Shown here piece after piece: positions 1 to 64,000 of a DNA stretch of 64,000 nucleotides (position 1 is the stretch's first letter; every line of letters starts with the position of its first letter). Under the pieces are notes generated by a model. That model was given only the letters and a program-made list of their open reading frames with translations, made no database searches and was not told where the DNA came from. The DNA is taken from positions 124,001 to 188,000 of the forward strand of contig NZ_AP024660.1 of assembly GCF_019977395.1 (NCBI RefSeq). Direction: 5' to 3'. A program made the translations under genes and the position numbers. This stretch comes from Arthrobacter sp. NicSoilC5 (lineage in GTDB: Bacteria > Actinomycetota > Actinomycetes > Actinomycetales > Micrococcaceae).

Positions 1-57
1 CTCCCGCGGGCAACGGCACACCAAGGGACAACGGCGCACGACGGGCAACGGCGCCCC
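1..57. repeat. Short degenerate tandem repeat at the window edge
   Basis: About three imperfect copies of a 15-18 base G/C-rich unit built on GGGCAACGGC or GGGACAACGGC follow one another (units beginning near 8, 25 and 43). They lie just beyond the stop codon of the EamA gene. No gene is visible here, and the array may extend outside the window. Confidence 0.4.
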
Positions 58-72
58 ATGGCCGGGGCCGCT

Positions 73-1044
73 CTAAGCGCTGGCCGGGTGCTTCCGCCGG
101 AAGGCCCGCGCATTAGTGACGATCACGCCGCCGACGACGATGGCGCCGCCCACAAACTGCGCGGCCGTGTGGACCTGTCCGGCCAGAATGGTCAGGACTG
201 CGGTGAAGACAGTGATCAGGTTGAGGAACACGCCGGCACCGGCCGCCGGCAGGACCGTCAGGGCGCGGTTCCACAGCACGTAGGACAGTACCGACGGAAA
301 AATCGCGATGAAGAGCAATGACGCCAACGCACTGCCCGTCCCAGGAAAAGCCAGGCCGCCCGTTGCGAACCGCACCGGGGCCAGGAGGGCCACCGCCACG
401 GCTGCCTGCACTGCCGTAGCTGTGATCGGCGGGATCTTGGGTGCCAGGCGGCCAGTGACCGTGTAGGCCGTCCAGACAACCACCGCCCCCACCATCAGCA
501 TCTCGCCGGTGCCGAAGCCGGCAGTGGCCAGCCGGCCCACATTCCCTCCGCTGATGACGATGAGGACGCCGGCCAGCGCCATCACGACGCCGGCCACGGC
601 CATCGGCGTGAGCCGCTCGCGCAGGAATACTGCGGCCGCCAGCGTGATCAGCGCCGGATTGAAGGCGTTGATCAGCGAGGCATTGAACGCATCGGTGTGT
701 TCCAGGGCGAAGTACAGGAGAAGGTTGTAGCCGAGGAGCCCGCACACGCTGAGCGCCAGCAGCCACGGCCACGCAGCTGCAACGGACCGCCAGCAGGGCT
801 TCTCCACAAGCTGGGCTATCAGCAGCAGCGGCACCAGTGCGATCGCCCACCGCAGGAAGACCAGGCTCAGGGGGTCGATGCTGTGGACAGCGCCGGCGCC
901 CACCACGTAGTTGCCGGCCCAGAACAGGGTTGCCCCCAGCAGGGAGAGGAGAGCGATTACCCGCCTGCGTCCCTGCGCGCGCGTGCTCGGCGTCCCAGCC
1001 TCCTGCGGCGGCTGTGACGTCCGTCCCTGCTCAACCGAGTCCAC
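73..1044 (-). CDS. EamA/DMT-family transporter
   Basis: Predicted inner-membrane drug/metabolite-superfamily exporter of 323 residues with about ten hydrophobic segments arranged as two EamA halves (roughly residues 30-160 and 175-310). The first membrane segment carries the typical ATLFWAGNYVVG signature, and a short charged Arg-rich N-terminus precedes it. The start is GTG. The gene lies 18 bases downstream of the DUF3817 gene on the same strand, so the two are probably co-transcribed. The substrate cannot be read from sequence; family members export amino acids, sugars or other small metabolites. Confidence 0.85.
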   Translation of the reverse strand: MDSVEQGRTSQPPQEAGTPSTRAQGRRRVIALLSLLGATLFWAGNYVVGAGAVHSIDPLSLVFLRWAIALVPLLLIAQLVEKPCWRSVAAAWPWLLALSVCGLLGYNLLLYFALEHTDAFNASLINAFNPALITLAAAVFLRERLTPMAVAGVVMALAGVLIVISGGNVGRLATAGFGTGEMLMVGAVVVWTAYTVTGRLAPKIPPITATAVQAAVAVALLAPVRFATGGLAFPGTGSALASLLFIAIFPSVLSYVLWNRALTVLPAAGAGVFLNLITVFTAVLTILAGQVHTAAQFVGGAIVVGGVIVTNARAFRRKHPASA

Positions 1045-1062
1045 TGCGGCGTGCCTGTCCCG

Positions 1063-1419
1063 CTAGGCGCGGCTGGACTCGAGGGCCGGGGCGTCCGCTG
1101 CGCGGGCAGCGCTGAGGTACCCGCGGCGCCCGGCCCAGCGTTCGAACAGGAGGGTGGCGAACGGGAAGACCGCCGAGACACCTGCCAGTACGGCCACCAG
1201 GAACGGCCAGCGCTGCACCCGCCACAGCATGAGCGCGGCGACCCCGTAACCGATGAACAGGGCACCGTGGACAGGGCCTGCCACCTGGACGCCGAGCTCC
1301 GTGGTGCCGGCAATCCATTTGAAATACATGCCGGCGAGGAGCGCGGCCCAACTGCAGGCCTCGGCCACGGCGAGGATGCGGAAGGCGCGGATCACTGTTG
1401 TCCTGAGGGGCATGGTCAT
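1063..1419 (-). CDS. DUF3817 small membrane protein
   Basis: Small integral membrane protein of 118 residues from the chosen ATG, with about three hydrophobic segments (near residues 8-30, 40-60 and 65-85). It matches the actinobacterial DUF3817 pattern, including the GPVHGALFIGYG stretch. A longer form beginning 11 codons upstream is possible, but that extension is Arg/Gln rich and unlike the family. The gene sits just upstream of the EamA transporter on the same strand and behind the terminator of the DUF4191 gene, so its own promoter should lie in 1420-1493. Function is unknown. Confidence 0.7.
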   Translation of the reverse strand: MTMPLRTTVIRAFRILAVAEACSWAALLAGMYFKWIAGTTELGVQVAGPVHGALFIGYGVAALMLWRVQRWPFLVAVLAGVSAVFPFATLLFERWAGRRGYLSAARAADAPALESSRA

Positions 1420-1493
1420 GTCCTGTCGTCGGGCGGTGCGCTGGCCGCACATGTGATGGGAGGGCTGGGCGCGGCGGTTCGGGCAGAAAGAAA

Positions 1494-1531
1494 AACGCCC
1501 CGGCTGCCGGCAGTGCCGGTACCGGGGCGTT
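1494..1531 (-). terminator. Rho-independent terminator after the DUF4191 gene
   Basis: A perfect 10-bp stem (AACGCCCCGG with CCGGGGCGTT) starts a few bases beyond the DUF4191 stop codon. On the minus strand it is followed by a T-rich tail (TTTTTCTTT), so it fits an intrinsic terminator reading leftward. Confidence 0.85.
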
Positions 1532-1538
1532 CAATCAG

Positions 1539-2291
1539 CTAGCGTCCGCGGTTGGGACGGGCCTTGTAGGGGTCGATGCCCTTGGGAATGGGAAGCCTGC
1601 TGCCCATGGACGCGATGCGCTTGGATACCGTGCTGACTTCAAGTTTGGTCAGTTCGTTCTTCATCTTGCCCATCTGCTTGGCCACCTGGCTCAGCGGCAC
1701 CTGGCCTTCGCCGCGGCCGGTCTGGATGGTGTGGACAGGAACGTTGGGCAGGATGCGCGCCAGGCGCTTGCGCTCGGCATCGAGCAGCGGCTTCACCCGG
1801 TGGGCGGGGCCCTCGCTGACAAGGACGACGCCGGGACGTCCTACGGCGCGGAACACGGCATCCTGCGTGCGCGGGTTGACGGCCACGGGCTGCTCTTCGG
1901 TGATCCAGCCGCGGCGGAGCGTGCCCAGGGCAGCGCCCGAAGCTCCGGGCTGGTTTTCGATCTGCGCGAACGCAGCACGCTCAGCGCGCCGGGACAGAAT
2001 GAAGGTGGCCGCCAGCAGGCCGAGCGGAATGCCGATGATCAGGCCGGTAATCCAGTTATCCAGCCAGAAACCCACCAGGAAGCTCACGGCCACAACACCG
2101 AGGAACACCAGCAGCATGAGCCACGGAACCATGGGGTCGTGGCGGCGGGTCATGGTGAAGACCTCGCCGATCTGCTTGAGCCTGCTGGGCTTCTTGGCCT
2201 TAGCTTCCTTGGGCTTGCGCGTGAACAGGCCGCGCTTCACCGCGCTTGAGCCCGCCGGGGTGGAGTTGCTGGAGTCAGGGGATTTCGCCAT
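1539..2291 (-). CDS. DUF4191 membrane protein
   Basis: Conserved actinobacterial DUF4191 protein of 250 residues. A Lys-rich cytoplasmic N-terminus (residues 1-50) is followed by two adjacent membrane segments (about 56-77 and 80-100) and a soluble C-terminal domain of about 150 residues rich in basic residues. The product ends with Lys/Arg-rich residues. It lies downstream of lipB-lipA but is separated from lipA by a terminator, so it is probably its own unit. In many actinobacteria this family sits next to lipA; that is recalled, not shown here. Molecular function is unknown. Confidence 0.85.
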   Translation of the reverse strand: MAKSPDSSNSTPAGSSAVKRGLFTRKPKEAKAKKPSRLKQIGEVFTMTRRHDPMVPWLMLLVFLGVVAVSFLVGFWLDNWITGLIIGIPLGLLAATFILSRRAERAAFAQIENQPGASGAALGTLRRGWITEEQPVAVNPRTQDAVFRAVGRPGVVLVSEGPAHRVKPLLDAERKRLARILPNVPVHTIQTGRGEGQVPLSQVAKQMGKMKNELTKLEVSTVSKRIASMGSRLPIPKGIDPYKARPNRGR

Positions 2292-2321
2292 AGTGCCTCA
2301 ATTCTACGTGACTTAAACCAA

Positions 2322-2357
2322 AGGGCCGGACGCTGGAGTCTTCCGGCGTCCGGCCCT
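2322..2357 (-). terminator. Terminator of the lipB-lipA operon
   Basis: A 12-bp perfect stem (AGGGCCGGACGC with its complement GCGTCCGGCCCT) with a 12-base loop lies 22 bases past the lipA stop codon. On the minus strand a short T-containing tail (TTGGTTT) follows. Confidence 0.8.
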
Positions 2358-2379
2358 CTGCCACTTCACAAAGGAGAGG

Positions 2380-3399
2380 TCACGAGTGTGCAGCGAGGAG
2401 GGTGGCGGCTTCCTGGCGGGTGGTGCCGGAGTCCTGGATGCCTTCGGCGATGTGGGCGAGTTCGGCGGGGATGTCGCGGCCTTTTTTGCGCATGGCGGTG
2501 GCCCAGAGGCGGCCGGCGCGGTAGGAGGAGCGGACCAGGGGGCCGGACATGACGCCGAGGAAGCCGATTTCTTCGGCTTCGTGCTGGAGGTCCACGAATT
2601 CCTGGGGTTTGACCCAGCGGTCCACGGGCAGGTGCCGTTCGGAGGGGCGCAGGTACTGGGTGATGGTGATCAGGTCGCAGCCGGCCTGGTGGAGGTCGCG
2701 GAGGGCTTCGCTGATTTCTTCGCGGGTTTCGCCCATGCCCAGGATGAGGTTGGACTTGGTGACCATGCCCAGGTTCCGGCCCTGGGTGATGACGTCCAGG
2801 GAGCGTTCGTAGCGGAACGCGGGGCGGATCCTTTTGAAGATCCGGGGCACGGTTTCGACGTTGTGCGCGAAGACTTCGGGGGCGGAGTCGCAGATCGCCT
2901 TGATGTGGTCGGGGTTGCCGGAGAAGTCGGGGATGAGCAGTTCCACGCCGGTGCCGGGGTTCAGTTCGTGGATTTTGCGGACGGTTTCGGCGTAGAGCCA
3001 GACGCCTTCGTCTTCGAGGTCGTCGCGGGCCACGCCGGTGACGGTGGCGTAGCGCAGCTGCATGGACTGCACGGAGCGGGCCACCTTGGTGGGTTCGAAC
3101 ATGTCCACGGGGGAGGGTTTGCCGGTGTCGATCTGGCAGAAGTCGCAGCGGCGGGTGCATTCGGAGCCGCCGATCAGGAAGGTGGCTTCCTTGTCTTCCC
3201 AGCATTCGAAGATGTTGGGGCAGCCGGCCTCTTCGCAGACGGTGTGCAGGCCTTCTTTTTTGACCAGGTTCTTCAGCCCGACGAACTCCGGGCCCATCTG
3301 GACCTTGGCCTTGATCCACTCCGGCTTGCGCTCCACCGGGACCGCAGCGTTGCGCTGCTCGATCCGCAGCATCTTCCGGCCTTCAGGTGCCAATGTCAC
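2380..3399 (-). CDS. lipA: Lipoyl synthase
   Basis: Radical-SAM enzyme of 339 residues that inserts two sulfurs into the octanoyl chain on lipoyl domains. The auxiliary-cluster cysteines C55, C60 and C66 (CxxxxCxxxxxC) and the radical-SAM cysteines C81, C85 and C88 (CxxxCxxC) are all present. The start is GTG and overlaps the lipB stop as GTGA, so translation is probably coupled. Its substrates here are almost certainly the two lipoyl domains of the E2 protein at 11.5-13.2 kb. Length is typical of the family. Confidence 0.98.
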
Positions 3400-4064
3400 A
3401 GTAGAGCTCCTTCAGGGCTCGAAACCAATGCTTCTTCGTGCTTGCGGAATTCCTCCACGAACCGCTCCGCGATGTCCGCGGGATGGATCTCCCTGCCCGT
3501 TTCAAGGGACATGGTGGTGACTCCGGCGTCGGTGATGCCGCAGGCGATGATCTGGCCGTAGGGCGCCAGGTCATTGCTGCAGTTGATGGCGACGCCGTGC
3601 ATGGTGACGCCGTTCAGGACGCGGATGCCGATAGCCGCGATCTTGCGGTCGGGGCCCTTGGAATCGGCCTTGATCCATACGCCGGCGCGGCCTTTGATGC
3701 GTTCAGCCTTGATGCCGTAGTCCGCCATGACGGTGATCATGATTTCTTCCAGCCGCTCCACGTAGTCCCTGATCCCGGAGCGGTTCTTCAGCTTCAGGAT
3801 GGGGTAGGCAACCAGCTGGCCGGGGCCGTGCCAGGTCAGTTTGCCGCCGCGGTCCACTGCGACGACCGGCGTACCGTCAAAGGGCCGCTCGTGGTCCTCG
3901 GTAAGCTTGCCGGCCGTATATACAGCGGCGTGCTCCAAAAGAAGGACTGTGCTGGGCGCACTTCCGGCGACAACTTTGTCATGGAGTTCGCGCTGGGCAT
4001 CCCAGCCTTCCATGTAATCAACGAAGTCGGGGGCAAGACCCAGCTGTGAAAACTCAAGAGTCAT
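3396..4064 (-). CDS. lipB: Octanoyltransferase
   Basis: LipB of 222 residues, which moves octanoyl from acyl-carrier protein to lipoyl domains, the first step of lipoate synthesis. The family motif [17 protein letters not shown] is present, and the expected catalytic pair is seen as K141 (KIAAIGIR) and C175 (IIACGI). It is first in a two-gene operon with lipA. The ATG has no Shine-Dalgarno; a TAAGCT hexamer ends 7 bases upstream, which suggests a leaderless mRNA. Confidence 0.98.
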
Positions 4065-4071
4065 GGCATCC

Positions 4072-4077
4072 AGCTTA
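4072..4077 (-). promoter_or_regulatory. Candidate -10 box of lipB (leaderless)
   Basis: TAAGCT on the minus strand, 7 bases before the lipB ATG, fits the actinobacterial TANNNT -10 pattern. There is no ribosome-binding site between it and the start. No convincing -35 is seen. Confidence 0.45.
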
Positions 4078-4200
4078 GACCCCGCAGCCGCACCGGCCCG
4101 GTTTAGTGTCCAAGCTCACCGGCCCTGCCCTTTGTGACTGCAACCCCGGGGGCTGTGGATAACTTCTGCAGGCCGGACGGAACTCGGCTAGACATGGACC

Positions 4201-5838
4201 ATGGACGATGTACAGGCACCCGACGTACCCGGCTACGACGTCGGCAGGCTGCTGGGCCGCGGCGGCAGCGCGGACGTGTGGCTGGCCAGGGAACAACGGA
4301 CGGGACAGGAATACGCCCTCAAGTGCTTCCGGGCCGCCGGGAGGGGGACGCGCAGCAGCCCGGGCATTACCGAGGAGGAGGTGCGGCGGGAGATCCGCAT
4401 CCTGTCAGTCCTGGACCACGAGCACCTGATCCGGGCCCACGACGCGGTGCAGGGGACGGAGCCGGGAAATGGTACGGCCCTGACCATGGATTATGCTGCC
4501 GGCGGTTCCCTGGCCCAGTTGGTGTCCGCCCGCGGCAGGCTCAGCGTGGGGGAGACGGTCACGGTATTGACGCCGATCGCCCAGGCCTTGGCGTACCTGC
4601 ACGGCAAAGGCTTCACGCATTCCGACGTCTCGCCCGGAAACGTGCTCTTCACCGGGCAGGGAAAACCGATGCTGTCAGATCTCGGCGTCGCCCGGATGCT
4701 CGGGGACCCGGGCGGCGCCGGCACCGCGGGAACGGGCGGATTCCTTGATCCCGCCCCGGTGGACGCGGTCCGTGCCGGCCTGCAGCCCGAACGCGATGTG
4801 TACTCGGTGGCTGCCCTTGGGTGGTACTGCCTCACAGGTGAAGCGCCGGGACGCACGGCCGACCGTCCGCCGTTGTCCCTGTTGGTTCCCGGGGTTCCCA
4901 AAGACCTCGCGGCTGCCCTGGAAGCAGGCCTGAACGATGAGCGGCGCCTGCGCCCGGACGCGCTGGCGCTGGCCACGGCCGTCTACCGCAGCGCCGAACC
5001 GCAGCCCGTGGATCTTTCCGACGCGGTCCACCCCACTGTCCTGCCTGAGCTGTTGACGCGGCGGCACGTTCCCGTCGGGTCAAAGCGCAGCGCACTGCGA
5101 ACGAAAGCCCAGGGCCTGCGACGCCGGGCGGCCACATCCCGCTGGTCCGCACGGCCGGGAGCGGCAACAGCGACAACCACGCCGGCCAAGGGAAAGCACG
5201 TGGACGGGCCCGTTGGTGGGCAGGCGCGGCGGGTGCTGCTGCGCTCCGTCATGCCGCTGATTGCCGCGGTGGCGGCAGTGGCGTGGTGGCTGTCGGCGAC
5301 CGCAGGGGATGGCACGTGGCTTAAAGGTGCCGCACAGGGGCTGCCACCAACATCTGCGCCGTCAGCAAGTGCAAGTACGGGTGCGGATGCCGATTCAGGC
5401 GGCGGTAATGGGCTTCCCTTGCCCGTGGACGCCGCACGGCGGCGGGCCGGAGCAGCTGATCCGGTGGAAGCCGTTCAGGGGCTGGCGGCGCTTCGCGACT
5501 ATGCCTTCAGCAGCGGGGGCGTGGAACTGCTGGCCGAGGTGAATGCCCCCGGGTCGACCGCCGCCGCGGCTGACCAGCGCGTCGCCGGCCAGTTTGCCGG
5601 ATCCGGCCAGCGCCTCACCGGGTTCACCACCACGCTTTCCGAGATCGCCGCCGAAGATGGGGGCACCGAAGCCCATGCCGTGGTGCGGGCTGTATCCGCT
5701 ACCTCCGGGTACCGGATGGTGGACGCCGGAGACACAGTAGTCGCCACGGGGGCACCCACCAGGCCGCAGCTGCTTCGGCTGGTGCTGGTCTCCGTGGAGG
5801 GCCGGTGGCTGGTAGCCGACATCCTTCCGGGCCCGTGA
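4201..5838 (+). CDS. Membrane-anchored Ser/Thr protein kinase
   Basis: Protein of 545 residues with an N-terminal Hanks-type kinase domain (about 12-270). It has a Gly-rich loop GRGGSADVW, ATP lysine K41, helix-C glutamate E64, catalytic loop HSDVSPGN (D142, N147) and DLG in place of DFG (D160). HSD replaces the usual HRD, so it is not an RD kinase and may lack activation-loop control. A basic linker, one membrane segment (about 345-366) and a roughly 180-residue extracellular domain follow. That C-terminal part has no PASTA repeats and I do not recognise it. It is divergent from lipB. The target is unknown. Confidence 0.85.
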   Translation: MDDVQAPDVPGYDVGRLLGRGGSADVWLAREQRTGQEYALKCFRAAGRGTRSSPGITEEEVRREIRILSVLDHEHLIRAHDAVQGTEPGNGTALTMDYAAGGSLAQLVSARGRLSVGETVTVLTPIAQALAYLHGKGFTHSDVSPGNVLFTGQGKPMLSDLGVARMLGDPGGAGTAGTGGFLDPAPVDAVRAGLQPERDVYSVAALGWYCLTGEAPGRTADRPPLSLLVPGVPKDLAAALEAGLNDERRLRPDALALATAVYRSAEPQPVDLSDAVHPTVLPELLTRRHVPVGSKRSALRTKAQGLRRRAATSRWSARPGAATATTTPAKGKHVDGPVGGQARRVLLRSVMPLIAAVAAVAWWLSATAGDGTWLKGAAQGLPPTSAPSASASTGADADSGGGNGLPLPVDAARRRAGAADPVEAVQGLAALRDYAFSSGGVELLAEVNAPGSTAAAADQRVAGQFAGSGQRLTGFTTTLSEIAAEDGGTEAHAVVRAVSATSGYRMVDAGDTVVATGAPTRPQLLRLVLVSVEGRWLVADILPGP

Positions 5839-5870
5839 ATCGGCACTCCGCTCCGGAGTCCCCGGCAGGG

Positions 5871-6773
5871 CTAGCCGGCGCTGGTCTTTCCAGCCACCCA
5901 GCGGGCAGCATCTGCCAGGTGCCCGTGCTGCCACGTGAACCCTGCGGCGGTCAGGACCGCCGGCTCCATCCGCTGGCTGTACAGCAACAGTTCTTCGCCC
6001 AGGCCGGGCATCACGGTGCGCAGCACGGGGGCAGGTACCCGCAGGATGGCGGGGCGGTGCAGCGCGTGGGCCAGCGCTGCCACGATGGTATTGACGTCCG
6101 CCTGTTCAGGGGCGGCGAGGTTGACCGGGCCGGAGACCGGGGAGCCCAGGAGGAACAGGAAAGCGGCCGAGACATCGGGCAGTGTCACCCAGGGCCAGAA
6201 CTGCCGGCCGTTTCCGAACGGTCCGCCCACGCCCAGGCGCAGCAGCGGAAGCAGCTTACCCAATGCGCCGCCTGAGCGGCTGAACACCACCCCGGTCCGG
6301 GGCGTTACCACCCGCACTCCCGGCGGCGCCATAAGGGCGGCCTGCTCCCACTCAATGCAGATTTGCGGGAGTGTCCCCTCACCTGCCGCCGCATCTTCCC
6401 GCAGCACCGTATTGCCCGCATCGCCGTAATAGCCCGAACCGGACTGGCTGATGAAGGTGGCCGGTGGCATATCAGCCCGTGCCATTGCCTGCACCAGGGT
6501 CCTGGTTGGTCCCAGGCGGGAACTGAAGAGTTCCTCCACCCGCCTGCGCGTCCATGGCCTATCGCCGATTCCCGCTCCGGAGAGGTTGACGACGGCGTCA
6601 GCGCCCGAGAGTGCGCCCGGATCCAGGACGCCGGCCGCAGGGTCCCAGCGGACTTCGGCGGCGCTGGCAGGGGGCCGGCGGACCAGCGTCACCACCGAAT
6701 GGCCGGCATTGCGGAATGCCGCGGACATGGAAGTGCCGATGAGCCCCGAGGCGCCGGCCATGACGATGTGCAT
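5871..6773 (-). CDS. TIGR01777-family NAD(P)-dependent epimerase
   Basis: Short-chain/extended Rossmann protein of 300 residues resembling the YfcH/SDR39U1 group. The N-terminus carries the nucleotide-binding motif GASGLIGTS, and the conserved VNLSGAGIGDRPWT and QSGSGYYGD stretches are present. The chosen ATG, with a GGTGAG-like site upstream, gives the family length. An open frame continues upstream but reads through the promoter region of the divergent tricorn gene. The substrate is not known for this family. Confidence 0.88.
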   Translation of the reverse strand: MHIVMAGASGLIGTSMSAAFRNAGHSVVTLVRRPPASAAEVRWDPAAGVLDPGALSGADAVVNLSGAGIGDRPWTRRRVEELFSSRLGPTRTLVQAMARADMPPATFISQSGSGYYGDAGNTVLREDAAAGEGTLPQICIEWEQAALMAPPGVRVVTPRTGVVFSRSGGALGKLLPLLRLGVGGPFGNGRQFWPWVTLPDVSAAFLFLLGSPVSGPVNLAAPEQADVNTIVAALAHALHRPAILRVPAPVLRTVMPGLGEELLLYSQRMEPAVLTAAGFTWQHGHLADAARWVAGKTSAG

Positions 6774-6833
6774 GGTCCATCTCACCACGGCGGCGCGGGT
6801 TGTGTATCTCCCGCGGGGCGGGTGGGGGTTGAC

Positions 6834-6839
6834 TATGAT
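6834..6839 (+). promoter_or_regulatory. -10 box of the tricorn gene (leaderless)
   Basis: TATGAT lies exactly 6 bases before the ATG of the tricorn protease gene. No Shine-Dalgarno fits between them, so transcription probably starts on the ATG itself. No good -35 is visible. Confidence 0.6.
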
Positions 6840-6845
6840 CGAACG

Positions 6846-9800
6846 ATGACCTCTTCCAGCTACTTCCGTTTCCCGCATTTGCACGGCGATCTGGTCACTT
6901 TCGTGGCCGAGGATGACGTGTGGATTGCGCCCCTGGACGGCGGCCGCGCCTGGCGTGTTTCCTCGCTCCAGCTTCCTGCCCGCAACCCGCGATTCACCCC
7001 GGACGGCAAGCGCCTGGTGTGGACCGTAGTCCAGGGAACGGCGCCGGAGGTAGTGTCCGCACAGGTGGACGGCGGCGGGTACCGGCAGCTCACCTACTTT
7101 GGCCACAGCACCACCAAGGTCAAGGGGTTCACCACCGGTGGTTCCGTGGTGGTGACCAGCGCCTTCCGCCAGGCTGAGAGCCGGCACACCCACGCCTACA
7201 GCGTTCCGCTTGAGGGCGGCTGGGCCCAGGAGCTCCCGTACGGGCCGGTGGAGTCCGTTGCCTTCGGTCCCGAGGTAGGCGACGAACGCCCTGTAGTGCT
7301 GGCCAGCGTGCTCTCCCGTGAGCCGGCGTGGTGGAAGCGCTACCGCGGCGGAACGGCCGGAAAGTTGTGGATCGACCGCGACGGCAACGGCGAGTTCGAA
7401 CGCCTGCTGCCGGACCTCGACGGCAACCTCACTGATCCGCTGTGGGTGGAGGGCCGGATCGCCTTCCTGTCAGACCACGAGGGCTACGGCAACCTGTATT
7501 CGGTGCTTCCCAGCGGCAAGGACCTGCGCCGGCACACCGACCACCAGGACTTCTACGTCCGGCATGCAGCCACGGACGGCAAGCGGGTGATCTTCGAATC
7601 CGCAGGCGAACTCTGGGTCCTCCACGGCCTTGCCGCAGACGCGGTCAAGCTCGACATCACCCTCGGCTCCGCCTCACAGACCCGCCGCCCCGCATTGCTC
7701 GACGCCGTCAAGCACCTGGGCGCGGTGGCACCGGACACTGCGGGTGCCGCCAGTGCGGTGGAGTCCCACGGCACCATCCACTGGCTGCGGCACAAGGACG
7801 GTCCGTCCCGCATCATCGAGGCCACCCCGGGCGTCCGGGGGCGGCTGCCCAGGCCGCTGGGGGACGGCCGCATCGCCTACATCGCCGACCACGACGGTGT
7901 GGAAGCACTGCAGATCAAGGACATCGCCACACCCGTCCCGCACACTGCCGGGAAGGTGGACGCGCCGAACAACACCCCGACTGCTGCGGCCAACGCTTCC
8001 GCGGAGGCGGCAGCCACCGGCGGGGAGGACGCGGAAGCGGTCAGCCTTCCCCAGCCTGTTCCGGCGTCCGGCGCCAAGGCGCCGGCGGCCGCCACGGTCC
8101 ACGTTCCCTCCGATGACGAGCAGCAGGCGGACGTGGCGCCACAGGCCGCAGCACCCGTGGCTGACGCCCAGGCAACCACGGCGGGGCCAGGCATCACCGT
8201 CCCGACGCCGTCCCGGGCCAGTTCCCTGGAGGCAAGCCCCAACGGCCACTGGGTTGCCCTCGGGACCTCCTTTGGTGACGTGTTCGTCGTGGACACCCGC
8301 AGCGGAGACCTCACACAGGTCGCCAGCATCGGGGAAGGCAGTATCTCGGAACTGGCCTGGTCCGCCGATTCCCGCTGGCTGGCATGGTCGGAGCCTGTCA
8401 CCTCTTTCGGTTCGCGCAGCCGGCTGCGCCTGGCCACCGTGGACCGGCTCGACGCCGAACCCGTAGATGTCACCGACGGCCGCTTCCGCGACGCCTCCCC
8501 GGCCTTCACGCCGGACGGCAAATTCCTTGCCTTCCTGTCCAACCGCAGCTTCGACCCCGTGTACGACGGGCATTCGTTCGACCTTTCCTTCCCCAGCCCC
8601 ATCAAGCCGTACCTGGTGGCACTGACGGCTGAGACGCCGTCGCCCTTTGGCCCTTCGGTTGATCCCGCGGGCGGGGAACCGGACGCCGGCGCGGACGCAA
8701 AATCCACGGACGCAGACGAGGCCGGGGACAATGCCGTGCCTGCCGTCACGGTGGACGCGGAGGGCCTGGCCCACCGCGTGATCGGCGTTCCCGTGCCGCA
8801 GGGCAACTACAGCTCGCTGAAGGCCGTTGACGGGGCACTCCTCTGGCTCGACTCCGTCCTGGCGGGCGTCACCGGCGACGGAAAGGCCAGCCAGGAGGAC
8901 AAGGACGCCCGTCCCAGCCTGGTCCGGTACGACATCGCCCGGCGCAAGCAGGCAACCCTGGTGGACTCCGTGGACAGCTACCGCCTCTCCGGTGACCGCA
9001 GCAAAGTGGTGATCGTTGCCGACAAGCAGGTGACCGTGGTTCCGTCGGACGCCAAGGCGGATGAGGAATCCGGCAAGGTGGTCAAGGTGGACCTGGGCCG
9101 GATCCGTGTCCTGATGGATCCGCTGAGCGTCTGGGGACAGGCTTTCGACGAGGCCTGGCGCCTGCAGCGCGACTTCTTCTGGACCGAGGACATGGCCGGC
9201 CAGGACTGGGAGTTCATCCACACCCGGTATCGGCCCCTGGTGGAACGGCTGGGGTCCCATGACGACCTGGTGGACCTGCTGTGGGAACTGCACGGCGAAC
9301 TGGGAACCTCCCACGCCTACGTGCGCCCTGCCGCCGTCACCGAACGCGGCAGCCGCGGACAAGGCAGGCTCGGCGCCGACCTCACGCACACCGCCCGCGG
9401 CTGGGAGATCACCCGCATCCTGGCGGGCGAGTCCTCAGACCCGCTGGCCACCTCCCCACTCACCAGGCCGGGCGTCGGCGCCAAGGCGGGGGACATCCTG
9501 CTGGCCGTCGACGGCGTCCCGCTGTCCGAAAACATCACACCCGCCATGCAGCTGGTCGGGGCTGCCGGCCGCGCCGTGGAGCTTACCCTTCTCAACGGGC
9601 CCGGGCATGGCGGTGCTGAAGGCACCCAGCGCCGGGTCGCCGTCGTGCCTGTCAAGGATGAGGAGCGCCTGCGGTACCAGGAATGGGTGGCGGGCAACCG
9701 GCGGACCGTCCGGGAGGCGTCGAACGGAACCTTCGGCTACCTGCACATTCCGGACATGATGGCCAACGGCTGGGCCCAGCTGCACCGGGACCTGGACACG

Positions 9801-10367
9801 GAAACCGCGTTCGATGGCCTGATCGTCGACGTGCGCCGCAACCGTGGGGGACACACCTCGCAGCTTGTCGCTGAACTCATCGGCCGCAAGGTGACGGGAT
9901 GGAGCATGCCGCGCGGGGAGAAGCCACGCACCTACCCGCACCACGCGCCGAGGGGGCCCGTGATCATCCTTGCGGACGAATTTGCCGGGTCCGACGGCGA
10001 CATCATCACCCAGGTCTCGAAACTGCGCGGCATCGGCCCCGTGATCGGAACGCGCACCTGGGGCGGTGTTGTTGGAATCGACAACCGCTTCACGCTGGCG
10101 GACGGCACTGGCGTCACCCAGCCCCGCTACGCCAACTGGTTCAGCGGCGGCGTGGGCTGGAGCGTGGAAAACTACGGCGTTGATCCGGACATCGAGGTGA
10201 CCTACCCGCCGCACGCGTACGCTGCCGGACGGGATCCCCAGCTGGAGTACGGCATCGGTGCGCTGAAGGAAATGATCCAGGAACTGCCCACTGACCGGCC
10301 TCCGGCCCGCTCGGGCTACCGGAAACTGTTGCCTGCTCCGCTGCCGGCGCGCCGGCAGGACGGCTGA
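6846..10367 (+). CDS. Tricorn protease homologue (S41 family)
   Basis: Large cytosolic peptidase of 1173 residues that trims peptides, classically those released by the proteasome. Order: six- and seven-bladed beta-propeller repeats (about 1-370 and 450-740), core domain C1, PDZ (about 850-930) and the S41 catalytic domain. The four catalytic elements known from archaeal tricorn can be placed: S822 and H823 in GTSHAY, S1049 with D1050 in GSDGDI, and E1108 in ENYGVDPD. An Ala/Pro/Gly-rich insert of about 75 residues (376-450) lies between the propellers, and a shorter acidic insert lies near 615-640. The frame is open far upstream, but the ATG next to a -10 box is preferred. Confidence 0.93.
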   Translation: MTSSSYFRFPHLHGDLVTFVAEDDVWIAPLDGGRAWRVSSLQLPARNPRFTPDGKRLVWTVVQGTAPEVVSAQVDGGGYRQLTYFGHSTTKVKGFTTGGSVVVTSAFRQAESRHTHAYSVPLEGGWAQELPYGPVESVAFGPEVGDERPVVLASVLSREPAWWKRYRGGTAGKLWIDRDGNGEFERLLPDLDGNLTDPLWVEGRIAFLSDHEGYGNLYSVLPSGKDLRRHTDHQDFYVRHAATDGKRVIFESAGELWVLHGLAADAVKLDITLGSASQTRRPALLDAVKHLGAVAPDTAGAASAVESHGTIHWLRHKDGPSRIIEATPGVRGRLPRPLGDGRIAYIADHDGVEALQIKDIATPVPHTAGKVDAPNNTPTAAANASAEAAATGGEDAEAVSLPQPVPASGAKAPAAATVHVPSDDEQQADVAPQAAAPVADAQATTAGPGITVPTPSRASSLEASPNGHWVALGTSFGDVFVVDTRSGDLTQVASIGEGSISELAWSADSRWLAWSEPVTSFGSRSRLRLATVDRLDAEPVDVTDGRFRDASPAFTPDGKFLAFLSNRSFDPVYDGHSFDLSFPSPIKPYLVALTAETPSPFGPSVDPAGGEPDAGADAKSTDADEAGDNAVPAVTVDAEGLAHRVIGVPVPQGNYSSLKAVDGALLWLDSVLAGVTGDGKASQEDKDARPSLVRYDIARRKQATLVDSVDSYRLSGDRSKVVIVADKQVTVVPSDAKADEESGKVVKVDLGRIRVLMDPLSVWGQAFDEAWRLQRDFFWTEDMAGQDWEFIHTRYRPLVERLGSHDDLVDLLWELHGELGTSHAYVRPAAVTERGSRGQGRLGADLTHTARGWEITRILAGESSDPLATSPLTRPGVGAKAGDILLAVDGVPLSENITPAMQLVGAAGRAVELTLLNGPGHGGAEGTQRRVAVVPVKDEERLRYQEWVAGNRRTVREASNGTFGYLHIPDMMANGWAQLHRDLDTETAFDGLIVDVRRNRGGHTSQLVAELIGRKVTGWSMPRGEKPRTYPHHAPRGPVIILADEFAGSDGDIITQVSKLRGIGPVIGTRTWGGVVGIDNRFTLADGTGVTQPRYANWFSGGVGWSVENYGVDPDIEVTYPPHAYAAGRDPQLEYGIGALKEMIQELPTDRPPARSGYRKLLPAPLPARRQDG

Positions 10368-10383
10368 CCTCACCGGCAGCAAC

Positions 10384-10425
10384 AAAGGCCCTGCCCTTCC
10401 GGAATCCCGGAAGGGCAGGGCCTTT
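10384..10425. terminator. Bidirectional terminator between the tricorn and OsmC genes
   Basis: A stem of about 18 bp (AAAGGCCCTGCCCTTCCGG and its complement) with a tiny loop lies between convergent genes. It is flanked by A-rich bases on the left and T-rich bases on the right, so it can work in both directions. Confidence 0.85.
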
Positions 10426-10448
10426 GGTGTTGTGCGGGGCCGTGCGGC

Positions 10449-10877
10449 CTAGGCCTGCAGCGTGGCGTCGAGGGTGATTTCGATGCCGGCCAGGGCCTGG
10501 GACACCGGGCAGCCCTTCTTGGCGGCCTCGGCAATGCGCTGGAAGTCTTCTTCCGAGATGCCGGGGATACGGGCGTTGAGGGTCAGGTGGCTGCCGGTGA
10601 TGCCGGTTCCGGGCTGGAAGCCAACTTCCGACTTGGTGTTGACCTCTTCCGGCGTGAAGCCCGCCTGGCTGAGTTCGTGGCTGAAGGCCATGGAGAAGCA
10701 AGCCGAGTGGGCGGCTGCGATCAGCTCTTCCGGGCTGGTCTTTCCGCCGGCAGCCTCCGTGCGGGCCTTCCAGGTGACATCGAAGGTTCCCAGGCCCGAG
10801 CTGTCCAGGGTGGTGTTCCCCGAGCCCTCGGTCAGGCTTCCGGTCCATACGGTGTGGGCGTTGCGTGTTGTAGCCAT
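10449..10877 (-). CDS. OsmC/Ohr-family peroxiredoxin
   Basis: OsmC-type thiol peroxidase of 142 residues, which reduces organic hydroperoxides. Both catalytic cysteines are visible, in HSACFS and KGCPVS, with the expected spacing. The ATG is preceded by GAGGAG, which decides the start over an alternative four codons upstream. It shares a convergent terminator with the tricorn gene and is followed upstream by its own intergenic region. It is closer to OsmC than to Ohr by the GxGTFDVTWKAR N-terminal strand pattern, but that subfamily call is an inference. Confidence 0.9.
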   Translation of the reverse strand: MATTRNAHTVWTGSLTEGSGNTTLDSSGLGTFDVTWKARTEAAGGKTSPEELIAAAHSACFSMAFSHELSQAGFTPEEVNTKSEVGFQPGTGITGSHLTLNARIPGISEEDFQRIAEAAKKGCPVSQALAGIEITLDATLQA

Positions 10878-11014
10878 GTCTCTCCTCAACGTCGATTCGG
10901 TCCGGGTCCGGCAGCATGGCCGGGCCCACCGTTTCCCATCCTAGGGATCCGGCACCTGCCATGCACGGATAATCCGCTCTCAGAGGATTATGACCGGCGG
11001 TCCGGACGGGGCCG

Positions 11015-11368
11015 TTACTGCCAGATCGTGGCGATGGCGATGTTGACCAGGGCCAGGCCGCCGACGCCGTGCGCGAGTCCGGTGGAGACCGGCTCACCCT
11101 TCTTGACCTTGCGGGATCCGATCACAGCCAGGACGGCAACCACAATGGCGATAACGAACTTGATGCCCAGCTTGGCGTAGTTGGGGTCCTTGTCCGGCAG
11201 GAACGGAAGGATGCCCATCATGGCGATGCCGGTGAGCAGCTGCAGGAAAGCGCCATCACGCTGGCGCGGGTGCACGGTGGGGGTCCGCATCGTGGCGATC
11301 CAGTAGCCCACGATCATGGCCGCGCCCACCACATGGAGGAAAACCAGGATGTTAAAGAGGATAGTCAT
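11015..11368 (-). CDS. Small integral membrane protein
   Basis: A 117-residue protein with four hydrophobic segments (about 4-24, 40-56, 68-86 and 98-116) and short basic loops. The HVVGAAMIVG stretch in the first helix resembles small actinobacterial membrane proteins annotated only as integral membrane protein. It stands alone between the OsmC gene and the E2 terminator. No function can be assigned. Confidence 0.75.
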   Translation of the reverse strand: MTILFNILVFLHVVGAAMIVGYWIATMRTPTVHPRQRDGAFLQLLTGIAMMGILPFLPDKDPNYAKLGIKFVIAIVVAVLAVIGSRKVKKGEPVSTGLAHGVGGLALVNIAIATIWQ

Positions 11369-11444
11369 GGCTCCAGCTTAGCCAGTCAGTTCTACAGCCC
11401 GTAGCAAAGCCACGCTGTCCACCCGTGCCGGGTGCCTGTTAAAC

Positions 11445-11503
11445 AACGACGGCGGCGCGCGCCGCCGGTGGTTATCCCACCGTTGGCACCCGCCGCCGTC
11501 GTT
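11445..11503 (-). terminator. Terminator of the E2 gene
   Basis: A 13-bp perfect inverted repeat (AACGACGGCGGCG with CGCCGCCGTCGTT) encloses a smaller GGTGG/CCACC hairpin and begins 12 bases past the E2 stop codon. A GTTTAAC tail follows on the minus strand. Confidence 0.7.
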
Positions 11504-11515
11504 CGTGGCTGGCTG

Positions 11516-13249
11516 TTACAGCCCCAGGTCCGCTTCGAAGGCGCCTTCTTCGAGGCGTGCCTTCAGGGTCTGGAGGAACCGGCCCGCGTCGGCGCCGTCC
11601 ACCAGGCGGTGGTCGTACGTCAGGGACAGGTACATCATGGAGCGGATGGCGATCGAGTCGTCACCGTTTTCGTCGGCAACCACAACGGGGCGCTTGACGA
11701 TCGCGCCGGTGCCCAGGATGCCAACCTGCGGCTGGTTGATGATCGGGGTGTCGAACAGTGCGCCCACCGAACCGATGTTGGTGATGCTGAACGTGCCGCC
11801 GGACAGTTCGTCCGGACCGATCTTGCCGTCGCGGGTGCGCGAAGCAACATCGGCAATCTTCCCGGCCAGTCCGGCGAGGTTCAGGTTGCCGGCGTCGGAG
11901 ATGACCGGGACCAGCAGGCCCTTATCGGTGTCGACGGCGATCGCCAGGTGCTCGGCGTTGTGGTAGGTGATTTCCTGCTTGTCCTCGTCGTATGCAGCGT
12001 TGAGCTTGGGGTGCTGCTTGAGGGCCTCGGCCACTGCCTTGGCGATGAACGGCAGGAAGGTCAGCTTGGTGCCGTTCTGTGCCTGGAACGAGTTCTTGGC
12101 ACGGGCGCGCAGCTTGGCGACCTTGGTCATGTCCACTTCGTGCACCTGCGTGAGCTGCGTGGAGACCTCGAGGGACTCGCGCATGCGGCGGGCGATGACC
12201 TGGCGGATGCGGGGAGCCTTCTGGGTGGTTCCACGCAGCGACGAGGCTGCCGCACCCGACGCGGCCGGGGCGGAAGCGGCAGGGGCTGCTGCCGGAGCCG
12301 CTGCCGGGGCAGCCTTGGCTTCGGCGGCGGCAATGACATCCTGCTTGCGGATGCGGCCGCCAACGCCGGTGCCTGACAGTGAGGAGATGTCCACGCCGTG
12401 CTGGTTTGCCAGCTTGCGGACCAGGGGAGTGACGTAGCCGGATTCAGAACCTGCAGCCGGCGCGGCTTCCTGGGCTGCCGGGGCAGCCTGCGGGGCGGGC
12501 GCCGGAGCTGCGGCGGGGGCCGGTGCCGCCGCCGGAGCGGGGGCTTCCTGCTTGGGGGCCTCCTGCTTGGGAGCTTCCTGCTGGGGAGCGGCGGGCGCAG
12601 CCTGCGGAGCCGCGGCAGCGGGGGCGCCGGAGCCGATAACGGCAAGTACGGAACCAACCTCGGCGGTCTCGTCCTCGTTGACCCGGATTTCCTGCAGTGT
12701 GCCGGCAACGGGGGAGGGGATCTCGGTGTCAACCTTGTCGGTGGAAACCTCGAGCAGGGGCTCGTCGACCTCGACGGAGTCGCCTACGGCCTTGAGCCAG
12801 CGGGTGACGGTGCCTTCGGTGACGCTCTCACCCAGTGCGGGGAGGGTTACTTCGTGGCTTTCGCCGCCGGCAGCCGGAGCTTCCTGGGCGGGCGCTTCCT
12901 GGGCAGGTGCTTCCTGTGCGGGCGCTGCTTCAGCGGGGGCTTCCTGTGCGGGAGCCTCCTGTGCCGGAGCGGCCGCGGGAGCTTCTTCGGCCGGGGCGGA
13001 ACCGCCGCCGGAGCCGTCACCGATGCGCACCAGCGGTGCGCCTACCTCGGCGGTCTCATCTTCAGCGACCAGGATTTCTTCAATCACGCCAGCTACAGGA
13101 GAGGGGATTTCAGTGTCTACTTTGTCGGTGGAGACTTCGAGCAGCGGCTCGTCCACCTCTACCCGGTCACCTACCTGCTTAAGCCAGCGGGTGACGGTTC
13201 CTTCGGTGACACTCTCACCGAGGGCGGGCAAGTTAACGGATTCAGACAT
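11516..13249 (-). CDS. sucB: Dihydrolipoamide acyltransferase (E2)
   Basis: E2 core of 2-oxoacid dehydrogenase complexes, 577 residues. It has two nearly identical N-terminal lipoyl domains with lipoyl-lysines at K43 and K172 (each in [12 protein letters not shown]), Ala/Pro/Gln/Glu linkers, a subunit-binding domain (about 285-325) and the acyltransferase domain ending with DHRLVDG. The ATG is preceded by AAGGAG; upstream reading frame is not used. It resembles actinobacterial SucB/DlaT proteins, which can serve both pyruvate and 2-oxoglutarate dehydrogenases, so the sucB name should not be read as exclusive. It is downstream of lpdA, separated by a hairpin. Confidence 0.95.
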
Positions 13250-13310
13250 GTCGTCCCCGTTCTCCTTATTGATCTTTAGTGCGAATGATTGCTGCCTTGT
13301 TGGAAGCCTA

Positions 13311-13339
13311 GTGCACCCGGTCTGCGCGACCGGGTGCAC
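13311..13339 (-). terminator. Hairpin between lpdA and the E2 gene
   Basis: A perfect 12-bp stem (GTGCACCCGGTC and complement) with a 5-base loop lies 24 bases after lpdA. There is no T-run, so it may be a partial terminator or an mRNA-processing hairpin that sets the lpdA to E2 ratio. Confidence 0.6.
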
Positions 13340-13363
13340 CAGGCCTGGTAATGCTGGTGGGAA

Positions 13364-14746
13364 CTAGCCGTGCAGCGGCTTGCCGGCCAGCGCCAGGTGC
13401 GCTTCGCCGAGGGCTTCGTTCTGGGTGGGGTGGGCGTGCAGCAACTGCGCCACATCCTCGGGGTATGCTTCCCAGTTCACGATCAGCTGGGCCTCGCCCA
13501 CCTGCTCGCCCATGCGGGCGCCGATCATGTGGACGCCCACCACGGGGCCGTCCTTCTGGCGGACCAGCTTGACCAGGCCGGAGGTGCCCAGGATGGAGCT
13601 CTTGCCGTTGCCGGCCAGGTTGTATTCCTGGGTCTGGACCTGGTCGTCGCCGAACTTTTCCTTGGCAGCCTTCTCGGTGTAGCCAACGGTGGCGATTTCG
13701 GGCTCGGAGTAGGTGACCTTGGGGATGTTGATGTCCTCGACCACAACAGGCTTCAGGCCGGCGATTTCCTCGGCCACGAAGATGCCCTGCTGGTAGCCGC
13801 GGTGGGCCAGCTGCACGCCGGGGACGATGTCGCCGACGGCGTAGATGTTGCCGACGCCGGTGTGGAGGCGCTCGTTGGTGATGACGAAGCCGCGGTCGAT
13901 GGTGACGCCGGCTTCCTCGTAGCCCAGGTTGGCCGTGACGGGGCCGCGGCCGACGGCGACGAGCAGCAGGTCTGCTTCGAACGTCTTGCCGTCCACCAGG
14001 GTGACCTTGACGCCGTCGTCGTTCTGCTCCACGCCCTGGAAGAAGACGCCGGTGGAGAACTTGATGCCGCGCTTCTTGAAGGCACGCTCGAAGTTCTTGA
14101 TGATGGTGGCGTCCTCGTTGGGAACGAGGGAGGGCAGGCCTTCAACGATGGTGACGTCCACGCCGAACGACTTCCAGACCGAGGCGAATTCGACGCCGAT
14201 GACGCCGCCGCCCAGGATGATGGCGCTCTTGGGGATGTAGTCCATGGTCAGCGCCTGGTCGGAGGTGATGACCTTGCCGCCGATTCCGAGGCCCGGAAGG
14301 GTGCGCGAGTAGGAGCCGGTGGCCAGGACGATGTTCTTGCCCTTGTAGGCGGTGCCGTTCACCACGACGGTGTCGGTGCCCTGGAGCTTGCCTTCACCCT
14401 CGATGACGGTGATGCCCTTGGACTTGATGAGACCCTGCAGGCCCTTGTACTTGCCGGCGATGATGCCGTCCTTGTACGCGTTGACGGCGTTGATGTCGAT
14501 GCCGTCGAGGGTGACGTTCACGCCGTACTTGGCGGAATCACGGGCGTGGTCGGCCAGCTCTGCGGAGTGCAGCAGGGCCTTGGTGGGGATGCAGCCGTTG
14601 TGGAGGCAGGTGCCGCCCAGCTTGCCCTTCTCCACGAGGCCGACGGTGAGGCCGAGCTGTACCGCACGCAGCGCTGCAGCGTATCCGCCGCTGCCGCCAC
14701 CGAGTACCAGGATGTCGAATTCTTGCGCAGTTGCCTGATCGGCCAC
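13364..14746 (-). CDS. lpdA: Dihydrolipoyl dehydrogenase (E3)
   Basis: Flavoprotein of 460 residues that reoxidises dihydrolipoamide with NAD+. It has the FAD-binding GGGSGGYAAA, the redox disulfide C47/C52 in GGTCLHNGC, the NAD-binding GGGVIGVEFA and the C-terminal HPTQNEA with the catalytic His-Glu pair. The GTG start follows GAGGGAG by 8 bases. It heads a two-gene unit with the E2 gene. Besides 2-oxoacid dehydrogenases, it could serve glycine cleavage or a lipoamide-linked peroxidase system, as known in mycobacteria. Confidence 0.97.
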   Translation of the reverse strand: MADQATAQEFDILVLGGGSGGYAAALRAVQLGLTVGLVEKGKLGGTCLHNGCIPTKALLHSAELADHARDSAKYGVNVTLDGIDINAVNAYKDGIIAGKYKGLQGLIKSKGITVIEGEGKLQGTDTVVVNGTAYKGKNIVLATGSYSRTLPGLGIGGKVITSDQALTMDYIPKSAIILGGGVIGVEFASVWKSFGVDVTIVEGLPSLVPNEDATIIKNFERAFKKRGIKFSTGVFFQGVEQNDDGVKVTLVDGKTFEADLLLVAVGRGPVTANLGYEEAGVTIDRGFVITNERLHTGVGNIYAVGDIVPGVQLAHRGYQQGIFVAEEIAGLKPVVVEDINIPKVTYSEPEIATVGYTEKAAKEKFGDDQVQTQEYNLAGNGKSSILGTSGLVKLVRQKDGPVVGVHMIGARMGEQVGEAQLIVNWEAYPEDVAQLLHAHPTQNEALGEAHLALAGKPLHG

Positions 14747-14858
14747 TAAAACGCTCCCTCGCGTGAACGATGACGCGATCAGCGCGCATCATCTGGTCTT
14801 GGAACTTGCACTGCCGTGATTATGTCAGCAGGGCAACTCTCTTGCATTTGTGACTACC

Positions 14859-14880
14859 GTGGTTCACCTTAGCGAACCAC
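14859..14880. promoter_or_regulatory. Palindrome upstream of lpdA, candidate operator
   Basis: GTGGTTC and GAACCAC form a perfect 7-bp dyad with an 8-base spacer, about 35 bases upstream of the possible lpdA -10 box. The shape fits a dimeric regulator site, but no regulator is encoded nearby. Confidence 0.4.
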
Positions 14881-14932
14881 CTATCCATGCTCCACCTTGG
14901 CGCTGCGTTTGTGGAGCGCTTGTGTCCAGTGT

Positions 14933-14978
14933 CACGCGGCTCTGTGGCACAGGAATCACCTGGCCGCAGAGCCGCGTG
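14933..14978 (-). terminator. Terminator of pepA
   Basis: A 16-bp inverted repeat with one mismatch (arms beginning CACGCGGCTCTG and ending CAGAGCCGCGTG) and a 14-base loop, 22 bases past the pepA stop codon. No clear T-run. Confidence 0.65.
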
Positions 14979-14999
14979 GCACCGGGGCTGCAGCCGTTC

Positions 15000-16523
15000 T
15001 CAGGCGGCGGCCAGGATGTCCTCCACGTAGGCCACCAGGGTACGGACGGTGCATCCGGTGCCCTGCTTGTGCGTGTAGCCGTACGGGCTGCCGTTGTTAA
15101 AGGACGGTCCTGCAATGTCGATGTGCGCCCAGGGGATCTGTTCGCCTGCCTTGTCCTTACCCACGAATTCGCGCAGGAACACGGCTGCGGTCATCATGCC
15201 GCCATGCCGTTCGCCGATGTTGGCCAGGTCTGCCACCTGGGAATCGAGGGTGGGGCGCAGTTCCTCCGGCAGGGGCATGGGCCACACCAGTTCACCGGCA
15301 CGGTCAGCCGCTGCCTTGAGCGCCCCCGTGACGCTGTCCGAGCCCATGACTCCCGCGGTGCGGTTCCCCAGCGCGATCAGCTGCGCGCCGGTGAGGGTGG
15401 CGACGTCGATGATCGCGTCAGGGTATTCGCGGCTGGCAGCGACGATGCCGTCCGCCATGACCAGCCGGCCTTCCGCATCGGTGTTGAGCACCTCCACCGT
15501 CTTGCCGCCGAACATGGTCAGTACGTCCGCGGGGCGTGAGGCGCCGCCGCCGGGCATGTTCTCGGCGATGCACAGCCAGGCGGTCGCCTTGACCGGCAGG
15601 CCCAGGCCGGCGAGGACCAGGACAGTGTTAAGGACGACGGCGGCGCCCGCCATGTCGCTCTTCATGTCACCCATGTTCAGGGCAGGCTTGAGCGAGATTC
15701 CGCCGGTGTCGAACGTGATGCCCTTGCCGACGAGGGCGATCTTGGCGGTGGCCTTGGCGGGGGCGTACTCGACCTTGACCAGGCGGGGCTGGCGCGTGGA
15801 GCCCTTGCCCACGCCCATGATTCCGCCGAAGCCTTCCTTCTCAAGGCGCTTCTCATCCCAGACCGTCACCTTGACGGGCAGGCCCTTGGCCAGTTCCTTG
15901 GCGGCCTCCGCGAAAGATTCCGGGTAGAGGTGGCTGGGCGGCGTGTTGACGAGGGAGCGGGTGTGGTTCACGGCCTTGGCAACGTGCCCGGCACGCTTGA
16001 GGGCCGCGTCCAGGTCCGCGCTGGCCGCCAGTTCGGTGAAAATCACGGCGTTGCGGACAGGATCCTTCAGCCCGTCAGTCGAGGAACGGAACTCGGTGAA
16101 GGAATAGGCGCCCAGTGCGGCACCTTCCGCGACCGCCGCGACGTCCTGCACCCCGGCGGTGGGGAATGCCAGGGTAACCGTGGCCAGGCCGGCCAGCTGC
16201 CGGACGGCGGACCCCGCTGCCCGGCGGAGCGACTCGCCCGTGAGCGTTCCGGCGGCGGGAACCTTGCCGACGCCGGCGAGGACCAGGATGCCTGCCCCGG
16301 TTTCGGGCAGGCCCGGCAGGCGGACCAGCTGGTCGGCAGCACCGGTCACCCCAAGTGCCTTGAGCGAGTCCGCGAGTGCCTCCGCGGACTTCGCCGTCAA
16401 CGGGTTGTCCAGAAGGACCGGGCCATCGGCTCCCTGCCCCACCCCGATGACCACTGCGTCGCTGGGGCTCTTCTTAAGGTCCCGCGAGACGGTACTAAGG
16501 TTGACTTCAGTATTCTTGACCAC
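15000..16523 (-). CDS. pepA: Leucyl aminopeptidase (M17)
   Basis: Cytosolic di-metal aminopeptidase of 507 residues that removes N-terminal Leu and other residues from peptides. The catalytic C-terminal half has GKGITFDTGGISLKP (metal and catalytic Lys/Asp) and the NTDAEGRL signature. The start is GTG with GAGGAC upstream. It is monocistronic, divergent from the PAC2-family gene. Together with the tricorn protease it would complete peptide degradation to amino acids; this link is inference. Confidence 0.96.
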   Translation of the reverse strand: MVKNTEVNLSTVSRDLKKSPSDAVVIGVGQGADGPVLLDNPLTAKSAEALADSLKALGVTGAADQLVRLPGLPETGAGILVLAGVGKVPAAGTLTGESLRRAAGSAVRQLAGLATVTLAFPTAGVQDVAAVAEGAALGAYSFTEFRSSTDGLKDPVRNAVIFTELAASADLDAALKRAGHVAKAVNHTRSLVNTPPSHLYPESFAEAAKELAKGLPVKVTVWDEKRLEKEGFGGIMGVGKGSTRQPRLVKVEYAPAKATAKIALVGKGITFDTGGISLKPALNMGDMKSDMAGAAVVLNTVLVLAGLGLPVKATAWLCIAENMPGGGASRPADVLTMFGGKTVEVLNTDAEGRLVMADGIVAASREYPDAIIDVATLTGAQLIALGNRTAGVMGSDSVTGALKAAADRAGELVWPMPLPEELRPTLDSQVADLANIGERHGGMMTAAVFLREFVGKDKAGEQIPWAHIDIAGPSFNNGSPYGYTHKQGTGCTVRTLVAYVEDILAAA

Positions 16524-16779
16524 AGGGATGAGTCCTCAATTCTCGAAATGTTCGGGCAGGGATGCATGTTGGGCGCTCTGCCATGGTGGCCCGGATCCGG
16601 CCGTTCCGGACGGTCCCGGGGTGGATGCAAGCCCGCCTGGCAGGCCAGTTCCGATCGTAGCCCTTACGCGGTGCCGCCGGAGAATTTCCTGAGAGGTGCG
16701 CCACACCTGCCGGCGGAATGCCCGGTGCGCCTGCCGCGTTATGAATGATGTCCACCCGCACCCCTGAAAGGAACATGCC
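16524..16779. other. Divergent intergenic region, pepA/PAC2
   Basis: A 256-base gap between divergently transcribed genes that must hold both promoters. A TTATGAATGATG stretch near 16739-16750 could provide a -10 for the PAC2 gene. I see no strong operator or gene. Confidence 0.4.
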
Positions 16780-17718
16780 GTGCTTGAACGGATTTCCGGC
16801 TCCCTGCTGGACCCCGACGCGCTCTATGCCAGCAACATTGAGCTGTTCCACAGCCCTGAACTCCAGGGGCTGAACATGGTCATGGGTTTCACCGGGTTTG
16901 CCGACGCCGGCCACGTGGTGAAGCAGATCAACGCCGAACTGCTGGACTCCCTCGACGCGCAGCCCGTTGCGGTCTTCGACGCGGACCAGCTGATCGACTA
17001 CCGGTCCCGGCGGCCGCACCTGAGCTTTGTCGAAGACCACATCCAGGACTACCAGGAGCCCCGGCTGGCCCTCTACCGGCTGGTGGATGGCCTGGGGAAG
17101 CCCTTCCTCCTCCTGGCCGGCTTCGAACCCGACCTGCAGTGGGAACGGTTCGCCCGCGCCGTCGTGAACATCGTGGAGAAGCTCGACGTCAACCTGGTCA
17201 CGTGGATCCACTCCATTCCCATGCCCGTGCCGCACACCCGCCCGGTAGGCGTGACCGTGCACGGAAACCGGCCCGAGCTGATCGAAGGCATCTCCGTCTG
17301 GAAGCCCACCGTTGAAGTTCCTGCCGCTGTGGGCCACATCCTGGAACTCCGCCTTGTTGAGGCGGGACGCAATGTTGCCGGATACGTCATCCATGTCCCG
17401 CACTACCTGGCCGAAGCCGAGTACCCCACCGCCGCCGTCGCCGGTTTGGAATACCTGGGCGCTGCGACGTCCCTCATGCTGCCCACTGACCGGCTCCGCG
17501 AATCGGGCCGCGAGGTCAGCCGCCAGATCGCCGAACAGATCGAGGCGTCCGAGGAAGTCCAGCAGGTGGTTTCCCGCCTCGAAACCCGGTACGACGAGAA
17601 GGCGGACGGCATGGTGCGCAGGTCGCTGCTGGCCAACGAGAACGACGAGCTTCCCGACGCCGACGACCTCGGTGCCGCCGTGGAGGCCTACCTGGCCAGG
17701 GAGAACCCCGGGCAGTAG
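16780..17718 (+). CDS. PAC2-family protein
   Basis: A 312-residue protein of the PAC2 (proteasome assembly chaperone 2-like) family. It has the characteristic GFTGFADAGHVVKQ near residues 34-47 and a Gly/Asp-rich fold without membrane segments. The GTG start follows AAAGGAA. Actinobacterial members are often near proteasome or ATP-grasp genes; here it sits next to pepA and an MFS gene. A role in proteasome assembly has not been shown for bacterial members as far as I know. Confidence 0.85.
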   Translation: MLERISGSLLDPDALYASNIELFHSPELQGLNMVMGFTGFADAGHVVKQINAELLDSLDAQPVAVFDADQLIDYRSRRPHLSFVEDHIQDYQEPRLALYRLVDGLGKPFLLLAGFEPDLQWERFARAVVNIVEKLDVNLVTWIHSIPMPVPHTRPVGVTVHGNRPELIEGISVWKPTVEVPAAVGHILELRLVEAGRNVAGYVIHVPHYLAEAEYPTAAVAGLEYLGAATSLMLPTDRLRESGREVSRQIAEQIEASEEVQQVVSRLETRYDEKADGMVRRSLLANENDELPDADDLGAAVEAYLARENPGQ

Positions 17719-17757
17719 CGCGGCGTCACAGCATCCGGGGTGCGCGCACGCGCCGGG

Positions 17758-17763
17758 CATAAT
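17758..17763 (+). promoter_or_regulatory. Candidate -10 box of the MFS gene (leaderless)
   Basis: CATAAT lies exactly 6 bases before the GTG chosen as the start of the MFS transporter. There is no Shine-Dalgarno. Confidence 0.4.
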
Positions 17764-17769
17764 GAAGTG

Positions 17770-19116
17770 GTGACTGCACCCCGCGCCTGGCTTATCTGGA
17801 CCATTGGAATTTTCGGGTACCTGGTGGCCGTGGCGCAGCGGACCTCATTCGGCGTGGTGGGACTCGAGGCCACGGAGCGGTTCCACGCCAGCGCGTCCGC
17901 CATCTCCTTCTTTACCGTCCTGCAGCTGCTGGTCTACGCCGGTCTCCAGATCCCCGTGGGCCTGCTGGTGGACAGATTCGGATCGCGGGCCATGATCGCC
18001 GGCGGCGCGGTCCTGATGGGACTCGGGCAGCTGCAGTTGGCCTTTGCCGACAGCATTCCGGGGGGCGTCCTGGGCCGCGTCCTGGTGGGAGCCGGAGATG
18101 CCATGACCTTCATCTCCGTGATCCGGCTCATTCCGCTGTGGTTCGCTCCCGCCCGCGTTCCCCTGGTCACCCAGCTGACCGGCATGTCCGGCCAGTTGGG
18201 GCAGCTGTTCAGTGTCCTGCCCTTCGCGCTGGTCCTGCATCTCTCCGGCTGGACCCCTGCGTTCCTGATGCTGGCGGGGATGTCCGCCCTCGCCGTCGTA
18301 CTGGTCGTCCTGCTGCTGCAGGACGCTCCGCCGGGCACCGAAAGGCCTCACGCGCGGCAGGGCCTCCGGGCCACCGGAGCGTCGCTGGCCCGTGCGTGGC
18401 GCCAGCCCGGCACCCGCCTGGGCATGTGGAGCCACTTCACCATCCAGTTTTCCGGCACCGTGTTTGCCATGACCTGGGGCTATCCGTTCCTGATCTCCGG
18501 CCAGGGCCTGGACGCCGGAACCGTCGCCGCCCTCATGGCGCTCTACGTCGCTGCCGCCATGGCGGTGGGCCCCTTCATTGGGCGCTTCGTTTCGCGGCAC
18601 CCGCTGCGGCGTTCCACTATGGTCCTGCTGATCGCCGGCGGCACCGCCGCAGCCTGGGCCGCCGTGCTGCTGTTGCCCGGCCGCGCTCCGCTGTGGCTGC
18701 TGGCCGGCCTGGTGGTGGTGCTGGCAATCGGCGGCCCGGGATCGATGATCGGCTTCGACTTCGCCCGGACCTTCAACCCGGCGCACCGGATCGGCACCGC
18801 CACCGGGATCGTCAACGTCGGCGGCTTCATCGCGGCACTGGTGTCCATATTCCTGATCGGCCTGGTGCTCGACGTCCTCTACGCCTCCGGCTTCTCGCAG
18901 GGGGTGCTGTACGGACTGGATCCCTTCCGGTTGGCATTGAGCGTCCAGTTCCTGCTCCTGGCTTTTGGTGCCGCCGCCATCCTGGCCTGCCGGCGGAAGG
19001 TACGGCGGCAGATGGCCGACCAGGGGATCGTGGTGCCGCCACTGCGCAGCGCCCTGGCCCGGCAGCGCCGGGAAAGCCTGGCGCGCCGCCGCCAGACAAC
19101 GCCTACGGACGACTGA
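17770..19116 (+). CDS. MFS transporter
   Basis: Major-facilitator protein of 448 residues with twelve hydrophobic segments, and a VDRFGSRAM loop between helices 2 and 3 that matches the MFS loop signature. The GTG start is chosen because it begins at a sensible MFS N-terminus (TAPRAWLIW) and lies 6 bases after a CATAAT box; a longer frame starts 10 codons upstream. The C-terminus is Arg-rich and cytoplasmic. Substrate unknown; the closest look is to nitrate/sugar-phosphate-type transporters, but this is weak. Confidence 0.85.
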   Translation: MTAPRAWLIWTIGIFGYLVAVAQRTSFGVVGLEATERFHASASAISFFTVLQLLVYAGLQIPVGLLVDRFGSRAMIAGGAVLMGLGQLQLAFADSIPGGVLGRVLVGAGDAMTFISVIRLIPLWFAPARVPLVTQLTGMSGQLGQLFSVLPFALVLHLSGWTPAFLMLAGMSALAVVLVVLLLQDAPPGTERPHARQGLRATGASLARAWRQPGTRLGMWSHFTIQFSGTVFAMTWGYPFLISGQGLDAGTVAALMALYVAAAMAVGPFIGRFVSRHPLRRSTMVLLIAGGTAAAWAAVLLLPGRAPLWLLAGLVVVLAIGGPGSMIGFDFARTFNPAHRIGTATGIVNVGGFIAALVSIFLIGLVLDVLYASGFSQGVLYGLDPFRLALSVQFLLLAFGAAAILACRRKVRRQMADQGIVVPPLRSALARQRRESLARRRQTTPTDD

Positions 19117-19219
19117 CTGCTCCTGCACAGGCCGGGTTTTGACCGCCCGGGGGCAGACTTGTCCACTTACGCGGGGAATCGCCTTACGGAAGGCCGGAGT
19201 CCGGGCGAAAGCTGGAGCC

Positions 19220-20563
19220 ATGACAGCTTCAGAACGATTAACAGTCCGCGGTCCGGAAGACATCCTTGGCTTCATCCCACACTCACTGGGATATTGGCCC
19301 GTCTCCAGCCTGGTAGCCATGACGCTGCACGGCACCAGGCTCGGCGCCACGCTGCGGCTCGACCTTCCCGGACGGGACATCCAGGCAGCCCCGGCCGGGT
19401 TCGCCCGCGCCGTCCGCGGCTACCTTGAGGCAGACCGGGACGCTGACGGCTCGTTGCTGGCCGTTTTCACCAGCGACGCCCGGATGGTTCGGCCGTCCGC
19501 CTACGACCACCTGATCTCCGCGGTGCAGTCGGCCCTTGCCGACGGTGGAATGCCCGTGCGCGATGCCTGGTTTGTGGGAGACCGCTACTGGCGCGACGCG
19601 TCATGCACCGATCCTTCGTGCTGCCCGGTTCCTGGGCGCCCCGTACAGCAGATCAGGGACAGCCTGCTGAACGCTGAGATGGTGTACCGGGGCAGCAGCG
19701 TTGGCCCGGCTCCCCGGACAGGCCGCGGCCCGGCGACGGCGGTCCCCGCCATGCATCTGGCCGCCGTCCTTGAGGCACAGGCCACCTGGGAGGAGGAGCT
19801 TGGCGGCAGGTCCGGATGCAGGGCACAGTTCAGTGCCGTGCTCGACTTCTGGGAACTGCTGCTGGACCGGTCCCAGGCAGGGCCGTGGGTGCCCGACGTT
19901 GAGCGCGACGCATTCCTGCGTGCCACGCTGCTCTGTCCCACCTGGCGCGATGCTGTGCTGGTCATGGCAGCGGCCGGCCGCAGCGCTGCGGAAGCCGGAG
20001 CCGAACAGTTTGGAGTCCTTCAGGATGCGGGTGCGGACGGCGGCGCAGCCGCAGTGGTGCCGCTGCCTCTGTTGCCTCCGGTGAACTTCCCGGGCCGCCG
20101 GGCACCCGGGAACGGCATGCGGGACGAACCTGCCGGCACGCCTGACCCGGCTGCCGTACCCCGGCGGTTGCGCCTGGTGCAGGGCGCCCGGGGCACTTCC
20201 GGCCCCACGCCAGCCGGATACGGCGAGGTCCTGATGGGCCTGGCGCCGGACGTTCCCGACTGGGAGTGCCTGGACGCGCTGGACCGGGTCCTTGGGCAAT
20301 TGGCTGTGCTGGGCGGCCGTCCGGCCGTTGCCGCGCTGACCCTTCAGGGCTGGGTTTCATGGTGCCGGGGCCGCGGATCCTATTCGGCCGGCTATCTGGG
20401 CCAGGCCCTTGAACTTGAACCGGACTACCGGCTTGCTGAGCTGTTGCTGGACCTCGTGGGCAGGGGAACACTGTGCGGCTGGGCTGCGCGGAAGGATGCT
20501 GCATGGCAGAAGTTCCGGGAGGAAAGCCCGGAGGAAGGTGCGGGGGAGCAGGCTGGCGGGTAG
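19220..20563 (+). CDS. DUF4192 protein
   Basis: Actinobacterial DUF4192 protein of 447 residues, soluble. The conserved N-terminus (LTVRGPEDILGFIPHSLGYWP) and the DPSCCPVPGRP segment are typical, as is a C-terminal Trp/Ala-rich helical part with a YSAGYLGQALELEPDYRLAELL stretch. The ATG gives the family N-terminus, though the frame stays open upstream through the end of the MFS gene. It precedes sigA. No function is established. Confidence 0.85.
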   Translation: MTASERLTVRGPEDILGFIPHSLGYWPVSSLVAMTLHGTRLGATLRLDLPGRDIQAAPAGFARAVRGYLEADRDADGSLLAVFTSDARMVRPSAYDHLISAVQSALADGGMPVRDAWFVGDRYWRDASCTDPSCCPVPGRPVQQIRDSLLNAEMVYRGSSVGPAPRTGRGPATAVPAMHLAAVLEAQATWEEELGGRSGCRAQFSAVLDFWELLLDRSQAGPWVPDVERDAFLRATLLCPTWRDAVLVMAAAGRSAAEAGAEQFGVLQDAGADGGAAAVVPLPLLPPVNFPGRRAPGNGMRDEPAGTPDPAAVPRRLRLVQGARGTSGPTPAGYGEVLMGLAPDVPDWECLDALDRVLGQLAVLGGRPAVAALTLQGWVSWCRGRGSYSAGYLGQALELEPDYRLAELLLDLVGRGTLCGWAARKDAAWQKFREESPEEGAGEQAGG

Positions 20564-20889
20564 GAGGCCCTGGACGCGGAGGGCAGGCGCAGGCGGAGGT
20601 CTGGACACAAGCCAGGCTTTGGCGGCCCATGGCGTGTCAGCGGGAACGGATAACGGCCGGGGAGGCCCGATCCGGGCAAATCATGAGACAATGGATGCCG
20701 AGACCCGGTTGGGTCCGTGTATCGAGTGCTTGTAACCGTCCCCGCGAGGGAACATTACAGCCGCTTCGGGAGTTGTCTTAAGTGACTCTGCCGGCCGTGG
20801 TGGCGCTTGGTTTTCATCACGGACTTGACAGGGTCATAGTGGTGTTGCCCGTATGGTGATTCCACAGACCACCGCTAGAAAGGTTTTCT
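20564..20889 (+). other. Long 5' region of sigA with possible leader peptide
   Basis: A 326-base stretch without a recognised gene. It holds a GACAAT hexamer (20687-20692), a short open frame from the ATG at 20691 encoding MDAETRLGPCIECL, and a second in another frame from 20695. A TTGACA hexamer (20825-20830) lies nearer sigA but has no well-spaced -10: TATGGT is 21 bases away. At least one sigA promoter must be here; more than one is likely for a primary sigma factor. Confidence 0.4.
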
Positions 20890-22200
20890 GTGACCCCGTC
20901 TTCCACGAAGAAGGATTCCGCCGCCCAGGACGTCTTGTCCCCTGAGGAGAAGCAGGCCGCGACCAACGCCAAGCGGGCAGCCACGCGGGCTGCCAACAAG
21001 GCTTCGGCCGGCGAGGCTGGAGCGGACGGCAAGCGCGAGCCCAAGAAGCGTGGGCCCAAGCCCGGCGCCAAGGCTGCAGCAGCGGCCGCTGGAAAGTCCG
21101 GTGACGTTGACACGGACGAGGTCGAAGAAGTTGAGGAAGACCTCGACGACATCGTCCTCGAAGGTGCGGACGCAGTTGAGGATGCCGACGCTGAACCCGT
21201 CAAGGGTGCCGCCGGCAGCGGCAAGGGCTTCGTCTACTCCGACGCCGACGACGATGACGCCCCGGTGCAGCAGGTCATGTCCGCCGGTGCCACCGCTGAC
21301 CCCGTCAAGGACTACCTGAAGCAGATCGGCAAGGTGGCACTGCTCAACGCGGAGCAGGAAGTGGACCTTGCGCTGCGGATCGAAGCCGGGCTGTTTGCCG
21401 AGGAGAAGATCGCCGCTGACGACGGATCCATGGATCCCAAGTACAAGCGGGAGCTCGAGTTCATCATCCACGACGGCAAGCGCGCCAAGAACCACCTGCT
21501 GGAGGCCAACCTGCGCCTGGTGGTCTCGCTGGCCAAGCGCTACACCGGCCGCGGCATGCTCTTCCTGGACCTGATCCAGGAAGGCAACCTTGGCCTGATC
21601 CGCGCCGTGGAGAAGTTCGACTACACCAAGGGCTTCAAGTTCTCCACCTACGCCACCTGGTGGATCCGCCAGGCCATTACCCGCGCCATGGCCGACCAGG
21701 CCCGCACCATCCGTATCCCGGTGCACATGGTTGAGGTCATCAATAAGCTGGCACGTGTCCAGCGCCAGATGCTGCAGGACCTGGGCCGCGAACCCACGCC
21801 CGAGGAGCTGGCACTGGAACTGGACATGACCCCGGAAAAGGTTGTCGAAGTCCAGAAGTACGGCCGCGAACCGATTTCGCTCCACACCCCCCTCGGTGAG
21901 GACGGCGATTCCGAGTTCGGTGACCTGATCGAGGACTCTGAGGCCGTTGTCCCGGCCGATGCCGTGAGCTTCACGCTCCTGCAGGAGCAGCTGCACTCGG
22001 TGCTGGATACCCTTTCCGAGCGCGAGGCCGGCGTCGTCGCCATGCGGTTCGGCCTGACGGATGGACAGCCGAAGACTTTAGACGAAATCGGAAAGGTCTA
22101 TGGCGTCACCCGCGAGCGGATCCGCCAGATCGAATCGAAGACCATGTCCAAGCTCCGCCACCCGTCCAGGTCGCAGGTGCTGCGGGACTACCTGGACTAA
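20890..22200 (+). CDS. sigA: Primary RNA polymerase sigma factor
   Basis: Sigma-70 housekeeping factor of 436 residues. A Lys/Ala-rich and then acidic N-terminal region (1-130) precedes sigma 1.2 ([12 protein letters not shown]), region 2 with the [20 protein letters not shown] -10 recognition helix, region 3 and region 4.2 with the [17 protein letters not shown] helix-turn-helix for the -35. The GTG start follows AAAGG by 6 bases. It should recognise the TANNNT -10 boxes seen throughout this window. It is monocistronic with its own strong terminator. Confidence 0.97.
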
Positions 22201-22216
22201 ACCCTTCGCAGGGCCG

Positions 22217-22268
22217 AACAGGGGCCGTTCCGGATCCACTGAAAAGTGGGTCCGGGACGGCCCCTGTT
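22217..22268 (+). terminator. Terminator of sigA
   Basis: A stem of about 20 bp (AACAGGGGCCGTTCCGGATCC pairing with its near-complement) is followed by AGTTTTCGGTT, 16 bases beyond the sigA stop codon. Strong intrinsic terminator. Confidence 0.9.
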
Positions 22269-22353
22269 AGTTTTCGGTTCTGTCGTCTCCGGGCTGGCAG
22301 GCGGTCCTGTTCCGCTATCGGCCGGGCCCAGTCCGGCTCCGCCTCCTTAAACG

Positions 22354-22389
22354 CCTGCGGGACCCTTCCGTGTGGAAGAGTCCCGCAGG
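22354..22389 (-). terminator. Terminator of the DUF7455 gene
   Basis: A 9-bp stem (CCTGCGGGA with its complement) with an inner CTTCC/GGAAG pairing lies 23 bases past the DUF7455 stop codon. A GCGTTT tail follows on the minus strand; it may also back up sigA termination. Confidence 0.75.
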
Positions 22390-22412
22390 GTTCGTTGTTA
22401 CCGATGCCTCAT

Positions 22413-22634
22413 CTAGTCGATTTCAACGGCAGCTTTCTCGTGAAGCTTTCCCGTCTCGTCGTGCCAGTCGGAGCTCAACGGCTTGAGCGTCGCCTCGACT
22501 GCACGGGCGTGGTGGCCGCAGAACAACAGCTCACCGCCGGAGGACTCGAGTACAACCCGGACATATGCCTGAGCTCCGCAACGGTCGCACCGGTCCAGTG
22601 CATTAAGCGTGCGGTCTGCCACTGCTGTTGTCAT
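22413..22634 (-). CDS. DUF7455 zinc-ribbon-like protein
   Basis: A 73-residue protein with one metal-binding pattern, CDRCG (C16, C19) and FCGHH (C39, H41/H42). This resembles small actinobacterial DUF7455 proteins found beside sigA. The ATG is preceded by AAGGAGG. It is convergent with sigA and separated by two terminators. Zinc binding is inferred from cysteine spacing. A role in transcription would fit its neighbourhood but is not shown. Confidence 0.85.
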   Translation of the reverse strand: MTTAVADRTLNALDRCDRCGAQAYVRVVLESSGGELLFCGHHARAVEATLKPLSSDWHDETGKLHEKAAVEID

Positions 22635-22890
22635 ATCGGCCTCCTTAGTAGATCAGTACATCTATATAACCAGCATTCGTATCCAAACCATCGCAAGGAT
22701 GGGGCAAGTTCGCTGTGCGCGTATCCGCAAGGTTCGGTCAAGAACTGCCCAGTTCCGCCCGTCACCAAGGCCCGTGGCGTGCCGCACACCGGCCCGTGGG
22801 TGTGGCAGACGGCTGTGGCCGCTGCCGCCGACTATTCTGGAAGGTGCGGTCCCAGCGCCGCGTCGACGTCCCTGAAGGAGTTCATCACCA
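22635..22890. other. Divergent intergenic region, DUF7455/parE
   Basis: A 256-base region. On the minus strand a TATATAGAT stretch (22661-22669) upstream of the DUF7455 gene is a good -10 region. On the plus strand TATTCT (22833-22838) could be the parE -10. No gene seen. Confidence 0.45.
22833..22838 (+). promoter_or_regulatory. Candidate -10 box of parE
   Basis: TATTCT, 52 bases before the parE start. The -35 is weak. Unlike the leaderless genes, parE has a Shine-Dalgarno and a 5' leader. Confidence 0.35.
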
Positions 22891-24999
22891 GTGGCACCCA
22901 GCTCTGAGTACACCGCCCGGCACCTCTCCGTCCTGGAAGGCCTTGAAGCCGTCCGCAAGCGCCCGGGCATGTACATCGGTTCGACCGACTCGCGCGGCCT
23001 CATGCACTGCCTCTGGGAAATCATCGACAACTCCGTGGACGAGGCCCTGGCCGGATTCGGCCACGACATCCGCATCATCCTCCACGCGGACAACTCCGTG
23101 GAAATCCACGACGACGGCCGCGGCATCCCCATCGACAAGGAGCCCAAGACGGGCCTCACCGGCGTCGAAGTGGTGTTCACCAAGCTCCACGCCGGCGGCA
23201 AGTTCGGCGGCGGCTCCTACACCGCGTCCGGCGGCCTGCACGGCGTGGGCGCCTCAGTGGTCAACGCCCTGTCCTCGCGGCTGGACGTCGAGGTGGACCG
23301 GGGCGGCAAGACGTACCGCATGTCCTTCCGCCGCGGCGAACCCGGCCGCTTCAAGGACACCGGTTCCCGCCTGGACCCGGCAGCACCGTTCACGCCGTTC
23401 GTCAACGACTCCGTCCTGGACGTGGTGGGGAAGGCCAAGCGCGGCGTCACCGGGACCAGGATCCGCTACTGGGCTGACCGGCAGATCTTCACCCCGGACG
23501 CCAAGTTCTCCTACGAGGACCTCGTTGCCCGTGCCCGCCAGACCTCCTTCCTGGTGCCCGGCCTCAAGCTCACCGTGCGGGACGAGCGCAAGGTCCCCGG
23601 AACCCCGGGCGAGGCCGGCCCCCACGAAGAGGTCTTCCACCACGACGGCGGCATTTCCGAATTCGTCGAGTTCCTCGCCGCGGACCCGGCCGTCACCGAC
23701 GTCTGGCGGCTGCACGGCGCAGGAAAGTTCAAGGAAACGGTCCCGGTCCTTGACGAACGCGGGCACAGCCAGCTGGCCGAGGTGGAGCGCGACTGCGAGG
23801 TGGACGTGGCGCTCCGCTGGGGGATCGGCTACGACAGCACCGTGCGGAGCTTCGTGAACATCATCGCCACCCCGAAGGGCGGAACGCACCAGTCAGGGTT
23901 CGAACAGGCCCTGATCAAGACCTTCCGCAAAGCCGTGGAGGCCAATGCCCGCAAGCTCAAGGCCGGCAACGACAAGATCGAAAAAGACGACATCTTCGCC
24001 GGCCTGACCGCCGTGCTGACCGTCCGGCTCGCCGAACCCCAGTTCGAGGGCCAGACCAAGGAGATCCTGGGCACCAGCGCCGTACGCGCCATCGTGGCCA
24101 AGGTGGTGGAGCGCGAAATCTCCGCCAAACTGTCCTCCAGCAACCGGAACGACAAAGCCCAGTCGGCACTGCTGCTGGAAAAGATCGTCAACGAGATGAA
24201 GTCCCGCATCTCGGCCCGCGTGCACAAGGAGACCCAACGGCGCAAGAACGCGCTGGAAACCTCCTCGATGCCCACCAAGCTCGCTGACTGCCGGACGGAC
24301 GACGTCGAACGCTCCGAACTGTTCATCGTGGAAGGCGACTCCGCGCTGGGCACGGCCAAGCTGGCGCGCTCTTCCGACTTCCAGGCCCTGCTGCCCATCC
24401 GCGGCAAGATCCTGAACGTCCAGAAGGCCTCGGTGGGGGACATGCTCTCCAACGCCGAGTGCGCGGCCTTGATCCAGGTGGTCGGGGCAGGCTCCGGCCG
24501 CAGCTTCGACATCAGCGCAGCGCGCTACGGCAAGGTCATCCTCATGACCGACGCCGACGTGGACGGTGCCCACATCCGGACGCTGCTGCTGACCCTCTTC
24601 TTCCGGTACATGCGGCCCATGATCCTCGAAGGCAGGGTGTTCGCCGCGGTCCCTCCGCTGCACCGGGTGGAAGTCATCAACGCCGGGCAGAAGGCCAATG
24701 AAATGATCTACACCTACTCCGAGGCCGAGCTCCACGTGCTCCTGGCCCGCCTGGCCAAGGAAGGCAAGCGGTACAAGGAACCGATCCAGCGCTACAAGGG
24801 CCTGGGGGAGATGGACGCCGAGCAGCTGGCCGAGACCACCATGGATCCGCGGCACCGCACCCTGCGCAAGGTGGGAATCGAAAACGCCCAGCAGGCGGAA
24901 GAGATCTTCGACCTGCTGATGGGCTCGGACGTTTCCCCGCGCAAGGACTTCATCATTGCCGGTGCATCCAGCCTGGACCGGGAGCGCATCGACGCCTGA
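22891..24999 (+). CDS. parE: DNA topoisomerase IV subunit B
   Basis: ATPase subunit of a type IIA topoisomerase, 702 residues. The GHKL ATPase domain has DNSVDEA and the Gly-rich GGLHGVGASVVNAL lid; the TOPRIM domain has VEGDSALG (near 481) and DADVDGAH (near 553). The GTG start follows GAAGGAG by 10 bases. It is distant from a recF/dnaN context, and its A-subunit partner is the parC gene on the opposite strand 9 kb away. I therefore call it topoisomerase IV, not gyrase; the two are hard to separate by sequence alone. Confidence 0.9.
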   Translation: MAPSSEYTARHLSVLEGLEAVRKRPGMYIGSTDSRGLMHCLWEIIDNSVDEALAGFGHDIRIILHADNSVEIHDDGRGIPIDKEPKTGLTGVEVVFTKLHAGGKFGGGSYTASGGLHGVGASVVNALSSRLDVEVDRGGKTYRMSFRRGEPGRFKDTGSRLDPAAPFTPFVNDSVLDVVGKAKRGVTGTRIRYWADRQIFTPDAKFSYEDLVARARQTSFLVPGLKLTVRDERKVPGTPGEAGPHEEVFHHDGGISEFVEFLAADPAVTDVWRLHGAGKFKETVPVLDERGHSQLAEVERDCEVDVALRWGIGYDSTVRSFVNIIATPKGGTHQSGFEQALIKTFRKAVEANARKLKAGNDKIEKDDIFAGLTAVLTVRLAEPQFEGQTKEILGTSAVRAIVAKVVEREISAKLSSSNRNDKAQSALLLEKIVNEMKSRISARVHKETQRRKNALETSSMPTKLADCRTDDVERSELFIVEGDSALGTAKLARSSDFQALLPIRGKILNVQKASVGDMLSNAECAALIQVVGAGSGRSFDISAARYGKVILMTDADVDGAHIRTLLLTLFFRYMRPMILEGRVFAAVPPLHRVEVINAGQKANEMIYTYSEAELHVLLARLAKEGKRYKEPIQRYKGLGEMDAEQLAETTMDPRHRTLRKVGIENAQQAEEIFDLLMGSDVSPRKDFIIAGASSLDRERIDA

Positions 25000-25046
25000 C
25001 CGCCGGCGGCGTCAGTCTGTGGCCGGGCAGGTGTGTGCGGCCGGTT

Positions 25047-26039
25047 TCAGCCGAGCAGCCCGGGGACCACAAGCAGTGCGGTGGGCAGCGCCAGGAGCAG
25101 CGCGCAGCCGGCCATGACCGCACTGCGGACGGCCGCCGGAAGCTGGGGCTGCGGCGTCAGGAGGCGGCTGACCCTGGAGGCTGCGGTCCGGACGGCGTCC
25201 GAGCCCGGGCCGCCCGATGCTGCCTCGAGTCCGGACAGGGCCAGCGTGGGGGAGGACGGCCGGATGTCCGTGGTGCCCGCGTTGCCTGCAGAGCCGCTGG
25301 CCACAATGGCGATGGCCTTGATCAGGGTCGCTTTGCTCTCGGTCCGGAGCGCGACGTCGTCGGCCAGCATTTCGATCAGCGAATTCACCGACTCCTGCGC
25401 CATTCGGGTGGTGGGCAGCCATGGAAGGGCCTGCCGCCAGGCTGCGAAGGCCCACAGGAGCAGGTGGTGCCGCTGGCTCAGGTGGGCGTTTTCGTGGATC
25501 AGGACGGCACGCAGTTCGGCCGGTTCAAGGGCCGCCATGAGGCCGTCCGACAGGACGGTCACCGAGCGTGCGCCGCCCGGGAGGCAGTAGGCGACAGGGG
25601 AATCGTGGTTGATGACGAGCGTTCCGGCGCCCTGTGCCGAGGGCGAGGCCAGGAGGGCGAGCAGTTCCCGGTGCCGGCGCCGCTGCCGCTGGATTTTGTA
25701 ATACGTCAGCAGCAGCGTGAAGACCAGGTGGGCCGTGAGCAGTGCGGCAGCGGACAGGGCAAAGATATGCCAGAACCCCAGTGCCGTGGTGGGGGCATTG
25801 AAAAGCACCATGCCGGCAAGGGCGCGCAGCCCCGCAATGAGGTTGTCACCAACTGGTTCCAGGCCGTAGACCAGCATGGCGCCGATCATGGAAAGCCCAC
25901 CTGCGAGCGCGATTGCCTGCCACAGCAGCATGGCCGTGAAGGGTGACCTGGCCGGCCACTGGGCCCGTGACAGGAGGATTGGCACCGGCCAGGCCAGGAT
26001 TATCGCAAGGACCGCCAGCAGGTATGAGGCCCAGAACAT
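25047..26039 (-). CDS. M56-family membrane metallopeptidase, BlaR1-like, no sensor domain
   Basis: Integral-membrane zinc protease of 330 residues with about four hydrophobic segments (1-25, 35-60, 65-110 and near the C-terminus). The catalytic motif is IHENAH (H182, E183, H186), as in BlaR1/MecR1. The protein ends at the last membrane segment (VVPGLLG): the extracellular penicillin-binding sensor domain of BlaR1 is absent. It follows the BlaI-type gene by 6 bases, so the pair is one operon. By analogy it would cleave or trigger cleavage of that repressor; the stimulus is unknown. Confidence 0.9.
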   Translation of the reverse strand: MFWASYLLAVLAIILAWPVPILLSRAQWPARSPFTAMLLWQAIALAGGLSMIGAMLVYGLEPVGDNLIAGLRALAGMVLFNAPTTALGFWHIFALSAAALLTAHLVFTLLLTYYKIQRQRRRHRELLALLASPSAQGAGTLVINHDSPVAYCLPGGARSVTVLSDGLMAALEPAELRAVLIHENAHLSQRHHLLLWAFAAWRQALPWLPTTRMAQESVNSLIEMLADDVALRTESKATLIKAIAIVASGSAGNAGTTDIRPSSPTLALSGLEAASGGPGSDAVRTAASRVSRLLTPQPQLPAAVRSAVMAGCALLLALPTALLVVPGLLG

Positions 26040-26045
26040 GGTGTG

Positions 26046-26429
26046 TTAGAGGTGACCCAGCAGTTTGCGCAGCGTCTCGGCTTCACCTTCGGAGACAGAC
26101 CCGATGAAGCGGGCCAGGACGGCCTCGCGGTCCGGGGCTGACCCAAGGACCTCATGCATGAGTTCGGCGGTGTGGTCTGCACGGCTGGACACTGCCTGGT
26201 ACCGGTGCGGGCGGGTTCCGCGTTCGCGCTCAACCAGCCCTTTCTTCTCCAGGCGGGAAAGTACGGTAAGCACCGTTGTGACGGCCAGTTCCTTGCCTTC
26301 GTGGCCCGGTCCGCCCTGTGCAGCCGACGTGCGCGCCAGCTGGTCCCTCAGGGTATTGGCCGTAGCCGCTTCCTGGCCCGCCCAGAGCAGGTCCATCACT
26401 GCCCGTTCCAGTTCACCAAGACTAGCCAT
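26046..26429 (-). CDS. BlaI/MecI/CopY-family repressor
   Basis: Winged-helix repressor of 127 residues, family length. The N-terminal DNA-binding domain begins LGELERAVMDLLWAGQEA, with the wing near residues 55-80 (GLVERERGTRPHRYQ), and the C-terminal dimerisation helices carry the expected protease-sensitive region. The ATG follows AAAGGA. It is divergent from cydA. Three 17-bp dyads between the two genes contain the CTAC/GTAG half-sites expected for this family. No copper-binding Cys cluster of CopY is present, so a metal-sensing role is unlikely. Confidence 0.93.
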   Translation of the reverse strand: MASLGELERAVMDLLWAGQEAATANTLRDQLARTSAAQGGPGHEGKELAVTTVLTVLSRLEKKGLVERERGTRPHRYQAVSSRADHTAELMHEVLGSAPDREAVLARFIGSVSEGEAETLRKLLGHL

Positions 26430-26532
26430 TTCACTTTTCCTTTATTTCCCCGCACCGTGCGCTGTGAGGCGCCCGGTGACGACACGCGGTTGTTCAACTA
26501 CACAACTAAATTTACCCCTAAACCGCCGAACC

Positions 26533-26549
26533 TTCTACATCGGGTAGAA
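26533..26549. promoter_or_regulatory. BlaI-type operator O1
   Basis: TTCTACATCGGGTAGAA, a 17-bp dyad with 6-base arms, 104 bases upstream of the repressor start. It most likely serves autoregulation. Confidence 0.65.
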
Positions 26550-26600
26550 CATCTGGCGCGCCGCGTCCCGGTGGGCGATCCTTAGGGAGGGTGATCGGTT

Positions 26601-26629
26601 TTCGCCCGCCGTCGACCATGTTCTACACT
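26601..26629 (+). promoter_or_regulatory. Candidate cydA promoter
   Basis: TTCGCC (26601-26606) and TACACT (26624-26629) are separated by 17 bases. The -10 hexamer lies inside operator O2, so bound repressor would block polymerase. A transcript from here would have a leader of about 55 bases before cydA. Confidence 0.5.
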
Positions 26630-26637
26630 GTGTAGAA
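26621..26637. promoter_or_regulatory. BlaI-type operator O2
   Basis: TTCTACACTGTGTAGAA, a near-perfect 17-bp palindrome that includes TACA-N3-TGTA, the half-sites known for BlaI/CopY-type repressors. It covers the proposed cydA -10. Confidence 0.75.
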
Positions 26638-26644
26638 GTTACAG

Positions 26645-26661
26645 TTCTACGAAGCGTAGAA
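26645..26661. promoter_or_regulatory. BlaI-type operator O3
   Basis: TTCTACGAAGCGTAGAA, a 17-bp dyad centred 24 bases after O2 and just downstream of the expected cydA transcription start. Its spacing suggests paired binding with O2 or a roadblock. Confidence 0.72.
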
Positions 26662-26690
26662 AACTGCATTGGCTAACAGTAGGGACTGCC

Positions 26691-28295
26691 ATGGACGCCT
26701 TGGAAATCGCACGCTGGCAATTCGGTATCACCACGGTCTACCACTTCATGATGGTGCCGCTGACCATTGGCCTGGGCCTGGTGGTCGCCGTGATCCAGAC
26801 GGCCTGGTACCGCACCGGAAAGCCCGAGTACCTGCGCATGACCAAGTTCTGGGGAAAGCTCTTCCTCATTAACTTCATCATGGGCGTTGCCACGGGCATC
26901 GTGCAGGAGTTCCAGTTCGGCATGGCCTGGAGCGAGTACAGCCGCTTCGTCGGTGACGTCTTCGGCGCACCGCTGGCCCTTGAGGCACTCCTGGCGTTCT
27001 TCGTCGAGTCCACCTTCCTGGGCCTCTGGATCTTCGGCTGGAAGCAGCTCAAGCCCGCCATCCACCTGGCCTGCCTCTGGGTGGCCGTCATAGGATCAGC
27101 ACTTTCCGCCTACTTCATCATCGTGGCCAACAGCTGGATGCAGCACCCGGTGGGCGTGGAAATGATCAACGGCCGGCCCGTCATGACCGACGCCTGGGCA
27201 GTATTCACCAACAACACCGCCCTCGTCGCCGTCCCGCACACCCTGTTTGGTGCTCTCGCCGTAGCAGGCGGATTCCTCCTTGGCATTGCCTGGTACCACC
27301 TGTGGCGCAGGCGGCACGACGGCATTGACACCGTGGGCGCCGACGGCCGCGTCATCCCCGGTGAAGACGCCCGCATCCCCGGCCGCGACCGCACCGACCA
27401 CAGCGTGTGGATCCGGTCCCTGCGCATCGGCGCCGTGGTGGCCATGATCTCCTTCGCCGGCACCGCGGTCACCGGTGACCTGCAGGGCAAGCTCATGTTC
27501 CAGCAGCAGCCCATGAAGATGGCCGCCGCGGAGGCCGCCTGCCACGACGGCACCGGGTTCTCCGTCCTGAGCATCGGCAACGTGGGATCCAAGAACTGCG
27601 ACGACGTGGTGGCCGTGATCGAAGTCCCCGGCATCCTGTCCTTCCTGGCCAAGGGCGACTTCACCACCGAGGTCCAGGGCGTCAACAGCCTGCTGCCCGA
27701 GTACAAGGCCAACTACGGAACCCACCTGCCGGACAATCCCATCTACGGCGAACGCGCCGGCCAGGAAATCCAGTACGTCCCCGTTATGGAAGTCACTTAC
27801 TGGGGCTTCCGGATGATGATCGGCTTCGGCGGACTCGCCGCCCTGGCGGCACTAGTGGCACTCTGGCTCACCCGCAAGGGGACGGTGCCCGAAGCACGGT
27901 GGCTCATGCGGCTGGCCGTGTTCGGCATCCTGGCACCCTTCGGCGCCAATGCCGCCGGCTGGATCTTCACCGAGATGGGCCGCCAGCCGTTCGTGGTTGC
28001 GCCCAACCCGGATCCCAGCGGCATTGACCAGGTGTTCATGTTCACCGCAGCCGCCGTGTCACCGGGTGTCTCCGCAGGGGAACTGATCGCCTCCCTGGTG
28101 GCCCTGACCGCCGTGTACGCCGTCCTGCTGGTGGTGGAAGTGAAACTGCTGGTCAAGTACATCCGCGGCGGCGTGGTCTCCGCGATGCCGGAACTCGCCC
28201 ATGCACCCGCGGACGAAAACGAGGACCAGACGCCCGGCCCAGGCGGCAACGGGGACACCAAGCCCGCCGACGACGTCCTGGCCTTCGCCTACTAA
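26691..28295 (+). CDS. cydA: Cytochrome bd oxidase subunit I
   Basis: Quinol-oxidising, haem-bearing subunit of the bd-type terminal oxidase, 534 residues and about nine membrane segments. The N-terminus (ALEIARWQFGITTVYHF) contains the high-spin-haem His, the quinol loop motif QQPMKMAAAEA is present, and GRQPFVV marks the conserved region after the Q loop. The C-terminal 30 residues are hydrophilic and Pro/Asp rich. It is first in cydA-cydB-cydDC. The start follows AGTAGGGA. Regulation by the divergent BlaI-type repressor is likely from three dyads upstream. Confidence 0.97.
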   Translation: MDALEIARWQFGITTVYHFMMVPLTIGLGLVVAVIQTAWYRTGKPEYLRMTKFWGKLFLINFIMGVATGIVQEFQFGMAWSEYSRFVGDVFGAPLALEALLAFFVESTFLGLWIFGWKQLKPAIHLACLWVAVIGSALSAYFIIVANSWMQHPVGVEMINGRPVMTDAWAVFTNNTALVAVPHTLFGALAVAGGFLLGIAWYHLWRRRHDGIDTVGADGRVIPGEDARIPGRDRTDHSVWIRSLRIGAVVAMISFAGTAVTGDLQGKLMFQQQPMKMAAAEAACHDGTGFSVLSIGNVGSKNCDDVVAVIEVPGILSFLAKGDFTTEVQGVNSLLPEYKANYGTHLPDNPIYGERAGQEIQYVPVMEVTYWGFRMMIGFGGLAALAALVALWLTRKGTVPEARWLMRLAVFGILAPFGANAAGWIFTEMGRQPFVVAPNPDPSGIDQVFMFTAAAVSPGVSAGELIASLVALTAVYAVLLVVEVKLLVKYIRGGVVSAMPELAHAPADENEDQTPGPGGNGDTKPADDVLAFAY

Positions 28296-28334
28296 CCGCA
28301 TCCGGCTCCAAAGACCGAGCAGAGGAAAAACACA

Positions 28335-29384
28335 ATGGAACTGCTGCCCACCATCTGGTTCATCGCCATCGCGGTGCTGTGGACCGGCTACCTCTTCCTG
28401 GAGGGCTTCGACCTGGGCGTCGGGATGCTGATGAAGCTCTTCGCCCGCAACAACACCGAACGCCGCGTGCTCCTGAACACCATCGGGCCCGTCTGGGACG
28501 GCAACGAGGTGTGGCTGCTGACTGCAGGCGGTGCCACCTTCGCCGCCTTCCCGCTCTGGTATGCGTCCTTGTTCTCCGCGCTCTACCTGCCGCTGCTGGT
28601 GGTCCTGCTTGCCCTGATCTTCCGTGCCGTGGCGTTTGAGTACCGCGGCAAGGTGGACACCGACAGCTGGCGGAACCGTTGGGACTGGGCCATCGCGCTG
28701 GGCTCCTTCTTCGCCGCCTTCGGCGTGGGGGCCGCCCTGGCCCTCACCACCACCGGCCTGCCGCTGAACGTCAACGGCGACCGCGAGGGCGGCCCCATGG
28801 CCTGGTTCAGCGGCTACGCCCTTCTTGGCGGCGTGGCGGTAGTGGGGTTCTCCCTCCTGCACGCCTTGGCCTTCCTGGCCCTCAAGACCGACGGGGACGT
28901 CCGGCACCGGGCCCGCCAGTGGTTCGTGCGGCTCCTGCCGGTACTGCTCCTGCCCATCGCGGCATGGGCACTCGCCATCCAGTTCATGGACGGCAAGCCC
29001 TGGACCTGGGCCGCCGTCATCCTGGCCGTAGGCGCCGCCATCACTGCCTGGCTGCTGGCACGGAGGGGTTCTGAAGGCAGGGCGTTCCTGGCCCTCGGCG
29101 GCTTCCTGGTGCTGGGCACCACCGCCATCTTCGGCGCCGTGTTCCCCGTGGTGCTGCCCTCCACGCTGGACAGTGCCTTCGACCTCACCATCTCCAACGC
29201 ATCCTCCTCGGACTACACCCTGGGACTGATGAGCATTGTGGCGGCATTCGGCCTTCCCCTGGTGATTGCGTACCAGGCATGGACCTACTGGGTGTTCCGC
29301 CGCCGGGTGAGCGCCGCGCACATCCCGGAAGCCCACAGCTTCCTCCCGGCGGTCGCCGCCAGGGCCTTCACCACCAAGGGCTGA
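28335..29384 (+). CDS. cydB: Cytochrome bd oxidase subunit II
   Basis: CydB of 349 residues with about eight or nine membrane segments. The conserved start MELLPTIWFIAIAVLWTGYL and the GFDLGVG and GPVWDGNEVWL motifs are diagnostic. It pairs with CydA to form the bd oxidase, which reduces oxygen with high affinity without pumping protons. It is 39 bases after cydA with AGAGGAA before the ATG, and the next gene begins within 2 bases of its stop codon. Confidence 0.97.
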   Translation: MELLPTIWFIAIAVLWTGYLFLEGFDLGVGMLMKLFARNNTERRVLLNTIGPVWDGNEVWLLTAGGATFAAFPLWYASLFSALYLPLLVVLLALIFRAVAFEYRGKVDTDSWRNRWDWAIALGSFFAAFGVGAALALTTTGLPLNVNGDREGGPMAWFSGYALLGGVAVVGFSLLHALAFLALKTDGDVRHRARQWFVRLLPVLLLPIAAWALAIQFMDGKPWTWAAVILAVGAAITAWLLARRGSEGRAFLALGGFLVLGTTAIFGAVFPVVLPSTLDSAFDLTISNASSSDYTLGLMSIVAAFGLPLVIAYQAWTYWVFRRRVSAAHIPEAHSFLPAVAARAFTTKG

Positions 29385-29385
29385 C

Positions 29386-32300
29386 GTGCGCCCAACTTTC
29401 CCCGCCGGTCCGTCCACCCGCTCAGCGATCTATTGGCTGGGACTCCTGGCCGCGCTCAAGGCGCTGTCCCTGGTCCTGATCGGGCAGGCAGTGGCCTCCG
29501 TCCTGGCGGGACTGGTTGCCGGAAACCCGGCGTGGGGGAGCCAGCTGACCGCCGGACTTGCCGGCGTCGTCCTCCGCTCCCTGACCGTGTGGGGCCAGGC
29601 CGTCGCTGCACGCCGCGCGGCGCTGGGCGTGAAGGAGGAGCTTCGCGCTGAGCTGCTGGAGCGCGCCCTGCGCACCGGTGTGCGCGGATCCGGCCCCGGC
29701 GACGGCGGCCTGGCGGTCCTCGCCACCCGCGGCCTGGACGCCCTGGACAGCTACTACACCCAGTTCCTTCCCGCACTGGTCAACTGCGCGGCCGTTCCGC
29801 TGCTGCTGGGGGCCCGGATTCTCTTCGCGGACTGGGTGAGTGCGCTGGTCATCGTGCTGACGGTGCCGCTGATCCCGGTGTTCATGGTGCTGATCGGCCG
29901 GTACACCGAGGACAGCGTGTGGCAGGCCCAGGCGTCGCTGGCACGGCTCTCGGCGCACATGCTGGAGCTGGCCAAGGGCCTGCCGGTCCTGGTGGGGCTG
30001 GGCCGCGCCACCGCCCAACGCAAGGCCCTTGAAGAGATTTCGGAGGAATACCGCTCGCGCACCATGGGCACTTTGCGCACCGCGTTCCTGTCCGCGCTGG
30101 CCCTGGAACTCATCGCCACCATTTCGGTGGCAGTGGTGGCCGTCTTCATTGGCGTCCGGCTGGTCCATGGTGACATGCCGCTGGAGGCCGGCCTGCTGGC
30201 GCTCATCCTGGCGCCGGACTGCTACCTTCCGCTGCGCGAACTTGGCACCGCCCACCACGCCAGCGACGACGGCAGGGTGGCGCTCGCGGAAACAGCCGCC
30301 GTGACCGGGGCTCCCGAGGCTGCACCCCTGCCCGCTGCCAAGGCCGGCAGGCCCGGCGCTCCCTTGGAGGTCACCGGACTCACCGTGACGTATGCCGGCC
30401 GGTCCGGAGCCGCCGTCGGGCCCCTCACGTTCACCGCACCGCAGGACAGGATTACCGCCCTGGACGGCCCCAGCGGCGCCGGCAAGAGCACCGTCCTGGG
30501 CGTTCTCGCCGGAACGGTCGGCGACGGCGGCGGGACCAGTATTACCGGGTCCACCAGCGGACTGGACCGCCGCGCGGTGGCCTGGGTGCCGCAGCACCCC
30601 GTCATGGTGGCCGGAACCGTCCTGGACGAGGTGCTGCTCTACCTCTCACTGGACCCCGGGCACGGCCCGGACAGGTTCACCGCCGAGGAGGCTGCGCGGC
30701 GCTGCCTGGAACGCGCCGGCGCCGGGCACCTGGCAGCAAAGCACCAGGCGGAACTGAGCCCGGGCGAGCTGCGCCGGGTCGCACTGGCCCGCGGCCTGGC
30801 CCGGATCGAGGCCGGCGCCACCCTCCTGCTGCTCGACGAACCCACCGCACACCTCGATGACGCGTCCGCCGTGATCGTCGAGGACGCCATCCGCCGGCTC
30901 CGTGGCCAGGTCACCGTGATCCTGGTGGCCCACAACCAGCGCACCCGGCAGCTGGCGGACCTGCTGGTGCCGGTGGCGCCGGCGCCGGGGGCCGACGCCG
31001 TAGCCCACCAGGAGGGTGCTGCTGCCGCGTTGCTGCCCGCCACCATGCCGGCCACCCTTCCTGCCGGCCCGGCAGGAGGCCGCGCGGCAGACGAGGGGGC
31101 ACCGGACGTCGCTTCCACGGACCTCCCCGCCACACGAAACCCGGCCGCGGGCGCCCCCGCACAGGCTGCCCCCGGCGCCGCCCGCCTCCTGGCCGCCCTC
31201 CTGGCACCGGTCCGGGGCAAGTTCGCCGCAGCGGCCTTCGTCGGCACCCTGGCAGCCGTCTTCGCCGTCGCGCTTTCCGGCCTGTCCGGCTGGCTCATCA
31301 TCCGGGCCAGCGAACAACCACCCATCCTGTACCTCCTGACCGCCATCGTCGGCGTCCGGTTCTTCGGCATTGGCCGGGCTGTGTTCAGGTACTGGGAACG
31401 GCTGCTGCTGCACGATGCCGTGTTCGCCGCACTCACGCGCCTCCGCGGCCGCCTCTGGGAGTCGCTGAGCCGCAGGGCCCTGTCGCTGCGCCGGCTCCTG
31501 CAGGGCGGCAACGTGCTGGGAACGGTGATCGACGACGTCGACACTGTCCGGGACCTCCTGCCGCGCGTGGTCCTGCCGCCCGTCACGGCGCTCGTGGTGT
31601 CCATCCTGGCCGTGGCAGCCACAGGCATCCTGGTGCCGGACGCCCTTCCCGCCGTGGTGGGAGCTGCAATTGCCGGGCTGCTGCTGGCACCTGCCGCCGC
31701 CCTGTGGGGCGACCGCAAATCCGCCGCCGCCGAGCAATCCCTGCGGTCCGTCGTCCTGCGCCGCGTCACCGCTGCCCTCGATGCCCGGGCCGAACTGCAC
31801 GCCAACGGCGTGGCGCCCCGCGTGCTTGACGCCCTGCTGGCGGAGGACCGCCATGCCACGCGCGCATCGCAGCGCTCCGCCTGGGCCGACGGGCTGGGAC
31901 ATGGCGTCGCCACCGCAGCCTGCGGCACGGCAGCCCTGGCGGCCGCGTGGCTGGCCGCCCCACGCGTCGTCTCGGCCCAGGTGGCCCCGGCGACGGCGGC
32001 CGTGGTGGTCCTGCTGCTGCTCGCGCTGGTGGAACCCTACGCGGCGATGACGACGGCGGTGCGCCAGTACCCCGCGCTGCGTTCCGTCCTGCGCCGGGTG
32101 GGGGAGTCCGGGGCCCTTGACGGGGGCGGGATCCCTGACGGAGGCCGGACCCCTGGCGGCGGAGAAACCCCCGAGGGCCTGCAGCCTGTTCCCGCCAGGG
32201 CCGGGAATGCGCCAGGCGTTGAACTGGTGGGTCTGGCCGCGGCATGGCCGGGCGGCTCTCCGGTCTTCTCCGGCGTGGATGCCGTGGCAGTCCCGGGACG

Positions 32301-32868
32301 TTGGCTGGCGGTCACCGGACCGTCCGGTTCCGGCAAATCCACGCTGCTCTCGGTGCTGCTGGGCTTCCTGCCACCGGCATCCGGTCAGGTCATGGTCACC
32401 GGCCGGGCTGCCTGGTGCCCCCAGGAGGCCCACCTGTTCGATTCCACCATCCGGGGAAACCTGCTGCTGGGACGGCCCGCCACCAACGGCGCGACTCCGG
32501 CAGGGGACCACGACCTGGAGGCCGTCCTGGCCGCCGTCGGACTCTCCGCGCTGGTGGGCCGGCTGCCGGCGGGGCTGGACACCCGGATCGGGCCCGGCGG
32601 TGCCTTCCTGAGCGGCGGCGAGCGCCAGCGCCTGGCGGTAGCGCGGACCCTGCTGACGGGCGCGGAAGTGATCCTGCTGGATGAACCCACAGCGCACCTC
32701 GATGCCGGATCCGCGGCTGCCATGCTGTCCGACCTGCGCGCCGGACTGCGGGACCGCACCGTGGTGCTGGTAACGCACAACCCGGCTGACATCCACGCCG
32801 GCGACGCCCGGCTGGAGCTTGCAGCCTCCGCCGGACAGCCCCGGGGATCCCTGGCGCCCTCGCGCTGA
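29386..32868 (+). CDS. cydDC: Fused CydD-CydC thiol-reductant ABC exporter
   Basis: ABC exporter of 1160 residues that carries both halves of the CydDC cysteine/glutathione-type exporter needed to assemble cytochrome bd. The CydD half has a membrane domain (about 15-300) and an ATPase domain with Walker A GPSGAGKS (near 361), signature LSPGE (near 454) and LLLLDEPTAHLD. A Pro/Ala-rich linker (about 525-600) leads to the CydC membrane domain and a second ATPase with GPSGSGKST (near 977), LSGGERQ (near 1074) and LLDEPTAHLD. The GTG starts 1 base after the cydB stop codon, so it is in the same operon. Confidence 0.95.
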   Translation: MRPTFPAGPSTRSAIYWLGLLAALKALSLVLIGQAVASVLAGLVAGNPAWGSQLTAGLAGVVLRSLTVWGQAVAARRAALGVKEELRAELLERALRTGVRGSGPGDGGLAVLATRGLDALDSYYTQFLPALVNCAAVPLLLGARILFADWVSALVIVLTVPLIPVFMVLIGRYTEDSVWQAQASLARLSAHMLELAKGLPVLVGLGRATAQRKALEEISEEYRSRTMGTLRTAFLSALALELIATISVAVVAVFIGVRLVHGDMPLEAGLLALILAPDCYLPLRELGTAHHASDDGRVALAETAAVTGAPEAAPLPAAKAGRPGAPLEVTGLTVTYAGRSGAAVGPLTFTAPQDRITALDGPSGAGKSTVLGVLAGTVGDGGGTSITGSTSGLDRRAVAWVPQHPVMVAGTVLDEVLLYLSLDPGHGPDRFTAEEAARRCLERAGAGHLAAKHQAELSPGELRRVALARGLARIEAGATLLLLDEPTAHLDDASAVIVEDAIRRLRGQVTVILVAHNQRTRQLADLLVPVAPAPGADAVAHQEGAAAALLPATMPATLPAGPAGGRAADEGAPDVASTDLPATRNPAAGAPAQAAPGAARLLAALLAPVRGKFAAAAFVGTLAAVFAVALSGLSGWLIIRASEQPPILYLLTAIVGVRFFGIGRAVFRYWERLLLHDAVFAALTRLRGRLWESLSRRALSLRRLLQGGNVLGTVIDDVDTVRDLLPRVVLPPVTALVVSILAVAATGILVPDALPAVVGAAIAGLLLAPAAALWGDRKSAAAEQSLRSVVLRRVTAALDARAELHANGVAPRVLDALLAEDRHATRASQRSAWADGLGHGVATAACGTAALAAAWLAAPRVVSAQVAPATAAVVVLLLLALVEPYAAMTTAVRQYPALRSVLRRVGESGALDGGGIPDGGRTPGGGETPEGLQPVPARAGNAPGVELVGLAAAWPGGSPVFSGVDAVAVPGRWLAVTGPSGSGKSTLLSVLLGFLPPASGQVMVTGRAAWCPQEAHLFDSTIRGNLLLGRPATNGATPAGDHDLEAVLAAVGLSALVGRLPAGLDTRIGPGGAFLSGGERQRLAVARTLLTGAEVILLDEPTAHLDAGSAAAMLSDLRAGLRDRTVVLVTHNPADIHAGDARLELAASAGQPRGSLAPSR

Positions 32869-32869
32869 G

Positions 32870-32902
32870 CGAAGCCGGATGCGCTTCGCCGCGCCGGCTT
32901 CG
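32870..32902 (+). terminator. Hairpin after the cyd operon
   Basis: A 9-bp stem (CGAAGCCGG with CCGGCTTCG) with a 15-base loop, 2 bases after the cydDC stop codon and between convergent genes. No T-run. Confidence 0.55.
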
Positions 32903-32923
32903 GGTCCTGGCGGACCCCGGACG

Positions 32924-33442
32924 TCAGCCGTCGACGTCGTGCAGGTGGTGGACCACGTCGTGCAGGAAATACTGGGAAAGCGTCAGGACGGTGAACTCCG
33001 AGCCGTTGCTGCGCAGGCCCTTGCGGCCCCAGTCCTCTTCCGGGACGCCGGCGAAGGACTCGGCGGCCTCGTGACCTTCCGCCGCCAGTTCCGGGCCCAC
33101 CTCGGATGGATCGGCGTTGGCGTAGTCCTTCTCAAGGGCTGTCCGGTCCTGGTCCCAGTCCGCGAAGCGGGCGCCATCCTCGGCGAGCATCAGGTTCAGG
33201 CGCTGGTTGAAAAGGGTGAAGACGTCCCGCACATGGCACGCGTACTCCAGCGCCGACCACGTCTGCCCGTCGGGGCGCTCCGCCGCGTCCGGCCGGCGGA
33301 GGACGGCCAGCCACCGGGGAATCATGCTTTCGATGCTTCCGGGAACCGTGGCAGGGGTGGCGGTGGAGGCATGGAAGTTGCATTCCGGGCAGGGCCGTGA
33401 CAGGACCCAGGTCCAGTCCTTTTCATCAGGAACGATAGGCAT
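32924..33442 (-). CDS. DinB-family protein
   Basis: A 172-residue helical-bundle protein of the DinB/mycothiol-dependent maleylpyruvate isomerase superfamily. The metal-binding histidines are likely those of ALEYACHVRDV and SQYFLHDVVHHLHDV near the C-terminus. An N-terminal CPEC motif (C18, C21) is an extra possible metal site. Actinobacterial members often use mycothiol. The reaction cannot be assigned. Confidence 0.85.
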   Translation of the reverse strand: MPIVPDEKDWTWVLSRPCPECNFHASTATPATVPGSIESMIPRWLAVLRRPDAAERPDGQTWSALEYACHVRDVFTLFNQRLNLMLAEDGARFADWDQDRTALEKDYANADPSEVGPELAAEGHEAAESFAGVPEEDWGRKGLRSNGSEFTVLTLSQYFLHDVVHHLHDVDG

Positions 33443-33544
33443 GGGAGCAGTCTAAGCCGTGCGGGCCAAAAGACTCTGGGCCGGGTGCAGCGGCCCGGCC
33501 AGCGTGGCCGCATGAGCCCGGAAGCGCGCCTGGGCGCGGAGAGT

Positions 33545-33826
33545 ATGGTGCAGCTGGCTGGCCTGATGAAGCGGTTCGGCCGGAACACAGCGCTCGACGA
33601 CGTGACCCTCACCATTGGACCGGGCGAGGTGTTCGGATACCTGGGCCCCGACGGGGCAGGCAAGACCGCCACCATCCGGCTCCTGATGGGGATGCTGGGA
33701 CAGTGTGCTGGTGGCCGCGGGCACCATTGCGGTGCTGGTGGCGCTCGTCGTCGCCGGGTTCCGGCGCAGGGACGTAGCCGGGCCGGCTGAGCGGGAGGTG
33801 GCCGCAGCCCTGCTCCCCGGCGGGCC
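33545..33826 (+). pseudogene. ABC-transporter relic: ATPase N-terminus joined to permease C-terminus
   Basis: The frame from ATG 33545 encodes the first 50 residues of an ABC ATPase, including MVQLAGLMKRFGRNTALDDV and a Walker A-like GPDGAGKTATIRLLMGML. After about 33700 homology stops. In a different frame (from 33705) a typical ABC-2 permease C-terminal helix appears, VLVAAGTIAVLVALVVAGF followed by RRRD, and then runs without a stop codon into the end of the convergent parC gene. This fits one internal deletion that removed most of an ATPase gene and its permease. D replaces N/S in the GPDGAGKT P-loop. Confidence 0.75.
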
Positions 33827-36367
33827 CTACTCCGCGGCGTCCCCTGCTGCTGCGGCGTCCCCTGCTGCGCCGCCGTCCATCCACGCCATGGCCGGGCCCA
33901 CTACCTCCACGGCCTGGGAGAGCGGGACGCCCGAGCCGTCACGGCGGCCGTGTTCCTGCGGCAGTGACCGCGCCACTCCGCCGGCGGAGGACGCCTTGGC
34001 CGGCCCGTGGCCCGCCCACGCGAGGAGCAGCATGTCCTCGCCCTTGAGGAACCGGTGCGACCGGACCCCTGCAGTGGCACGCCCCTTGGCCGGATATTCG
34101 GAGAATGCGGTGACCTTGGCCGTGCCCGGGGCGGTGCCTGGGAGGGCGCCGTTGGTCCCGGCGATGGTGACCACGACGGCGGCCTCGTCCTGGGGCTGTA
34201 CGGCACCAAAGAAGATCACCTGGTCACCCGCGGCCAGTTTGATCCCGGCCATGCCGCCGGCAGTGCGCCCCTGGGGACGGACCACGGCTGCGGGGAACTT
34301 CAGCAGCTGTGCTTCCCGGGTGAGGAACACCAGTTCGGTGTCATCGGCCCCGGCCGGAGCGACTCCCACCACCACGTCCTTGTCCTTCAGAGTGATGACT
34401 TCCCAGTCTTCCCGGTTCAGCGGGTAGTCCGGCTGGACCCGCTTCACCACGCCCTGCGCGGTGCCGATGGCCAGGACTTCATCCAGCCGCACGAACGCCA
34501 CCAGGGACTCACCCTTCACCAGGGTGAGGAACTCCTTGGCCGGCACGCCGCCGGCCAGGTTGGGCAGGCCGGCCACAGGAGGCAGGACCGGCATGTCCAT
34601 GACCTGCAGCCTGAGCATCCGGCCCTGCGAGGTGACCGCCGCGATTTCGCCGCGGGCCGACGTCTTGACCACCGAGGTGTACACGTCGTGCCTGCTCCGG
34701 GGCCCTGCCTCGGCCAGCGGTTCCTGGGTGCTGGTGCGTGCCACCTGCCCGGAGGCGGTGAGGATGGCCCAGCAGGGGTCGTCAGCGATCTCGAGGGACA
34801 GCGGCGCAGCCTTGCCCTTCTTCGCCCCGGCGAGCTCGGCAGCGGCGACGGTGGGGGACACGGCCTCGGACTCCAGGAGGACCGTCCGGCGCGGGGTGCC
34901 GTGTTCCTCGGCAATCGCACCGAGTTCGTCGGAGACCACGGTGCGCAGCAGTTCCTCGGAGTCCAGGATGGCCTGGAGTTCCGCGATCTCGCGGCGCAGC
35001 TCGTCCTGCTCCTTCTCCAGCTCGATCCGGGAGTACTTGGTGAGCTGCCGCAGGCGCAGTTCAAGGATGTAGTTGGCCTGGACCTCGGTGAGGTCGTAGA
35101 TGGACATCAGCCGCTCGCGGGCCGCCGCGGCCTCGTCCGAGGACCGGATGATCTGGATGACCTCGTCGATGTCCACGATGGCGATGAGGAGGCCCTCCAC
35201 CAGGTGCAGGCGGTCCTTCTTCTTGCCCAGGCGGAAAACGGTGCGGCGACGGACCACGTTGATCCGGTGGTTGACGTACACGGACAGCAGGTCCACCAGG
35301 CCCAGCGTCTGCGGCTGGCCGTCCACCAGGGTGACGTTGTTGATGCCGAAGGAGTCCTCCATCGGCGTGTACCGGTAGAGCTGCTGCAGCACGGCGGTGG
35401 GGTTGAAGCCGTTCTTGAGCTCGATGACCAGCCGCAACCCGTGCTTGCGGTCGGTCAGGTCCACGATGTCGCTGATGCCGGTCAGCTTCTTCGCATTGAC
35501 CGCATCCTTGATCTTTTCGATCACCTTTTCCGGGCCCACCATGTACGGCAGTTCCGTGACCACCAGTCCGGTGCGGCGCGCGGAGAGCTGCTCGATTTCC
35601 ACCTTGGCCCTGGTCTTGAACGAGCCGCGGCCGGTGGCGTAGGCGTCGCGGATGCCGTCCAGGCCCACGATCCGGCCACCGCTGGGCAGGTCCGGGCCCG
35701 GGACGAACCGCATGAGGTCATCCAGGGTTGCGTCGGGGTTGGCGATCAGGTGCCGGGCGGCGGAAATGACCTCCACCAGGTTGTGCGGGGCCATGTTGGT
35801 GGCCATGCCGACGGCGATGCCGGTGGCGCCGTTGACCAGCAGGTTGGGGAAGGCGGCGGGGAGGACGTCCGGCTGGGTCAGCTGGTTGTCGTAGTTGGGG
35901 ACGAAGTCCACCACGTCTTCGTCCAGGTGGTTGGTGAGCGTGAGGGCGGCCGCCGCCAGCCGGGCCTCGGTGTACCGCGGTGCTGCCGGGCCGTCGTCGA
36001 GCGAGCCAAAGTTGCCGTGCCCGTCAATCAGGGGCAGCCGCAGCGAAAAGCCCTGCGCCATGCGCACCATGGCGTCGTAGATGGCGGCGTCACCGTGCGG
36101 GTGCAGCTTGCCCATGACTTCGCCCACCACGCGCGCACTCTTGACGTGGCCGCGGTCCGGGCGCAGGCCCATGTCGCTCATCATGTACAGGATGCGGCGC
36201 TGTACCGGCTTCAGGCCGTCCCGGGCGTCAGGCAGGGCGCGCGAGTAGATCACCGAGTAGGCGTACTCCAGGAACGAACCCTGCATCTCGGACGTGACGT
36301 CGATATCGACGATGTTCTCCGTGTAGCTGTCGTCCGCGATGGGCGTTGAATTCTGGCGGCGGGCCAT
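33827..36367 (-). CDS. parC: DNA topoisomerase IV subunit A
   Basis: Type IIA topoisomerase breakage-reunion subunit of 846 residues. The QRRILYMM region, the [12 protein letters not shown] quinolone-determining segment and the catalytic tyrosine Y132 in APRYTEAR are all visible, followed by a coiled-coil region and a C-terminal beta-pinwheel (about 510-800). The tail is Ala/Gly/Asp-rich. The position equal to E. coli GyrA Ser83 is alanine (A94). It partners the parE gene. Called topoisomerase IV rather than gyrase because the pinwheel lacks a clear GyrA-box (QRRGGKG). Confidence 0.88.
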
Positions 36368-36432
36368 GGGTTTTGGTAAATCCTTCTGGGGTTACTGCGC
36401 AGCCTTGCAGGCGTGCTGCGATAGTTTGTGGC

Positions 36433-36438
36433 TAGGCT
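36433..36438 (+). promoter_or_regulatory. -10 box of the acetyltransferase gene (leaderless)
   Basis: TAGGCT lies exactly 6 bases before the ATG, with no Shine-Dalgarno between. The -35 region is weak. Confidence 0.55.
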
Positions 36439-36444
36439 AAGCCT

Positions 36445-39129
36445 ATGGTGGATCGGCCCGGGGACGGCGAATATCCGGAACATTGGGAAGCCGATGTCGT
36501 CCTGCGCGACGGCGGAACGGCGCACCTGCGCCCCATCCACCCCTCGGACGCAGACGCCGTCCAGGCCTTCCACACCGGGCAGTCGCAGAATTCAATCTAC
36601 ATGCGCTTCTTCGCCTTCAAGGCCAGGTTGTCCGCCAAAGAGCTGAAGCGCTTCACGGAAGTGGACTACAAGGACCGGGTGGCGTTCGTCATCACCATCC
36701 ACGACGAAATCATCGGCATCGGCCGCTATGACCGGCTGCCGGACCCCACCGAAGCCGAGGTCGCCTTCAACATTGCCGACGCCCACCAGGGCAGGGGCAT
36801 CGGCTCCATCCTCCTGGAGCACCTGGCCGCCGCCGCCCATGAAAACGGGATCCGGAAGTTCACCGCGGAGGTCCTGCCGGAGAACCGCAAGATGCTGATG
36901 GTCTTCTCCGACGCCGGCTACGACGTCAAGCGGCATTTCGACGACGGCGTCGTGAGCCTTGAGTTCAATATCGACCCCACCGAAAAATCGCGTGCCGTGA
37001 TGGAATCCCGCGAGCACCGCGCCGAGGCGAGGAGCGTCCGGGAGCTGCTGGCGCCGTCGTCCGTTGCGGTCATCGGTGCCAGCCGCAAATGGGGCACGGT
37101 GGGCTACCAGCTGCTGGAACACATCATCGAAGGCGGCTTCCACGGCACCGTCTATGCCATCAACCCCGAGGCGCTGGAGCTGGCGGGGATGATGTCCTAC
37201 GGCAAGCTCTCGGAGGTCCCCGAACCGGTGCAGCTGGCCATCATCGCCGTGCCGTACGAGGAGGTCCCCGGCGTGGTGGCGGACTGCGCGGCGGCAGGCG
37301 TCAAAGGCGTGGTGATCGCCTCCGCGGGCTTTGCGGACGACGGCGAGCGGGGGCTCCAGCGGCAGCGCGCCCTGGTGCGCCAGGCCAGGGCGAACGGGAT
37401 GCGCGTGATCGGTCCGGCCTCCCTGGGCATCGCCAACACCCACCCCGATGTGTCGCTGAATGCCTCGATGGCGCCCACGATGCCGCTGCGCGGCGGCCTG
37501 GGCCTGTTCAGCCAGTCCGCCGCGATCGGCGTCGCGCTTTACGCCGCCTCCAGCCGGCGCCGGCTGGGACTGTCCAGCCTCCTTTCCGCGGGCAACAGGG
37601 CGGACGTCTCCGGCAACGACATGATGCAGTACTGGGAGGACGACGCCGACACCTCCGCCGTGGGCCTGTACCTGGAATCGATCGGCAACCCGCGCAAGTT
37701 CTCCCGCATCGCCCGGCGCCTGGCACGCACCAAACCGGTCATCGTTGCCAAATCGGACACCATGGGGCTGCGCCTTCCTCCGGGCCACGCCGTCCGGACC
37801 ACCCAGGCGCCGGCCGGGGCCCTGGACGCCATGCTGCGCCAGTCGGGCGTCATCCGGGTGGAAACCATAGAACAGCTGGTGGACGTTGCGCAGGTGGTGT
37901 CAGGCCAGCCGCTTCCGGCCGGACCCGACGTCGCCGTCTTCAGCAACTCCCAGGCGCTGGGCAACGTGGTGGCGGACAGCGCCGTCGCGCACGGCCTGGG
38001 GGTGGCACAGGTGGTCTCCGGACTCGACCTTGACGCCGGCCAGTCAGTCGCCCTGCCCGCGCTGCGGAAGGCCCTCCTGGACGCCCTCGCCTCAGACGCC
38101 GTGCACGCCGCCGTCGCAGCCCTGCTCCCTGCCCGCGGCCTGACCGCCGACGCCGTCGCTCAGGTCCTGGCCGAATGTTCCGCCAGCGCGGGGAAGCCGG
38201 TGGTTGCCGCGTTCACCGGCATCCTGGATCCTGCCATCCACGTGGAGGGACTGGTGGGCGCCGACGGGTGCACCGTCCCCTGCTTCTCCAACCCCGGAGC
38301 CGCCGTCGCCGCGCTCGCAGCCGTGGTCCGCTACGCCGAGTGGGCCGCGCGCGACCAGGGGCAGTTCGTGGAGCCGGCCGGGTGCGACCCCAGGCAGGCC
38401 GAGGCCGAGCTCGACGCCCTGCTGGAAGACGTGAAGGGCGAGCAGCTCAAACAGCTGGACCCAACGGCCGCTGCCTCCCTGCTGGGGCATTACGGCATTT
38501 CCGTCCTGCCGTCCGCACCGTTCACCACCCCGGACGAGGCCGTGGCGGCAGCAGACGCGCTGGGCTGGCCCGTGGTGCTTAAGACCACCGATCCCGCGCT
38601 GCGGCACCGGCTGGATCTTGGCGGCGTGCGCCTTGGCATTGAGGATGCGGAATCGCTGCGGCTCAACATCGAACAGATGCGGCGGGCGCTCGCGGCCTAC
38701 GGCAACCCCGCGCTCGAGGTGCAGGCGATGGCGCCGGTGGGGCAGGCCTGTACCTTCCGGGCCATCGAGGACCCGTTGCTGGGCCCGGTCATTTCCTTCG
38801 GCCTGGCCGGGGATGCCGTCAACCTGCTGGACGACTGGGCGCACCGGGTGCCGCCGCTCTCCGCGGCGGACGTGCACGACTTCATCCGGTCGCCCCGGGC
38901 CTCCCTTAAACTCTTCGGCTACCAGGGCCTGCCGGCTGTTGACGTGCAGGCGCTGGAGGAGCTTGCCGGCCGGCTGGCGTGGATGAAGGACAACCACCCC
39001 GAGATCGCGCTGGTGGAATTCAACCCCGTACTGTGCGGCACCGCCGGGGCCACCATCCTCGCCGCGGACGTGCGGATCGGCAACGCCGCGCAGCGCACCG
39101 ACAGCGCCCGCCGGGCCATGCTGGGCTGA
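36445..39129 (+). CDS. Pat-like protein acetyltransferase: GNAT plus inactive acyl-CoA synthetase-like domain
   Basis: A 894-residue protein with an N-terminal GNAT domain (about 15-175, acetyl-CoA motif HQGRGIGSILLEHL) fused to an NDP-forming acyl-CoA synthetase-like region: CoA-binding domain (near 195-320), succinyl-CoA-synthetase-like domain and a C-terminal ATP-grasp (about 660-890). The phospho-accepting His of active ADP-forming synthetases (SHTGALAG) is replaced: the aligned stretch reads RTTQAPAG with T452 there. So it is more likely a lysine acetyltransferase of Pat type with a sensory synthetase-like domain than a ligase. The GNAT-first order matches Streptomyces-type Pat proteins. 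It is divergent from parC. Confidence 0.88.
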   Translation: MVDRPGDGEYPEHWEADVVLRDGGTAHLRPIHPSDADAVQAFHTGQSQNSIYMRFFAFKARLSAKELKRFTEVDYKDRVAFVITIHDEIIGIGRYDRLPDPTEAEVAFNIADAHQGRGIGSILLEHLAAAAHENGIRKFTAEVLPENRKMLMVFSDAGYDVKRHFDDGVVSLEFNIDPTEKSRAVMESREHRAEARSVRELLAPSSVAVIGASRKWGTVGYQLLEHIIEGGFHGTVYAINPEALELAGMMSYGKLSEVPEPVQLAIIAVPYEEVPGVVADCAAAGVKGVVIASAGFADDGERGLQRQRALVRQARANGMRVIGPASLGIANTHPDVSLNASMAPTMPLRGGLGLFSQSAAIGVALYAASSRRRLGLSSLLSAGNRADVSGNDMMQYWEDDADTSAVGLYLESIGNPRKFSRIARRLARTKPVIVAKSDTMGLRLPPGHAVRTTQAPAGALDAMLRQSGVIRVETIEQLVDVAQVVSGQPLPAGPDVAVFSNSQALGNVVADSAVAHGLGVAQVVSGLDLDAGQSVALPALRKALLDALASDAVHAAVAALLPARGLTADAVAQVLAECSASAGKPVVAAFTGILDPAIHVEGLVGADGCTVPCFSNPGAAVAALAAVVRYAEWAARDQGQFVEPAGCDPRQAEAELDALLEDVKGEQLKQLDPTAAASLLGHYGISVLPSAPFTTPDEAVAAADALGWPVVLKTTDPALRHRLDLGGVRLGIEDAESLRLNIEQMRRALAAYGNPALEVQAMAPVGQACTFRAIEDPLLGPVISFGLAGDAVNLLDDWAHRVPPLSAADVHDFIRSPRASLKLFGYQGLPAVDVQALEELAGRLAWMKDNHPEIALVEFNPVLCGTAGATILAADVRIGNAAQRTDSARRAMLG

Positions 39130-39134
39130 GGCGG

Positions 39135-39164
39135 TTAGCAAGTGACCGGCCGATCTGTGAAAAT
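39135..39164 (+). promoter_or_regulatory. Candidate promoter of the DUF5998 gene (leaderless)
   Basis: TTAGCA (39135-39140), an 18-base spacer and GAAAAT (39159-39164) exactly 6 bases before the ATG at 39171. A G-rich GGGGGC fills the gap instead of a positioned Shine-Dalgarno. Confidence 0.4.
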
Positions 39165-39170
39165 GGGGGC

Positions 39171-39914
39171 ATGAGCTTCCAGCCTCCCGCGTCGGCGCCC
39201 GAAACGCCCGGAAACGAAAACCAGGCAGTCCGCCAGCACAGCTCACACAACCACGGAGTCCAGGGCCAGAGCCTGGAGGACGCGCTGCAGAAGGCCGGGT
39301 TCTACCCGCGCCTGGTGTCCGATGTTGTCGATGACGCACTGGATGGCCGGGACTGCGTGGCGCACCTGGTGCACCTGGAAACGCACTTCGACCGGGCAGA
39401 AGTGCGCCGCCACATCACCGTCCTGGTCCTCACCGCGGACATGCTGGTCATCACCCATGTGGACGACCAGCAGCTGGATGAGGCGGGGGAGCAGATCGTC
39501 GCCCAGATCTCCACGGAGTCCGTTCCCGTGTCCCAGATCAGGTCGGTGGTCCTCAGCTACATGTACGCGCAGCCGCAGAACTACAAGCCCTCCGACCCGG
39601 TTCGGGAACTGACCCTGTCCATCGCGTGGTCCGGCGGCCAGCGGCTGGACATGGGTCCGGCCAGCTGCGGCGATCCGCAGTGCGAAGCGGACCACGGCTA
39701 CACCGGAACCATCGCGCAGGAGGACATCGTGCTCCGGATCAGCGCCGAAGCTGACGGGCTGCAGGCCGTGCAGGACGCCAAACTGTTTGCCCGGGCCCTG
39801 CGCGCCGTCAACACCGGTTCCGCGGCCCCCGTGTCCCACGCCCAGTCCATGGCGCCGCGGCCGCGCTCCGGAGTGTTCGGCAACCGGCTCAGCCGCGGGC
39901 ACCAGCAGCGCTGA
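39171..39914 (+). CDS. DUF5998 protein
   Basis: Soluble 247-residue protein matching the actinobacterial DUF5998 family. The body (about 30-215) carries the conserved GFYPRLVSDVVDDAL, LVHLETHFDR and SYMYAQPQNY stretches, and the last 30 residues are basic and Ser/Pro rich. A CGDPQCEADHGYTG segment (C164, C169) could hold a metal. Its stop codon overlaps the next start as TGATG, so the two are translationally coupled with the AlkP-superfamily and tdk genes. Function unknown. Confidence 0.85.
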   Translation: MSFQPPASAPETPGNENQAVRQHSSHNHGVQGQSLEDALQKAGFYPRLVSDVVDDALDGRDCVAHLVHLETHFDRAEVRRHITVLVLTADMLVITHVDDQQLDEAGEQIVAQISTESVPVSQIRSVVLSYMYAQPQNYKPSDPVRELTLSIAWSGGQRLDMGPASCGDPQCEADHGYTGTIAQEDIVLRISAEADGLQAVQDAKLFARALRAVNTGSAAPVSHAQSMAPRPRSGVFGNRLSRGHQQR

Positions 39915-41140
39915 TGCCGGTAGACCGCCACCACGCCGCACAAGCCTCCGGACGCACCCCCGACCTTCCGCCTGCTCCCGCCTATGGGCATCGTTCCATC
40001 GCTGAAGTGCTGACCGGTGCAGCCGCAAGCCTTGGGGTGGAAGGTTTTGCCAATACCCTCGGATTCCCTGCTGCCTCACGGGTGTGCGTGGTCCTCGCGG
40101 ACGGACTGGGCCGGAACCTCCTCAAGCAGAAATCCGCGCACACCCCGTTCCTGCGCTCTGTGCTTCAGGCCGGGCAGGGCGACGTCCCGGTGTGGCTGGA
40201 CTCCGCCTTCCCTTCCACCACAGCAGCGGCCTTGTCCAGCTTTGGGACCGGGCTTCCTGCCGGCCAGCACGGCATGGTGGGCTACGACGTCCTGGACCCT
40301 GACCAGGACAAGGTGGTCAACCTGCTGGGGAACTGGGATCCGGGCGTAGATCCGTCGGCCTGGCAGCCGTTCCCTACCGTGTTCGAACGGATCGCCGAAC
40401 AGGTGGACGTCAGCACGGTCAGCCTCTCCCAGTTCGACGGCTCGCCCATGACCCGGGCCGCACTCCGGGGCGGCAGGTTCATTCCGGGGACAACCGCCCA
40501 TGCCCGGACCGCCGCCGCGGCCGAAGCCATGGCAGCATCCGGCCCGTCCCTCATGTATTTCTACGTCAACGACCTGGACAAGGCCGGCCACCGCTACGGC
40601 TGCCGCTCCGAGCAGTGGGAACACCAGCTGGAAGAGCTCGATGCCACCGTCAAGCGGCTCAACTCCACCCTTCCCGCCGGCACCACCATCCTGCTCACGG
40701 CAGACCACGGGATGCTGGACGTGGCCGAACCGCAGCGGATCGATTTCTCCACGGACCCCGCCCTGGTGGAGGGCGTCCGGCACACGGCAGGTGAACCACG
40801 GATGGTCCACCTGTACCTTGAAGAAACGCCTCTGTCGGACGGCGGCGCGGAGCGGCTGCTGGCGGCTTGGAAGGCGCGGTTCGGAGACCGGATCTGGGCC
40901 TTCACACGCGGTGAAGCCGTAGCCGGGGGACTCTTCGGCAAGGGTGTCCGGCCCGCTGTTGAAGGCAGGATCGGTGACGTCATGATCGCGGCGCGGGACG
41001 CCGTCGCGCTTTACGATGGCCGGCGCATGCGGCCGACTGCCATGGAGGTGGTGGGCCAGCACGGCTCGCTGACCAAGGCTGAGCGGGAGGTCCCGCTGCT
41101 CTGCTTCACGGCCGAAGGAAGGAACCGCCGGCGTGGCTGA
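39914..41140 (+). CDS. AlkP-superfamily phosphodiesterase/nucleotide pyrophosphatase
   Basis: A 408-residue protein of the type I phosphodiesterase/nucleotide pyrophosphatase clan. It has metal sites at VLADGLGRN, DLDKAGHRYG and LTADHGM, and a threonine nucleophile candidate in AFPSTTAAAL. There is no signal peptide or membrane segment, so it should act in the cytosol. It overlaps DUF5998 by one base and the thymidine kinase by 8 bases, in one operon. The pairing with thymidine kinase is compatible with a nucleotide substrate, but this is inference. Confidence 0.85.
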   Translation: MPVDRHHAAQASGRTPDLPPAPAYGHRSIAEVLTGAAASLGVEGFANTLGFPAASRVCVVLADGLGRNLLKQKSAHTPFLRSVLQAGQGDVPVWLDSAFPSTTAAALSSFGTGLPAGQHGMVGYDVLDPDQDKVVNLLGNWDPGVDPSAWQPFPTVFERIAEQVDVSTVSLSQFDGSPMTRAALRGGRFIPGTTAHARTAAAAEAMAASGPSLMYFYVNDLDKAGHRYGCRSEQWEHQLEELDATVKRLNSTLPAGTTILLTADHGMLDVAEPQRIDFSTDPALVEGVRHTAGEPRMVHLYLEETPLSDGGAERLLAAWKARFGDRIWAFTRGEAVAGGLFGKGVRPAVEGRIGDVMIAARDAVALYDGRRMRPTAMEVVGQHGSLTKAEREVPLLCFTAEGRNRRRG

Positions 41141-41873
41141 GCTCATCTTCTTCTCCGGCACCATGGACTGCGGAAAGTCCACCCTGGCCCTGCAGATGGA
41201 CTACAACCACCGGGCCCGCGGCCGCGGCGGTGTCCGGTTCAGCCGCAACGACCGCGCCGGTGAGTCCCGGATCTCCAGCCGCCTGGGTCTGGAGACGGAC
41301 GCCGTGGAAGTGCTGGACAGCACCGACTTCTGGGAGGAAGTCATGATCCGCCGCACCCAGGGGCAGCGCGTTGACTACCTGATCTGCGACGAAGCCCAGT
41401 TCTACACGCCCGAACAGGTGGAGCAGCTGGCCAAAGTGGTGGACGAGATCGACGTCGACGTCTTCGCGTTCGGCATCACCGCTGATTTCCGCACCAGGCT
41501 GTTCCCTGGTTCGCAGCGCCTGATTGAGCTCGCCGACCGGGTGCAGGTGCTCCAGGTGGAGGCGCTGTGCTGGTGCGGCCGCCGCGCCACCCACAATGCC
41601 AGGACGGTCGACGGCGTCATGGTCACCGAAGGTGCGCAGGTGGTGGTGGGCGACGTGGACATGGTGGTGGAAGCCGCTGCCCCCGAGGCAGGGCATGTTC
41701 CGGTGGTGGGGTACGAAACCTTGTGCCGGCGACACTTCATGAGGCGGGTGACGGCTCACGGCGCATCCCTGATGGCACAGCAGGACCAGTTGCTGCCGTT
41801 CGACGTCGATGCCTGCCTTTGGCACGGCTCCGGTGGACCCGGCGAGGGCCGGGGGACAGGCCGGCAGGGCTGA
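41133..41873 (+). CDS. tdk: Thymidine kinase (type II)
   Basis: Thymidine-phosphorylating salvage kinase of 246 residues. The P-loop is GTMDCGKST, the Walker B-like DEAQF motif holds the catalytic base, and the structural zinc is bound by CWCG and CRRH. It is the third gene of the operon and starts with GTG inside the end of the preceding gene. The C-terminus (about 210-246) is longer than that of E. coli Tdk and Gly/Arg-rich. Confidence 0.95.
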   Translation: MAELIFFSGTMDCGKSTLALQMDYNHRARGRGGVRFSRNDRAGESRISSRLGLETDAVEVLDSTDFWEEVMIRRTQGQRVDYLICDEAQFYTPEQVEQLAKVVDEIDVDVFAFGITADFRTRLFPGSQRLIELADRVQVLQVEALCWCGRRATHNARTVDGVMVTEGAQVVVGDVDMVVEAAAPEAGHVPVVGYETLCRRHFMRRVTAHGASLMAQQDQLLPFDVDACLWHGSGGPGEGRGTGRQG

Positions 41874-41973
41874 CGCTTCCGCGCACGCATCCGAACTCCC
41901 GCACCGGCACCTCCATTCCGGGAAGCAGAAGCGCTTCCTTGCGGCTCCGACTCATACTGTCGTACCCCTTTGT

Positions 41974-41979
41974 CATGAT
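41974..41979 (+). promoter_or_regulatory. Candidate -10 box of the DUF222/HNH gene (leaderless)
   Basis: CATGAT lies exactly 6 bases before the chosen ATG. No Shine-Dalgarno or good -35 is seen. Confidence 0.35.
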
Positions 41980-41985
41980 GGGTTT

Positions 41986-43437
41986 ATGGGGAAGGCAGCG
42001 GTGGCGAGGGCGTTCGGGGAGATCAAGGCTGCCCTTGCTGTGCTGAATGCTGAGGTGGATGGGGCCGGTTCGGTGCCTTTTTCTGCGGCTGACCCTCTGG
42101 GTGGTTTGGCGGATGGTTGCCTGGAGATTCTGGCCGGGACCCGTGAGGTGGAGGCCGGGATCGCTGCGGTGAAGGCCAAGGCTGCCGTTGGGTATGCGGA
42201 GAGCGCCGCAGCTGTTGCGGGGCCGGATGTTCCGGTGCAGGCGCAGGAGACGGCGGTCGCGGCGGAGATCGGGTGTGTGCTGGCCCTGGGGCCGCGGGCT
42301 GCGGGTTCGTTCCTGGTCACCTCGCACGCTGTCACGGCGACGTTGCCGCGGACGTTGGAGGCGTTGCAGGCCGGGGCGATCTCCTGGAGCCACGCGGTGG
42401 TGATGGCGGACGAGACAGCGTGCCTTGATCCTGATGGGGCTGCGGCGTTGGAAGCCCATTTCCTGGACCCGGACGCCCCGGACCCGGCGCGGGGGTGCCC
42501 GGTGGGGCAGTTGCCGGCGCACCGGTTCAAGGCCAAGGCCCGGACTTGGCGGGAACGCCACCAGGCCGGGTCCATCGAACAACGCCACGCCAAAGGTGTC
42601 GGGGACCGGCGGGTGGAGTTCCGGCCGGACCAGGACGGGATGGCCTGGCTCTCCGCCTACCTGCCCGCGGACCAGGCCCAGGCCGGGTGGAACCGGCTCA
42701 CCGCGGCCGCCCGGGGCAGGCAGGGACCGGACGAGACCCGCAGCATGCCCCAACTCCGGGCCGACACCTTCGCCAACGCAATTCTCACCAACGGCGGCAG
42801 CACAGGCAACGGTGCCAGGGTCGGCGCGGGAACTGACCAGCAATCTCCGATCCGGGCGCAGGTGCTGGTCACGGTCCCGGTGTTCTCCCTGCTGGGCCAG
42901 ACCGACGAACCGGCGATGCTGGTCGGTTACGGTCCCATCCCGCCGCCAATGGCCCGGCGGCTCGTCGCTGGCGGTGCTGGCTCGTTCTACCGGGTGCTGG
43001 TGGACCCGCGGGACGGGGCACCGTTGGAAATCGGCCGGACAAGCTACCGGGTCACCGGCGCGATGCGGGCGTGGCTGCGGCTGCGGGACGGCAAATGTCC
43101 GTTCCCTGGCTGCAGCAACAACTCCCTGGACAACGACGCCGACCACATCCTCGCCTGGGCCAACGGCGGCACCACCGGAATCAGCAACCTGGGACAGCCC
43201 TGCCCGAAACACCACAAACTCCGCCACACCACCGCCTGGAAACCCACCCCGGCCACCAAGAACGAACCACCCGGCTGGACCTCACCCACCGGCCGGCATT
43301 ACCTGAGCGAACACCAGGACTGGGAACCTGCCCAATGGCCTCCGGGATGGCCGTCAGGGTTCTTGCCCGAGGCCCGCAACAAGCCTGGAGAACGGAGCCT
43401 TCTGGAAGATGCCCTCCTCCAGCACCTTGCCGTGTGA
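41986..43437 (+). CDS. DUF222/HNH endonuclease-like protein
   Basis: A 483-residue protein with an N-terminal DUF222 region and a C-terminal HNH nuclease fold. The HNH part has the zinc-knuckle-type Cys pair C-x4-C (CPFPGCSN), the catalytic DADHILAWANGG and the second Cys/His element CPKHH. Such genes occur in many copies in actinobacteria; their role is unresolved, and some may be selfish homing-type elements. The first 600 bases use clearly more T-ending codons (GGT, GTT, TTT, TCT) than the neighbours, a mild sign of transfer. Confidence 0.85.
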   Translation: MGKAAVARAFGEIKAALAVLNAEVDGAGSVPFSAADPLGGLADGCLEILAGTREVEAGIAAVKAKAAVGYAESAAAVAGPDVPVQAQETAVAAEIGCVLALGPRAAGSFLVTSHAVTATLPRTLEALQAGAISWSHAVVMADETACLDPDGAAALEAHFLDPDAPDPARGCPVGQLPAHRFKAKARTWRERHQAGSIEQRHAKGVGDRRVEFRPDQDGMAWLSAYLPADQAQAGWNRLTAAARGRQGPDETRSMPQLRADTFANAILTNGGSTGNGARVGAGTDQQSPIRAQVLVTVPVFSLLGQTDEPAMLVGYGPIPPPMARRLVAGGAGSFYRVLVDPRDGAPLEIGRTSYRVTGAMRAWLRLRDGKCPFPGCSNNSLDNDADHILAWANGGTTGISNLGQPCPKHHKLRHTTAWKPTPATKNEPPGWTSPTGRHYLSEHQDWEPAQWPPGWPSGFLPEARNKPGERSLLEDALLQHLAV

Positions 43438-43481
43438 TGCGCCCATGTGCGGCGCACGGCCGGGTTGAGCAGCGCTGACTG

Positions 43482-44090
43482 CTACTGGGCCGTCCGGCGG
43501 TAGCGGATGTGCGTGGCCAAGGGAGAGTGGAGTACCTCGACGGGTTCGAAGCCAAATGATTCAATGCCGTCAAAAATCCGTTCACCCGAACCGAGTAAAA
43601 CCGGAGCGATGTCCAGGGTGAGCTCGTCGATCACGCCGGCGGCCAGCGCCTGGCGGACGGTGGATGCTCCGCCGGCGATATCCACTCCCTTGCCCCCGGC
43701 TGCCTCGAGCGCCGCCGCGTACGCCGCATCGAAGCCGTCGGTGACAAAGTGGAAGGTTGTCCCGCCCTCCATCTGGATCGGCTCATGCGGGTAATGGGTA
43801 AGGACGAACACCGGCGCATGGTAGGGCGGCTCAGGGCCCCACCATCCGCTCCAGTCCTCGTCCCAGTCCCCGCGGACGGGACCAAACATGTTCCGGCCCA
43901 TCACGTAGGCACCCCGCGGGCGCATCAGCCAATCAGCCGCGATCCCGTTGGCCTCGTTGGCACGGGGATCGCCGATGTGCCAGCCGTGGAGTTCAAGCCC
44001 CCGCTTGCCCAGCGGGTTCTCGCGGCTTTGGTCAGGCCCGGCGACGAACCCGTCCAGGGACATTGACATGTGGCAGGTGGTGTCCGGCAC
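43482..44090 (-). CDS. RibD/DHFR-family reductase
   Basis: A 202-residue NADPH-dependent reductase with the RibD C-terminal/dihydrofolate-reductase fold. It has MSMSLDGFVAG at the start, RGAYVMGRNMF and the Gly-rich nucleotide loop VDIAGGAST. The GTG start follows GGAGG by 6 bases and is preferred to an ATG seven codons later. Members of this family (YyaP/YwjB-like) rarely have known substrates. It stands alone between the HNH and sepH genes. Confidence 0.87.
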   Translation of the reverse strand: MPDTTCHMSMSLDGFVAGPDQSRENPLGKRGLELHGWHIGDPRANEANGIAADWLMRPRGAYVMGRNMFGPVRGDWDEDWSGWWGPEPPYHAPVFVLTHYPHEPIQMEGGTTFHFVTDGFDAAYAAALEAAGGKGVDIAGGASTVRQALAAGVIDELTLDIAPVLLGSGERIFDGIESFGFEPVEVLHSPLATHIRYRRTAQ

Positions 44091-44193
44091 AGCGAACCTC
44101 CAGGGGTAAGTGCAGCTTCTGACCGATGGTGTGCGGGGAGCCTAGCATGCAGCAGTTGGAGGAACTACCCCTGAAAGTGCCGGGAGAGAGCCT

Positions 44194-45525
44194 TTAGTCG
44201 CTCCGTGTGCCGAAGACGATCTCGTCCCAGGACGGGACGCTGGAACGCTTGGGCCGGGGAGGCCGTTCCGGCGCCTCGGTCTCGGGCAACTGCCCGGTAG
44301 AGGGGGATGCATCGTTCTGCTTGGGTGCCGGGCGGCGGGGATTGCTGCCCAGCAGCTCATCCAGCCCGGCGCCGCCGGAGTTGCCGGACCCGGCAGCAGG
44401 CGCGGAACCGGACGGCTTCTGCGGGGACGCCGCAATGGTGATTTCCCGGGTGTCGGTACTGACGCCGTCGTGAAGCCGCAGGGCGTCATCGTTGCCGTCC
44501 CGGTGCGGCGGGAGCAGGCTCAGCCGGGACAACATTGACGGCCTTGCATCACGGCGCCGGATGAACGAATCCCCCTGGGCGGCCGGTGCGTCCTGCGGCC
44601 CGTCCTGGGATACGGGGTCCTCCGATTCCGGCTCAGGAGCGGCCTCGGCGGCTACCTCGGAAGGCCGCGGGTGGGCAGCCGGGACGCCATGGGCCAGGAG
44701 CAGCGCCAGGGCGTCGTCCGAATCTTCGTCCACACCCAGCCGCTGGCCGCGCCGCGACCGGAGCATGTCCAGGAGGCCGTCGGATTCCTTTGCGGCTTCC
44801 TGCGCAGGACCCTGACCCCCAGGGGATGCCTTGGAGGAGTCCGCGTCAGTCTCAAAATCGAAGGGGCGGTCGGAAACCGCCGTGAGGCGGCGCGCGGGAA
44901 CGGGGCCGTCCAAAGGCTCGAGTTCGCTCAGCTGCTGTGCCCAGCGGTTGGTGTTCTGCAGCGATTTGCGGCCGGGGTTGAAGGTCCACAGCGCGGGCGG
45001 CTCTTCCCCGATTCCGGAGGTCCCGCCGGGTTTGGCCTCAAAGCTTGCCGAGACAGTCCAGGTGCCGTCCTGGCGCCGCCACGAGTCCCATTCCACAGTG
45101 CCTGGGTCGATGCCGTGGGCCGAAAGCCGGTGGGCCACCATGTCGCCCAGCGTGGCCGGGTTGTCGCCGAACGCGGACCGGTAGACGTCGTGGCCGGGGG
45201 AGGGTGCCGCGACTTCAACCTTCCGTGCCTGCTGCGCAACGTACTCGCGCTCCGCCAGCACCGGGCCCTCGTAGCGCTCCACCTTGGCCAGCGGCATCCC
45301 GGACAACTCCGCGACGTCGGCAGCGGTGGCACCCGCACGGATCCGGGCCTGGATATCCCTGGGGGACATGGGAACGGCAGGCCGCTCCGTCCTCGGTTTC
45401 GCCGAGGACCGGCTGGCCGTCCTGAGGGCCTCATCGATCGGCAGCTGGAACATCTCGCCGCCGGCCCCGCTCAACAGGAGATGCGTCCCGTCGTCGTGCA
45501 CGCCTACAAGCCGTAGATCCTGCAT
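44194..45525 (-). CDS. sepH: Septation protein SepH
   Basis: A 443-residue protein of the SepH family (DUF3071), which in Streptomyces promotes FtsZ assembly at division sites. The N-terminal DUF3071 region (1-165) includes a helix-turn-helix-like segment, ATAADVAELSGMPLAKVERY. A long acidic/Pro-rich linker follows and the conserved C-terminus ends RSSVPSWDEIVFGTRSD. The ATG is preceded by GGAGG and decides against a longer frame that starts 15 codons upstream. Confidence 0.93.
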   Translation of the reverse strand: MQDLRLVGVHDDGTHLLLSGAGGEMFQLPIDEALRTASRSSAKPRTERPAVPMSPRDIQARIRAGATAADVAELSGMPLAKVERYEGPVLAEREYVAQQARKVEVAAPSPGHDVYRSAFGDNPATLGDMVAHRLSAHGIDPGTVEWDSWRRQDGTWTVSASFEAKPGGTSGIGEEPPALWTFNPGRKSLQNTNRWAQQLSELEPLDGPVPARRLTAVSDRPFDFETDADSSKASPGGQGPAQEAAKESDGLLDMLRSRRGQRLGVDEDSDDALALLLAHGVPAAHPRPSEVAAEAAPEPESEDPVSQDGPQDAPAAQGDSFIRRRDARPSMLSRLSLLPPHRDGNDDALRLHDGVSTDTREITIAASPQKPSGSAPAAGSGNSGGAGLDELLGSNPRRPAPKQNDASPSTGQLPETEAPERPPRPKRSSVPSWDEIVFGTRSD

Positions 45526-45654
45526 ACAAATCCTCCACCCTGGCATTACTATCAACCGAAACTCTGCCACCCGGCGGTGCGGATTTGGCTCAAGAGGCAG
45601 GGCGCGCCGTGATTTTCCGCCGGATCAGGGCCCGGGCGGGGCGTAACGGGAGTG

Positions 45655-46143
45655 TCAGCGGCGGGCCAGGGCTGCCGTCAGTTGGTCCGGGTGGCGGGTC
45701 GAGGCCAGCCAGTAGGGGGTCCGGTCGGCCGGGTCAGTGATTTCGATCTTCACCACCGGATCGATCCAACCGCGGATGCATAGGTAGGCCAGCCCGTTCA
45801 GCCGGGTGCCGCGCTCCGCCGTCGCTTCGCCGGACGTGAACTGCTGCACACCGCCCACAAAGCGGCGTTCGATGGTGGCCCGTCCAACAGTGAGGGCGTC
45901 CGGCGTCACCGTGATGGCAGGCGTGGAAAGGACCAGGAGGACCGTGATGATGGCCAGGAGCACCAGTGCCGCGGTGTAGCCCGCTGCCATGCTGATGGGG
46001 GCGAAGACCAGGATGCCGGCCGCGGAGACACCGGCTGCGATAACCCAGATCCAGGCGTTGGGCCACAGCTTCTCCCGGTAAATAACCGGTCCGCCAGTGG
46101 ATGGGGTGCTGGGAACGGACGCGGGCGAGCTTGATTCGGGCAT
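45655..46143 (-). CDS. DUF3093 membrane protein
   Basis: A 162-residue protein with two adjacent membrane helices (about 30-75) and a C-terminal soluble domain of the actinobacterial DUF3093 family (GGVQQFTSG, LNGLAYLCIRGWIDPVVKIEI, DPADRTPYWLASTR). The start at the first Met after a weak AAGGTGG site gives the family length; the frame remains open upstream of the dut promoter. It is divergent from dut, a conserved neighbourhood. Function unknown. Confidence 0.88.
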   Translation of the reverse strand: MPESSSPASVPSTPSTGGPVIYREKLWPNAWIWVIAAGVSAAGILVFAPISMAAGYTAALVLLAIITVLLVLSTPAITVTPDALTVGRATIERRFVGGVQQFTSGEATAERGTRLNGLAYLCIRGWIDPVVKIEITDPADRTPYWLASTRHPDQLTAALARR

Positions 46144-46245
46144 AGCCCAAGCTTTCCACCTTTGGCCCGCTATTTCACCTTGGGGCAAGCCTCCCGGCCG
46201 GCGCCGTGGCCGCGGGCTCCTTAGGACTGATTCGGGGGCGCGGGT

Positions 46246-46251
46246 TAGAGT
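46246..46251 (+). promoter_or_regulatory. Candidate -10 box of dut
   Basis: TAGAGT, 2 bases before one possible GTG start (46254) and 8 bases before a second one (46260). The later one would be a leaderless start. Confidence 0.4.
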
Positions 46252-46253
46252 GA

Positions 46254-46778
46254 GTGACTGTGACTGATCATCCCGCCACGGTAGACCTTGTCCCGGACGC
46301 AGCATCACCCGCCCCCGCTGCCCCCACCCTGCAGGTCCAGTTGAAAATGCTGGATCCGGAGCTGGAAGCGCCGTCCTACGCACATCCGGGCGACGCCGGC
46401 GCCGACCTCCGTGCCCGCGAGGACGTGGTCCTGCTGCCGGGGGAGCGCAAACTGGTCCCCACCGGCGTCGCCATCGCACTTCCGGAAGGGTTCGTGGCGC
46501 TGATCCACCCCCGCTCCGGCCTGGCCACCAAGCACGGCCTCACGATCGTCAACGCGCCCGGCACCGTCGATGCGGGCTATCGGGGCGAGATCTCGGTGAC
46601 CCTGCTGAACACCGACTCATCCCAGCCGATTGAGCTGCGCCGCGGCGATAGAATTGCCCAAATGGTCATCCAGCGGGTGGAGTACGCCCAGTTCATTCCT
46701 GTCAGCGAGTTGAGCGGTTCCGTGCGCGGCACGGGCGGCTTTGGGTCCACCGGCGGTTTCAACGTCCCCGGAGCCTGA
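46254..46778 (+). CDS. dut: dUTP diphosphatase
   Basis: Trimeric dUTPase of about 174 residues that hydrolyses dUTP to dUMP. All five family motifs are present: [34 protein letters not shown] and [10 protein letters not shown] near the C-terminus. There are two adjacent GTG candidates at 46254 and 46260, and the second fits a leaderless start. It is divergent from DUF3093 and upstream of the DUF3710 operon. Confidence 0.96.
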
Positions 46779-46816
46779 CACCAGGACGCACCCGCTGCCA
46801 CGCCAGCACGCACGAC

Positions 46817-46840
46817 GGTGGGACCTTCGCAGTTCCCACC
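46817..46840 (+). terminator. Hairpin after dut
   Basis: A 7-bp stem (GGTGGGA with TCCCACC) with a 10-base loop, 38 bases past dut and 45 bases before the next gene. No T-run; it may be a weak terminator or leader structure. Confidence 0.35.
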
Positions 46841-46885
46841 GGAACCATTCAGAACTGGCACATTTTCAGGATTAAGGAGTCACCC

Positions 46886-47599
46886 ATGGTCTTTGGGCTC
46901 GGCAGGAAAGCAAAGAATGAAGAGCCGGCGCAGCCGGCCGACGAGCTGACGATCGCGGAGGCCGGAGAAGGCGAACCGGGCACTGCCGCCCGCCGCCAGG
47001 ACGGCCCCTTCGACGAGTCCGAAATCAGCAGCCGCGACGGCTTTGTTGACCTCGGCGCCCTGCTCATCACACCGAGCGAGGGCCTTCAGCTCCGCCTCGA
47101 GGTGGAAGAGGCAACGCAGCGGGTAGTGGCAGTCACCTTGGACCTTAACGGCTCCAGCCTCCAGCTGCAGGCGTTCGCCGCCCCCAAGACAGAGACGCTC
47201 TGGGATGAGATCCGCGAACAGATCGGCCAGTCAGTCGGCGCGCAGGGCGGCCAGGTTGAAGAGGTTGAAGGCGCTTTCGGCACCGAACTGGTGGCCAAGC
47301 TGCCCGCCGGACTTCCGGACGGCAGCCAGGGCTACCGGGTGGCCCGTTTCATCGGCGTCGATGGGCCCCGCTGGTTCCTGCGCGGCGTCCTGGGTGGACC
47401 CGCCGCGCTGGAACGCCCCGCCGCGGAACCGCTCGAGGCCCTGTTCCGGCAGGTCGTGGTGGTCCGCGGGGACAGCCCCATGCCGCCGCGCGATCTTCTG
47501 CAGCTGAGGCTGCCCAAGGACGCTTCAGCCACTCCTCCGCCCGCCGCACCCACCCTGGAGGAGCCCGAACGTGGTCCCGAAATTACCCAGATCGGCTGA
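46886..47599 (+). CDS. DUF3710 protein
   Basis: A 237-residue soluble protein of the DUF3710 family, with a charged N-terminal stretch (1-45) and conserved segments DLGALLITPSEGLQLRLEVEE and YRVARFIGVDGPRWFLRGVLGG. The ATG follows AAGGAG. It is the first gene of a compact three-gene unit (DUF3710, OB-fold, DUF3159), whose reading frames overlap. The conserved neighbourhood with dut suggests DNA or nucleotide metabolism, but this is inference. Confidence 0.88.
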   Translation: MVFGLGRKAKNEEPAQPADELTIAEAGEGEPGTAARRQDGPFDESEISSRDGFVDLGALLITPSEGLQLRLEVEEATQRVVAVTLDLNGSSLQLQAFAAPKTETLWDEIREQIGQSVGAQGGQVEEVEGAFGTELVAKLPAGLPDGSQGYRVARFIGVDGPRWFLRGVLGGPAALERPAAEPLEALFRQVVVVRGDSPMPPRDLLQLRLPKDASATPPPAAPTLEEPERGPEITQIG

Positions 47600-47951
47600 G
47601 TCCCCGCAGGACGGAGCCACGCAGTCAACGCGTGGCGTCACGCCACTGGGCCAACTGCCCGACCGGGGCCGCGTCACGTGCCAGGGGCACATTGACTCCG
47701 TGACGTTTGTACCTGCGGACCGGACTGCCGAATTCAGCGCCATCGTTTCGGAGGACGACGCCGCACGTCCGGCCGCATCGGGACAGGGCCGGCCACCGCG
47801 GCTCCGCGTCGTCTGGCTGGGCCGCCGCCGGGTGCCGGGCATCGAAGCAGGTGCGGAAATCCGGGTCGAGGGGATGCTGGCCCGCGGCAAGGACATGCCC
47901 ACCATATTCAATCCCCGCTACGAGATACTGTCCCGCCAGGAGAACGAATGA
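47571..47951 (+). CDS. OB-fold nucleic-acid-binding protein
   Basis: A 126-residue protein with an OB-fold-like beta pattern from about residue 30 to 120 (GRVTCQGHIDSVTFVP, RLRVVWLGRRRVPGIEAGAEIR, and IFNPRYEIL near the C-terminus). The GTG start lies 29 bases inside the DUF3710 gene, and its own end overlaps DUF3159 as ATGA. Such tight coupling suggests a joint role. Nucleic-acid binding is inferred from the fold only. Confidence 0.8.
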   Translation: MVPKLPRSAESPQDGATQSTRGVTPLGQLPDRGRVTCQGHIDSVTFVPADRTAEFSAIVSEDDAARPAASGQGRPPRLRVVWLGRRRVPGIEAGAEIRVEGMLARGKDMPTIFNPRYEILSRQENE

Positions 47952-48721
47952 CCGCGCACCAGCCTGAACAGCCCACCGGACCTGAGAACCCCGGCAGGAA
48001 CGGGCAGCAGCAGGGCGGCCCTCAGGCTCCAGGTCCGTCCCCGGTTGCCGGCCTCGCCGCTGAGTACGCTGCAAAGGCCGGACTCCACCGCACCCACGAC
48101 GGACGCGTGGACGTCCTGCGGAGCGCCGGCGGAGTGCAGGGCATTGCGGAGAGCATCGTTCCCGGCCTTGTCTTCCTGGTGGCCTTCACCATCACCCGCG
48201 AGCTCACCCTGTCCCTGGTGGCCGCCCTGGCGTCGGCAGCTGTGTTCACCGTGGTCCGGCTGGTGCAGCGGCGCCCCCTGACCCAGGCGCTGGCGGGAGT
48301 GGCCGGCGTCGGCATTTCCGCCTGGCTGGCCAACACCACCGGAAAGGCGGAGGACTTCTACCTTCCCGGCTTCTTCACCAACGGCGCCTACATCCTGGCG
48401 ATGGTCCTTTCCATTGCCGTCAAGTGGCCCGTGGCGGGCCTCCTCTTCGGTTTCATCCGCAATGAGGGCGTGGAGTGGCGCAAGGAACCGGCCCGGGTCA
48501 AGGCATACCGGCTGGGCACGTGGATCATTGTCGCGGTCCTGGCGCTCCGGCTCATCGTGCAGGTGCCCCTCTACCTCATGGGCACCGACGGCCTCGCCGC
48601 ACTCGCCACCACCCGCCTCATCATGGGTGCACCCCTGTACATCCTCGGGATCTGGGTTGCGTGGCTGGTAACCCGGCCTGCTCCGGCCGAAGCTGAAGCC
48701 GGCGCAGACCGTACGGCCTGA
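47948..48721 (+). CDS. DUF3159 membrane protein
   Basis: A 257-residue protein. The disordered, Gln/Pro-rich N-terminus (1-35) is followed by about six membrane segments (between 65 and 245) with the DUF3159 hallmarks ESIVPGLVFLVAF, WLANTTGKAEDFYLPGF and FGFIRNEGVEWRK. It is last in its operon and convergent with the RCK gene pair. Function unknown. Confidence 0.87.
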   Translation: MTAHQPEQPTGPENPGRNGQQQGGPQAPGPSPVAGLAAEYAAKAGLHRTHDGRVDVLRSAGGVQGIAESIVPGLVFLVAFTITRELTLSLVAALASAAVFTVVRLVQRRPLTQALAGVAGVGISAWLANTTGKAEDFYLPGFFTNGAYILAMVLSIAVKWPVAGLLFGFIRNEGVEWRKEPARVKAYRLGTWIIVAVLALRLIVQVPLYLMGTDGLAALATTRLIMGAPLYILGIWVAWLVTRPAPAEAEAGADRTA

Positions 48722-48745
48722 CGCCCAGGCCTCGCGGCGGCCGGC

Positions 48746-49504
48746 CTAGCCGTCGAAGCCGTCGTCGTCCAAAGCATGGCCGTGGCCGCCCGCGTTGGCC
48801 GGCTGGCCGTTGCCCGGGGCCTGTTCCCCGGCGTCGATGCTGCCCGGGGCGGACGAGAGCAGCTCCCGCAGTCCGTCCTCGGCAGCAATGGTGGTGACGA
48901 AGAAAAGTTCGTCCCCGCCGTCGATGACGTCGTCCCTGCTGGGCGTGATCGGCGCCTGGTCCCGCAGGATGGCCACCAGGGTGGCGTCCTCCGGCCAGTG
49001 GATGTCTCCCACGGTCATGCCGATGACGTGGGAGTCGTGGGGCACGGTGAATTCCACCAGGGACGCCACCCCGGTCTGCAGCGTCAGCAGGCGGACCAGG
49101 TCACCGATCTCCACTGCCTCCTCCACGAGGGCGGTCATCAGCTGCGGGGTGTTGACGGCTACATCAACACCCCAGGAGTCATTGAACATCCAGTCATTCT
49201 TCGGGTTGTTCACCCGGCCCACGGTGCGGCCAACACCGAACTCGGTCTTCGCCAGCAGGGACACCACCAGGTTCACTTTGTCATCGCCCGTTGCGGAGAC
49301 TACGACGTCGGCGTCCTCCACCTTGGCGCCCTGCAGCGTGGAGAGCTCGCACGCGTCGCCCACCAGCCAGTGGGCGCCCCGCAGGCCGCTGCGGCCGATC
49401 ACCTCGGGCTTGAGGTCGATCAGGAGGATCTCGTGCTTATGCGCCAGCAATTCCCTGGCGATGGATGATCCGACGCTGCCGGCGCCGACGATAACGACTT
49501 TCAC
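48746..49504 (-). CDS. TrkA/RCK potassium-channel regulatory protein (second)
   Basis: A 252-residue RCK protein with an N-terminal NAD-binding Rossmann domain (MKVVIVGAGSVGSSIA, 1-130) and a C-terminal RCK-C domain (about 140-220). The last 30 residues are Gly/Asp rich. It overlaps the preceding RCK gene by 4 bases, so the pair is one operon, equal to ceoB-ceoC of mycobacteria by order. It is a cytoplasmic regulator of a potassium transporter. Confidence 0.92.
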   Translation of the reverse strand: MKVVIVGAGSVGSSIARELLAHKHEILLIDLKPEVIGRSGLRGAHWLVGDACELSTLQGAKVEDADVVVSATGDDKVNLVVSLLAKTEFGVGRTVGRVNNPKNDWMFNDSWGVDVAVNTPQLMTALVEEAVEIGDLVRLLTLQTGVASLVEFTVPHDSHVIGMTVGDIHWPEDATLVAILRDQAPITPSRDDVIDGGDELFFVTTIAAEDGLRELLSSAPGSIDAGEQAPGNGQPANAGGHGHALDDDGFDG

Positions 49505-50175
49505 TGATACTCCTTGGCGGGGGCTTTGGCGAGGATCTGGGCGATCTGGGCGCTGCGGTCCACCTGCAGCATGGCGTGCACGGTGTCACCGTCCTGGTAC
49601 GCCGTTCCGGCGCCAGGCAGCAGGCCCTCGCCAAAGCGGGTGACATAGGCCACGCGGACATCGGCGGCCTTCTCAATGCTGCTGATCCGGTGCCCGATCC
49701 AGCCGGCGTCCAGGTCCAGTTCAGCCAGGACCAGCCGGCCCGAGGGCTCACGGAAATCACCGGCGAGATGTTGTTCGGGAAGGATGCGGCGCAGCACCTG
49801 GTCCGCGCTCCAGCGGACGGCGGCCACCGTGGGGATGCCCAGGCGCTGGTAGATTTCGGCGCGACCCGGATCGTAGATCCTGGCGACGACATGCGGAACG
49901 TGGAAGGTCTCGCGGGCAACCCGGGTGGCCAGGATGTTTGAGTTGTCACCGCTGGAAACGGCGGCGAAGGCGTAGGCCTCGCCAACTCCTGCCTGCTTGA
50001 GGGTCTCGCGGTCAAAGCCCACGCCGGTCACCTTCCGGCCAGTGAAGCCCTGGCGGAGCCGGCGGAACGCGCGGTCATCCTGGTCGATGATGGCCACGGA
50101 ATGACCGGCATCCTCCAGCGTGTGCGCCAGCGTTGCCCCCACCCGGCCACATCCCATGATCACGAAATGCGCCAC
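49501..50175 (-). CDS. trkA: TrkA/RCK potassium-uptake regulatory protein (first)
   Basis: A 224-residue RCK protein with GxGxxG Rossmann motif (VIMGCGRVGATLAHTL) and the RCK-C domain near 140-220. The GTG start follows AAGGAG. It is first of two RCK genes and divergent from a KimA-like potassium importer. TrkA/CeoB proteins bind NAD(H) or ATP and gate a TrkH/KtrB channel; no TrkH gene is in the window, so the partner may be elsewhere or may be the KimA-like protein itself. Confidence 0.92.
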   Translation of the reverse strand: MAHFVIMGCGRVGATLAHTLEDAGHSVAIIDQDDRAFRRLRQGFTGRKVTGVGFDRETLKQAGVGEAYAFAAVSSGDNSNILATRVARETFHVPHVVARIYDPGRAEIYQRLGIPTVAAVRWSADQVLRRILPEQHLAGDFREPSGRLVLAELDLDAGWIGHRISSIEKAADVRVAYVTRFGEGLLPGAGTAYQDGDTVHAMLQVDRSAQIAQILAKAPAKEYQ

Positions 50176-50258
50176 CGTATCTCCTTTGTATCTAAGTCAG
50201 GATCGTGCAGCTAGAACTCTACCGGCATGGCCCTTGTTAGGCCTGGCAGCGGCCCGTC

Positions 50259-50287
50259 ATGACATCGTCCGCGAATCAGACTAGCTT
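50259..50287 (+). promoter_or_regulatory. Promoter of the KimA-like gene (leaderless)
   Basis: ATGACA (50259-50264), a 17-base spacer and TAGCTT (50282-50287) precede the GTG start by exactly 6 bases. This is the best -35/-10 pair in the window. It leaves no leader for a riboswitch. Confidence 0.65.
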
Positions 50288-50293
50288 TGTGGG

Positions 50294-52270
50294 GTGTTGA
50301 CAATACTGAACGCCGTCAAACGCGTGCTGGTGGGCAGGCCCTTCCGGAATGACCGACTGGCCCACACCCTCCTTCCCAAGAAGATCGCATTGCCGATCTT
50401 TGCGTCCGATGCCCTCTCTTCCGTAGCCTACGCACCGGACGAGATCCTGCTCACCCTGGCACTGGCCGGTGTCAGCGCCGTGGCGATCTCTCCGTGGGTC
50501 GGCCTGGCGGTGATGGTGGTGCTGCTGACCGTGGTGGCCTCCTACCGGCAGAACGTCCACGCGTACCCGTCAGGCGGCGGCGACTACGAGATCGCCAACG
50601 AGAACATGGGCAAGTACGCCGGCCTGACGGTGGCGTCCGCCCTCCTGGTGGACTACGTCCTGACCGTCGCCGTGTCGATGTCCTCCGCCGCGGCGTACCT
50701 GACCACGGCTGTGCCCTCGCTGCACGGCGAGCAGGCCGTCATCGCCACCATCGGCGTCGTCATCCTGGCCCTGGTGAACCTGCGCGGCATCAAGGAAGCG
50801 GGCAGCGTCTTCGCCGTCCCCACCTACATCTTCATGGCGTCCATCCTCGGCATGACCGCGGTGGGCATGTTCCAGGCCGCCACGGGGCAGTTGGGCGAGG
50901 CGCCGTCGGCTGCGTTCACCATTGTTCCCGCCGAAGGCTTCGACCAGGGCCTGGTGGGCCTGGCCGGCGCCTTCCTGCTGCTGCGGGCCTTCTCTTCGGG
51001 CGCCGCGGCCCTGACCGGCGTCGAAGCCATCAGCAACGGCGTTCCCAACTTCCGGCACCCCAAGAGCAAGAACGCAGCCACCACCCTGCTGCTCCTGGGC
51101 GTGATCGGCGCCGCCATGCTGGCGGGCATCATCTACCTGGCAAATGCCACCAAGGTCCACATTGTGCTGGACCCCGCCAAGGAATTCCTGCTGAACGGCA
51201 GCCCGCTGCCTGAGGGCTACATCCAGAACCCGGCCATCAGCCAGATCGCGCAGACCATCTTCGGCGAAGGGTCCATCCCCTTCTACATCGTGGTGGCCGC
51301 TACCGGCGTCATCCTGGTGTTCGCCTCCAACACCGCCTTCAACGGCTTCCCGGTCCTGGGTTCCATCCTCGCCCAGGACGGCTACCTGCCCCGCCAGCTC
51401 CGGACCCGCGGCGACCGGCTCGCGTTCAGCAACGGCGTGCTGGCCCTCGCGGCAGGCGCCCTGGTGCTCATTATTTCGTTCGACGCGGACGTCACCAAGC
51501 TCATCCAGCTCTATATCGTCGGCGTCTTCATTTCCTTCACGCTCAGCCAGCTCGGCATGATCCGGCACTGGGGGCGCGAGCTGAAACTGGCCAAGGACAA
51601 GGCCGTCCGGCGGAAGATGATCAAGTCCCGGACCATCAACAGCATCGGTTTCGGCATGACTGGACTGGTGCTGGTCATCGTCCTCATCACCAAGTTCCAG
51701 CAGGGTGCCTGGATTGCCCTGCTGGCCATGTTCATCCTCTTCCTGATCATGTGGAGCATCCGGGCCCACTACGACAACGTCGCCAAGGAACTCGCCGTGG
51801 ACGAGGACTCCTCACCGCGCGCCCTGCCCACCAGGGTCCACGCCGTCCTGCTGGTCTCCCACGTCCGCAAGCCGGTGCTGCGGGCCCTGGCCTACGCGCG
51901 GGCATCCCGCCCCTCCCGGCTGGACGCCATCACCGTGGACATCGACCCGGACGAGACCGCACACACCATCGCGGACTGGGAAAAACTTGAGATCCCGGTG
52001 CCGCTGACCGTGCTGGCCAGCCCGTACCGCGAGACCGTCACGCCCATCATGGACTACGTCAAGCAGATGCGCCTGGATTCCCCGCGGGACCTGGTGGTGG
52101 TCTACATCCCCGAGTACGTGGTGGGCAAGTGGTGGGAGCAGTTGGTTCACAACCAGACCGCCCTCCGCATCAAGACCCGGCTGCACTTTGAACCGGGAGT
52201 CATGGTGGCCAGCGTTCCCTGGCAGCTCAAATCCTCCGAAGAAGCCAAGAACCTCCAGGATGTCCAGTGA
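50294..52270 (+). CDS. KimA-like APC-superfamily potassium importer
   Basis: A 658-residue APC-superfamily transporter with about twelve membrane segments (30-480) and a cytosolic C-terminal domain of about 150 residues, as in Bacillus KimA. The residues known for potassium binding in KimA can be aligned here: D39 and Y46 (SDALSSVAYA), D120 and T124 (DYVLT), and T241 and E244 (TGVE), with the same local spacings. The GTG start is leaderless. It is divergent from two RCK genes, and the RNA methyltransferase gene overlaps its stop codon. A generic amino-acid permease is the alternative. Confidence 0.85.
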   Translation: MLTILNAVKRVLVGRPFRNDRLAHTLLPKKIALPIFASDALSSVAYAPDEILLTLALAGVSAVAISPWVGLAVMVVLLTVVASYRQNVHAYPSGGGDYEIANENMGKYAGLTVASALLVDYVLTVAVSMSSAAAYLTTAVPSLHGEQAVIATIGVVILALVNLRGIKEAGSVFAVPTYIFMASILGMTAVGMFQAATGQLGEAPSAAFTIVPAEGFDQGLVGLAGAFLLLRAFSSGAAALTGVEAISNGVPNFRHPKSKNAATTLLLLGVIGAAMLAGIIYLANATKVHIVLDPAKEFLLNGSPLPEGYIQNPAISQIAQTIFGEGSIPFYIVVAATGVILVFASNTAFNGFPVLGSILAQDGYLPRQLRTRGDRLAFSNGVLALAAGALVLIISFDADVTKLIQLYIVGVFISFTLSQLGMIRHWGRELKLAKDKAVRRKMIKSRTINSIGFGMTGLVLVIVLITKFQQGAWIALLAMFILFLIMWSIRAHYDNVAKELAVDEDSSPRALPTRVHAVLLVSHVRKPVLRALAYARASRPSRLDAITVDIDPDETAHTIADWEKLEIPVPLTVLASPYRETVTPIMDYVKQMRLDSPRDLVVVYIPEYVVGKWWEQLVHNQTALRIKTRLHFEPGVMVASVPWQLKSSEEAKNLQDVQ

Positions 52271-53673
52271 CCGCCAACCCTTCCGCCGCTTTGCCGGCAT
52301 CAGATACTTCCCTGCCTGCAGGGGATGAAACCGGCCACACCGGTGAGGAGGCCGTCCTCGACGTCGGTCCGGTGGCCCACGGCGGGCACTGCGTGGCGCG
52401 CCATGAGGGCCGCGTGGTCTTTGTCCGGCACGCCATTCCGGGGGAGAAAGTCCGCGTCAGGCTCACCGACGCCGCGGACGGCGCCAAGTTCTGGCGGGCC
52501 GATGTCATCGAGGTGCTGGAAGCATCGCCGGACCGGGTGGAACACTTCTGGCACGTGGCCGATTCCCTGCGGGCCTGGGGCCACGGCCACCCGCCGGTGG
52601 GCGGGGCCGAGTTCGGGCACATGACCCTGGCCCGGCAGCGCGGCCTGAAAGCGGACGTCGTGGCAGAACAGCTCACCCGGCTGGCCGGCTTCGACCAGGT
52701 GCCGTCCGTATGGGCCGGCGGGGTCGAACGCGTAGGGGAAGCGGACGACGGCGGCACCGGCCTGGGGTGGCGCACGCGGGCGAGTTTTTCGGTCACCCCG
52801 GGCGGCAGGCTCGGGATGCACGCCCACCGCTCCAACCACATCGTTGCGGTGCGGGAGATGCCCCTGGCAAGCGAAGCCATCAACACCCTGCGCCTGTGGG
52901 ACCTGGACCTGCAGGGCATCGAACGGGTTGAGGTGGCCGCGCCGGCCAACGGTTCCCGGCCCCTGGTGCTCCTGGCCCCCGCGCCGGGCACCAAGGACAA
53001 GCGGCTGCGGGCGATCGCCGCGGCCCTGCCGGCGGACGCATCGGTGGCAGCCTTCGATCCGCTGGCCGGAACCGTCACGCAGCTCCGGGGACGCACCTGG
53101 GTGCAGGAATCCGCCGCCGGCCATGACTACCGGGTGACCGGCGACGGTTTCTGGCAGATCCACCGCGACGCGCCCGGGACCCTTGTGGGGGCTGTCACAG
53201 AATTCCTCCGGCAGGGTGACTTCCTGAACCCCGGAGCCGTGGTCGCCGACCTCTACGCGGGCGCCGGGCTCTTCACCGCCGTGCTGGCTGATGCCGTAGG
53301 GGAGACGGGGTCCGTCCTCTCGGTTGAAGGGGCGCCGGGGGCAAGCCGGGATGCCCGGAAGAACCTGCACTCCGCACCGCAGGTGGAGGTGGTCCAGGGG
53401 CGCGTGGAGCGGGTCCTGCGCCAGAAACCGCGGAACTTCGACGCCCTGGTCCTCGACCCTCCCCGCGCCGGAGCCGGGAAAGCCGTTGTCGGCCAACTCG
53501 TCGCGTCGCAGCCCCGGGCCATTGCCTATGTGTCCTGCGATCCGGCGTCGTTCGCGCGTGACCTCGGTTACTTCCGACGCTCCGGGTGGGAGCTCGCCGG
53601 GCTGCGGGCCTTCGACCTGTACCCCCACACCCACCACCTCGAGACAGTGGCACTGCTGACTCCGGCTCCATGA
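52267..53673 (+). CDS. TrmA/RlmD-type SAM-dependent RNA methyltransferase
   Basis: A 468-residue RNA uridine C5-methyltransferase of the TrmA/RumA group. It has an N-terminal TRAM domain (about 30-90, VVFVRHAIPGEKV) and a Rossmann methyltransferase domain with motif I VADLYAGAGLFTA, LVLDPPRAGAG and the catalytic cysteine in YVSCDPASFARD. The 4Fe-4S Cys cluster of E. coli RlmD is absent. The GTG start overlaps the stop codon of the KimA-like gene. The target base is unknown. Confidence 0.9.
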   Translation: MTANPSAALPASDTSLPAGDETGHTGEEAVLDVGPVAHGGHCVARHEGRVVFVRHAIPGEKVRVRLTDAADGAKFWRADVIEVLEASPDRVEHFWHVADSLRAWGHGHPPVGGAEFGHMTLARQRGLKADVVAEQLTRLAGFDQVPSVWAGGVERVGEADDGGTGLGWRTRASFSVTPGGRLGMHAHRSNHIVAVREMPLASEAINTLRLWDLDLQGIERVEVAAPANGSRPLVLLAPAPGTKDKRLRAIAAALPADASVAAFDPLAGTVTQLRGRTWVQESAAGHDYRVTGDGFWQIHRDAPGTLVGAVTEFLRQGDFLNPGAVVADLYAGAGLFTAVLADAVGETGSVLSVEGAPGASRDARKNLHSAPQVEVVQGRVERVLRQKPRNFDALVLDPPRAGAGKAVVGQLVASQPRAIAYVSCDPASFARDLGYFRRSGWELAGLRAFDLYPHTHHLETVALLTPAP

Positions 53674-53690
53674 TGCCGCCACGGTTTTCG

Positions 53691-53707
53691 ACTACGATGG
53701 CCGTAGT
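53691..53707. promoter_or_regulatory. Palindrome upstream of acnA
   Basis: ACTACG-ATGGC-CGTAGT, a 17-bp dyad with perfect 6-base arms, about 130 bases before acnA. It resembles the cyd dyads in half-site (CTACG/CGTAG) but has a wider centre. Role unproven. Confidence 0.3.
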
Positions 53708-53839
53708 AGTCCCACGTCGCGCCCGAATTCTCGGCCGGCCGTGTGCAAATTTTCGGGCCCTGGAACTACTTAGGGCTTCCTAACTAGCAGGCGGTCAACC
53801 GCGCGACAAAGATGAAACTGTTGCGAGAGGAGTCCTGCG

Positions 53840-56665
53840 ATGAGCACTGTGGACAGCTTCGGTTCAAAAGGCAAACTTAATGTAGCCGGAACCGAGTACG
53901 AAATTTTCCGGTTGAACTCCGTTGAAGGTGCAGAAAACCTTCCGTTCAGCCTCAAGGTATTGCTTGAAAACCTGCTGAGGACCGAGGACGGCGCGAACAT
54001 CACTGCCGATCACGTTCGCGCTTTGGCAGGCTGGGATCCGAATGCGGAACCCGATACAGAAATCCAGTTCACGCCGGCGCGCGTGATCATGCAGGACTTC
54101 ACCGGTGTTCCCTGCGTGGTCGACCTGGCCACCATGCGTGAAGCCGTCAAGGACCTGGGTGGCGATCCCAAGCGGGTCAACCCGCTGGCCCCGGCCGAAA
54201 TGGTCATCGACCACTCCGTCCAGATCGACGCCTTCGGCAACTCCGGCGCACTGGAGCGCAACATGGAGATCGAATACCAGCGCAACGGTGAGCGCTACCA
54301 GTTCCTGCGCTGGGGCCAGACCGCATTTGACGACTTCAAGGTGGTCCCCCCGGGAACCGGCATCGTGCACCAGGTCAACATTGAATACCTGGCCCGCACC
54401 GTCATGACCCGCGAAGTGGACGGTGCACTGCGCGCCTACCCCGACACCTGCGTTGGCACCGACTCGCACACCACCATGGTCAACGGCCTGGGCGTGCTGG
54501 GCTGGGGCGTGGGCGGCATCGAAGCCGAGGCAGCAATGCTTGGCCAGCCCGTCTCCATGCTCATCCCGCGCGTCGTGGGCTTCAAGCTCAGCGGCAGCAT
54601 CCCCGCCGGCGCCACCGCAACCGACGTGGTGCTGACCATCACCGAAATGCTGCGCAAGCACGGCGTGGTGGGCAAGTTCGTGGAGTTCTACGGTGAGGGC
54701 GTCGCGGCCGTGCCGCTGGCCAACCGCGCCACCATCGGCAACATGAGCCCCGAGTTCGGCTCCACCGCCGCCATGTTCCCCATCGACGACGTGACCCTGG
54801 ACTACCTGCGCCTCACCGGCCGGTCCGAGCAGAACGTTGCCCTCGTGGAGTCCTACGCCAAGGAACAGGGCCTGTGGCACGATCCTTCCCGCGACATCAA
54901 GTTCTCCGAGTACCTGGAACTGGACCTGTCCACGGTTGTTCCGTCGATCGCCGGCCCCAAGCGCCCGCAGGACCGCATCGAGCTGACCGAGGCCAAGGAC
55001 GAGTTCCGCCACGACCTGCTCAACTACGTCTCGCACGACGCGAACGCGGGCACCCTGGACGAGTCCCTCGAGGAGAGCTTCCCGGCTTCGGACGCGCCGT
55101 CCTTCACGGGCGGAGCGACCCATATCTCGGACACCGACCGCGAACCGCCGAAGTACTCCGCAGCGCATGGCGGCGCCGGGCGGATCTCCAACCCGGTGCC
55201 CGTAAAGATGGCTGACGGCCGCGAGTTTGAGCTGGACCACGGCGCGGTAACCATTGCCTCCATCACGTCCTGCACCAACACGTCCAACCCCTCGGTCATG
55301 CTCGCCGCCGCCGTGCTGGCGCGCAACGCCGTCGAAAAGGGCCTCACCGCCAAGCCGTGGGTCAAGACCTCCGTCGCCCCCGGCTCCAAGGTAGTCACCG
55401 ACTACTACGAGAAGTCCGGCCTGACCCCGTACCTGGAGAAGCTCGGCTTCTACATCGTGGGCTACGGCTGCGCCACCTGCATCGGCAACTCGGGCCCGCT
55501 GGAAGCAGAGATCTCCGAGGCCATCCAGGCCAACGACCTCGCCGTCAGCGCCGTCCTGTCCGGCAACCGCAACTTCGAAGGCCGCATCAACCCGGACGTG
55601 AAGATGAACTACCTGGCGTCCCCGCCGCTGGTCATCGCCTACGCCCTGGCCGGTTCCATGGACTTCGACTTCGAGGCCGACCCGCTCGGCAAGGACGAGG
55701 CCGGCAACGACGTCTTCCTGAAGGACATCTGGCCCAACCCGGTTGAGGTCCAGCAGGTCATCGACTCGTCGATCGACAAGGACATGTTCGCCAAGGGCTA
55801 CGAGGGCGTCTTCGAGGGCGACGACCGCTGGAAGGCACTGGACACCCCCGCCGGCGACACCTTCGCCTGGGACCAGAACTCCACCTACGTCCGGAAGCCC
55901 CCGTACTTCGAGGGCATGAAGGCCCAGCCGGAGCCCGTCAAGGACATCTCGGGCGCTCGCGTGCTCCTGAAGCTCGGCGACTCCGTCACCACCGACCACA
56001 TCTCCCCGGCCGGTTCCTTCAAGTCCGACACCCCGGCCGGCCAGTACCTGCTGGCCAACGGCGTGGAGCGCAAGGACTTCAACTCCTACGGTTCGCGCCG
56101 TGGCAACCACGAAGTGATGATCCGCGGCACGTTCGCGAACATCCGTATCAAGAACCAGCTCCTGGACGGCGTTGAGGGTGGCTTCACCCGCGACTTCACC
56201 CAGGCTGACGGCCCGCAGGCATACGTCTACGACGCCGCGCAGAACTACCAGGCAGCCGGCACCCCGCTGGTGGTCCTGGCAGGCAAGGAATACGGTTCCG
56301 GGTCATCGCGCGACTGGGCTGCCAAGGGCACCGCACTGCTGGGCGTCAAGGCCGTCATCGCCGAGAGCTACGAGCGCATCCACCGCTCCAACCTCATCGG
56401 CATGGGCGTCCTGCCGCTGCAGTACCCGGCCGGCGAGAACGCTGCCAGCCTGGGCCTGACCGGCACGGAAACCTTCTCGGTGGAGGGCGTCACCGCCCTC
56501 AACGAGGGCAGCACGCCCAAGACCCTGAAGGTCACCGCCACCGCAGAGGACGGCTCCTCGAAGTCCTTCGACGCGGTGCTCCGCATCGACACCCCGGGCG
56601 AAGCGGACTACTACCGCAACGGCGGCATCCTGCAGTACGTGCTGCGCCAGATTTCCGCCAACTAG
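53840..56665 (+). CDS. acnA: Aconitate hydratase A
   Basis: TCA-cycle enzyme of 941 residues that isomerises citrate and isocitrate. The 4Fe-4S ligands are in SCTNTSNPS and [12 protein letters not shown]. The fourth domain has the substrate-binding [12 protein letters not shown]. Length matches AcnA/IRP1 enzymes. There is a long, actinobacterial-type insert near 405-450 ([13 protein letters not shown]). The ATG follows GAGAGGAG. It has its own terminator; no AcnR gene lies beside it. Confidence 0.98.
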
Positions 56666-56695
56666 CGGGAACTGCCGCCCAGGCACCAACCTCCC

Positions 56696-56732
56696 CGAAG
56701 CCCCGGCCGGTCACCGACCAGCCGGGGCTTCG
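56696..56732 (+). terminator. Terminator of acnA
   Basis: A perfect 12-bp stem (CGAAGCCCCGGC with GCCGGGGCTTCG), 30 bases past the stop codon, followed by GCTTTGCATT. Confidence 0.85.
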
Positions 56733-56755
56733 GCTTTGCATTCACACCAAGGCGT

Positions 56756-56761
56756 TAGAGT
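56756..56761 (+). promoter_or_regulatory. Candidate -10 box of the dxs operon
   Basis: TAGAGT, 34 bases upstream of the dxs start codon. The gene has a perfect Shine-Dalgarno, so it is a leadered mRNA. Confidence 0.45.
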
Positions 56762-56795
56762 TAAACGGCACGTCTACCACCCGAAGGAGGGGTCA

Positions 56796-58769
56796 TTGGG
56801 AATCTTGGACACCATCCGGAATCCGCAGGACCTGAACGAGTTGACCGAGGAACAGCTGGAACAGCTGGCTTCGGAGATCAGGGATTTCCTGATCACGAAC
56901 GTCTCCCAGACGGGCGGCCACCTCGGGCCCAACCTCGGCGTCGTGGAACTGACGCTTGCCGTGCACCGCATCTTCGAATCCCCCCGCGACAGCATCGTCT
57001 TTGACACAGGGCACCAGTCCTACGTCCACAAGCTGCTCACCGGACGCCAGGACTTCAGCACGCTCCGCCAGGAAGGCGGGCTCTCCGGCTACCCGGACAG
57101 GGCCGAATCGGAACACGACATTGTGGAAAGCTCCCACGCGTCGTCGTCCCTGTCCTGGGCCGACGGCATTTCCCGGGCCCGCCAGCTCACCGGCGAAGGT
57201 GACCGGCATGTGGTGGCCATCATCGGCGATGGTGCCCTCACCGGCGGCATGGCCTGGGAAGCCATCAACAATATCGCGGCTGACAAGAAACGCCGCGTGG
57301 TCATCGTGGTCAACGACAACGGCCGGTCCTACGCCCCCACGGTGGGCGGCTTCGCGGACTACCTTGCCTCCCTGCGCCCCACCATCGACTCCTTCCGCGC
57401 CGCTCCCGCATACGAGGGCGCGCTTGACTGGTGGAAGAAGAAGCTCCAGGACGGCGGCCCCGTGGGGCAGTTCACCTACAAGAGCCTGCACGCCATGAAG
57501 AAGGGCATCAAGGACTGGTGGGCGCCGCAGGGCATGTTCGAGGACCTCGGCATGAAGTACATCGGCCCGGTGGACGGCCATAACCTCCAGGCCATGGAGC
57601 ACGCGCTCTCCACTGCCCGGAACTACGGCGGCCCCGTGATCGTCCACGCCATGACGGAAAAGGGCCACGGCTACGCTCCGGCCCGGGCCCATGAAGCGGA
57701 CCAGTTCCACGCTGTCGGCATCATCGACCCCGAAACGGGTGAGCCCACCGGCGCCGGCGGCGCCCAGTCCTGGACCTCCGTGTTCGCGGACGAGATCGCC
57801 GCCATCGCCGACGAACGCGACGACATCGTGGGCATCACAGGCGCCATGCTGATCCCGGTGGGCCTGCACAAATTCGCGGCCAAGCATCCCAAGCGCGTCA
57901 TCGACGTCGGCATCGCGGAACAGCATGCGCTCACCGCAGCCGCGGGCATGGCTTTCGGCGGACTGCACCCGGTGGTGGCGGTGTACGCCACCTTCCTGAA
58001 CCGGGCATTCGACCAGCTCCTCATGGACGTCGCCCTCCACAAGGCCGGCGTCACGATCGTCCTTGACCGGGCCGGCGTTACCGGCCCGGACGGCGCCAGC
58101 CACCACGGCATGTGGGACATGGCCATGGTCCAGATCGTCCCCGGACTGCACCTTGCCGCGCCCCGCGATGCCACCCGGCTCCGCGAGGAGCTGCGAGAAG
58201 CCGTTGCCATCAGCGATGCCCCCAGCGTCGTCCGCTTCTCCAAGGGATCCGTTGGCCCCGCCGTCGAGGCCCTGGAACGGCTCAGCGACGGCGTGGACAT
58301 CCTGGCCCGCAGGCCTTCAGGCTCCACGGAAAACGACGTGCTGATCGTCAGCGTGGGCGCCATGGCCGAACTGGCCCTGGACGTTTCCAACCGGCTTGGC
58401 GCGCAGGGCATCAGCACCACCGTGGTGGATCCCCGCTGGGTCCTTCCCGTCCGCCGTTCCATCATTGCGCTGGCCTCACACCACCGCCTGGTGATCTGCA
58501 TCGAAGACGGCGTCCGCGCAGGCGGCGTCGGCTCGCGTATCCGGCAGGAGATGCGTGCCGCGGGCGTCGACACCGCCCTGAACGAGGTGGGCCTGCCGGT
58601 GGAGTTCCTCGACCACGGCACCCGCAACCAGGTGCTGGAGCGCGTTGGGCTGACCGCCCAGCAGATCACGCACGACGTCGTCGCACAGGTCCTGGGAACG
58701 AAGGTTCCCTTTGCGCGGCCCCTCCCCGGGCAGCAGCACCCCACCACCGGCAGCCTTCCGATCCTGTGA
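56796..58769 (+). CDS. dxs: 1-deoxy-D-xylulose-5-phosphate synthase
   Basis: Thiamine-diphosphate enzyme of 657 residues that makes DXP for the MEP isoprenoid route. The ThDP/Mg motif [16 protein letters not shown], the catalytic GHQSYVHK and the C-terminal transketolase domain are present. The start is a rare TTG, chosen because GAAGGAGG lies at 5-base spacing; the frame is open 20 codons upstream without a better site. It is first in an operon with the DUF402 gene, whose start overlaps its stop. Confidence 0.96.
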
Positions 58770-59386
58770 GGGACGAGGACGAACTGAAGTACCCCGGGCC
58801 GGCGGGGGAGTCCGGACCGGTCCTGCACACCACCACCACACGCGTTCCCAACGGGCTGGAGCCGGGCCAGCTGGTGGTGTCCAGGAACCGCAAATGGAAC
58901 GGCAAAGCCCACTGGGTGGTGCCGGGGCGGTACGTGGGCGAGGACCAGCACGGGTGGTGGATCTTCCAGGGCACCAACGAGTTCTGTTCCCGGCCCGGCG
59001 CCGCGTTCTACACCCGTTCGGACGCTGTCCTGCTGGTGCCGCGCCAGGGTGACTGGGTGGCCACGTTCTACGACTCCGCCCACCCCGGCGGAGTGCGGGT
59101 CTACATCGACCTCGCCGTGGGCCACGAGTGGACACACATCCGGCCGGCGGTAACCGAGTTCCATGTCATCGACATGGACCTGGACGTCATCCGCACCGCC
59201 GACCGCGGCGTCTTCATCGACGACCAGGACGAGTTCGCGGAACACAGCGTCTCCATGCACTACCCCCACCGTCTGATCAAGGACATCCAGGCCGCGGCGG
59301 ACGGGCTCTACCACGCCGTCAAGGCACAGCACGCGCCTTTCGACGGCACCGACGTTGAATGGTTTACCAAAGGACGCACCACATGA
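58766..59386 (+). CDS. DUF402 protein
   Basis: A 206-residue protein of the DUF402 family (nucleotide-binding fold related to FomD/YgaC-type nucleoside diphosphatases). It has the segments [15 protein letters not shown] [29 protein letters not shown] and [13 protein letters not shown] with its Asp cluster. The GTG start overlaps the dxs stop as GTGA and its own stop overlaps the next start, so it is translationally coupled in the operon. By relatives it may hydrolyse nucleoside di- or triphosphates; that activity is inferred. Confidence 0.83.
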
Positions 59387-59943
59387 GCGGCATTGTCAGG
59401 GTCTACAAACGCGACGACGAGGGCGCCCTCCAGTTCCGGGAAGCCTGGTTCGACGAGGAGTACTCCCAGTTCGTGATGAACTTCGGCGCCGTGGGGCACC
59501 AGAGCAAGACCGAGGAAACCGACGTCCCCGATGCAGGTGCTGCAGAAGGCCTCCTGGACGCCTTTGCCGCACAATGCGCGGAGGACGGCTACGCGGAGAT
59601 CCCCAACGAGGAGCAGTTCTGGGTAGTGGCACAGTTCGCCCTCAAGACCAGGGAAGGCACCGACCGGGACCGCCGCCTTGAGCAAAAGGCCAAGGACGCC
59701 CTCATCAGCCACCTGGCCTGGCGCGGCCTGGGAACGGTTGAGCGGTCCGAATTCACCGACTACAAGCTGAACATCTTCTGCCTGTGCCCGGACGTCAACA
59801 AGGCAGTCAACGCCATCAAGGTGTGCGCCCGCGGCGAGGACCTCGACTTCACCAAGCTCAGCATCGCCGCCGCCCCGTTCAGCGACCCCGACCAGTACAA
59901 GCTCAAGCACTCCGCCAAGACCGCCAGCAGCTTCAGCCTCTAG
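59383..59943 (+). CDS. Uncharacterised protein in the dxs operon
   Basis: A 186-residue soluble protein that I do not recognise. The ATG overlaps the DUF402 stop as ATGA. The first half reads as beta-rich (IVRVYKRDDEGALQFREAWF, then YSQFVMNFGAVGHQS), and the second as alpha/beta with GLGTVERSEFTDYKLNIFCLCPDVNKAVNAI. It has no membrane segment or signal peptide and two nearby cysteines (FCLCPD). Operon position between dxs-DUF402 and the aldo/keto reductase suggests a joint function, but nothing more can be said. Confidence 0.7.
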   Translation: MSGIVRVYKRDDEGALQFREAWFDEEYSQFVMNFGAVGHQSKTEETDVPDAGAAEGLLDAFAAQCAEDGYAEIPNEEQFWVVAQFALKTREGTDRDRRLEQKAKDALISHLAWRGLGTVERSEFTDYKLNIFCLCPDVNKAVNAIKVCARGEDLDFTKLSIAAAPFSDPDQYKLKHSAKTASSFSL

Positions 59944-59952
59944 GAGACCCCC

Positions 59953-60930
59953 GTGACCAGTTACCGCCGCGTTGGAAAATCAGGCCTCACCGTCTCCACC
60001 GTTGGCCTGGGCTGCAACAACCTGGGCCGCGCCAACACCGCCACGGAGTCGCAGGACGCCACGGACGCGGTGGTCAACGCCGCCATCGACTCCGGCATCA
60101 CGCTGTTCGATGTGGCAGACAACTACGGCAGGGAACCGGGACTCAGCGAAACCATGCTGGGCAAGGCCCTCGGTCGCCGGCGCGGTGACGTGGTGGTTGC
60201 CACCAAATTCGGGATGGATGCCAAGGGCGCCAACGGCCCGGACTTCGGCGCCCGTGGTTCCCGGCGGTACATCATCCAGTCGGTGGAGGCCTCGCTGCGG
60301 CGGCTCGGTACCGACTGGATAGACCTTTACCAGTTCCACACCCCCGATCCGCTCACGCCCATCGACGAAACCCTGTCCGCGCTGGACACCCTGGTCCGCA
60401 GCGGCAAAGTCCGCTACATCGGCCACTCCAACCGCTCCGGCTGGCAGATCGCCCAAGCGGAATACGTGGCCCGCGAACTGGGCATCGCACGGTTCATCTC
60501 CTCGCAAAACCACTACAACCTCCTGGACCGGCGCGCCGAACTGGAGGTGACCCCGGCGGCGGAGGAATTCGGCCTGGGCGTCCTGCCATACTTCCCGCTG
60601 GCCAACGGCCTGCTGACCGGCAAGTATTCGCCGGGCCACGCTCCGGAAGGATCCCGCCTCAGCCACACCCGCACCAACATGGTGGACGACGCCGACTGGG
60701 ACCAGCTGGGAAGGTACAGCGCCTTCGCGAAGGAGCGCGGCCTGACCGAGATCGAGGTGGCCTTCTCCTGGCTCGCCGCCCAGCCCTCGGTGGCCAGCGT
60801 CATCGCCGGCGCCACCAGGCCGGAACAGGTCCAGCAAAACGCGGAAGCGGCGGACTGGGTCCCCACCCCGGAGGACCTGGCCGCCCTTGACGGGATCTTC
60901 CCCGCCGTGCCCAAGGTCGCGCTCTTCTAG
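59953..60930 (+). CDS. Aldo/keto reductase
   Basis: NADPH-dependent oxidoreductase of 325 residues, TIM-barrel. The family elements are DVADNYGREPG with the catalytic Tyr, VVATKFGMD with the catalytic Lys, IGHSNRSGWQI and SSQNHYNLLDR. It resembles the YdjG/Tas group, often acting on aldehydes or methylglyoxal. The GTG start follows AGGAGA. It is the fourth gene of the dxs cluster and ends 6 bases before the nucleoside hydrolase. Confidence 0.92.
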   Translation: MTSYRRVGKSGLTVSTVGLGCNNLGRANTATESQDATDAVVNAAIDSGITLFDVADNYGREPGLSETMLGKALGRRRGDVVVATKFGMDAKGANGPDFGARGSRRYIIQSVEASLRRLGTDWIDLYQFHTPDPLTPIDETLSALDTLVRSGKVRYIGHSNRSGWQIAQAEYVARELGIARFISSQNHYNLLDRRAELEVTPAAEEFGLGVLPYFPLANGLLTGKYSPGHAPEGSRLSHTRTNMVDDADWDQLGRYSAFAKERGLTEIEVAFSWLAAQPSVASVIAGATRPEQVQQNAEAADWVPTPEDLAALDGIFPAVPKVALF

Positions 60931-60936
60931 GCGACC

Positions 60937-61962
60937 GTGCCCGCCTACCTCCTGGACGTCGATACCGGCATCGACGATGCCCTGGCCCTAGCCTATCTTG
61001 CCGCCCTCCCGGACACGGAGTTCGTGGCGGTCACGGCCACCCCGGGCAACGTCGACGCCGACCAGGTGGCGCGCAACACCCTCGCCCTGCTGGAGCTGTG
61101 CGGGCGCCCTGGAGTGCAGGTGGCGGTGGGTGCCCGGAAGCCCCTGTCCATCCCCCTGATCACGACCCCGGAAACGCATGGGCCGCAGGGAATCGGCTAC
61201 GCGGTGCTGCCTGAACCATCAGGCCAACCCAGTCCGCAGAATGCAGTGGACCTGTGGATCGAGCACGCCAGGGCCAGGCCGGGGGAGTTGACCGCGCTCA
61301 TTACCGCTCCGCTCACCAACTTCGCTTTGGCCCTGCGGCAGGAACCGGAACTTCCCGATCTCCTGGCCAAAGTGGTGATCATGGGCGGCGCCTTCTACCA
61401 CCAGGGCAACACCACACCCACCGCCGAGTGGAACACCCACGTGGATCCGCACGCGGCCAAGGAGGTCTACGCCGCCTACCGCGGCCGGCCGCTGGAGAAA
61501 CTGCCCATTGTCTGCTCGCTGGACACCACAGAACGCATGGAAATGCACCCGGCCCACCTCAGGGCGCTGGCCCGGGCTGCGGGCGCCGCCGTTCCGGAGC
61601 TGGTACTCCCGGAAGACCCTGAGGGCCGGCGCAGCACTTCCGACAACACCCTTATCAGGCACCTTTCGGACGCCCTGCGCTTCTACTTCGAGTTCCACCG
61701 GCTCTATGACCAGGGCTACCTAGCCCACGTCCATGACTTCTTTGCCGCCGGGGTGGCCGCCGGCACCCTTGAGTACGCCGCGCGCCCGGCCACGGTGGAC
61801 GTCGAAACGGAATCGGGGCTCCTCATGGGAACAACCGTGGCAGACTTTCGCGGGCTTTGGGGCGCACCCCCGAATGCCCGGATCGTGTCCGCCAACAACC
61901 CGGAGCAGGCGTTCGGTGAGCTGGTGTCCGCCGTGGGGCGCCTGGCCCGGAAGACGGGGTGA
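60937..61962 (+). CDS. Nucleoside hydrolase
   Basis: Inosine/uridine-preferring nucleoside hydrolase family, 341 residues, which splits nucleosides to base and ribose. The calcium-binding N-terminal DVDTGIDDALAL is complete, with NTHVDPHAAKE and a further Asn/Asp site. It starts with GTG 6 bases after the aldo/keto reductase, so these may be co-transcribed. It is followed, after a 186-base region with its own promoter, by an ECF transporter. Confidence 0.9.
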   Translation: MPAYLLDVDTGIDDALALAYLAALPDTEFVAVTATPGNVDADQVARNTLALLELCGRPGVQVAVGARKPLSIPLITTPETHGPQGIGYAVLPEPSGQPSPQNAVDLWIEHARARPGELTALITAPLTNFALALRQEPELPDLLAKVVIMGGAFYHQGNTTPTAEWNTHVDPHAAKEVYAAYRGRPLEKLPIVCSLDTTERMEMHPAHLRALARAAGAAVPELVLPEDPEGRRSTSDNTLIRHLSDALRFYFEFHRLYDQGYLAHVHDFFAAGVAAGTLEYAARPATVDVETESGLLMGTTVADFRGLWGAPPNARIVSANNPEQAFGELVSAVGRLARKTG

Positions 61963-61985
61963 GGCAGGCGATCCACGGCCGGCGC

Positions 61986-62002
61986 GGCAGGAACATCCTG
62001 CC
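61986..62002. promoter_or_regulatory. Palindrome upstream of the ECF promoter
   Basis: GGCAGGA-ACA-TCCTGCC, a perfect 7-bp dyad, ends 25 bases before the TAGAAT -10 box of the ECF genes, where the -35 should be. It could be an operator or the hairpin of a weak terminator of the upstream gene. Confidence 0.45.
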
Positions 62003-62027
62003 CGGGACGCTGCCGGAGGATGGCCGG

Positions 62028-62033
62028 TAGAAT
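62028..62033 (+). promoter_or_regulatory. -10 box of the ECF transporter operon
   Basis: TAGAAT, with a start site expected near 62040-62042. The resulting leader is about 108 nt and can fold. Confidence 0.55.
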
Positions 62034-62040
62034 GGGCTCC

Positions 62041-62148
62041 GGACCGGCCCGGCGCAGTTGCCGCCGGCTGCTGCCGAGGTGACATAGGCAGCCACATCCC
62101 GGCCCGGTACTGCCGGGCCACTGCCAGCACCCCAAAGGAACATTCCCC
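62041..62148 (+). promoter_or_regulatory. Structured 5' leader of the ECF operon
   Basis: Two hairpins are visible: GCTGCC/GGCAGC (62070-62075 and 62087-62092, 11-base loop GAGGTGACATA) and GGCCCGG/CCGGGCC (62101-62107 and 62113-62119, loop TACTG). An AAAGGAA site then leads to the start codon. It matches no riboswitch class that I can recognise by eye. Confidence 0.4.
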
Positions 62149-63045
62149 ATGTCATCGCCCTCTTTGACGCTTCCGTCCCAGGAACGCCCCGCGGCCCGCC
62201 GCCGGCTGCTGGAGATCCTCGGCGCCCTGGCCATTGCCGCCACGTACGTCTTCCTGGTCCTTAATCAGCCCGCAGACATCACCGGGGGTCCGGGCAGCGC
62301 ATCGGCCCTGATCGCCCTCACCGGTTTCCTGGCAGGAGCGGTCCTGCTGATCGTCGCCGTGCTGCCCACGCTTCCCGCCTCCACCCTGGTGCTGATCCCG
62401 GTGGCGCTGGTCCTGAACATCATGCTGGGCCAGTTTGTCGGCAGCACCCTGGTTCCCTTCTACCTCGACGCCATCGGCACGGTGCTGATCGCCGTCCTGG
62501 CCGGCCCGGCCGCCGGCGCCGCCACCGGCGCGCTCAGCAGCATCGTCTGGTCCTTCTTCAACCCCACCGTGCTGCCGTTCGCCGCAGGCGCCGCGCTCAT
62601 CGGTTGCCTGGCGGGCCTCGCGGCACGCTACGGCCTCTTCCGCCGCTTCTACCTTGCCCCGGTTGCCGGCTTCGTCACCGGGATCATCGCAGGCGTCGTG
62701 TCCGCCCCCGTGGCAGCCTTCGTCTTCGGCGGAACGTCGGGCGTGGCCACCGGCGCCATCGTCAGTGCCTTCCGGGCCATGGGGGACACCCTCCTGGCCG
62801 CCATCACCAAGCAGGCACTCCTGTCCGACCCCATGGACAAGGCCATCGTGTTCACCATCGTGGCCGTCCTGGTCTACGCGCTGCCGCGCCGGACGCGGCA
62901 GCAGTTCCCCTTCATCCGCCGCCACCGGGTGCTCGCCGGCAGCAGCCCGGCCCCGGCGCCGCAGACGGGTGCGCACGCCGACGGTTCGAAGCAGGCACCG
63001 GGTACTGCGTCGGGACCGGCCAGCGATTCAGCCCTGAACGGCTGA
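62149..63045 (+). CDS. ECF transporter substrate-binding (S) component
   Basis: Integral-membrane S component of 298 residues with about six to eight hydrophobic segments. The central stretch PFYLDAIGTVLIAVLAGPAAG and GALSSIVWSF are typical of ECF S proteins that bind vitamins or nucleobase-like molecules. The C-terminal 35 residues are Pro/Ser rich and cytoplasmic. It is the first gene of an S-T-A operon. Location next to nucleoside hydrolase suggests a base, nucleoside or pyrimidine-type vitamin precursor as the substrate, but this is inference. Confidence 0.85.
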   Translation: MSSPSLTLPSQERPAARRRLLEILGALAIAATYVFLVLNQPADITGGPGSASALIALTGFLAGAVLLIVAVLPTLPASTLVLIPVALVLNIMLGQFVGSTLVPFYLDAIGTVLIAVLAGPAAGAATGALSSIVWSFFNPTVLPFAAGAALIGCLAGLAARYGLFRRFYLAPVAGFVTGIIAGVVSAPVAAFVFGGTSGVATGAIVSAFRAMGDTLLAAITKQALLSDPMDKAIVFTIVAVLVYALPRRTRQQFPFIRRHRVLAGSSPAPAPQTGAHADGSKQAPGTASGPASDSALNG

Positions 63046-63055
63046 CCCGGGCACC

Positions 63056-63838
63056 GTGACAGCATCCCCGGCGGGCAGGACCGCCGCCCCGGCCAGGCGG
63101 GAGCGGATCAATCCGCTGACCTCACTTGCCGCTGCCGCCAGCACCGCGGTCATGACGACGGCGGCAGCAAACTGGGTGCTCTCAGGCACCGTGGCTGCAG
63201 CCTGCCTTGGCCTGTCCCTGGCGGGCGGCACGGCCCGCCGGGTTGTGCCGGCTGCCGCGGCAGTCCTGGTCCCCCTCGGCCTTTCATTGCTGGTGCTGCA
63301 CGGCCTCTTCTTCCCGGAAGGAAGGACCGTGCTGGCCGAGTGGGGACCTGCCCGCATCACGGCAGAGGGCCTGCAGTTTGCCGTGCAGCGCATCCTGCAG
63401 CTTGCCGCGGTGGTCCTGGCCCTGCTGCTGTTTTCCTTCAGTGTCAGCGTCCCGGACCTCGTGGCGGCCTTGTCGGCCCGCGGCGTGCAGGGCCGGTTCG
63501 CTTTCGTCCTGGCCTCCACCCTGACCCTGCTGCCGGCCATTGCCGGCCGGGCGCGCCGGATCCGGGAGGCGCAGGAATCGCGCGGCCTGGTCATCACCCG
63601 CGGGCTGCTGTCCAGGGTGGCCGCATTCCGGCTGCAGGCGGTTCCCCTGGTCCTGTCCCTGATCGAGGATGCAGGGACCCGGGCTGCTGCCCTGGAAGCG
63701 CGTGGACTGGGCAACCCCGGACCACGGACCACCTACCGGGAAGTGCCCGATTCCACCGCCCAGCGGGCAGTGCGGGCCGTCCTGGTGGTGGCGGCCCTGG
63801 CCGCAGTGGTTCTCCGGGTGGTGCAGGCCGGTGCCTGA
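63056..63838 (+). CDS. ecfT: ECF transporter transmembrane (T) component
   Basis: EcfT of 260 residues with about five membrane segments. The conserved coupling motifs ARG-type are seen as LSARGVQGRFA and, near the C-terminus, ALEARGLGNPGPRT. It couples ATP hydrolysis by the downstream ATPase to the S component. The GTG start is 11 bases past the S gene. Confidence 0.88.
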   Translation: MTASPAGRTAAPARRERINPLTSLAAAASTAVMTTAAANWVLSGTVAAACLGLSLAGGTARRVVPAAAAVLVPLGLSLLVLHGLFFPEGRTVLAEWGPARITAEGLQFAVQRILQLAAVVLALLLFSFSVSVPDLVAALSARGVQGRFAFVLASTLTLLPAIAGRARRIREAQESRGLVITRGLLSRVAAFRLQAVPLVLSLIEDAGTRAAALEARGLGNPGPRTTYREVPDSTAQRAVRAVLVVAALAAVVLRVVQAGA

Positions 63839-64000
63839 ACGCATGGCGGCTGCCGGCCGCGCCGTCCCCCTGAACAGCCCCGTGATGGCTGCCGGCATCA
63901 GGGACTTTACCTTCCACGACGGGCATGCCCCCGCCCTGCATGACCTGGCGGTTTCCGTTGCGCCGGGCTCCTTCACGGTCATCCTGGGCGCATCCGGGAG
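63831..64000 (+). CDS. ECF transporter ATP-binding (A) component, cut by window end
   Basis: The first about 56 residues of an ABC ATPase are visible. The Walker A motif has just begun (VILGASG) when the window ends. The GTG start overlaps the EcfT gene by 8 bases; an ATG four codons later (63843) is a possible alternative. It completes the S-T-A operon. It cannot be told whether it is a single or a double-ATPase protein. Confidence 0.8.
   Translation, partial: MPERMAAAGRAVPLNSPVMAAGIRDFTFHDGHAPALHDLAVSVAPGSFTVILGASG

Follow-up and report, generated by a model that had tools for sequence, protein, structure and literature searches.

The window analyzed here is a stretch of 64,000 nucleotides from Arthrobacter sp. 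NicSoilC5 (assembly GCF_019977395.1, contig NZ_AP024660.1, positions 124001-188000), whose genome is represented by one contig of 4.69 Mb. Two divergent operons occupy its positions 25047-32868 (Table 1), the leftward one comprising blaI and the gene of a membrane protease, and the rightward one comprising cydA, cydB and cydDC, the last of which is a single 1160-aa ORF where a CydD match is followed by a CydC match. The gene identities proposed by an earlier, sequence-only reading of this DNA (BlaI, M56-type protease, cydA, cydB, cydDC) agree with the Pfam/NCBIfam matches, as do the coordinates with the divergent order and the 261-base region shared by blaI and cydA (26430-26690) that it had described. 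The cluster is flanked by what appear, by eye, to be genes of DNA gyrase/topoisomerase IV subunits B (22891-24999) and A (33827-36367), and gyrase/topoisomerase-like neighbors of blaI (also named by eye) are seen in several other genera.

Table 1. Features of the blaI-protease/cyd divergon and of a second candidate operator site (positions within the window).
Feature	Position	Strand	Remarks
BlaR1-like M48/M56 membrane zinc protease	25047..26039	-	330 aa, without penicillin-sensor domain
BlaI-family repressor	26046..26429	-	127 aa; PF03965, E 9.9e-21, 74.7 bits vs. cut-off of 22.6
Dyad O1, TTCTAC-ATCGG-GTAGAA	26533..26549	.	perfect; blaI side
Dyad O2, TTCTAC-ACTGT-GTAGAA	26621..26637	.	perfect; cydA side; contains conserved TACACT
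Dyad O3, TTCTAC-GAAGC-GTAGAA	26645..26661	.	perfect; cydA side
cydA, cytochrome bd subunit I	26691..28295	+	PF01654, E 8.3e-154
cydB, cytochrome bd subunit II	28335..29384	+	PF02322 and TIGR00203 above cut-off
Fused cydDC, ABC exporter for bd assembly	29386..32868	+	TIGR02857 and TIGR02868 above cut-off
One-mismatch dyad TTCTACAGCCCGTAGCA	11390..11406	.	precedes the gene of the 117-aa protein by ~22 nt; candidate operator outside the divergon
117-aa small membrane protein	11015..11368	-	candidate regulon member; 83% identical to L093:3048-3401

The repressor is the only full-length PF03965 match of the genome (accompanied by one partial match of 53 positions), and all of its residues (127/127, 100%) are identical to those of the BlaI of Pseudarthrobacter phenanthrenivorans SWC37. 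The only solved chain that it matched in a single-sequence search is 2g9w (E 2.5e-15), recorded as a “conserved hypothetical protein”, which we take to be the BlaI of M. tuberculosis (Rv1846c). Its Phe108, invariant in 13 sequences, aligns with Phe102 of the S. aureus BlaI (1sd4), which is cleaved at Asn101-Phe102. The neighboring protein is a membrane HExxH zinc protease of the BlaR1 fold, scoring 38.6 bits against PF01435 (Peptidase_M48; cut-off of 20.3) and 21.6 bits against PF05569 (Peptidase_M56), the latter being below the gathering score of 31. Pfam gives peptidase models only, with no penicillin-binding sensor domain in the 330 residues, and the match to BlaR1 ends at residue 293 of the 556-residue chain, before the sensor; as this C-terminal domain is lacking, the protease has not been filed as a BlaR1 receptor. 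Its Cys152, part of an AYCxP motif located 30 residues ahead of HExxH, is near-invariant in the class-wide set.

The three perfect TTCTAC-N5-GTAGAA dyads that the sequence-only reading had placed in the shared gap, at 26533, 26621 and 26645, were found there, including the one on the repressor side (O1), and the centers of O2 and O3 are 24 bp apart. With up to two mismatches tolerated, the window holds five matches to the pattern, with shuffles averaging 0.21 and 0/100 of them reaching five, and the genome-wide search that the same reading had proposed returned eight perfect sites (three of them in the blaI-cydA gap) vs. two of the reversed pattern. The shorter TCTAC-N5-GTAGA also occurs eight times in the genome (reversed control: six) and is flanked by T and A in 8/8 cases. 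While a chance origin of the dyads is ruled out by the shuffles and reversed controls, the reversed control is the larger one at up to two mismatches genome-wide (191 vs. 66 for the true pattern), so only the perfect sites and, cautiously, the one-mismatch ones (some of which may be due to chance) carry weight, and two-mismatch sites were dropped as candidate operators. Reading the dyads as terminators was likewise abandoned, as there is no terminator-like site in the blaI-cydA gap. The overlap of one dyad with the cydA -10 is something that we infer: the first bases of O2 include a TACACT that is conserved across the alignment of 31 gaps (counting that of the window) and could serve as the cydA -10, but the promoter scan returned no sigma-70-like promoter in the gap.

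The earlier reading had named a lack of conserved dyads upstream of cydA in related genomes as a refutation, and this test was passed: in 79 of the 80 named relatives, cydA is divergent from blaI within the fetched stretch and two to three perfect dyads lie in between (three in 68 loci, two in 11), and cydA genes unlinked from blaI keep theirs as well (see below). The blaI-cydA gap does not exceed 450 bases in 78/79 of these loci and amounts to 3.8 kb in the other one (L269), where one dyad is found near blaI and two near cydA; in the eightieth relative (L268), a single dyad lies at blaI and the fetched stretch is devoid of cydA. The geometry of the cydA-proximal pair is similarly well preserved, its dyads being 23-26 bp apart, center to center, in 79/79 named loci (24 or 25 bp in 72). 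Identity to the window across the 31 aligned gaps (window included) is 100% for the half-sites, 68% for the spacers and 52% for the rest, with the half-sites of O1 identical in 31/31. Each of the 25 same-genus genomes holds six to nine perfect dyads (reversed controls: 0-3), and no perfect dyads were found in the 14 genomes that the same draw took from the order's other families.

Across the family (149 genomes drawn), BlaI is present at E <1e-20 in 127 genomes, represented by a weak match only in four and without a match in 18. The 127 BlaI genomes contain 684 perfect dyads (a mean of 5.4, vs. 60 and a mean of 0.47 for the reversed control), at least two being present in 123 of them, with only one in G081, G098 and G140 and none in G127, where both BlaI and cydA are present. 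The weak-BlaI group has four dyads (one per genome), and the 18 BlaI-less genomes have two (one each in G096 and G184). Dyad counts follow the presence of BlaI (rank test, p = 4e-12, for genomes that are not independent), and the 18 BlaI-less genomes all belong to genera g17, g20 and g28, thus representing few losses rather than 18 independent ones. Within g28, two BlaI genomes have one and zero dyads and the five BlaI-less genomes have none. As such a co-loss contrast cannot by itself name the binding protein, another regulator lost together with BlaI (e.g., one of the Rrf2/NsrR type) might be what binds the dyads, with BlaI being only a neighbor, and an Rrf2-type gene does lie beside hmp at several of them. 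This is nevertheless held to be unlikely: dyads are found upstream of blaI itself where cydA is distant or was not found (L086, L101, L141), they track BlaI inside genus g20 (one dyad in each of the two genomes with BlaI, none in the five without it), and a TACTAC-N5-GTAGTA variant of the dyad is also located beside blaI in other families.

The association with cydA was approached in the same manner. Where both genes are present, blaI and cydA are divergent and within 1 kb of each other in 114/120 genomes; in five of the exceptions (G042, G182 with two loci, G146, G079 and G103), the unlinked cydA is preceded by two perfect dyads at 6/6 loci, and the sixth (G072) has two dyads at its cydA (L083) plus one at its blaI (L086). 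No dyad better than three mismatches was found upstream of cydA in any of 11 BlaI-less genomes, while the single dyad of the weak-BlaI genomes lies upstream of cydA in the three examined (of four), and 7/149 family genomes combine BlaI and 3-15 dyads with no cydA match. As far as sequence comparison goes, the dyads are tied by these results both to BlaI and, apart from gene linkage, to cydA.

The dyads are not confined to cyd. In the source genome, the other perfect dyads adjoin hemQ-hemH-hemC, a phosphatase gene with resA and ccdA behind it, hmp together with an Rrf2-type regulator gene, a PNPOx-like gene, and the gene of a 145-aa membrane protein (for the source genome's own copy of which there is no Pfam family). 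Sites with one mismatch number six: one precedes an ATP-synthase-associated gene and atpB, another an ABC pair with ctaA behind it, and the others qcrC, sucC, a small membrane gene that neighbors an mca-like one, and the gene of the 117-aa membrane protein located within the window. HemQ and the Cg1360-family ATP-synthase-associated protein score above the NCBIfam cut-offs; the gene names of this candidate regulon are partly our own reading of the sequences. The one-mismatch site upstream of the Cg1360-family gene, for which there is a perfect atp counterpart in G046 (L136), matches the operon reported for mycobacterial BlaI in PMC12565901.

That BlaI is a dedicated cyd repressor, the other genomic dyads being mostly incidental, could be argued from the fact that three dyads are found only at cyd in the source genome, every other perfect site being single. 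Recurrence of the other targets makes this very unlikely: in four same-genus genomes, 18/18 fetched non-cyd dyad regions correspond to the five non-cyd perfect targets of the source genome; haem dyads recur in 9/12 and hmp dyads in 7/12 genomes of other genera; and dyads are kept in BlaI genomes where no cydA was found. The regions fetched from the 12 other genera number 62 and contain 75 perfect sites; 13 of the regions are at blaI or cyd and 49 elsewhere, and 32 of these 49 are next to genes of haem synthesis, globins, oxidase assembly, cytochrome c or ATP synthase, according to labels that were assigned post hoc and partly by eye, for sites that may serve either neighbor. The classes are led by haem synthesis (9), hmp (8) and copper/CtaG-type oxidase assembly (6, with a CopC, CopD or CtaG model above the cut-off only in L094 and L143), followed by the ABC pair that in the source genome precedes ctaA (4), group III truncated haemoglobin (2; L085 labeled via one solved relative, 2ig3, E 1.1e-6, and L102 by eye) and resA, ctaC and atp (1 each). 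The remainder consists of 145-aa-type membrane proteins (4), PNPOx (2) and others (11), the last of which adjoin genes without an obvious respiratory role, one of them (L093) being the ortholog of the 117-aa protein of the window. The claim that the BlaI pair controls cyd is supported by the conserved dyads, but was too narrow, as haem, globin, oxidase-assembly and ATP-synthase genes are marked too; their regulation by BlaI is a prediction.

The L093 ortholog, which belongs to another genus (G056) and has no Pfam family above the cut-off, is accompanied by a perfect dyad at L093:3000-3016, and small membrane proteins weakly similar to the 117-aa protein are located behind the TACTAC variant in family f32. 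The membrane protein of the 145-aa type (116-171 aa as called) occurs behind perfect dyads in five genera, mostly near a MATE-type gene (L007:3881-4318, L089, L099, L132, L139, L145, L152, L155, L158).

Since beta-lactam resistance is the setting in which the BlaI and M56 families are chiefly known, it has to be asked whether the pair responds to beta-lactams and affects respiration as well. The statement of the sequence-only reading that no beta-lactamase gene is present holds beside the blaI locus and fails for the genome, which has a single PF13354 (Beta-lactamase2) gene at about 3.974 Mb; the M. tuberculosis BlaI, moreover, is reported to control blaC along with respiratory genes (PMC5473688). 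In the 3.4 kb around the PF13354 gene, however, no dyad better than three mismatches was found, and beta-lactamase control was dropped as a reading, this being the sole candidate beta-lactamase gene. The fold match of the 330-aa protease, as described above, stops before the BlaR1 sensor, and 0/49 of the regions in other genera were labeled as beta-lactamase (a few regions being without a label). Measured against a regulon of the mycobacterial type, the source genome has dyads at cyd and ATP-synthase genes and lacks one at a beta-lactamase gene, and a beta-lactam-responsive system is regarded as quite unlikely.

In the class as a whole (296 genomes drawn), a BlaI match with an E-value of 0.001 or lower is found in 180 genomes. 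Of 46 BlaI loci that were read (the 26 best newly fetched matches and 20 chosen by us), 33 have a cydA-like ORF in the fetched stretch; cytochrome-c-maturation genes are found in L199 and L200, and cydDC in L205. The operator in some families appears as TACTAC-N5-GTAGTA, which is present in 53/296 genomes of the class draw and, among the matches listed, lies no more than 200 nt upstream of a BlaI gene in twelve genomes. It is also found at unlinked cydA genes in G301 and G412, and at genes of small Rieske and small membrane proteins in family f32. When 20 chosen TACTAC regions were compared with the source set by tblastn, six matched a gene of the latter (cydA in L312, L320 and L323; Rieske in L315, L316 and L318) and 14 did not, including all seven (L324-L330) from three g55 genomes of family f19; with counts near the control and 7/7 regions unmatched, TACTAC was dropped as a regulon mark in genus g55. 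The small Rieske [2Fe-2S] proteins are encoded just behind the variant in three f32 genomes (L315, L316, L318), the Pfam match pertaining to L315 and L316. At residue 54 of BlaI, Leu accompanies the TTCTAC dyads and Met the TACTAC-type ones across 13 aligned sequences, a pattern confounded by kinship, to which there is an exception (L201, Met54 type, with no such dyad shown). A putative, dedicated regulon of respiration and haem genes is marked in several families of the class.

The reading that we consider probable is that BlaI, bound to these dyads, represses cyd along with haem and respiration genes, and that cleavage by the M56 protease relieves this repression upon a respiratory, haem or redox signal. 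A BlaI dimer would occupy each TTCTAC-N5-GTAGAA dyad, the two dimers on O2 and O3 blocking cydA transcription and the one on O1, judging from its position, serving blaI autoregulation, while the dyads elsewhere would place hemQ-hemH, hemA/hemE, oxidase assembly, cytochrome c maturation, flavohaemoglobin and ATP synthase in the same predicted regulon. The sensor-less BlaR1-like M56 protease, by analogy with its family, would cut BlaI near Phe108 and thereby cause derepression. As for the signal, respiratory, haem or redox state may be the most likely one, rather than a beta-lactam; the target list points in this direction, and so does a transposon screen in which blaR of M. tuberculosis was essential with haem as the iron source (PMC7058343). 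A more far-reaching possibility, which we put forward tentatively and would not yet favor, is that BlaI with a sensor-less M56 protease was ancestrally a respiration/haem switch of Actinomycetia, to which beta-lactamase control was added later as a side role, and that the protease senses respiratory, haem, NO or redox state, possibly via Cys152, which in sequence is near its zinc site.

Cytochrome bd is also known to be controlled by Rex and CRP. To our knowledge, no other cyd regulator works by the membrane proteolysis of a BlaI-type repressor. SenX3-RegX3 has been linked to cydB control in published work, and it resembles the BlaI of the source genome, just like Rex and CRP, in controlling cytochrome bd, but all of these belong to different protein families. 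The S. aureus BlaI-BlaR1 and MecI-MecR1 systems share the repressor family, the protease fold and the conserved Phe at the cleavage position with the pair described here, whereas the S. aureus BlaR1 has a penicillin-binding sensor domain that the source protease lacks, and the S. aureus targets are resistance genes.

The M. tuberculosis BlaI-BlaR system (Rv1846c-Rv1845c) is similar in the 2g9w match, the sensor-less BlaR, and the cyd and atp targets: its BlaI is stated to bind at the promoters of cytochrome bd and ATP synthase (PMC5473688, citing Sala 2009), the BlaR orthologs there are also without a sensor domain (PMC5473688), and BlaI represses the Rv1303-atp operon, although knockdown of the M. 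smegmatis BlaI did not raise ATP (PMC12565901). Because of these mycobacterial reports on BlaI at cyd and atp, the core idea has precedent. The source system differs from the mycobacterial one in that blaI-M56 is divergent from cydAB-cydDC, no dyad is found at a beta-lactamase gene, the operator is TTCTAC-N5-GTAGAA, and the marked set centers on haem, globins and oxidase assembly. No description of such a regulon in Micrococcaceae was found among the listed literature matches (titles and the beginnings of abstracts, with few subscription journals covered), and, as far as these searches show, what is new consists of the divergon with cydABDC, its operator, the set of haem, globin and oxidase-assembly genes, and the tests by BlaI co-loss and by unlinked cydA.

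Routine annotation presents BlaI and M56 proteins as regulators of penicillin resistance, and, if they mainly serve respiration and haem in this large bacterial group, many of these annotations are misdirecting. If the proposed reading is true, it would add a mode of sensing respiratory state by proteolysis at the membrane, together with a clear operator by which further regulons might be predicted, and the signal of the sensor-less BlaR protease would become directly testable in harmless soil bacteria.
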